In this document: positions 1 to 24,331 of the stretch, piece after piece
How the letters are laid out: every line of letters starts with the position of its first letter
Numbering within the stretch: position 1 is the stretch's first letter
Virus record (IMG/VR): IMGVR_UViG_3300042731_002757
Location: 1 to 24,331 of that record
From: a virus
Direction: 5' to 3' (one strand)
DNA: 24,331 nt
Notes under the pieces: generated by a model
Seen by the model: the letters and a program-made list of their open reading frames with translations, nothing else
Databases searched by the model: none
What the model was told of the DNA's origin: nothing
Position numbers and translations under genes: made by a program

Positions 1-2
1 CA

Positions 3-422
3 ATACAGCTATCCGTCATGGACACTGCAGAGCGCTATGACTATTACACAGACAGAGCAGAGTCTCTTGCCGATGCGCTTGAGACAATGACAGATCCAAC
101 TCGGATACAAGAGACGGCACAGCAGATCGACCAACTCACAAGCAGGGCTTATGGACTGCTAGATGCTGAGCAACAGCAGCAGGTCAGCAACGAATTCGTC
201 GACTTCCTGGGCGGCGTGCTCGAGACATCACAGGCAAAGCTAAAGGCTGCGGAACAAGAGGCGGTTAACACTGGTCAAATATTGAGGGACGCGCTGCTTG
301 ATGCAATAACCTCTGGCGGCACAAGATTCGGCGCGCAAATGCAGGCAGCCGCTGGTGTCCTCAACGGTGCGGCCACCAGGGTTGCCGGAGCCATATCTAA
401 CCTCAGCAGTGAGATAGGATGA
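3..422 (+). CDS. Tail tape-measure protein, C-terminal fragment (5' end outside window)
   Basis: The frame is open to the left edge, so this is the last ~139 residues of a longer protein. The first in-window ATG (position 18) is probably internal. The visible part is alpha-helical and rich in Ala, Gln and Glu, with a segment around RYDYYTDRAESLADALETM followed by TDPTRIQ. This style is typical of the C-termini of siphophage tape-measure proteins, which set tail length and are threaded through the tail tube. The following genes (tail assembly, J-like tip) are in the usual order after a tape measure. The stop overlaps the next start (ATGA, 419-422), indicating translational coupling. Identification rests on style and context; no catalytic motif is visible. 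Confidence 0.65.
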   Translation: MQLSVMDTAERYDYYTDRAESLADALETMTDPTRIQETAQQIDQLTSRAYGLLDAEQQQQVSNEFVDFLGGVLETSQAKLKAAEQEAVNTGQILRDALLDAITSGGTRFGAQMQAAAGVLNGAATRVAGAISNLSSEIG

Positions 423-925
423 GATCATTAACAACCAAAGTCACAAGCGCGGTAGAGTCAACCGGCACAGTGCCGCGCTATCTTGTACGGCTAGGATACG
501 ATCCTGTGCTGAGGTGGTCTACAGTGGAGACGCTCACATGTGATGGTGTGTCATGGGATGGTTCCGCTGGCGTATCTGTCTCGTCAATCTCTAGCGCTTC
601 TGCATCTGTCGTAATACCAAACCACGATAACAGCATGGGAGCTGTGGTGCTGGGTGATGGCATCAGGGACATAACAGCAGATATCTATCAGCTGTATGGA
701 GCAGCGCCACATGCGGCAGGTGATGCCGTGCACCTCTTTAGCGGGGTAATTGATAGCGTGCCGTCAATAGATGATTTTGTCACGCTGTCGCTCAGGTCTA
801 CTGGGTCTGCTGTCGCGCACACACCGAGAGTGCGGCTGTCTCTGTTTGTTGGTGATGATATGCCAACGCCAGGGACGCGCATCCAGTGGAATGGCGACGT
901 GTTGATTTTGGAGTCGTCTACATGA
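419..925 (+). CDS. Tail assembly / tail-tip protein (DUF2163-like)
   Basis: A 168-residue, mostly beta-strand protein between the tape measure and the J-like tip protein. The central segment (DGIRDITADIYQLYG, then HLFSGVIDSV) and the C-terminal part (PTPGTRIQWNGDVLILE) resemble phage tail proteins of the DUF2163 type, which join the tail tube to the tip complex. It starts in an ATGA overlap with the tape measure, and its own TGA stop overlaps the next gene's ATG at 922. The three genes are therefore probably translated as a coupled unit. Family assignment is from memory of the pattern; a distal-tail or hub role is inference from position. Confidence 0.5.
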   Translation: MRSLTTKVTSAVESTGTVPRYLVRLGYDPVLRWSTVETLTCDGVSWDGSAGVSVSSISSASASVVIPNHDNSMGAVVLGDGIRDITADIYQLYGAAPHAAGDAVHLFSGVIDSVPSIDDFVTLSLRSTGSAVAHTPRVRLSLFVGDDMPTPGTRIQWNGDVLILESST

Positions 926-3555
926 CAAATCGATTGCCTGACTATCCTGTGATACCATCTGCGCCTGAGCCGGTCACCGCCACACCAGCACAGCGATCTG
1001 TTGTCAGTAGGACGCGGATCAATCGCGTCTCAAGACAGACACGCGAGCGGTCGCTATCTTATGCTGGGCACGGCGCAAGGGTGCCTATTGTATACGGCAA
1101 GGCCAGGCTTGGTCCTTTGGTGGCCCAGGCCGTCACCTATCAAAGCCATCTTGTCATGTGCCTTGTGTGGTGCGTCGGCGAGATCGAGGCAATTGACGGG
1201 CTGTATCTACAGGATGGGTCTGCCGCTCCAGCGTCTGTGACCGCCACGCACTACACCGGCACCACGACTCAGGGAGTTGATCCCACACTTGCTGCCGCCA
1301 TATCTGGCTGGACGCGCGACCTTGTCGAGACGGTTAACGGCGAGACTGTCGCGCTTGCTTACTCGGTGGTAAGTATAGCTCAATCGCGTGACATGGATAT
1401 ACCGTCGTTTGTCGCAGAAATCCGAGGCAAAAAGCTATATGATCACCGCGAGGTGACTCACGATATCGATGATCCTACCACATGGGAGTACACCGAAAAC
1501 CCCGCTCTGGCTCTGGCCGACATGGAGATGTCCACTGTATACGGTCGAGGCAACAGCTTGGACTGGGATAGCGTGGATGACGTTGCAGATGATTGTGATG
1601 AGATCGTTGCCGCAACAGAGGCAAGGCGCAAGCTTGGCCTGGTGATAGATACCAAGTCACCGGTTGATGACTGGGTTGATACTCTGTCTGTATATGCTGG
1701 GTGCTATGTCAATGTGGACGGCGACACAACACGGCTGATCAGTAATCGCCCTGCGTCGCCGGTTGCATCACTCACAGCAGCAGATATAGTGTCCAGGTCG
1801 GACGGCGCTCCTGATATTGATATCAGCATAAGATCGATGCTGGATGTCCCAACCGTCATGCACATACAGTACACCGATACGACCGGCGATGTATGGCGCG
1901 ATGCGTCAGCGTATGCGTATGCCGATGGCGTGCTTGCCGGCACCACCGAGTGGAGAGAGTCTACAGTCAGGCTGCCAGGTATCACCAGATACACGCAGGC
2001 ATATCGCGAGGCCGTTGAGCGCCTCAATATGTTGGCGTTAACAGATCTTGATGTATCGTGGCTCACCCATGATGAGGGCCTTAAATACCAGGTCGGTGAT
2101 GTGGTCACCGTCACGACCGGAAGAGGCCTGACCGCAAAGCAGATCAGAGTCACTGACATCGTACCACCAGAGCCTGGCCGTTGGCGGGTGTCTGGACATG
2201 AGTATCAGGATGCCGTCTATAGCGATGCCGTCGAGTCAGAGCCGACATACACTGACACCGATCTACCGTCGCCGCTCAATCCACCAGCGCCTACTGGCCT
2301 GACTCTTGCAGAGGAAGTGTATCAGGGTTTGAATGGTATATGGGCGTCACGTATCGCAGTTGACTGGGATGCGTCAGAATATGTGTATCTCAATCAGTGG
2401 GATGTTGAGGTATACGATGGAGCGACCTTGGTATTTCGCGGGTCGACCTCTACCAATAGCTATGCTTCGCCAGCCGTCAATGATGATACTGAATACACCG
2501 TCAAAGTACGCACTGTATCTACCGTCGGCGCTCAATCTTCTTGGGCAGAAGATACCATCACAGCGGCCGGCAAATCGCTGATACCGTCAGACGTGCCAAG
2601 CGTAGATGCCTATGAGGTCGGTGGCGAGACTAGGGCAAACTGGACACCTGCGACCGATGTTGATATATGGCGGTATGAGGTGAGGTATGCTGCGGTTGGC
2701 GCAAGCTGGGATGCCGGCGTCGTAATTGATCGCGTGGATGCCTTGCGCCTGGTGTCTGGTGAGGTGCCGCCAGGGACATGGGATCTGATGGTCAAGGCCC
2801 TGGATTCTATCGGACAGTATTCGGCCAATGAGGCGCGCTCCACATACGTGGTGACCAGTGACAGCGGTGCGTATATCGTAGACTCAAACGATTTCGATTC
2901 GCCAACACTCACCAACATGCACGAGTACAAATTGTGGCGCGGCGACAGCCTGACAAGATATGTCACGGATGCAGGTGATACTGCAGCCAGTATTTTTACA
3001 GGTGACCTGACAGCTTATACTGATGTGGCGGCAACATATCACTCGTCATGCACATCAGAGGTACTATCAGAGACATGGGATGCGACATATAGCATCACTG
3101 GTACGTGGTCAAGTCATGCTGATAGGGAGGAGCTTGGAGCCACCACCACACTTGAGACATACCTCGAGCTATCGGATGACGATATAGACTGGGATCAGTA
3201 TGCATATCTCACAACCAAGCGGGCCGCAAGATACGCCAGACTGCGCGCCAAGACCACGACAACCGGCACGCTCTATTGCACAATGCCGGAATGGTCTGCA
3301 AATGTCAACGTGATCCCGCGTGTTGAGACTGGATCTGGCACAAGCAGCGCATCCGGTGGCGTCACGATATCCACAGTGAACCAATATGCGGCAGCACAGT
3401 CTATTAAGATAACGCCTTTAGGTACTGCGTCACGTCCGTGGACTGTCGACAATATCCAGGTACTGTCTGATCACGTCGAGTTCGACGTCTATATCTTTGA
3501 TTCAGATGGCAATCTTGTCGCCACGCCTTTTCAATGGGAGTTTAGAGGAATTTAA
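922..3555 (+). CDS. Tail-tip / host-specificity protein (J-like, central tail hub)
   Basis: An 877-residue protein. I chose the ATG at 922 over one at 886 because it forms an ATGA overlap with the previous stop and has GGAG eight bases upstream. The N-terminus carries the hallmark GHGARVPIVYGKARLGPLV (about residues 49-67) and a nearby VWCVGEIEAIDGLYL. Both are typical of phage tail proteins related to lambda J and the central tail hub. Residues ~452-551 and ~552-650 look like two fibronectin type III domains (start PPAPTGLTL; VEVYDG; TEYTVKVRTVS). The rest is a beta-rich receptor-binding-like region. The protein should sit at the tail tip and contact the host surface. It is shorter than lambda J (1132 residues). 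It is followed after 3 bases by the next tail gene. Confidence 0.8.
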   Translation: MTNRLPDYPVIPSAPEPVTATPAQRSVVSRTRINRVSRQTRERSLSYAGHGARVPIVYGKARLGPLVAQAVTYQSHLVMCLVWCVGEIEAIDGLYLQDGSAAPASVTATHYTGTTTQGVDPTLAAAISGWTRDLVETVNGETVALAYSVVSIAQSRDMDIPSFVAEIRGKKLYDHREVTHDIDDPTTWEYTENPALALADMEMSTVYGRGNSLDWDSVDDVADDCDEIVAATEARRKLGLVIDTKSPVDDWVDTLSVYAGCYVNVDGDTTRLISNRPASPVASLTAADIVSRSDGAPDIDISIRSMLDVPTVMHIQYTDTTGDVWRDASAYAYADGVLAGTTEWRESTVRLPGITRYTQAYREAVERLNMLALTDLDVSWLTHDEGLKYQVGDVVTVTTGRGLTAKQIRVTDIVPPEPGRWRVSGHEYQDAVYSDAVESEPTYTDTDLPSPLNPPAPTGLTLAEEVYQGLNGIWASRIAVDWDASEYVYLNQWDVEVYDGATLVFRGSTSTNSYASPAVNDDTEYTVKVRTVSTVGAQSSWAEDTITAAGKSLIPSDVPSVDAYEVGGETRANWTPATDVDIWRYEVRYAAVGASWDAGVVIDRVDALRLVSGEVPPGTWDLMVKALDSIGQYSANEARSTYVVTSDSGAYIVDSNDFDSPTLTNMHEYKLWRGDSLTRYVTDAGDTAASIFTGDLTAYTDVAATYHSSCTSEVLSETWDATYSITGTWSSHADREELGATTTLETYLELSDDDIDWDQYAYLTTKRAARYARLRAKTTTTGTLYCTMPEWSANVNVIPRVETGSGTSSASGGVTISTVNQYAAAQSIKITPLGTASRPWTVDNIQVLSDHVEFDVYIFDSDGNLVATPFQWEFRGI

Positions 3556-3558
3556 ATC

Positions 3559-3936
3559 ATGGCCTATACCCACTTTGACAGAACAACTCCTGATGCCGCC
3601 ACACAAAGTATAACAGAAATCACGACATCTACAAGGGCCAATTTCGCCGCGCTCCAAGACGCCATCATCACAACCGGCACTGTTCCGCAGTGGGATGCCG
3701 AGGCGCAGGATAGCGACGGCGGTACTCCGCCAACTACGCCGGAGACCCCAGATCAGATAGTGTACAGCAAAGATACCGAGCGAGTCAAGGTGGCAATCAC
3801 TTGGTCCGGTGATGATCTAATGACGTCCGCAGTCTTTAGCTACTCATCTAATGGCGGCACCGACTACGACTCGATGGGTACTATCACCATCACATACGAC
3901 GTAAACGACAACTACCTGTCGCATGCGTGGAGCTAA
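3559..3936 (+). CDS. Small phage tail protein, unknown exact role
   Basis: A 125-residue protein starting at an ATG with AGAGGA about nine bases upstream, inside the end of the J-like gene. The N-terminus (MAYTHFDRTTPDAATQSITE, then TRANFAAL) matches a kind of short protein often found right after J-like genes. The middle is a Pro/Thr-rich linker (GGTPPTTPETPD, about residues 54-65), and the C-terminal half is beta-rich with a repeated TITITYD-type pattern. It is probably a virion or tail-fibre component. I know of no enzymatic motif in it. Confidence 0.6.
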   Translation: MAYTHFDRTTPDAATQSITEITTSTRANFAALQDAIITTGTVPQWDAEAQDSDGGTPPTTPETPDQIVYSKDTERVKVAITWSGDDLMTSAVFSYSSNGGTDYDSMGTITITYDVNDNYLSHAWS

Positions 3937-3939
3937 ATA

Positions 3940-4875
3940 ATGATACCATTACTTGCTAATATCCCGGCTCGCCTTAAGACCCTGACAGACAGACTCACTG
4001 CGGCGCGGGCATCCAACCTTGACAATATCGACTCCACTACGATGGGTCGCCTGGATGTTGCTGTATCGACGGTTGGAAAGGTCCGCAAGACCCAGGTCTT
4101 TACTTCGTCCGGCACGTGGCCCAAGCCTGATGGCGTGGACTCTGTGCGCGTGATACTTGTCGCAGGCGGCGCAGGCGGTGGATCTGTTGACGCCAATACG
4201 GTCAATCGATGCGGCGGCGGCGGCGGCGGCGGTCAGGTCATTGAGCGCGACCTTGCGGTGACCGATGACATCACAGTCACAATCGGCGCCGGTGGCGCGG
4301 GCGGCACTAGCGGAACCGTCGGATCTAATGGCGGCAATAGCACATTGACTGTTGGCGCGTCACTGACGGCTTACGGTGGCACAGGTGGAGGCGTTGGGTC
4401 CAGTACGTCTACAGACAGAGATGGTGTAGATGGTAACGGCAATACAGGCGGCGCAGGCGTGTACTTATCGACAGGCGTTGGTGGTAATGGTGCGGGTGCC
4501 GGTGGATCGCCAGAGACACTGGCTACCACGTCATCTGGCGGTGTTGGTGGTGTGCCTACGTATGGATATCGCGGCGGCTTTGCATTTATCCCGTCAAACT
4601 TATATGGCATGCTGCATCCTGGTCCTGGGCTGTGTGGATATGGCGGCGGCGGAACCGGCGGATCGAGGTACCCGCTTACTGATGCAACTAACGGCGCATT
4701 TCTTACAACCGCCGTCGATGGCGGCGGCAGTGGTGCCGCTGGAACGGCTGGTGCCGGTGGTGATGCTGTTGCCAATACGGGCGGCGGCGGCGGCGGCGCG
4801 TTCAGCTCAACAGCCACTCAGTACGATGGCGGTGACGGCGCAGACGGCATCTGTATTATCACCTGGTTTGAGTAA
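3940..4875 (+). CDS. Glycine-rich tail-fibre protein
   Basis: A 311-residue protein that is roughly one third glycine over residues ~70-300. A helical N-terminus (residues 1-45) is followed by the typical opening TQVFTSSGTWPKPDGVDSV, which precedes glycine-rich fibre domains in many phages. The polyglycine-II-like core has GGAGGTSG and GGGGGGG stretches, and it ends CIITWFE, the usual closing strand of this family. Such domains form the receptor-binding tips of tail fibres. The start has GGAG seven bases upstream. Several Gly runs are encoded by perfect GGC repeats (near 4211 and 4781). Confidence 0.75.
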   Translation: MIPLLANIPARLKTLTDRLTAARASNLDNIDSTTMGRLDVAVSTVGKVRKTQVFTSSGTWPKPDGVDSVRVILVAGGAGGGSVDANTVNRCGGGGGGGQVIERDLAVTDDITVTIGAGGAGGTSGTVGSNGGNSTLTVGASLTAYGGTGGGVGSSTSTDRDGVDGNGNTGGAGVYLSTGVGGNGAGAGGSPETLATTSSGGVGGVPTYGYRGGFAFIPSNLYGMLHPGPGLCGYGGGGTGGSRYPLTDATNGAFLTTAVDGGGSGAAGTAGAGGDAVANTGGGGGGAFSSTATQYDGGDGADGICIITWFE

Positions 4876-4880
4876 GTGAT

Positions 4881-5276
4881 ATGGCTAAATTCGCAATCGT
4901 TATTGATGGGGTGATTGATAATATCTTGGTGGCAGACTCGCACCCGGCCGGCATAGATGTGACCGGTCTTAGGTGTGGTCCTGGGTGGACGTATGACGGC
5001 GAGACTTTTTCGCCGCCTGTTCGTCCGGTAACACCCGATCCGCCGAAAAAGTGGAGCGCGAGAAATTTTATTGGGGAGTTCACGCTGGCAGAGCGCGGCG
5101 CTATATTGGCGGCAAGCCAAACAGACTCGATGATCTCTGCATATATCCTTACGCTACAGGTGGCTGGCACGGTACGCGCAGAGGATCAGGACACGATAGA
5201 TGGACTGCACTATCTAGAGTCACAAGGACACATCGGCGCTGGTCGCGCAGATGAAATATTGGGAGTATCATCATGA
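4881..5276 (+). CDS. Tail-fibre-associated / fibre assembly-like protein
   Basis: A 131-residue protein. The N-terminus FAIVIDGVIDNILVADS (residues 4-20) and a GWTYDGETFSPP segment form the small domain common in phage fibre-associated and fibre-assembly proteins. A Pro-rich linker follows (residues ~45-57), then a helical C-terminal domain with the pattern Er-aI--a-q-D---------l-v-g-v and a final L-shQGhIg--R--EIL. These proteins usually follow the fibre gene and either chaperone or decorate it. The gene lies 5 bases after the fibre stop, and its stop overlaps the holin-like start (ATGA). Confidence 0.6.
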   Translation: MAKFAIVIDGVIDNILVADSHPAGIDVTGLRCGPGWTYDGETFSPPVRPVTPDPPKKWSARNFIGEFTLAERGAILAASQTDSMISAYILTLQVAGTVRAEDQDTIDGLHYLESQGHIGAGRADEILGVSS

Positions 5277-5650
5277 GTATACTGGATCACATCAATCCTG
5301 TGAGTAACGTCGTCAAGGAGACTGGCGAGGCGCTTGATAACCTGTTTACCTCTGATGAGGAGCGGCTTGCCGGTCGAGCGATCTTACAAAAGCTACAAAT
5401 AGCCTATGAGTCTGAGCTGTCCAGACGTCACGAGGCGGACATGAAATCAGATAGCCGCTTTGCAAAGCTTGTGCGGCCAGTAACTCTGGTATGCTTATTG
5501 CTTGCCGTTGTTGGCTTGGCTGTTACCGATGGCAACATTGGCGAATTTGTCATTAAGGAAAAGTGGATCGACCTGCTTGAAACGCTGGCTTCAGCAGCAT
5601 TCGTGTTTTACTTTGGTGGCAGATCAATCGAGAAGGCGTTCAAGAAATAA
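5273..5650 (+). CDS. Holin-like membrane protein (3TM holin / GTA-holin-like family)
   Basis: A 125-residue protein with an amphipathic N-terminus (MSILDHINPVSNVVKETGEA), a charged coiled segment (residues ~27-62), and two clear hydrophobic segments at ~68-85 (VRPVTLVCLLLAVVGLAV) and ~101-115. The tail is basic (GGRSIEKAFKK). The order and the RPVTL motif before the first membrane helix match the 3TM phage holin family, which permeabilises the inner membrane at lysis. It is the last gene of the rightward block and overlaps the preceding gene by ATGA. No endolysin gene is adjacent in this window, which is unusual for a lysis cassette. Lysis function is therefore inferred from family resemblance only. 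Confidence 0.7.
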   Translation: MSILDHINPVSNVVKETGEALDNLFTSDEERLAGRAILQKLQIAYESELSRRHEADMKSDSRFAKLVRPVTLVCLLLAVVGLAVTDGNIGEFVIKEKWIDLLETLASAAFVFYFGGRSIEKAFKK

Positions 5651-5654
5651 AAAA

Positions 5655-5675
5655 GACCCGGATCTAATCCGGGTC
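5655..5675 (-). terminator. Intrinsic terminator for leftward transcription, at convergent junction
   Basis: A 9-bp perfect stem GACCCGGAT / ATCCGGGTC with a 3-base loop. On the - strand the hairpin is followed by six T then ATTT, a classic intrinsic terminator for the leftward genes. On the + strand it has an A-tract before and no T-tract after, so its effect on tail-gene transcripts is uncertain. It lies five bases after the holin-like stop. Confidence 0.85.
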
Positions 5676-5703
5676 AAGGTCTGGTTATTCTGTTGGCAAG
5701 GAA

Positions 5704-5931
5704 TTAATTTACTTGCTTTGGTGTCAGCCTATACACATCGCCATTGTACTTGATCGTGTCAATAGACAGTCTCTCAGGTGTTGATGGCACCTCCCACCAT
5801 ACACCTCTTACCCCTTCTGCCGGCATAGTCACTCTATCGCTGTGCTCCTCGGTGTACTGCCAGCCATCACCCTCTGTGTATCGCAAGACCCGCGTAAATG
5901 TCGGTGTGTGATATTTGTATGTGTATTGCAT
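5704..5931 (-). CDS. Hypothetical protein, 75 aa
   Basis: A small Tyr/Thr-rich protein starting MQYTYKYHTPTFTRVLRY, with GVWWEVPSTPERLSID in the middle. I chose the ATG at 5931 over the GTG at 5937 because GGAG lies 7 bases upstream. It is the last gene before the terminator and the distal gene of the four-gene leftward unit under the promoter at 6649-6676. I do not recognise a family. The probable beta-strand content and aromatic residues suggest a small folded domain. Confidence 0.6.
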   Translation of the reverse strand: MQYTYKYHTPTFTRVLRYTEGDGWQYTEEHSDRVTMPAEGVRGVWWEVPSTPERLSIDTIKYNGDVYRLTPKQVN

Positions 5932-5933
5932 AA

Positions 5934-6101
5934 TCACTCTCCAAAATGATTCTTCAGCGCCTCAATAACTGCAACAGGACTGTTCTTTGTGCCGCCTGGT
6001 ACGCTGTTGATGATTGAGTATACGCGAGCCACGCCGTAAATCATAATCAGCTTGTTAGCGTATTGCTGCGCTTGTTTTGTTAGTGCGGATGGTTTAATCA
6101 T
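5934..6101 (-). CDS. Hypothetical small protein, tandem paralog A (55 aa)
   Basis: A 55-residue ORF with GGAGAG six bases before the ATG. It shares the core NKLIMIYGVARVYSIINSV (12 of 19 positions identical) and the C-terminal FGE with the gene immediately upstream, so the pair is a tandem duplication. It overlaps that gene by ATGA and ends 2 bases before the next start. It is mostly helical with a moderately hydrophobic core. Function unknown. Confidence 0.65.
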   Translation of the reverse strand: MIKPSALTKQAQQYANKLIMIYGVARVYSIINSVPGGTKNSPVAVIEALKNHFGE

Positions 6102-6277
6102 GATTGCTCTCCGAATTGTGCGTCGAGTGCCGCATGTACGGCAGTTATATAGTCTAATGACAGGCTGCTTGATTGGACACTGTTCACTACAGAGTATACC
6201 TGTGCAAGCCCGTGTGTCATTATCAGCCTGTTGATCCTGTAGATCATTTGTACGTATTCGTTGCCGTGATGTTCCAT
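6098..6277 (-). CDS. Hypothetical small protein, tandem paralog B (59 aa)
   Basis: A 59-residue ORF whose core NRLIMTHGLAQVYSVVNSV matches the downstream neighbour. It ends in AQFGEQS. The RBS is weak (GGCAGA), so expression may depend on coupling to the gene upstream. The conserved LIM--G-A-VYS--NSV core under divergence elsewhere argues that both copies are translated. Function unknown. Confidence 0.6.
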   Translation of the reverse strand: MEHHGNEYVQMIYRINRLIMTHGLAQVYSVVNSVQSSSLSLDYITAVHAALDAQFGEQS

Positions 6278-6292
6278 AATGGTGTCTGCCTG

Positions 6293-6607
6293 TTAGTGTA
6301 ACTGACCGCCACTTGCTTCCATCAGGTTACTGATGGTGGCAAGGTCGGTAATGTCTTGTATCACAAATGCTTTGCCGTCCACATCGTCGATGTATGTGTC
6401 ATGTAAACGCACCACAATCGTGCCAGCGTTTACGCCGTCACATACAGCCAACACATGATCAGGCAGCGGCACCACATCAGAGATCAGTGCAAGCACGTAA
6501 GTATCTTGACAGTACACACTGATCACGCGAGCGCTCATTTTGGCTATCCTGATCAGTGTGGCTGCGTCTGCTGCCGTCCTGGCGTTTGTGAAGAGGTTGA
6601 TGAACAT
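6293..6607 (-). CDS. Hypothetical protein, 104 aa
   Basis: The first gene of the leftward unit. I chose the ATG at 6607 (MFINLFTNARTAADAATLIR) because AGGAAA lies just upstream; the longer frame would begin inside the promoter. An N-terminal helix (residues 1-28) is followed by alternating beta-strands (RVISVYCQDTYVLALISDV; GTIVVRLHDTYIDDVDGKAF). No family is recognised. The transcription start predicted from the promoter at 6649-6676 gives a short leader of about 35 bases. Confidence 0.65.
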   Translation of the reverse strand: MFINLFTNARTAADAATLIRIAKMSARVISVYCQDTYVLALISDVVPLPDHVLAVCDGVNAGTIVVRLHDTYIDDVDGKAFVIQDITDLATISNLMEASGGQLH

Positions 6608-6648
6608 GTCTGTTTCCTGTATGTCTGTTTGTCTCTCTGTTAATAGTA

Positions 6649-6676
6649 ATAATAGCATACACTGACACGGTGTCAA
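6649..6676 (-). promoter_or_regulatory. Sigma-70-like early promoter, extended -10, leftward
   Basis: On the - strand: TTGACA (6671-6676), 16-base spacer, TATTAT (6649-6654), with TGC directly before the -10. Upstream of the -35 is TTTTGTTCC, related to the motif in the repeated promoters of the 20.7-22.9 kb region. It serves the four small genes at 6607-5704 and lies just past the stop of the A1-like gene. Confidence 0.8.
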
Positions 6677-6685
6677 GGAACAAAA

Positions 6686-8209
6686 CTACTGAGACGCAAG
6701 CTCACGCATCATTGGCGATAGCTTGCCCTTGACGGCAGATACCAGACCGCGCTTACCATTGGCATATATAAGGCCGTGTGTGATCATCCAGCTAGAGTAT
6801 CCGACAGCATAATCATGCTCAAGCTCTGCTGTGCCAACTTGATAACACCCCTTATATATACCTGGCGTGTGCGGGTGACCCGTCATTGTCTTGTGGCCTG
6901 TGCGGGCGAATGCCTTGCCGCTGCCTTTGGTTCCGTTTGGTCCGCGATGTCCGTGCTGTGAGACATCAATACTAGCAATCTCGCGAAGCTGGTTCCCATT
7001 CACAAACTCCGGAACATTTTTTGCGTATCGCTCAACAAACAGCCTAAACAGATCGCGGCTATTGTTGGTGCGCGCAAGCTCGCCAAGCTCGTAATAGAGG
7101 TCTATATTTACAGGGTCGCGCTCAGGACGAAAGCGATTGAACCACTGCGCCAGATGGTCGTGGTGGTTAGATGATATAACAAGACAGTGAGCTTCTTGCT
7201 TATCCAGAAATCTGACAGACTGCATAAGCTCTTTTCGGATGTCCTGGTCTTGATGTGTGAGCTGCCACAGCTTATCTTTTGCGTGGTGGTGCGAATGCGC
7301 GCTATGGTTGTGTAGGTCATGGTAGACCTGATTGACCGGCTGCAGTGCGCGTGTCACCTGATCAAGCAATCTTCTGTTACGTGGCTTAACTTCGGCTATG
7401 TGGATATCGCCATAGACAATAGCCTCCGGCCGATAGCTCTCGCCATCGCAGCCATCTGGCGTGTAGTACTTGTCAAAAAGATACGCGCCGTGTCCGTCAT
7501 AGTGTACCTCGGTGGTCCAATATGAGTCGCCCTCGACCTCGATGAAGACCGCCGACAGTGAGTGATGAAAGGCGGCCTTTTGCGCGCGAGGTGATCCGCC
7601 ATATCCTTTTTTGCTGATCGATCCAGTGGTGCGGATCATCTTTGGTAGCACATGCTTAGATGTCGGCACCATCTCCATCGCTACCTGTGGATGTCCGTAT
7701 ATCTCAGACTGGATACCAGCAGCATTATTCATCCCGGCCAAAGGATTGATATTGGTGTAGTTGATGTGTGTGTTGCCACGTATCACAAGATTTTTATTTA
7801 GCCGTACGTCCTTGTTGCAGATGTACGGCACGATCTCAACTGGCCACCTCATGGATCGCTGTATGCCCTGGTGAAAAAGATCTGGATTCCTATAACGCGC
7901 CGGTATTAGCAGATAGCATGCGTCCAGATCATCCGCCATCGCCTTTAGTGTCTGGTGCCAGCCGGTGACGATCTGTACGTCGTTAGTTGCGGACGCGATC
8001 AAAAATCGCTTGTGCTTCTTGATCTCGCTGGCCTTTGTTTCCGGCAGGATCTGCGGAGCGTCATACAGTCTTGTCGTTGTGCGCGTCTTGCATGACGGGC
8101 ACCGTAAGCGAGTGCGCCCGCTGCCGGCCTTGTGCTTAAGGGCTTTCATTCCTCTATTGCCGCATACTGGGCAATAGAGATCGTTATTGATCTCTATTGG
8201 TTTTGGCAT
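6686..8209 (-). CDS. T5 A1-like metallophosphoesterase with N-terminal zinc ribbon
   Basis: A 507-residue protein. Residues 13-40 form a four-cysteine zinc ribbon (C13, C16, C37, C40) of the kind seen in transposase/InsA-type DNA-binding ribbons. The C-terminal half carries metallophosphoesterase-type metal motifs in order: GDIHIAE (D268, H270), YHDLHNHS (~297-303), SSNHHDH (N348, H349), HGHRGPNG (H419, H421) and GHPHTPG (H445, H447). This series matches the phage T5 A1 first-step-transfer protein family, implicated in host DNA degradation early in T5 infection. It has a good RBS (GAGAGGATA). It follows three micro-ORFs, whose last stop (TAG) lies one base before its start. A role as a metal-dependent DNase or phosphodiesterase is inferred. 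No T5 A2 partner is visible nearby. Confidence 0.6.
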   Translation of the reverse strand: MPKPIEINNDLYCPVCGNRGMKALKHKAGSGRTRLRCPSCKTRTTTRLYDAPQILPETKASEIKKHKRFLIASATNDVQIVTGWHQTLKAMADDLDACYLLIPARYRNPDLFHQGIQRSMRWPVEIVPYICNKDVRLNKNLVIRGNTHINYTNINPLAGMNNAAGIQSEIYGHPQVAMEMVPTSKHVLPKMIRTTGSISKKGYGGSPRAQKAAFHHSLSAVFIEVEGDSYWTTEVHYDGHGAYLFDKYYTPDGCDGESYRPEAIVYGDIHIAEVKPRNRRLLDQVTRALQPVNQVYHDLHNHSAHSHHHAKDKLWQLTHQDQDIRKELMQSVRFLDKQEAHCLVISSNHHDHLAQWFNRFRPERDPVNIDLYYELGELARTNNSRDLFRLFVERYAKNVPEFVNGNQLREIASIDVSQHGHRGPNGTKGSGKAFARTGHKTMTGHPHTPGIYKGCYQVGTAELEHDYAVGYSSWMITHGLIYANGKRGLVSAVKGKLSPMMRELASQ

Positions 8210-8210
8210 G

Positions 8211-8285
8211 CTATCCTCTCGATGCTGCGTAGGCTGTCTCTATCAACAACATAATGCCGGTCCCAATCAAAAGTAATTCAAGCAT
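8211..8285 (-). CDS. Single-helix membrane micro-protein c (24 aa)
   Basis: MLELLLIGTGIMLLIETAYA then ASRG. It is almost entirely one hydrophobic helix with a small positive C-terminus. The leader GGAGATAAACA directly before the ATG is identical to those of the two upstream micro-ORFs. The stop sits one base before the A1-like start, so the array is probably coupled to it. Support comes from the strong, repeated RBS and tiling with neighbours; function unknown. Confidence 0.5.
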   Translation of the reverse strand: MLELLLIGTGIMLLIETAYAASRG

Positions 8286-8288
8286 TGT

Positions 8289-8375
8289 TTATCTCCTTGA
8301 CAGCATCTCTACGAGAGCAATTAACATCATACCAATAATAAGGCCAAGCGAAAAAGCAGCAAAACTCTCAATCAT
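8289..8375 (-). CDS. Single-helix membrane micro-protein b (28 aa)
   Basis: It has a hydrophobic core, SFAAFSLGLIIGMMLIALVE, and a basic end (MLSRR). The same GGAGATAAACA leader precedes its ATG. Its terminal AGGAGATAA codons are part of the next gene's RBS, so the two are tightly coupled. The topology is probably N-out/C-in by the positive-inside rule. Function unknown; membrane targeting is inferred from composition. Confidence 0.5.
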   Translation of the reverse strand: MIESFAAFSLGLIIGMMLIALVEMLSRR

Positions 8376-8390
8376 TGTTTATCTCCAGTA

Positions 8391-8507
8391 TCAGTCAGAA
8401 AGCAAACACACAACAAACCCGACCATGAACCCCACGAACGCGCCGCCGAAGATCAATATAAGTTTTATTGCCTCAAGCTCTGTGATTCCAAGTGCTGACT
8501 CAAGCAT
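8391..8507 (-). CDS. Single-helix membrane micro-protein a (38 aa)
   Basis: A short acidic N-terminus (MLESALGITELEAIK) is followed by a glycine-zipper-like membrane helix (LILIFGGAFVGFMVGFVVCL) and a final SD. The GGAGATAAACA leader overlaps the last codons of the VRR-NUC gene (8-base overlap). G--G--G spacing often promotes helix packing or oligomerisation, so a membrane-active role is possible but unproven. Confidence 0.55.
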   Translation of the reverse strand: MLESALGITELEAIKLILIFGGAFVGFMVGFVVCLLSD

Positions 8508-8874
8508 TGTTTATCTCCACATCGTGTAATAGATATAATCTATCGTTTAAAAAGTCTAATAGCTTTTGCTGTGCATCATGCGCTCCGTATGCGTAGAAAT
8601 GCGAGTAGCCCAGATCTATTAGATATCCTTCCCAACCTTTTTGTTCCGTAGATATCCTTCCTCCTTTCTGGCGCTTCATCTCGATCCAGAGATACCAGGC
8701 CGGGATGTATAGGTCTGGCACGCCACTAGATGCGCCTTCCGCCTTCATGTCGGCCGCCGTCTTTTTGTGTCTAAACCCCCCGTTGGGTATCGCAAAGATC
8801 CGCACAGCAGGAAAGGTCTTCCTGAACCAGGCGACGAATGCAACCTGTTCGTTGTGCTCGCTTGGTAGTGACAT
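8500..8874 (-). CDS. VRR-NUC domain nuclease
   Basis: A 124-residue protein with the full minimal VRR-NUC pattern: an N-terminal acidic residue (E6 or E9) before V--W-----P, IPNGGFR (~29-35), GVPDLYIP (D54), WIEMKRQKGG (E65, K67) and STEQKGW (Q78). These residues build the PD-(D/E)XK-type active site. Stand-alone VRR-NUC proteins of this size are common in phage replication modules and are thought to act as structure-specific or Holliday-junction nucleases. The start overlaps the upstream stop by one base (TGATG), and the 3' end overlaps the first micro-ORF. Operon partners are the SF2 helicase upstream and the A1-like enzyme downstream. Confidence 0.8.
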   Translation of the reverse strand: MSLPSEHNEQVAFVAWFRKTFPAVRIFAIPNGGFRHKKTAADMKAEGASSGVPDLYIPAWYLWIEMKRQKGGRISTEQKGWEGYLIDLGYSHFYAYGAHDAQQKLLDFLNDRLYLLHDVEINNA

Positions 8875-9287
8875 CAGAAAAACTTTCCTAATGCGCTGCG
8901 TATCTTTCCAACCAGGCCGTTACCGCCGCCACCGCCAGCACCGACGCATGTCCACATAAGGACACTGCCGTATGCACTGGCAAGATATTCGCTGGCAGGA
9001 TGCTGCCCGCCAGCGCCTCCTGGCATGTCTGGTTCTTGTTTGACTTCGTCTTGGTCTGCTGCCCTTCCTGCCTTGTATCCCATGCAAAAATTATATAAGT
9101 CGCCGTGGTCTGTCACAAGCCCAATCTCTTTTCCGTCACTTGCAAATATCAGGATGTGGTCGCGGCGACGCGTCACGCCATCATGTGTGCGGTACGACAG
9201 CGTGAACCCAAGCTCATCGGCCAGCTTTTGCACTCGCTTGTGTAGCTCGTATGCTACCAGGGCCTTGTGTGTATCTTTGTCTTGCAT
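8874..9287 (-). CDS. Hypothetical protein, 137 aa, with glycine-rich C-terminus
   Basis: I chose the ATG at 9287 because AGGTGA lies five bases upstream; a GTG at 9296 is possible. Residues 1-75 look like a compact alpha/beta domain (YRTHDGVTRRRDHILIFAS; then GLVTDHGDLYNFCMGYKAG). A Gly/Pro linker and a small, glycine-rich, partly hydrophobic end (SVLMWTCVGAGGGGGNGLVG, then KIRSALGKFF) follow. It is coupled between helicase and VRR-NUC, so a DNA-metabolism accessory role is plausible. I do not recognise it. Confidence 0.6.
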   Translation of the reverse strand: MQDKDTHKALVAYELHKRVQKLADELGFTLSYRTHDGVTRRRDHILIFASDGKEIGLVTDHGDLYNFCMGYKAGRAADQDEVKQEPDMPGGAGGQHPASEYLASAYGSVLMWTCVGAGGGGGNGLVGKIRSALGKFF

Positions 9288-9288
9288 G

Positions 9289-11118
9289 TCAATCACCTAT
9301 GGCAATGATATCGAAAAACTTCGAATTTTGTTTCTTACGGTATAGTATACGCGCTGGACACTTACCTTGCAAAGTGAAATTTTCTATCGCCTCATCGATG
9401 CCGATTAGGTCTCGACCGAATCTGGAAATACACCACTCATGCCACTTGCTACGCATCCAAGAGCTATGAGACTCGGGCGCTAGCCATTGATACAGCGCGT
9501 GTGGTGACTCGTCTATCTCATACATCACCCTGAGCGTGTCTGGCTTGTCGCCCTTGCCGGGCCAGCGCTGCATGCCCCAGCCGGTTACCACTGAGTCCCT
9601 TGTCCTGTATGGATCTTTGGCGATTCGTGCGGCGATCTCTTTGAGCTTTTCATTCGGGTCGACGATCTCGGCCTTGCAATTTCCGCAATATCTCGCAGCG
9701 ATGTCGTTTTGCCCTCCACACTCTGGGCACTCCTTGTATGTCCACTGATATCCACATCGTACGTGGTGACCATCTATCAGTGACTCACCGGCACATCTGC
9801 GGCCTAGGTGGGCTGGCATGTCTCCATGGTCTGTCTTGATCCTTTGGCCTAGCGCGTCCAAAAAATACCCATGCTTATCTATTTCAAAGTGATCTGGATT
9901 CGGTCTTGGCGCCAGCTTATTGATATAGTGGCAGTGCGGGCACTCAGCTTCCAGTGGCTCTTGCTCTCCGGTAGCGCGCCTTGCCTTGATCTCTGGTGCG
10001 AAAACGTCTCCGTCGGGGCAATGCCGCGCGATATTCTCGGCATAGTCCAGGACAAGGCAGTCTAGCTTTCCTTCATCGATCCTGAGGCCCCTGCCAAAGA
10101 TCTGCTGCAAGAGGCTCACCGACTCCGTTGCTCGCAGGATAGCGATCACGTCGACGTGAGGCCAATCTATGCCGGTTGTTAATTTCCCTACATTAACAAT
10201 ATATTTAATTTCCTGTCGACCAAATGCTCTCATAACTCTATTTTCTTCTTTGGCTGACACAATTTTTTTATTGCTTACCACCATGCCGCTCATGGTTGGA
10301 TTCAGCGACTCCATCACCTCTTGAGCGTGCTGCACGGTCGAGGCAAATATCATCACTCCTTTTCGGTCTTTGCTATGAGCAACGATATCGGCAACGATGC
10401 CGGCAGTCTTGCGGCCGCGCCCCTCGAATGCCTCACTCACCGATCCAGACTGCCACTTACCAGACGCCATCATGACCAGCCCGCTAGTGTCGTAGTGCTG
10501 CTCTGGCGTCTCCATCACTGGCGGGGTGAGGTATCCCTCGTCGATCAGGAGTCTGGCCGGGATGTCATACACGAGCGTGTGGAAATACGGGTCTCTGGTC
10601 TGTCCTTCTTGGACGAGACCGTCCTCGTAGTGGTGACCATATATGTATCCATCACCAAGTCGGTATGGCGTGGCTGATAACCCGATCACTCGCAGATGCG
10701 GACTGCTTTGCCTCATGTGGTCGATGATGCCCTTGATGGTGGGCGTGATACCATGAGCCTCATCGATGATCACGGCCGCGTACCCGGTTGAAAATCGCAG
10801 CTTGTTATTATCGACCGTGAGCGGAGACCCAAAGACGACTGGGTATTGTGTCTCCTTGCGCCCGCCGCTGGCCGAAAAAATCGATGCCGGGTTTCCTGTC
10901 AGCAAATACTTTTCATAGTCCTGCTTTACAAGCTCTCCGGATGGCGCCAGGACAAGTATCCTTTTGCCCGATATCTTGTGTATGCGGTCTGCTATATCAG
11001 CGATGATGTACGACTTGCCGGCACCAGTAGGTGCACCTACCACGCACGGATCGATGCACTTTTTTATCCAGTCTATGGCCGCGTCTGCTGCGTCTTGTTG
11101 GTATGGGCGGAGCTTCAT
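9289..11118 (-). CDS. DEAD/DEAH-box superfamily 2 helicase with zinc-ribbon C-terminus
   Basis: A 609-residue protein. Motifs: Q-like RPYQQDA (4-10), Walker A APTGAGKS (29-36), DEAH (119-122), SAT (148-150), motif V GKLTTGIDWP (311-320) and motif VI QQIFGRGLR (338-346). After the helicase core come cysteine pairs C393/C396, C464/C467 and C478/C481, suggesting zinc ribbons. This layout is common in phage and prophage helicases that unwind forks or recombination intermediates. The start is in an ATGA overlap with the upstream small gene, and its stop overlaps the next gene's leader. The C-terminal 120 residues are rich in Trp (WLAPESHSSWMRSKWHEWC) and may bind DNA or a partner. Confidence 0.85.
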   Translation of the reverse strand: MKLRPYQQDAADAAIDWIKKCIDPCVVGAPTGAGKSYIIADIADRIHKISGKRILVLAPSGELVKQDYEKYLLTGNPASIFSASGGRKETQYPVVFGSPLTVDNNKLRFSTGYAAVIIDEAHGITPTIKGIIDHMRQSSPHLRVIGLSATPYRLGDGYIYGHHYEDGLVQEGQTRDPYFHTLVYDIPARLLIDEGYLTPPVMETPEQHYDTSGLVMMASGKWQSGSVSEAFEGRGRKTAGIVADIVAHSKDRKGVMIFASTVQHAQEVMESLNPTMSGMVVSNKKIVSAKEENRVMRAFGRQEIKYIVNVGKLTTGIDWPHVDVIAILRATESVSLLQQIFGRGLRIDEGKLDCLVLDYAENIARHCPDGDVFAPEIKARRATGEQEPLEAECPHCHYINKLAPRPNPDHFEIDKHGYFLDALGQRIKTDHGDMPAHLGRRCAGESLIDGHHVRCGYQWTYKECPECGGQNDIAARYCGNCKAEIVDPNEKLKEIAARIAKDPYRTRDSVVTGWGMQRWPGKGDKPDTLRVMYEIDESPHALYQWLAPESHSSWMRSKWHEWCISRFGRDLIGIDEAIENFTLQGKCPARILYRKKQNSKFFDIIAIGD

Positions 11119-11369
11119 TCCTTCGTCATCTCAATCAGCTCGCCGAGTATGCGCTTAAGCTGGCGCTCTGCACTATCAAATTCAAGATAGACTGTCTTCC
11201 AGTATGGCGCGGTACTGCCGCGCTTCCATCCATCTGGATAAACGCGCACTTCCAGCGCGTTGATGTGCGGCGAGTAATCGGCAAAAACGCTAAACCCATC
11301 GTGGCTATGCACGACCGCAAATCGCATAATGTCAGTGGCAAGCCTGATCAACTCAATATTGTTTCTCAT
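11115..11369 (-). CDS. Hypothetical protein, 84 aa
   Basis: Starts MRNNIELIRLATDIMRFAV, then a beta section (GFSVFADYSPHINALEVRVY) and a C-terminal amphipathic helix (SAERQLKRILGELIEMTKE). It is linked by ATGA overlaps on both sides (11115-11118 with the helicase, 11366-11369 upstream). An alpha-beta-beta-alpha arrangement is likely. No family is recognised; expected to be co-translated with the helicase. Confidence 0.65.
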   Translation of the reverse strand: MRNNIELIRLATDIMRFAVVHSHDGFSVFADYSPHINALEVRVYPDGWKRGSTAPYWKTVYLEFDSAERQLKRILGELIEMTKE

Positions 11370-11551
11370 ATCGATGCCCTCTTGGCGGCTTTCACCGTGT
11401 CCTCGATAAGGTCGATGACCTTCTTGTCAAATACGTTTTTTTCGTACTTGAATACAGCAAGCTCTGCCGCGCGCGTTGCTATCAAGTAATCAACCCCGGC
11501 CTCCTTGCATAGCTCCATCACTCTTGCGTATATCAGTAGCTTTGGGGTCAT
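11366..11551 (-). CDS. Hypothetical helical protein, 61 aa
   Basis: A helical, basic-ended protein (MTPKLLIYARVMELCKEAGV ... DTVKAAKRASI). It is connected by ATGA overlap to genes on both sides (11366-11369 and 11548-11551). No recognised domain. The tight tiling supports real translation. Confidence 0.6.
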   Translation of the reverse strand: MTPKLLIYARVMELCKEAGVDYLIATRAAELAVFKYEKNVFDKKVIDLIEDTVKAAKRASI

Positions 11552-11892
11552 GGTTGCGCCCTCTGCTCGTGCATGGCGTTTTGTTTCTCGATATATTCGC
11601 TACACGGATCATCGTCACCGTCGGCGCAAAATGCGTATCTTGTCTTTATTGTAGATCCGGCGACATAACACACGCTGGCAAATCTATGTGGATACGCGCC
11701 TCCACAGCCGCACTCAAACCAAAACTTGCCGCCGTCTTCAGTTACCAGGTCGCGCATAAAGGTCTGGTTTTGATGCTCGCGCTTTACTGATGCGCCTTGA
11801 ACTTCGTCGAACCAGAACTCGACTATGTCTCCGACATGAATTGGTGTCCCGTAATGGTCGTCATGACCAATGTATTTGCGCTCAGTCGTCAT
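11548..11892 (-). CDS. Hypothetical protein, 114 aa (YopX-reminiscent)
   Basis: I chose the ATG at 11892 (MTTERKYIGHDDHYGTPIHV) since GAGGAG precedes it within the end of the nuclease gene; the longer frame runs antiparallel to nothing useful. The segment GTPIHVGDIVEFWFDEVQG, then TEDGGKFWFECGCGGAYPHR, has the small beta-barrel look of YopX or SH3-like phage proteins. Several Cys (CGCGG, CYV, FCAD, DPCSEY) could bind metal. The overlap with the upstream nuclease is 11 bases. Family link is tentative. Confidence 0.55.
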   Translation of the reverse strand: MTTERKYIGHDDHYGTPIHVGDIVEFWFDEVQGASVKREHQNQTFMRDLVTEDGGKFWFECGCGGAYPHRFASVCYVAGSTIKTRYAFCADGDDDPCSEYIEKQNAMHEQRAQP

Positions 11893-12757
11893 CTTTTTTT
11901 GACTCCTCAAATAGCGCCTTATACTCAAGGCTTGTGTATGTATCTTTCGCTGGATGCTTGTATCCTTCCGGCCCGTGCACGAAATCGCCGTAGTCAATCG
12001 CGAGCGCTTCCGAGTTGGCTGATTGGATCTCACACCCTAATGATAACATAAACGCAGGGTGAATCAAGTGCCGGCCACAACTTTTATTCCCGAAAGCACA
12101 TTCAAATTTCCCGTCGACCACAGACACATTGGCACAGGTCTTGCAGTGTATTTCAGGGATGTCGCCGAACTTGCAAAAGTCGCGATACTCACACATATTG
12201 CAGCGCCAGTCATCCTCGGCTGGAGGCATGTCCTCTGACTCGATGACGTGGTGGATCTCGTCGTATCGTAGCTGGGCGAGCTGGTCGTCGTATTCAATGG
12301 CCAGCTCCACCAGCTCCGATGTATCCTTGTTCAGTATGCAGTAGTGAGTCTCTGTGACCTGGCCGATGTCATCTATCTGTCCAGACAGTAGCATATATAT
12401 CTGTACCTGCGACATATAATAATCAGGTATGCCTTTCTTGACCATCTCCTTGTATCGGCGAGTGTTGGCGGTCTTCAGCTCAAGCAGCTTTACTGCACCA
12501 CCATCTGGACACGTGACAATTCCGTCGATGTGGCCCATTACCTGTCCCAACTGTCCTTTCAGCTCATACTCGCGATGCGATATCTTGTATCCTCGCCCTT
12601 CCAGGTCTGCTATTATCACGTCTTCGCACGCATGGCCAATACCAAATGTGCGCAGTTGCTCTGGAGTGTAAACGCGCTGAAATGCCTGGCGAAAAGACAG
12701 CCACATTTTTCGATGGCAATGGCTCCAGGCTGAGGCACCTAAATAGTCTCTTGGCAT
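11882..12757 (-). CDS. PD-(D/E)XK exonuclease, Cas4/RecB-like with probable 4Fe-4S cysteines
   Basis: A 291-residue protein. The nuclease motifs are H42 (GIGHACED), D78 (GHIDGIV), ELK at E93/K95 (LLELKTAN) and the QVQIYM motif (Q117-Y121). C14 (SHCHRK) together with C186, C189 and C195 (CNMCEYRDFC) is the one-plus-three cysteine arrangement that holds an iron-sulfur cluster in Cas4/AddB-type nucleases. A further Cys-rich tail (C205, C208, C220, C227) is unusual and may be a second metal site. It lies next to the SSB-like and Sak4-like genes, so it likely resects DNA ends for phage recombination or replication. RBS AAGGAA is eight bases from the ATG. Confidence 0.75.
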   Translation of the reverse strand: MPRDYLGASAWSHCHRKMWLSFRQAFQRVYTPEQLRTFGIGHACEDVIIADLEGRGYKISHREYELKGQLGQVMGHIDGIVTCPDGGAVKLLELKTANTRRYKEMVKKGIPDYYMSQVQIYMLLSGQIDDIGQVTETHYCILNKDTSELVELAIEYDDQLAQLRYDEIHHVIESEDMPPAEDDWRCNMCEYRDFCKFGDIPEIHCKTCANVSVVDGKFECAFGNKSCGRHLIHPAFMLSLGCEIQSANSEALAIDYGDFVHGPEGYKHPAKDTYTSLEYKALFEESKKDDD

Positions 12758-12770
12758 GGTTTATTCCTTT

Positions 12771-12788
12771 CCGGGGCTTGCGCCCCGG
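12771..12788. other. GC-rich stem-loop between SSB-like and nuclease genes
   Basis: A perfect 7-bp stem CCGGGGC / GCCCCGG with a TTGC loop in the 47-base gap between the SSB-like stop and the nuclease start. There is no T-tract on either side, so it is not a typical terminator. It may tune nuclease expression (pausing or mRNA end protection) relative to the SSB-like gene. The nuclease RBS begins a few bases after it. Confidence 0.55.
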
Positions 12789-12804
12789 TTGAATTGTCGG
12801 CTAC

Positions 12805-13356
12805 TTAAAAGGGGATATCATCATCAAAACTGTTACTGGACTGCGGCGTTTCGACCGGCTTGGTCTGTGCTTGCCGTTGTGGCGCTGGCTTTGTTGATCC
12901 GGATAGCGCGCCGAGTTTGCCATACCCAGACACCCAGTTATTCTTGGTTTTTTCTCCTGTCTCTCTGTCTTTGAATGTCAATAATAAAACCCTGATTTCT
13001 AACGGCTTGTTTATGACACACTGCAAGTCCATGTCTGTTGGCTCGGCTTGTGCTTTGCTAAGCTGACCGCCTGACAGGCCATCCAGCACAGCAAGCTTGT
13101 CAAGCGCTGTATCTTTTTGCTTGTCGGTGCCGTACACGCGCAGCTTATCGAACTGAACGCGCCCTTTATATTGACCATCTACCACATCATGCCTGACGTT
13201 AATATAGCGCTCACCACCCCAGGTTGTCCACTTGATTTCTGATATCACCACAGTCAGCACGGTTTTATCGGGGAATGGCTCGAATCCGCCGCCATTAGAT
13301 TCAAAGCTGTCTTGTGGCGTTACTGCTTCGCCATTTGATTTTTGCCAAAAGCTCAT
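12805..13356 (-). CDS. Single-strand DNA-binding protein, SSB-like tip (DUF669-like position)
   Basis: A 183-residue protein with a beta-rich body (LTVVISEIKWTTWGGERYIN) and a Gln/Pro-rich disordered linker (~150-172). Its last six residues, DDDIPF, are the conserved protein-interaction tip of bacterial SSB. The N-terminal body is not an obvious OB-fold of host SSB type, so it may be one of the phage-specific ssDNA-binding families. It is placed between the Sak4-like ATPase and the exonuclease, the usual recombination-replication cluster. The leader AAAGAGGAAATTAAATC before the ATG is nearly the same as that of the Sak4-like gene. Confidence 0.7.
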   Translation of the reverse strand: MSFWQKSNGEAVTPQDSFESNGGGFEPFPDKTVLTVVISEIKWTTWGGERYINVRHDVVDGQYKGRVQFDKLRVYGTDKQKDTALDKLAVLDGLSGGQLSKAQAEPTDMDLQCVINKPLEIRVLLLTFKDRETGEKTKNNWVSGYGKLGALSGSTKPAPQRQAQTKPVETPQSSNSFDDDIPF

Positions 13357-13375
13357 GATTTAATTTCCTCTTTGC

Positions 13376-14137
13376 TTACTGTTGCAATGATGGTATGTAG
13401 TCGACCAGCGGATTGACGCCCAGCTCAACCGGGATATCCTCAGTGATTCCATATCGATTTTTTGAGATGTTGGTAGCCGTGGTGTATGTGGTCATGATCC
13501 TGCGGCCTGATGATATGGCCTTTTTGCGGCTATCATCATCGCCCTGGACAAAAGTCTCAAGCTTAATGTACCCAACAAGGTCTACATTATCCACGTACGG
13601 ACTGATCGAGCGTTTATTCAGGCGCAGATCATAGCGTGTGTACGGGTCTTGATCTGGCGGCTCAATCGTCACGGTGTCAGAGTGCGCGATAAATATCACG
13701 TGCATCCCGCGCATATCACGCAGCATGCCACATGCCTTGCGTAGTCTTGCGTGCATCTGGCCAAGCGCCTGTAATCCTGCGCCATATCCACCCAGCGCCT
13801 GGTTGATCGATCGTGGCTTTTTGGGGTCGCTATCAATTATATGCTGACAGAAGAGCTGATCTAGCTGGGTGACAGTGTCGGTGACCAGAGTCTTATACTG
13901 GTGCTCCTCTTGGATAAGAGCCGTCATCTGCTCCCATAGGTCATCTGGCGATGTCAGGACAGGTAGCGCATCCGGTCTCTTGTCGTGTGGTATGGCGGCA
14001 AGTCCGTCCTCGGCACGAATAAAAATCGCATCTGGGAAGGTTGCTGCCGTGCTGGTCTTGCCTATGCCGGCATCGCCAGTAATAGTGCCTATCATCGGAA
14101 GGTCTGCTGGCTTTGTGATCTTGTCTAATATGCTCAT
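13376..14137 (-). CDS. Sak4-like RecA-family ATPase / ssDNA annealing protein
   Basis: A 253-residue single-domain P-loop ATPase. Walker A is GDAGIGKT (21-28), and the Walker B-like strand is YKTLVTDTVTQLD (81-93, D87). A later strand is GMHVIFIAHSDTV. This length and motif set match phage AAA_24/Sak4-type proteins, which act with SSB in single-strand annealing and recombination. The neighbouring SSB-like and exonuclease genes fit. The start has AAAGAGGAAATTAAAGC upstream. It could alternatively be a helicase-loader-like ATPase; the neighbours favour Sak4. Confidence 0.7.
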   Translation of the reverse strand: MSILDKITKPADLPMIGTITGDAGIGKTSTAATFPDAIFIRAEDGLAAIPHDKRPDALPVLTSPDDLWEQMTALIQEEHQYKTLVTDTVTQLDQLFCQHIIDSDPKKPRSINQALGGYGAGLQALGQMHARLRKACGMLRDMRGMHVIFIAHSDTVTIEPPDQDPYTRYDLRLNKRSISPYVDNVDLVGYIKLETFVQGDDDSRKKAISSGRRIMTTYTTATNISKNRYGITEDIPVELGVNPLVDYIPSLQQ

Positions 14138-14140
14138 GCT

Positions 14141-14335
14141 TTAATTTCCTCTTTGGTTGATCGCGAGTGTCTCCAGCTCTTCGATGCGATATGCCATAGC
14201 GAGCACAAGGTTGTCCCCCGTAAGGTCCCGCCATTCTTCGCCATACCGTAACGCTTTCAGTCCGCCGCCGCTCGGTAAAATCACTGTGTATTTTCCATCT
14301 GCGACTGATACGGACAACTCGATGTCTGTGGTCAT
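14141..14335 (-). CDS. Hypothetical protein, 64 aa
   Basis: Beta-strand N-terminus (IELSVSVADGKYTVILPSGG), then RYGEEWRDLTGDNLVLAMAY and a helical end. Its last codons form the strong RBS of the Sak4-like gene. RBS AGGAAA is present. The GEEWRDLTGDNL segment resembles parts of small phage proteins I have seen, but I cannot name a family. Confidence 0.6.
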   Translation of the reverse strand: MTTDIELSVSVADGKYTVILPSGGGLKALRYGEEWRDLTGDNLVLAMAYRIEELETLAINQRGN

Positions 14336-14347
14336 TTTGTGTGTTTC

Positions 14348-14533
14348 CTATCTGTCTTTTGGTTTGGTTGATGTTGGCTTGGTACTACACGCAGCCTTGA
14401 GTGCCCGCACCTGTCGGCCGTTTGGCGTCTCAAGTATCCAATACGGACCGATCTCGCCGACGATCTTGCCGATAAATGGCGATGGCGGCGCATTGTGTGG
14501 TCGGTAGTATGATGTGACGTATGAGCCTATCAT
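14348..14533 (-). CDS. Hypothetical small SH3-like protein, 61 aa
   Basis: It has a central beta pattern, FIGKIVGEIGPYWILETPNG, followed by RQVRALKAAC and a Lys/Thr/Pro tail. It resembles a small SH3-type barrel with a disordered basic end, so nucleic-acid binding is possible. The start is in an ATGA overlap with the next upstream gene (14530-14533). No family assigned. Confidence 0.55.
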   Translation of the reverse strand: MIGSYVTSYYRPHNAPPSPFIGKIVGEIGPYWILETPNGRQVRALKAACSTKPTSTKPKDR

Positions 14534-14724
14534 TTCGGCAAATCCTCATACATCATGATCGAGTCATCATTGCACAAACGAGCATAAAATTCCACCTCAT
14601 CAACGGGGAAGTAGCTCTCGCTGTGTGTACCCTTGTTGATCACATGATCCGCCAGCCTAAGAAGACACCCCTCAAGAATCCTGATTCGCGTCTTCAGTGC
14701 GTCGATTTCTTTTGTTTCGTTCAT
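14530..14724 (-). CDS. Hypothetical protein, 64 aa
   Basis: A helical N-terminus (MNETKEIDALKTRIRILEGC, coiled-coil-like) and an acidic, aromatic C-terminus (VDEVEFYARLCNDDSIMMYE). It is linked by ATGA to the SH3-like gene. Its start falls immediately after the stop of the paralog gene at 14726-14896. Function unknown. Confidence 0.6.
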   Translation of the reverse strand: MNETKEIDALKTRIRILEGCLLRLADHVINKGTHSESYFPVDEVEFYARLCNDDSIMMYEDLPK

Positions 14725-14725
14725 G

Positions 14726-14896
14726 TTAGTATATTGCCCATGTGTCTAGTTCGTAGTCGTATTTATGTAGGCGCAGGATTCTGAGCGCGACCATTTCGCG
14801 AAAGTCTTTATAGACACGCTCGCGTATTAGCATGCGGTTATATGTGTCATTCTCGCGCTCATGCTTCAGCATGTATTCAAGTATAGATTCGTTCAT
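14726..14896 (-). CDS. Hypothetical protein, ERENDxxN family copy 1 (56 aa)
   Basis: I chose the ATG at 14896 (MNESILEYMLKHERENDTYN) as GAGG is nine bases upstream; an in-frame ATG at 14911 is possible. The region ILEYMLKHERENDTYN to MVALRI shares 18 of 36 positions with the gene at 15222-15395, and both end in W-A-(I/V)-Y. A helical, charged small protein; function unknown. Confidence 0.6.
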   Translation of the reverse strand: MNESILEYMLKHERENDTYNRMLIRERVYKDFREMVALRILRLHKYDYELDTWAIY

Positions 14897-14965
14897 ATCA
14901 GTATACCTCATTATATTTCAAATTCACAAAACTCAGCGACCATAGATTGGTTCTCTTCATCTGCT

Positions 14966-15220
14966 TTATGCGCTTATCGGCTTCGCATGTGACGCTGCCA
15001 GATTTGCGTTTGCAATGGCATCCTCCAGTGTCATGCCACGCCCAATCACATACAAAGGTGGACCGTCGTCACTCTCCTTTTCTTCCTCTGCCATTTTGTG
15101 CCACCTTACCTTCTCTGCTGGATCGCGCACAAACGTCACAATTCCAGTTGCATTGTCTTTCCCTCCAGCCTGCACTGAAAAATCCGCACTTTGTAATCTC
15201 CAACCTTCTGCTATATTCAT
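14966..15220 (-). CDS. Hypothetical protein, 84 aa, with HicB-like C-terminal helix pattern
   Basis: I chose the ATG at 15220 (MNIAEGWRLQSADFSVQ), which is right after the stop of the paralog gene; the longer frame overlaps that gene. The N-terminal half is beta-rich (NATGIVTFVRDPAEKVRW), followed by a charged stretch (MAEEEKESDDGPP). The end, GRGMTLEDAIANANLAASH, resembles the G-T-eeAi-nA pattern seen in HicB-like folds and phage relatives. No toxin partner is evident, so an antitoxin role is not claimed. Confidence 0.6.
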   Translation of the reverse strand: MNIAEGWRLQSADFSVQAGGKDNATGIVTFVRDPAEKVRWHKMAEEEKESDDGPPLYVIGRGMTLEDAIANANLAASHAKPISA

Positions 15221-15221
15221 A

Positions 15222-15395
15222 TCAATACACCGCCCAACTCTTGGTTTCGGTCTTGTGGTGGTGGTGATGACTGATCCGTGTTCGTACCATATCCGTATAC
15301 GTTGCATACGCGCGGTGCGCCACCAGAAATGTGTTATGTTTGTCATTCTCACGCTCAAATGTGAGCATATACTCAAGCGTCTTTTGGTCAGGCAT
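15222..15395 (-). CDS. Hypothetical protein, ERENDxxN family copy 2 (57 aa), natural penta-histidine
   Basis: Starts MPDQKTLEYMLTFERENDKH at 15395 (or one codon earlier, MM); AAGGAG lies upstream. It is a paralog of the gene at 14726-14896. It contains five consecutive His residues before KTETKSWAVY. The copies are separated by the 84-aa gene. It overlaps the upstream gene's end (15388) by 8 bases. Function unknown. Confidence 0.6.
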   Translation of the reverse strand: MPDQKTLEYMLTFERENDKHNTFLVAHRAYATYTDMVRTRISHHHHHKTETKSWAVY

Positions 15396-15567
15396 CATCC
15401 CACTCCTTGCTTGGCATCCGAAGATACACTTTAATATCCTCGACGGCAAGTACCATCTTGCTAAATCTCGCCACCTCTGGGTGTGGCAGCTCGCCAAGCA
15501 GGCAGTGGTATCGGCCGCTGTCGATTTGTGCTTTGATGTATTCGTCGTTTTGTTTGACTCGTGTCAT
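15388..15567 (-). CDS. Hypothetical protein, 59 aa
   Basis: MTRVKQNDEYIKAQIDSGRY, then HCLLGELPHPEVARFSKMVL and VEDIKVYLRMPSKEWDDA. RBS CAGGAAAC is nine bases before the ATG, and its final codons carry the RBS of the next gene. It was found by reading the reverse strand in the gap after the primase-helicase gene. No family recognised. Confidence 0.6.
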   Translation of the reverse strand: MTRVKQNDEYIKAQIDSGRYHCLLGELPHPEVARFSKMVLAVEDIKVYLRMPSKEWDDA

Positions 15568-15617
15568 GCTTTTGTTTCCTGTGCTGTGATTGATGTACTA
15601 TATGCTATTGCTGTGAT

Positions 15618-17618
15618 CTATTCATCTTGCCTATCATATGTGATGGCTATATCGCTACCTTCGATTATTGCTATTGCTTTGTCTTTAAGGCCACTCACGG
15701 CCCTGCTATATGATCTTCGCTTTGCTTCTATGCTTTTGCTCTGTATGCTATGGTGGGCAAAGAATGCCCGCTTTAACTTTTCACTTTCAATAAATCCATT
15801 GTATCCTAGTTCTCGGTACGTGTCAACAATTATTTTTTCGTCTGGTTTGAGCTGTGATGCACCTCTGACCATCTCGCCAAAGGTGGCGGATCTAGCTACC
15901 AAGCTCTGAACTGGTCGGCCCTTGTAGTCTTTTGCGCCTGATATCTCGACCTTATCAAAAGTAATTGAGACGTCATTAAATTTTTCTATGTCCTTTTGCT
16001 TCTCGCAGGTCATTCTGACAGTCGAGTCAACCCCGCCTACCAGCTTGATTTGAAAGTCGGTGTTGCCCTTGTAGGCACTAGACCCCCTCATCCCGCTATC
16101 CTCGTCCTTGCCGGTGTGATGGATAAGGATGGCGGAGCACTCAAACTCCTGCGCCAGTTTGGTGCAGTTCCTTGTCAAGGCGCTTGCGTCTTTGGTCGAG
16201 TTTTCATCCTCGCTATTACACTGCGCCAGCGTGTCGATGATGACGGCAGACACGCGCTGACCGGTTCGCTCGATCCATTGGCGAATTAGAGTCATGAGTT
16301 TGGTTGTGTCGCCGTCCTCGTTGAGCATGTACGGCTTTGGTAATACACGCAGCTCAGGAACCTTGGTCCTATTTTGCTCCTCCCATGCGCGCTTTCTGAT
16401 CCGCATACCGCGCCCGCCCTCGGCGCTGACATATATCACTGTCGAGCGATCGCCCGGCGTGCCGTGCTCAAAGCTGTGCCAACTGCGACCAGACGCAAGA
16501 CACATGCCAAAATCCAGCGCTACGAATGATTTTCCTACGCCGGACGGTCCGTAAAAAATACCGACAGATGATGATGGGATAGCGTCGTCATATAGCCACG
16601 CTTGGCTGATGATCTTGGCAAACTCCTCGTCATCGTCTGCCAGCAATAGCTGCATGTCCTCTGATGGCTCGCTACATATCGCAAGTAGTGGCGAGTCGTG
16701 CCCGACAAGGCACGCCAAGTCGTTAAAATCGGTGAGATCCTGAGGCGCATCCTGAGGCCACTCAGGGAGCGCTACCTCACATCCGTGGCGGTCGGCCGCC
16801 TTGGTTGCTTTCGTGCGCCCTGGATTGCCCTCTGTCATCCTGTCATCGTCTCCGGCAATAATGATGCGCCAGTCAGTATAGTTGGCGCGCATCTTGCTTG
16901 CAACTTTGTCCAGGTTACCATCATTGAGAGCAGCTATCACCTTTGCATAGGCGTTCGCTTTTGCCAATGATGCGCCCGTTGCAAAGCCGGTTGAAATAAT
17001 CAGTGTTTTTTTATCTTCGTCGCCAATCTGGACCGGAATAAAGTTCCCAGATATTGCACCGTCGGCCAGGAATTTTTTTCTGCCATCAAGGTTGATCTGC
17101 TGCAGGCTGTGTAGTTTTCGATCCTCGTCGATCACCGGCAACAGAAGCGCGTTTGCGTTCGTGATGCGCGCAGTGTATGGATCTATCTGTTTGTGCGTCA
17201 GGTAGTCATGCGCTTCTGCCGGCGCAGCTTCTGACCACATGGACAGCGCAAGCTTGGCGGCGCTCTCTCGTGCGGCCTTGCGCTCTTCGTCACGGGCCTG
17301 CTTTGCCCTAGCGATGGCGGCCTTATCCTCGTCAGATAGAGCATCATACCCACCGCCTCCGGGCACCCAGGTATATTCTGCATCCGTCGTCCAGTCGCCG
17401 TACACGCCGCACTTCAGGTCGTCAAAAAGCAGGCACCACGCTGACCTATTTGCCTGGCCCTTACCTTGTGCCGGAAACCTCATAACACGGCCAGGCTCGA
17501 TATAATCCGGCGGCTCAAACCCGGCATCAATCATAGCCGCCCGCATGGAGTCGCGCGGCGAGTCCGTGCTGACCGTCGGTTTTTTGACAGAGTCCCTTTG
17601 TGAGGTGAGCCAGCTCAT
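15618..17618 (-). CDS. Phage primase-helicase: TOPRIM-like domain fused to RecA/RepA-like helicase
   Basis: A 666-residue protein. Residues ~125-310 look like the TraC/Toprim_3-type primase region: AEAHDYLTHKQIDPYTARI, then LIISTGFATGASL (~206-218) and IIIAGDDDR (DxD at 257-259). The first TOPRIM motif normally reads EG-AT; here it reads TG (T210), so the catalytic Glu is missing. Residues ~350-560 are a RepA/DnaB-like ATPase: Walker A GPSGVGKS (357-364), Walker B VSAVIIDTLAQ (D462) and an IHHTGKDED sensor (H500-H501). There is no CHC2 zinc finger. It should prime and unwind phage DNA. A linker rich in Lys, Arg and Glu (~95-122) joins the N-terminal piece. It follows the HNH gene by 5 bases. 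Confidence 0.8.
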   Translation of the reverse strand: MSWLTSQRDSVKKPTVSTDSPRDSMRAAMIDAGFEPPDYIEPGRVMRFPAQGKGQANRSAWCLLFDDLKCGVYGDWTTDAEYTWVPGGGGYDALSDEDKAAIARAKQARDEERKAARESAAKLALSMWSEAAPAEAHDYLTHKQIDPYTARITNANALLLPVIDEDRKLHSLQQINLDGRKKFLADGAISGNFIPVQIGDEDKKTLIISTGFATGASLAKANAYAKVIAALNDGNLDKVASKMRANYTDWRIIIAGDDDRMTEGNPGRTKATKAADRHGCEVALPEWPQDAPQDLTDFNDLACLVGHDSPLLAICSEPSEDMQLLLADDDEEFAKIISQAWLYDDAIPSSSVGIFYGPSGVGKSFVALDFGMCLASGRSWHSFEHGTPGDRSTVIYVSAEGGRGMRIRKRAWEEQNRTKVPELRVLPKPYMLNEDGDTTKLMTLIRQWIERTGQRVSAVIIDTLAQCNSEDENSTKDASALTRNCTKLAQEFECSAILIHHTGKDEDSGMRGSSAYKGNTDFQIKLVGGVDSTVRMTCEKQKDIEKFNDVSITFDKVEISGAKDYKGRPVQSLVARSATFGEMVRGASQLKPDEKIIVDTYRELGYNGFIESEKLKRAFFAHHSIQSKSIEAKRRSYSRAVSGLKDKAIAIIEGSDIAITYDRQDE

Positions 17619-17623
17619 GCGTA

Positions 17624-17914
17624 TTATTTATTCCAGTGGTGACCAGGGTCTATCGGCATCCCTGATGCATCGCACCCAGACACCTTGCCAGACCGCTCCT
17701 CGGCGGCCTTGATGCTATCATGGCACGATTTACACACGCCTTGCAAGTTATTTACATCCCAAAACAGCTTGGGATTGCCCTTGTGTGGTATGATATGGTC
17801 TACCGTGTCTGACGCTGTGACCTTGCCCATCCGCTCACATATCTTGCATAGCGGCTGCTGCGCCAGTATCTTTAGGCGCAACTTACGCCAGCGGCTGGTG
17901 TTGTAGAGTCTCAT
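17624..17914 (-). CDS. HNH endonuclease
   Basis: A 96-residue protein with the full HNH zinc-finger layout: C23/C26 (PLCKIC), DH at 39-40 (TVDHIIPH), N56 (NNLQGVC), C61/C64 and final H65 (CKSCHDS). The leading YNTSRWRKLRLKIL is typical of small HNH nucleases of the YajD/phage type. Small HNH genes next to replication genes are either free-standing mobile nucleases or DNA-processing enzymes. The location next to the primase, rather than the terminase, makes a packaging role less likely, though packaging genes are outside the window. RBS AGGA precedes the ATG. Confidence 0.85.
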   Translation of the reverse strand: MRLYNTSRWRKLRLKILAQQPLCKICERMGKVTASDTVDHIIPHKGNPKLFWDVNNLQGVCKSCHDSIKAAEERSGKVSGCDASGMPIDPGHHWNK

Positions 17915-17925
17915 TTAATGTGTTC

Positions 17926-18129
17926 CTAATCTATTTTTACTCCGATTGTGCCTGGTCTTGAGGTCCAGTGCGCGTATGCAGATACATTCTGCGCCTCCAC
18001 GGTGTCGATGCTTGTCGTTATCCATGAACCTGAGCTATCGTGCGCCCAGTCCTCGATTTCAACGCTCACATAGATGATGGCATCATCTGCATAGTCTTTT
18101 AGTGCTTCTATTAGTTCGGATTTTGTCAT
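17926..18129 (-). CDS. Hypothetical protein, 67 aa (SELIEAL family)
   Basis: The N-terminus TKSELIEALKDYADDAIIYV matches a common type of small phage/bacterial protein beginning with a SELIEAL-DDA-VYV pattern. The remainder is beta-rich (SIDTVEAQNVSAYAHW). RBS GAGGTGA lies in the end of the upstream gene (GAG GTG ACA TGA), showing coupling. Function unknown. Confidence 0.6.
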   Translation of the reverse strand: MTKSELIEALKDYADDAIIYVSVEIEDWAHDSSGSWITTSIDTVEAQNVSAYAHWTSRPGTIGVKID

Positions 18130-18132
18130 GTC

Positions 18133-18507
18133 TCATGTCACCTCTTGCGTATGCTCGCCATCATCTTGGCTTTCGAAATGGCGATCAGGGTGGGTGTCGG
18201 TGACATATATCACGCGACAGATATTCATCGCGTCGATGATATGCTCCATGTTGTGCGTCTCCTGGTATAGATCGAGGCGACGCTTGATCGATGCAACATT
18301 GTCATACTGTTTCTTAGAGTGCCTTTGCGCAGCAAGGTCGCCATATCGAAAGTGGCCCATGCCAAGGCGCTGGTCACCTTTCTCCTGCGCCTCCTTAAGC
18401 AAAGGATGTGCCAAGATCTGCTCATAGGTCTCGGTCTTGTCGCCAACCGGCGTGGTGATCACGTCGGATAACAGGTGGTCGCGGATGTGGTCTGATATGG
18501 ATTTCAT
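18133..18507 (-). CDS. Conserved phage hypothetical protein, 124 aa (FRYG/YDN type)
   Basis: The segment MGHFRYGDLAAQRHSKKQYD, then NVASIKRRLDLYQETHNMEH and IIDAMNICRVIYV, follows a pattern known from many phages (FRYG - YD - SI--RL--Y--TGN-E-L-D--N). The function of that family is not known to me. The ATG is seven bases from the previous stop, with a weak RBS (GGGTAG). Confidence 0.65.
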   Translation of the reverse strand: MKSISDHIRDHLLSDVITTPVGDKTETYEQILAHPLLKEAQEKGDQRLGMGHFRYGDLAAQRHSKKQYDNVASIKRRLDLYQETHNMEHIIDAMNICRVIYVTDTHPDRHFESQDDGEHTQEVT

Positions 18508-18513
18508 TGCATA

Positions 18514-18753
18514 CTACCCATTAAAACTCATCTTGCCGCCAAACCGATCAAACAAAATATTGTGGAAATCCTCGCCTGTCTCAGCAAGCACGGCTGGGTT
18601 TGAGCTTGCCCAGGTGCCTTTGCCGTCAAGACCGAGGCCGATCCAGCACTCACCAAAATCAAAGGTCTTTTTTCCAACGACAATAGCTGGCCGCCCAACC
18701 GAACAACAACATACTTTTCCAACTAAGTCTTCATTCGCTTCTGACATTCTCAT
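18514..18753 (-). CDS. Hypothetical protein, 79 aa
   Basis: A beta-rich small protein (LVGKVCCCSVGRPAIVVGKK ... CWIGLGLDGKGTWASSNPAV) with a triple cysteine. GAGGTAAA precedes the ATG. The GKV--VGRPAIV-G pattern suggests a small barrel. It follows the beta-barrel gene by 22 bases and is in the same operon. Family unknown. Confidence 0.6.
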   Translation of the reverse strand: MRMSEANEDLVGKVCCCSVGRPAIVVGKKTFDFGECWIGLGLDGKGTWASSNPAVLAETGEDFHNILFDRFGGKMSFNG

Positions 18754-18775
18754 AAGATTTTACCTCTTTGTTAAA

Positions 18776-19423
18776 TTAAAACTCCACCATCAACATAACG
18801 CCGTGATAACCTTCTACGGCCGTCGGAAATTCGGCGCAGGTCTCGCCTAACATTGCCCTGGTGTAGATCACCTTGGCGCCGTCAAAGTTCCAGCCGACCG
18901 AAAACATCTTGCCCATCGCGCGGCCGCCATCATACTCATGGACCACGTCGCCGCTCCATGTATTGTAGGCATCAAAATGCCACGTCACGTCATTGTACAG
19001 CAATCCGGCCTCAAGGTACAGCGGATTGTCCTGTGGTGTCGAGAGGGTCAAGTACAGTGCGCTTGCATGGCCCGTGCCCCGAAACAGGGCGCGGCGTTCG
19101 TCGCACTTCATCGACTGGTAACAGCCTCCCGGATTCATTGGGCTGTATTGATTGTCTGGGATCGCTTCACTATCAAGCATGTGTTTCCCAAAATCGATGT
19201 AGCCGCCATGCACGGCGAAGGCATCGAAGTTGTAAACAGCACCGATCCTGAAGAGGTCGTGGTCCAGGTGCTTTTCATGTGGCATCTGCTCTTGATAGTA
19301 GGTGCCGTCTTTCTTTTCCTGAAACGCGCCATACCCATACCCGATCTCGGCAGACCAGTCCGCGTTGACAGGTTGGCTGGATGCGACCAGTAACACTGAT
19401 AAGATTGTAAGTAGTTTTTTCAT
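18776..19423 (-). CDS. Secreted outer-membrane-type beta-barrel protein (phage moron candidate)
   Basis: A 215-residue protein. I chose the ATG at 19423 because GGGGAG precedes it and it gives a textbook signal peptide: MKKLLTILSVLLVASSQPVN, then A, with cleavage expected after VNA. The mature part begins DWSAEIGYGYGAFQEK, and alternating strands follow (LFRIGAVYNFDAFAVHGGYI; ALYLTLST; LYLEAGLLYND; KMFSVGWNFDG). It ends in GVMLMVEF, with the terminal Phe typical of outer-membrane barrels. It resembles 8-stranded OmpA/OmpW-like barrels. It likely acts in the host outer membrane, for example by altering receptors or superinfection. The start overlaps the two-helix gene upstream (ATGA). Function is inferred. 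Confidence 0.65.
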   Translation of the reverse strand: MKKLLTILSVLLVASSQPVNADWSAEIGYGYGAFQEKKDGTYYQEQMPHEKHLDHDLFRIGAVYNFDAFAVHGGYIDFGKHMLDSEAIPDNQYSPMNPGGCYQSMKCDERRALFRGTGHASALYLTLSTPQDNPLYLEAGLLYNDVTWHFDAYNTWSGDVVHEYDGGRAMGKMFSVGWNFDGAKVIYTRAMLGETCAEFPTAVEGYHGVMLMVEF

Positions 19424-19596
19424 GATGCTAAGCTCCCCATTGATTCTGATATCAGAATGACACAAGCCACCAACAAAATCAAGTACGATCCGAAAAAAAT
19501 TGTGTTACGCGCAGCCTCGCCGATCTGGCTTTTTGGGTTCAGTGTCGGCATGGTTATTAATGCTACTAATGCGCCAATAAGTAAGTATGTGGCCAT
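19420..19596 (-). CDS. Two-helix inner-membrane protein, 58 aa
   Basis: MATYLLIGALVALITMPTLN is the first membrane helix with a short loop, and FFGSYLILLVACVILISES is the second. The two helices are joined by a hydrophilic hairpin with basic residues (PKSQIGEAARN), so both ends are probably periplasmic and the loop cytoplasmic. AGAGGTG precedes the ATG. It overlaps the beta-barrel gene start by ATGA, so the two envelope proteins are probably made together. Not recognised. Confidence 0.65.
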   Translation of the reverse strand: MATYLLIGALVALITMPTLNPKSQIGEAARNTIFFGSYLILLVACVILISESMGSLAS

Positions 19597-19600
19597 GATG

Positions 19601-19810
19601 TTACACCTCTATGACCAAGCGCGGTGGAAAACAATAAGCGTACTCACCATGCCACTCGCTTGCAATATAGTGTCTCGCATTAAAGATAAGATCAATGACA
19701 ACCTGATGCCACTCATTATCTGGACAATCAAGAACGAATCCAACAATACGGCCGTCCGGAGTTACAACATCATACCCATACTCACAGCTTCTCATCACAT
19801 AAAATTTCAT
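19601..19810 (-). CDS. Hypothetical protein, 69 aa
   Basis: MKFYVMRSCEYGYDVVTPDG, then RIVGFVLDCPDNEWHQVVID and a Trp/Tyr-rich end. RBS AGAGGTG is six bases upstream, and its last codons (ATA GAG GTG) provide the next gene's RBS. Beta-alpha pattern, function unknown. Confidence 0.6.
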   Translation of the reverse strand: MKFYVMRSCEYGYDVVTPDGRIVGFVLDCPDNEWHQVVIDLIFNARHYIASEWHGEYAYCFPPRLVIEV

Positions 19811-19822
19811 TTTACACCTCTA

Positions 19823-19957
19823 TTATGTAAACATAAACACTGCATACAGTGCGACAAGTGATAGACCAAAAACCGTGCCAACTGCCGACTTGATGTTGTC
19901 AAGGCGCGTGATTTGCGGCTTCAGACCTGGGTCTGGTATGTGGATTTCTTGTTTCAT
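19823..19957 (-). CDS. Single-helix membrane protein, 44 aa
   Basis: I chose the ATG at 19957 (MKQEIHIPDPGLKPQITRLD), with AGGAGA upstream; the longer frame would cross the promoter. A 20-residue soluble start is followed by a membrane helix (VGTVFGLSLVALYAVFMFT). It is the first gene after the promoter at 19983-20011 and leads the envelope gene group (this gene, the 69-aa gene, the two-helix protein and the barrel). Confidence 0.6.
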   Translation of the reverse strand: MKQEIHIPDPGLKPQITRLDNIKSAVGTVFGLSLVALYAVFMFT

Positions 19958-19982
19958 GGCTATCTCCTGTTGTGTTATTGAT

Positions 19983-20011
19983 AGTATAGCACATGATTTT
20001 GGTTGTGTTGG
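19983..20011 (-). promoter_or_regulatory. Probable extended -10 promoter, leftward
   Basis: On the - strand: TGC TATACT (-10 at 19983-19988) with a weak -35 CCAACA (20006-20011) 17 bases upstream. An AATTCCC motif upstream of it resembles the AATTCC of the repeated early promoters. It would drive the envelope gene group from 19957 leftward. Confidence 0.6.
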
Positions 20012-20019
20012 GAATTTGG

Positions 20020-20244
20020 TTACCAGAATATGCAATCATCGTCAAACAAGAACGTACCGAACTCCTGCGCGTCATGCCGATCCATGATCACGTGTGCCGT
20101 GTAGTCATATGCGGCCTGGAGAGCGTCGATAGCTTCCTCTGGTATACCATCGGCCCAGTTCGGGCCGTACGTTACATATACCTCGCCCGTGATGTCGCTC
20201 TCGAATGCCGCTTTCCAGTTCATGTCGCTCATGTCGGTGTCCAT
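20020..20244 (-). CDS. Acidic hypothetical protein, 74 aa
   Basis: MDTDMSDMNWKAAFESDITG, then GEVYVTYGPNWADGIPEEAI and HDAQEFGTFLFDDDCIFW. The first ATG and the ATG five codons in are both possible; neither has a strong RBS. Net charge is strongly negative. Small acidic early phage proteins sometimes mimic DNA, but nothing here proves that. Its end overlaps the region just upstream of the promoter at 19983. Confidence 0.55.
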   Translation of the reverse strand: MDTDMSDMNWKAAFESDITGEVYVTYGPNWADGIPEEAIDALQAAYDYTAHVIMDRHDAQEFGTFLFDDDCIFW

Positions 20245-20269
20245 CTGCGTCTTGTGATTTTATATACTT

Positions 20270-20301
20270 AATATAGTGCCATATCGACCAGATTGGTTCA
20301 A
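20270..20301 (-). promoter_or_regulatory. Possible weak promoter before the acidic 74-aa gene
   Basis: TTGAAC (20296-20301) and, 17 bases on, CACTAT (20273-20278), with TATATT overlapping (20270-20275). The 100-base gap between the Rmf-like stop and the acidic gene makes an own promoter likely, but the hexamers are imperfect. Confidence 0.35.
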
Positions 20302-20343
20302 ATTGTATTTCCTAATCGAACCGATCCAGATGATAGGCTTGCG

Positions 20344-20526
20344 CTAAATCTCGTCTTCGGCGGCCATTAGGTCTAATATGCCGTCGCACCAGCCGGTGGT
20401 CCAGCACAGCCATGCCGAGGTGCCATAAAAGTACGGGTTTTCAGATCGTTTGCCGTGCACTTGTGCGCAATCGTACCCTGCGTCGTAGATGTCCAGGTAT
20501 TCTGCAAATCGTCTGTTCTCTTTCAT
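20344..20526 (-). CDS. Rmf/CrpP-like small protein, 60 aa
   Basis: I chose the ATG at 20526 (AGGAGC upstream). Residues 14-49 show the pattern of ribosome-modulation-factor/CrpP relatives: YDAGYDCAQVHGK, NPYFYG, then a tryptophan pair in WLCWTTGWCDG. In host Rmf the matching pattern is Y--G-----G-----CPY------W--GW. Phage members of this family are common small proteins. Binding to ribosomes or to an enzyme is possible but unknown for this one. It is transcribed from the repeated promoter at 20704-20731 with a 43-aa gene ahead. Confidence 0.6.
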   Translation of the reverse strand: MKENRRFAEYLDIYDAGYDCAQVHGKRSENPYFYGTSAWLCWTTGWCDGILDLMAAEDEI

Positions 20527-20537
20527 GTCTGTTGCTC

Positions 20538-20669
20538 CTATGAGTAAATCGGTGTGTAGCCGCCGCGCAGTTGCTTTGCGCGGATGAGGCCCCATTCAAA
20601 GTAGGCGCGAAACGATACATTGGATGCGTATATTTCCATGTTGAATGTGCTGGAATATGCAATAATCAT
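20538..20669 (-). CDS. Hypothetical small protein, 43 aa
   Basis: MIIAYSSTFNMEIYASNVSF, then RAYFEWGLIRAKQLRGGYTP. RBS ACAGGAT is about six bases upstream. Its stop (TAG) is part of the RBS region of the Rmf-like gene. It is the first gene of the unit from the promoter at 20704-20731. Function unknown. Confidence 0.55.
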   Translation of the reverse strand: MIIAYSSTFNMEIYASNVSFRAYFEWGLIRAKQLRGGYTPIYS

Positions 20670-20703
20670 GTCTGTATCCTGTGTTTGTGTCCTGTTATAT
20701 ATA

Positions 20704-20731
20704 ATAGTAGCACAGATCTGGTTGGTGTCAA
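20704..20731 (-). promoter_or_regulatory. Repeated early promoter copy, leftward
   Basis: TTGACA (20726-20731), 16-base spacer ending TGTGC, TACTAT (20704-20709). The upstream motif TTTAATTCC is shared with the copies at 21109 and 22907. It drives the 43-aa and Rmf-like genes. No terminator separates it from the ParB-like gene, whose stop is 5 bases away. Confidence 0.85.
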
Positions 20732-20735
20732 GGAA

Positions 20736-21050
20736 TTAAAATACCATAGTGTCATCATCTGCGAAGTAGAGGGCGCTGTCCCAGATCGCATCGATAAAGC
20801 CATCAATGTCATCATCATCTAGATATGAGATTGCGTCGTAATCGGATGCGTCATACTCTTCTAACTCAGGATCAACGCCGTCGATCAGGGCGGCCTGCAG
20901 GGAGTGATTGCCGTCGATCACGTAGCGTACCTCTTGCCCATCAATCGCAAAAACGGGAGAAACCTGAACGGTGTAATCTTGTGCTTCGCTCTTTTCTGAG
21001 ACGATCTCGTCGTTGATATATGCTTGGCTGCTGATTAATCTGGCTGACAT
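20736..21050 (-). CDS. Acidic ParB/sulfiredoxin-like small protein, 104 aa
   Basis: Residues 33-61 carry VFAIDGQEVRYVIDGNHSLQ, then AALIDGVDP, which matches the DG-HR--AA---G core of ParB/Srx-fold proteins (with NHS in place of the usual HR). The C-terminal half is very acidic (LEEYDASDYDAISYLDDDD). GGAGC precedes the ATG. It is far shorter than chromosomal ParB and lacks a helix-turn-helix, so a partition role is unlikely. It may be a nucleotide-binding early protein. It is the only gene in its promoter-bounded unit. Confidence 0.5.
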   Translation of the reverse strand: MSARLISSQAYINDEIVSEKSEAQDYTVQVSPVFAIDGQEVRYVIDGNHSLQAALIDGVDPELEEYDASDYDAISYLDDDDIDGFIDAIWDSALYFADDDTMVF

Positions 21051-21086
21051 TTTGATTGCTCCGGTTCCTGTGTCTCTTTAATTATA

Positions 21087-21114
21087 AGCATAGCACAATA
21101 GCGCAGGCTGTCAA
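21087..21114 (-). promoter_or_regulatory. Repeated early promoter copy, leftward (boundary element 1)
   Basis: TTGACA (21109-21114), 16-base spacer ending TGTGC, TATGCT (21087-21092). The upstream motif is ACTTTAATTCC. It lies 31 bases after the terminator stem that ends the preceding unit and drives the ParB-like gene. Confidence 0.85.
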
Positions 21115-21165
21115 GGAATTAAAGTAATGAACTTAGACACTAAAAACCCCGGACTGGCCGGGGTT
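21109..21165 (-). repeat. Terminator-promoter boundary repeat, copy 1
   Basis: A 57-base block from the hairpin base to the -35. It aligns without gaps to 22244-22300, with 50 of 57 positions identical by direct count. The hairpin with its T-tract (25 bases) is fully identical; differences are in the short stretch between terminator and -35. This is repeat structure beyond what a promoter and a terminator need separately. Confidence 0.9.
21145..21165 (-). terminator. Intrinsic terminator, leftward, repeat copy 1
   Basis: An 8-bp stem AACCCCGG / CCGGGGTT with a 5-base loop, followed on the - strand by a T-run (TTTTTA counting the stem end). It lies just after the stop of the gene at 21170 and ends that transcription unit. 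Confidence 0.9.
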
Positions 21166-21169
21166 GGTG

Positions 21170-21499
21170 TTATTGCATTGCTTTCATAGCGTCTTGCAAG
21201 CCGGTGAAATATGCTGCCATCTCTTCAGCGGTCGCATACTCGCGGCCATTGAAGATAAAACCTCCTGATTGCGCCTTGACGGTAGGTGCATCGTCCTCGA
21301 TAAGCTCGAACCTCTTGCGTAATGCGGCCCACTTGCCGCCCAGTACAACACGAGCGTTTCCTTGGTTATTGAAATCGATTCGATACCCGCCCCACAGGAC
21401 ATAATATCCTATTATTACCCCGATGTCACCGACATTGTAACACTTCATCGTGTCGTCGGTAATTCGGACCTTCTTGCCTATTAAATCTTTGCCGTTCAT
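21170..21499 (-). CDS. Hypothetical protein, 109 aa (SH3-like N-terminus plus shared C-terminal module)
   Basis: I chose the ATG at 21499 because AGGAGG lies upstream (very strong RBS) and it forms an ATGA overlap with the next gene. Residues 1-68 look like an SH3-type barrel (LIGKKVRITDDTMKCYNVGD, IGVIIGYYVLWGGYRIDF). The last 30 residues (FIFNGREYATAEEMAAYFTG, then LQDAMKA) form a module shared with the gene upstream (13 of 27 positions identical). Last gene before terminator copy 1. Function unknown. Confidence 0.65.
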   Translation of the reverse strand: MNGKDLIGKKVRITDDTMKCYNVGDIGVIIGYYVLWGGYRIDFNNQGNARVVLGGKWAALRKRFELIEDDAPTVKAQSGGFIFNGREYATAEEMAAYFTGLQDAMKAMQ

Positions 21500-21858
21500 T
21501 TGTTTGCCTCCTGTGCGTCGTGCCAGCCGGTTAGATAGATCTTGGCCTCTGCAGCGGTCATGTCCTCGTGTCCGTTGATGTCGAAGAGGTTGCCTTTTCT
21601 GCATATGATGGTTGGGCCATCGTCAGTTGTGGTATGTCTTGAGTCAACCCAATCATCAAATGAGAGTGAAACGTGAGCGCTTTCCTGGAAACGAACCATC
21701 CGAAAGTCTCTGACCAGAATGTCAGTTGGGTATGCATACGTGTCTAGGTCGGCGGCTATGTAGCTCATATCTAGGTCTGGGTTATCAATTAATGCCTGGA
21801 GTTGCTCTGGAGAGTCAACCTCGATGGAAAATTCGCGTGCTGTGATTTTACCGTTCAT
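21496..21858 (-). CDS. Acidic hypothetical protein, 120 aa, sharing the C-terminal module
   Basis: An acidic body (EFSIEVDSPEQLQALIDNPD, MSYIAADLDTYAYPTDILV) ends in the module FDINGHEDMTAAEAKIYLTG, then WHDAQEANK, which is homologous to the C-terminus of the downstream neighbour. GAGGAAAA precedes the ATG, and the upstream stop (TGA) is directly adjacent (TGAATG). Function unknown; the DNA-mimic possibility is only compositional. Confidence 0.6.
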   Translation of the reverse strand: MNGKITAREFSIEVDSPEQLQALIDNPDLDMSYIAADLDTYAYPTDILVRDFRMVRFQESAHVSLSFDDWVDSRHTTTDDGPTIICRKGNLFDINGHEDMTAAEAKIYLTGWHDAQEANK

Positions 21859-22188
21859 TCAGTTTTCCTCATAATGCTGCGTTTTTAGGGTGATAACGAC
21901 TGGATCATCTGTTGGGAGCATGGTTCGGGTGATGCCGGGAAAGTCATACATATGGCCATCAAGCTCATCACGCTCTTGTACGTAGCCATTGGGATACAAA
22001 ACAACATATCTTGTCGTCTCAACAAGCTTTGGCTCTGGTTTGATTCGGTAGTTGCATCGTTCCCAGCTCCAGGTCGGGGTTGTGGCGGGCAGCCATGTTG
22101 GTTTTGGTGCACGAACCATCACATATTCGATTTCTTTACCTGCCTCAAAAGCCTCCATAATCTCGATTTTTTCTCGTGTTGTTGTCAT
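21859..22188 (-). CDS. Conserved phage early protein, 109 aa (YRIKPEPK type)
   Basis: The pattern IEIMEAFEAGKEIEYVMV, a PTW segment, and WERCNYRIKPEPK (~41-54) belongs to a small protein family widespread in phages: helix, G-I-, W-------YR-KP-P. The first gene of the 109/120/109-aa unit, under the promoter at 22223-22249. The first gene of the rightward operon (24118) belongs to the same family, which is notable because they sit in opposite operons. Molecular function unknown. Confidence 0.65.
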   Translation of the reverse strand: MTTTREKIEIMEAFEAGKEIEYVMVRAPKPTWLPATTPTWSWERCNYRIKPEPKLVETTRYVVLYPNGYVQERDELDGHMYDFPGITRTMLPTDDPVVITLKTQHYEEN

Positions 22189-22222
22189 GTTACATGTCCT
22201 CGTGTTTGGTTGATATAGTGAT

Positions 22223-22249
22223 AGTATAGCATGGTCCGAGTGATGTCAA
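22223..22249 (-). promoter_or_regulatory. Repeated early promoter copy, leftward (boundary element 2)
   Basis: TTGACA (22244-22249), 15-base spacer ending ATGC, TATACT (22223-22228), an extended -10. Upstream is ACTTTGGTTCC. It drives the three genes at 22188-21170. Confidence 0.85.
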
Positions 22250-22300
22250 GGAACCAAAGTAATTAGATTGGACATTAAAAACCCCGGACTGGCCGGGGTT
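22244..22300 (-). repeat. Terminator-promoter boundary repeat, copy 2
   Basis: The 57-base partner of 21109-21165, with 50 of 57 positions identical and no gaps. It separates the two-gene Cys-rich unit from the three-gene unit at 22188-21170. Confidence 0.9.
22280..22300 (-). terminator. Intrinsic terminator, leftward, repeat copy 2
   Basis: The same 8-bp stem, loop and T-tract as copy 1. It lies 10 bases after the stop of the gene at 22311. Confidence 0.9.
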
Positions 22301-22310
22301 GCTTTGTGAG

Positions 22311-22499
22311 TTAATCTCGTGGGTCTGTCCAGTCGCCAATTTTTATACTGTCTTTTAGGACTGTTGCGTCATCTGCGCATATACGACGCAATTCTTCAAT
22401 GGCCGCGTTGATCAGCTCCGCATCATCAAGGTGGCTTTGAGACTCGTCTGTCAGGCTGACTCGGTTGATGTATGCCGCTCTGTATGTAGTAGACATCAT
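22311..22499 (-). CDS. Hypothetical protein, 62 aa
   Basis: I chose the first ATG of MMSTTYRAAY at 22499 (or 22496); GAGG lies in the end of the upstream gene (GAG GAT ATG TGA). The body is helical and acidic (DESQSHLDDAELINAAIEEL), ending IKIGDWTDPRD. Function unknown. Confidence 0.6.
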   Translation of the reverse strand: MMSTTYRAAYINRVSLTDESQSHLDDAELINAAIEELRRICADDATVLKDSIKIGDWTDPRD

Positions 22500-22500
22500 G

Positions 22501-22848
22501 TCACATATCCTCTTTTGGTTGTTTATGTTCAATTACTAGCCTAGACCTTAGGGCTATAAGATACTTAAGCATGGCTTTTTGACTGTTAGCGCAACCTAAA
22601 GCAGCGTCGACATACGGGGTCCCGCGGCAGTGGGTAACTGTGTCTATGCCAACCACGCATTGTTGACAGTTACGGCTACGGTCATCCTCCGTCCGGGAGT
22701 CGTCTAGCTCACATAAAGCACACTCGGGGATGCCAGCGTCTTCCCACTCATATTCCAGACCACCAACCTCAACGATCTTTTCCCAGCGCTCAATGCTGGC
22801 GTCAAGGGCGTCGGAGTCCACTTGTTCACATATTATTTGATCGGTCAT
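22501..22848 (-). CDS. Cys-rich phage protein, 115 aa (CxxC...CxxC...C-GTPY)
   Basis: Cysteines C43/C46 (PECALCEL), C61/C64 (NCQQCVV) and C74 (HCRGTPY) make a likely zinc site. The pattern C-LC ... C--C ... C-GTPY is known from many phage small proteins of unknown role. RBS AAGGA is present. The gene follows the promoter at 22884-22912. Confidence 0.65.
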   Translation of the reverse strand: MTDQIICEQVDSDALDASIERWEKIVEVGGLEYEWEDAGIPECALCELDDSRTEDDRSRNCQQCVVGIDTVTHCRGTPYVDAALGCANSQKAMLKYLIALRSRLVIEHKQPKEDM

Positions 22849-22883
22849 GTTTATGGTCCTTAAGGTAGCTAGTGACTACAATC

Positions 22884-22912
22884 ATAGTACACGACCATTG
22901 GATGGCTGTCAA
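22884..22912 (-). promoter_or_regulatory. Repeated early promoter copy, leftward, without terminator
   Basis: TTGACA (22907-22912), 17-base spacer, TACTAT (22884-22889). Upstream AACTTTAATTCC is shared with the copy at 21109 (17 identical bases from the -35 on). The stop of the split-peptidase second frame lies 24 bases away. Confidence 0.85.
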
Positions 22913-22936
22913 GGAATTAAAGTTGTTGGATCGAGA

Positions 22937-23164
22937 TTATTCGATGGTCCAGACGTGCGACACGCGGTATAGCCGATCCTTGGTCCAGTCCATCACCAGG
23001 CCGCCTACGAGCGGGATAACGTGGTCTTTGATCCAAACGATATGCCTACCCATTGGTTTTGCTCTTGCTATCGTCCTGACGGTGTAGCGGCGGCCTGAGG
23101 GCTGTCTTATATCGGTCAGGATGACGGTCAGGCCGAGGTCGTCGGTGAGGACATCGAGGATCAT
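22937..23164 (-). CDS. Papain/C39-like peptidase-like protein, C-terminal part (His/Asp half) in separate frame
   Basis: A 75-residue frame. GRHIVWIKDHVIPLVGGLVM, then DW, fits the end of phage papain/C39-like proteins, where the pattern is G-yiv-v-GH--a-vdG---Dw; this gives H48 and D59 as catalytic-type residues. The Cys half is in the upstream overlapping frame. Its ATG overlaps that stop (ATGA), and no own strong RBS is visible, so it may depend on coupling. The whole would be about 120 residues, the expected length of such proteins. It is either a true split gene or a frameshifted one. Confidence 0.5.
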   Translation of the reverse strand: MILDVLTDDLGLTVILTDIRQPSGRRYTVRTIARAKPMGRHIVWIKDHVIPLVGGLVMDWTKDRLYRVSHVWTIE

Positions 23165-23295
23165 CGATGCATCGGTGGCGTGTCTCCGTCTGATCGGCCG
23201 CGATCCTTAAATAAACGGTGTATGGTATCGTATGGTGTGCCGGTGACCACTGACACGGCGTAGATGGCGCAGTCGTTGGGTTCGCGCGAGATCAT
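23161..23295 (-). CDS. Papain/C39-like peptidase-like protein, N-terminal part (Cys half)
   Basis: A 44-residue frame: MISREPNDCAIYAVSVVTGT, then PYDTIHRLFKDRGRSDGDTP. NDCAIYAVSVVTGTPY is the classic nucleophile-Cys helix (C9) of the family, followed by the usual GR--G-T. The frame then ends abruptly (MHR stop), where relatives continue into the His/Asp half; that half is in the -1 frame right after. No slippery heptamer is visible. The RBS is poor, so it is probably coupled to the gene at 23303. Confidence 0.5.
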   Translation of the reverse strand: MISREPNDCAIYAVSVVTGTPYDTIHRLFKDRGRSDGDTPPMHR

Positions 23296-23302
23296 TGACG
23301 TA

Positions 23303-23506
23303 CTATAGATACTCTATTTCCCAGGTTGGGTGTAACAGCGTTTGCAGGCCAGCGTTTGGTCCGTCGATTATCCTGCATCGCAGATATTGGTCCTTGCTGC
23401 CAATAATTTCCATGAGTGTTGTGGCGCTTTTATTGCCGCTGTAGCGTAGTCTCCCGCCGCGCTTGGCTGGGACGCTATAGTATTGTCGGATGGATTGCAT
23501 GCTCAT
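23303..23506 (-). CDS. Conserved phage hypothetical protein, 67 aa (VPAKRGGR...LHPTW type)
   Basis: YYSVPAKRGGRLRYSG, later YLRCRIIDG and LHPTWEIEYL, matches a small phage protein family with a -VPAKRGGR-RY-G--- and LHPTW-(V/I)EYL pattern, likely an SH3-like barrel. GAGG precedes the ATG at 23506 by nine bases. It is the first gene of the leftward early operon, under the promoter at 23546-23574. Function unknown. Confidence 0.65.
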   Translation of the reverse strand: MSMQSIRQYYSVPAKRGGRLRYSGNKSATTLMEIIGSKDQYLRCRIIDGPNAGLQTLLHPTWEIEYL

Positions 23507-23545
23507 AATGATGTGCCTCGCTTGTATGGTATGTGCATGTCATAC

Positions 23546-23574
23546 ATTGTACAAACTGGCCGCGCTCGTGTCAA
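23546..23574 (-). promoter_or_regulatory. Strong leftward early promoter
   Basis: TTGACA (23569-23574), 17-base spacer, TACAAT (23546-23551): near-consensus sigma-70. It is not preceded by the TTTAATTCC motif of the repeated promoters, so it may be the main early-left promoter, with the others as internal boosters. Confidence 0.85.
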
Positions 23575-24055
23575 TTGTGATTTATTTGATGCCTATATAC
23601 AAAATACTTATGAGCGGGAGATTTTGTTTTTTTCTTCTTCTTTGTCTTACGTGCCCGTCCCGGTCACTCTTGAATTTACAAATATCTCCTATCTAACTAG
23701 CTTGGCGCCTCGAAGCGACTACGCTAGTTAGATAGGAGATATTTGTAAAGGTTCAGAGTGTGACTGATATTTTTTTAATTAATTAATTCTTTGTTGTTTA
23801 ATTGTAATATAATCAATGTATTATATATGTTTTGTAGAATCTGGATTCAAACAATCAAATAACGCTTTTTTGAGAATATTTTCCCAAAACATAAAAAATT
23901 CAATGTTTTCAATATGGGCAAGTCAATCTGCCCAATTTGCCTACCTCATAATGTTCTCATGATGTGGAAATTTTGCTGTTTTGAGTGATATTGTCTATTT
24001 TAGTGCATATCGTTTAGGTGACAAACTTAAAGTTGATTCTAGATTCAATTAGGTG
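23575..24055. other. AT-rich non-coding region between divergent early promoters
   Basis: No convincing gene. It contains the large inverted repeat (23665-23760), a TTAATTAATTAATT run after it (from about 23776), a long AT-rich tract to ~24050, and a small inverted repeat TGGGCA / TGCCCA (23915-23934). It is a plausible replication origin (inverted repeat plus an easily melted tract) and/or operator region. No iterons or DnaA-box cluster were recognised by eye. Confidence 0.6.
23665..23760. repeat. Large inverted repeat: perfect 27-bp arms, 21-base centre
   Basis: Arms 23675-23701 and 23723-23749 are perfectly complementary (TTTACAAATATCTCC... / ...GGAGATATTTGTAAA). Outside them, 23665-23674 and 23752-23760 continue the pairing with small bulges. 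The centre (TTGGCGCCTCGAAGCGACTAC, split as TTGGCGCCTC and GAAGCGACTAC) is not symmetric. No T-tract follows it directly, so it is not a standard terminator. Confidence 0.95.
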
Positions 24056-24082
24056 TTGACATGTGACGATTGTTAGTATAGA
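24056..24082 (+). promoter_or_regulatory. Rightward early promoter
   Basis: TTGACA (24056-24061) and TATAGA (24077-24082) with a 15-base spacer (short). It drives the gene at 24118. The region AATTAGGTG precedes the -35. The other hexamer choices are poorer. Confidence 0.65.
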
Positions 24083-24117
24083 CTGGGTATGTAACGGTCA
24101 ACAAGTGAGGTGATGAG

Positions 24118-24331
24118 ATGAGCATGACAGCGAAAGACATGATCGATGTGATCAGGGCGGTTGAGAACGGGGAAGTGGTGCAGATGAGGCCACAATGTCA
24201 CGATGAGCCCTGGGCGGACAGAGACGCTGCTTGTGGTCTTGATTTGAATTTTGGTTTGCTCGAGTATCGGGTCAAGCCAAAGCCTAAGGTGGTTGTCTGG
24301 TGGATTGGGGTTGATAATGATGGCAACAGCT
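24118..24331 (+). CDS. Conserved phage early protein, YRVKPKPK type (3' end outside window)
   Basis: The first 71 residues are visible: MSMTAKDMIDVIRAVENGEV, then VQMRPQCHDEPW and GLLEYRVKPKPKVVVWW. The GAGGTGA RBS precedes the ATG at 24118. It shares the helix/G-V-/W/YR-KPKPK layout with the gene at 21859-22188. It opens the rightward early operon. Function unknown. Confidence 0.7.
   Translation, partial: MSMTAKDMIDVIRAVENGEVVQMRPQCHDEPWADRDAACGLDLNFGLLEYRVKPKPKVVVWWIGVDNDGNS

Follow-up and report, generated by a model that had tools for sequence, protein, structure and literature searches.

The PeSL elements of T4-like myoviruses are reportedly the subject of Arbiol et al. (2010) and Comeau et al. 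(2014). As portrayed in PMC4503421 and PMC3950731, they combine an early promoter with a stem-loop and are repeated between functionally uncharacterized small genes in a variable region. PMC3950731 also recounts a case in the archaeal myovirus HGTV-1 (Sencilo et al. 2013), in which a promoter-like box plus an inverted repeat is proposed both to regulate and to shuffle. Two other kinds of element come near: morons, which occur in lambdoid and other phages, are defined as segments that one genome has and a relative lacks, each carrying an ORF with a promoter on one side and a terminator on the other (PMC3029335), and the SAS/ESAS repeats of cluster K mycobacteriophages lie at translation starts and consist of imperfect 17-bp inverted repeats with a variable spacer, in which a hairpin was judged unlikely (PMC3203893). 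Early promoters can also be numerous, as in a Kayvirus with 58 of the sigma70 type and 42 terminators (PMC7698491).

Here, we describe repeated elements from a 24,331-nt stretch of viral DNA (IMG/VR record IMGVR_UViG_3300042731_002757, positions 1 to 24,331; hereafter, the window) and set them beside these systems.

Terminator-promoter blocks and promoter copies

Two 57-nt blocks, lying 1,135 nt apart in the same orientation, are identical at 50 positions without a gap, and no other same-strand pair of 57-mers in the window matches as well (Table 1); three first-order Markov resamples of the window yielded pairs with only 34, 34, and 36 matches. Both blocks are read on the minus strand, in the same direction as the genes there, and run from an intrinsic terminator through a 26-nt spacer and TTCC to TTGACA, the -35 box of a sigma70-type promoter. 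The terminator hairpin, AACCCCGGCCAGTCCGGGGTT followed by T5, is the same in both (-13.1 kcal/mol), and a search of the 40,952-bp parent contig with three mismatches allowed found it nowhere else as a terminator.

The promoter part is more widespread: the minus strand of the window has five copies of TTCCTTGACA (at 6671, 20726, 21109, 22244, and 22907) and the plus strand has none, and every copy has a -10-like hexamer 16 to 17 nt downstream. The terminator is confined to the copies at 22249 and 21114 (two of the five good copies). At P1, a stretch of 20 nt (22904-22923) is identical to 21106-21125, and the remnant P7, at the end of the leftward units, is followed by a different terminator at 5675-5655. 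Elements begin 0 to 14 nt past the upstream stop codon, except that in the copy at 20731 the stop codon lies inside the element.

Most of what a first-pass annotation of this DNA had proposed is borne out by these data: the two 57-base blocks are alike well beyond the resampled level, they are built from a hairpin terminator, a short spacer, and the start of a promoter (on the minus strand), the copies sit close to stop codons, and the accessory region is divided by the elements into units of one to three genes. Its coordinates and counts are correct, those of the further promoter halves at 20726 and 22907 included; the copy at 6671, which it had called weaker, proved to be a full member, and that near 20006 is indeed weak, having lost its -35 box.

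Table 1. Coordinates of promoters, terminators, gene units, and recombination genes in the window, with the matching units of L221 and L223
Feature	Position	Strand	Description
P0	23546..23574	-	First leftward promoter; TTGACA, 17 nt, TACAAT; weakly similar to P4
P1	22884..22912	-	TTGACA, 17 nt, TACTAT; without terminator
Unit P1	22311..22848	-	Two small genes, 115 and 62 aa, without family match
Block copy A	22244..22300	-	57-nt composite: terminator, spacer, TTCC-TTGACA
T2	22280..22300	-	Putative intrinsic terminator; stem 8 pairs, loop 5, T5; closes unit 22848-22311
P2	22221..22249	-	TTGACA, 17 nt, TACTAT; predicted to drive 22188-21170
Unit P2	21170..22188	-	Three small genes, 109, 120, and 109 aa
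Block copy B	21109..21165	-	57-nt composite
T3	21145..21165	-	Putative intrinsic terminator; sequence as T2; closes unit 22188-21170
P3	21087..21114	-	TTGACA, 16 nt, TATGCT, extended -10; predicted to drive 21050-20736
Unit P3	20736..21050	-	One gene, 104 aa, PHROG 4807 (unknown function)
P4	20704..20731	-	TTGACA, 16 nt, TACTAT; contains stop codon of 20736-21050; without terminator
Unit P4	20020..20669	-	Three small genes, 43, 60, and 74 aa
P5	19983..20017	-	Diverged copy; -35 box lost; TGTGCTATACTAT kept; leader similar to P4 and P2
Recombination genes	11882..14137	-	Whole span; PHROGs
Sak4-like annealing protein	13376-14137	-	PHROGs
SSB	12805-13356	-	PHROGs
Cas4-type exonuclease	11882-12757	-	PHROGs
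P6	6649..6676	-	TTGACA, 16 nt, TATTAT, extended -10; directly 3' of 6686-8209 stop codon
Unit P6 (distal), first gene	6293..6607	-	104 aa, without family match
P7	5655..5707	-	Remnant TTAATTCCTTGCCA; borderline similarity; end of leftward units
L221/L223 matching unit	L221 4723-5103; L223 3037-3420		
L221/L223 matching unit	L221 5025-5332; L223 2750-3062		
L221/L223 matching unit	L221 5618-5963; L223 2484-2834		
L221/L223 matching unit	L221 5883-6182; L223 1690-1999		

Two observations concern the contents of the units. Adjacent genes of the P2 unit (21170-21499 and 21496-21858) share their C-terminal halves (37.5% identity over 64 aa), indicating that local duplication does occur in this region. 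In the P4 unit, the 60-aa product of 20344-20526 resembles ribosome modulation factor (Pfam RMF, E 0.03, below the cut-off).

The source genome and phages with similar arrays

The window is the right-hand part of the IMG/VR contig IMGVR_UViG_3300035141_000004 (40,952 bp; contig position = window position + 16,621), and since the two are identical over the shared part, the parent contig supplies no variants. Its head genes, as read from translations, follow an HK97-type order (terminase, portal, protease, capsid), and it also encodes a long tape-measure protein and a J-type tail protein, a combination that points to a genome of the siphovirus type. The nearest terminases, 51 to 56% identical at the amino acid level, come from phages of Halomonas, Klebsiella, and other gammaproteobacteria. 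Leftward (minus-strand) genes include a primase-helicase, a Sak4-like annealing protein, an SSB, a Cas4-type exonuclease, and a helicase (PHROGs); this set recurs, in much the same order, in phages of Alteromonas, Idiomarinaceae, and Salicola. No integrase stood out among the annotated genes.

The right end of the window holds about 20 small genes, most without a known family, and among the accessory proteins searched, only the 67-aa product of 23303-23506 found matches, in mycobacteriophages and one Sinorhizobium phage. Its gene, the first of the leftward set, shares 48% identity with one located near the Cas4 exonuclease in many mycobacteriophages, a likeness far removed from the gammaproteobacterial kin of the remaining genome. 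Farther right, the noncoding gap between leftward and rightward genes contains a perfect 27-nt inverted repeat with a 21-nt loop (23675-23749; RNA fold of -48.2 kcal/mol, z -11), which could be a replication site, a control site, or an assembly artifact. On account of this palindrome, a protelomerase was sought in the parent contig and not found. A search of Rfam returned no match.

No relative close at the early region turned up in viral contigs, phages, plasmids, or GTDB genomes, and DNA similarity to that region in phage and plasmid records was limited to short stretches, mostly of an HNH gene. The primase has a close match only in the parent contig (its best phage match, by alignment, is 33% identical in amino acids), contigs matching the capsid protein are 49 to 51% identical, and the helicase retrieved no relative from GTDB genomes. 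A search of viral and genome contigs with the pattern of the 57-base block, a check proposed beforehand, matched only this contig. Nor were repeated TTGACA/T promoter blocks detected, at the thresholds used, in loci with a related primase or capsid gene or in six phage records.

A looser promoter pattern, which is biased towards TTCCTTGACA, turned up other phage contigs in which early promoters are repeated. One of these, L148, has 12 near-identical promoters without terminators. In the 94.9-kb contig L220, a similar terminator hairpin directly precedes two of four near-identical promoters, and a different hairpin precedes a third; judged by these predicted signals, L220 is a second case of the composite terminator-promoter arrangement. 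Its repeats lie at 7942, 5398, and 2274, and methyltransferase-like and HNH genes occur as look-alike pairs in the same array. No relative of L220 was found.

A comparison between relatives is offered by the 64-kb contig L221, with twelve copies of one promoter (array at 2255-7412), and L223, with nine (431-5463). Their cores align mostly at 64 to 75% nucleotide identity, and single-gene units align at 77 to 90%. Four such units stand in opposite order in the two contigs, on the same strand, with most unit ends falling in promoter copies: as aligned, the arrays differ by a reordering of single units, each a gene with its predicted promoter. Because promoters occur at nearly every gene border in these contigs and the shared unit border at L223 2484 has none, they may be passengers there and not causal. 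Both are large phages unrelated to the window, and their elements carry no terminators; by analogy, the reordering of units between repeated early promoters makes cassette exchange at such repeats plausible as a class. The pair lends itself well to the study of promoter-delimited gene shuffling, and it suggests that searching metagenomic phages for genes between such repeats would be worthwhile.

Descent of the copies and competing explanations

Promoter regions were compared by local alignment in pairs, with 300 Markov pairs as the null (maximum, 37; 95% point, 28). P2/P3 (94), P4/P6 (75), P4/P5 (53), and P1/P3 (51) all exceed the null maximum, as do most other pairs among P1, P2, P3, P4, and P6 (44 to 50); P1/P6 is weak, its score of 28 equaling the null 95% point. 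Although P4 and P6 are 14 kb apart, their match sets in 13 nt upstream of the -35 box, takes in the -10 box and the leader, and continues as far as the ATG, and the genes that follow (43 and 104 aa) are unrelated (coding similarity score of 14 versus 23 for the null). At P2/P3, identity is 88% within the block and falls off abruptly at its edges; the flanking coding sequence is at background, with scores of 19 upstream and 16 downstream (null 95% points of 24 to 25). A spacer between a terminator and a promoter needs no set sequence; here, the 26-nt spacers agree at 19 positions (73%; P of about 2e-6 for p = 0.28).

A 57-nt block set with abrupt edges between unrelated coding sequences argues for copying or recombination and against convergence, which the identities in spacer and leader rule out as the sole origin of the likeness. 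Moreover, a spacer conserved at 73% next to genes without similarity is beyond the reach of mutation alone and implies at least one recombination or copying event with an edge at or near the block. On this sequence evidence, the copies share descent, by duplication or recombination, and the contrast between spacer and flanks at P2/P3 is the best, if indirect, support within the window for reassortment. Kept out of this argument is a weak, out-of-frame similarity at the 3' ends of the two genes that precede P6 and P4 (6690-6839 versus 20746-20895; DNA score of 46 versus a shuffled-control maximum of 33 to 37), in view of which P4/P6 homology could be longer than the regulatory part.

We consider it fairly probable that the elements descend, as copies, from a single ancestral regulatory module and delimit gene units, with promoters and genes reassorted at or near the modules. 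Such a module would comprise a host-type sigma70 promoter and a 5' leader, fused in two cases to an intrinsic terminator that would close the preceding unit. The leftward region would then consist of separately promoted units holding one to three small genes apiece, with a terminator insulating two of the unit borders; the likely function is that of insulated early transcription units. We infer promoter activity, terminator activity, and early timing from consensus matches and known families, by which the host sigma70 RNA polymerase would use these promoters early. It is the unrelated coding sequence around P2/P3 and downstream of P4 and P6 that suggests reassortment of promoters and genes at or near the modules, which would have proceeded as has been suggested for PeSLs and morons. 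Going by known families, the Sak4, SSB, and Cas4-type exonuclease of the phage could carry out recombination over some tens of identical bases, and direct 57-nt repeats spaced 1,135 nt apart would permit the clean loss of the three-gene P2 unit.

It is possible, if rather unlikely, that the elements are purely regulatory: many near-consensus host promoters and terminators would express the early genes separately, gene conversion or selection would maintain the likeness of the copies, and there would be no role in gene exchange. Similar arrays of early promoters are common in phages, including a Kayvirus (PMC7698491) and L148, and promoter-like sites in this region exceed chance (41 observed versus 24.6 expected), as this explanation would have it; taken alone, however, it accounts neither for the conserved spacer nor for the abrupt end of homology at unrelated genes nor for P6 as a single distant copy.

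The two 57-nt blocks might instead stem from one local duplication of a whole unit, whose genes were then replaced or diverged, leaving the block as a passive trace. Their proximity and shared orientation fit such an event, as do the common C-termini of two genes between them, but it appears improbable as the full account: a block that is 88% identical despite a free spacer, between flanks without similarity, is unattainable by mutation alone, so recombination at the block edges would be needed even after a local duplication, and P4 and P6 would go unexplained. Still more improbable, in our estimation, is a phage regulator that binds the -35 region plus the upstream TTTAATTCC, with selection on this site producing the likeness. 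The nine bases preceding the -35 box are well kept in P1 to P4 and partly in P6, as a binding site would require, yet the likeness continues past any such site, into the terminator and spacer at P2/P3 and the leader at P4/P6, and no candidate regulator was identified.

An ancestral module with reassortment therefore remains our preferred reading, to which we attach, as a doubtful extension, the idea that the phage's own Sak4/Cas4-exonuclease system uses the mobile terminator-promoter cassette as a homology anchor, by which early host-takeover genes would be gained, lost, and reordered. Were this true, the PeSL principle would be a general phage strategy extending beyond T4-like phages. If such modules do anchor gene exchange in small siphoviruses, short regulatory repeats could serve to predict accessory-gene turnover in phages, and the sequence between them could be searched for new small-gene cassettes, candidates for takeover or antidefense genes.

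Comparison with described systems

Set against PeSLs, the window offers the same composite of early promoter and stem-loop in two copies (22244-22300 and 21109-21165), as well as several intergenic copies among small genes that mostly lack a family match. It differs in that PeSLs belong to T4-like myoviruses and the present genome is of the siphovirus type, and in that copies are few, with a stem-loop in only two of five; the likeness, moreover, is one of anatomy and not of compared sequences. The first-pass suggestion of a PeSL-like system in a siphovirus-like genome thus holds for the anatomy and the siphovirus type. We regard the elements as PeSL-like in their predicted anatomy and, given the stem-loop in two of five copies, the non-T4-like setting, and the conjectural nature of any shuffling, do not claim membership in PeSL.

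HGTV-1 is comparable in having a box plus an inverted repeat before many genes of one genome part, and this outside the T4 group; its box, however, is of the archaeal TATA type and most genes of the region have the motif, whereas the window has sigma70 boxes in few copies. In the manner of a moron, the unit at 22188-21170, between P2 and T3, consists of ORFs with their own promoter and terminator, both predicted from sequence signals, but morons are defined by presence or absence between relatives, and the regulatory parts in the window repeat one another. With SAS/ESAS, the elements share their position as repeats at small-gene borders in siphoviruses; unlike SAS/ESAS, they follow stop codons and carry sigma70 boxes, and their hairpin is a putative intrinsic terminator. 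Early-promoter arrays are ordinary in phages (PMC7698491), and the composite arrangement is one of a known type that may have been little described in this phage group.
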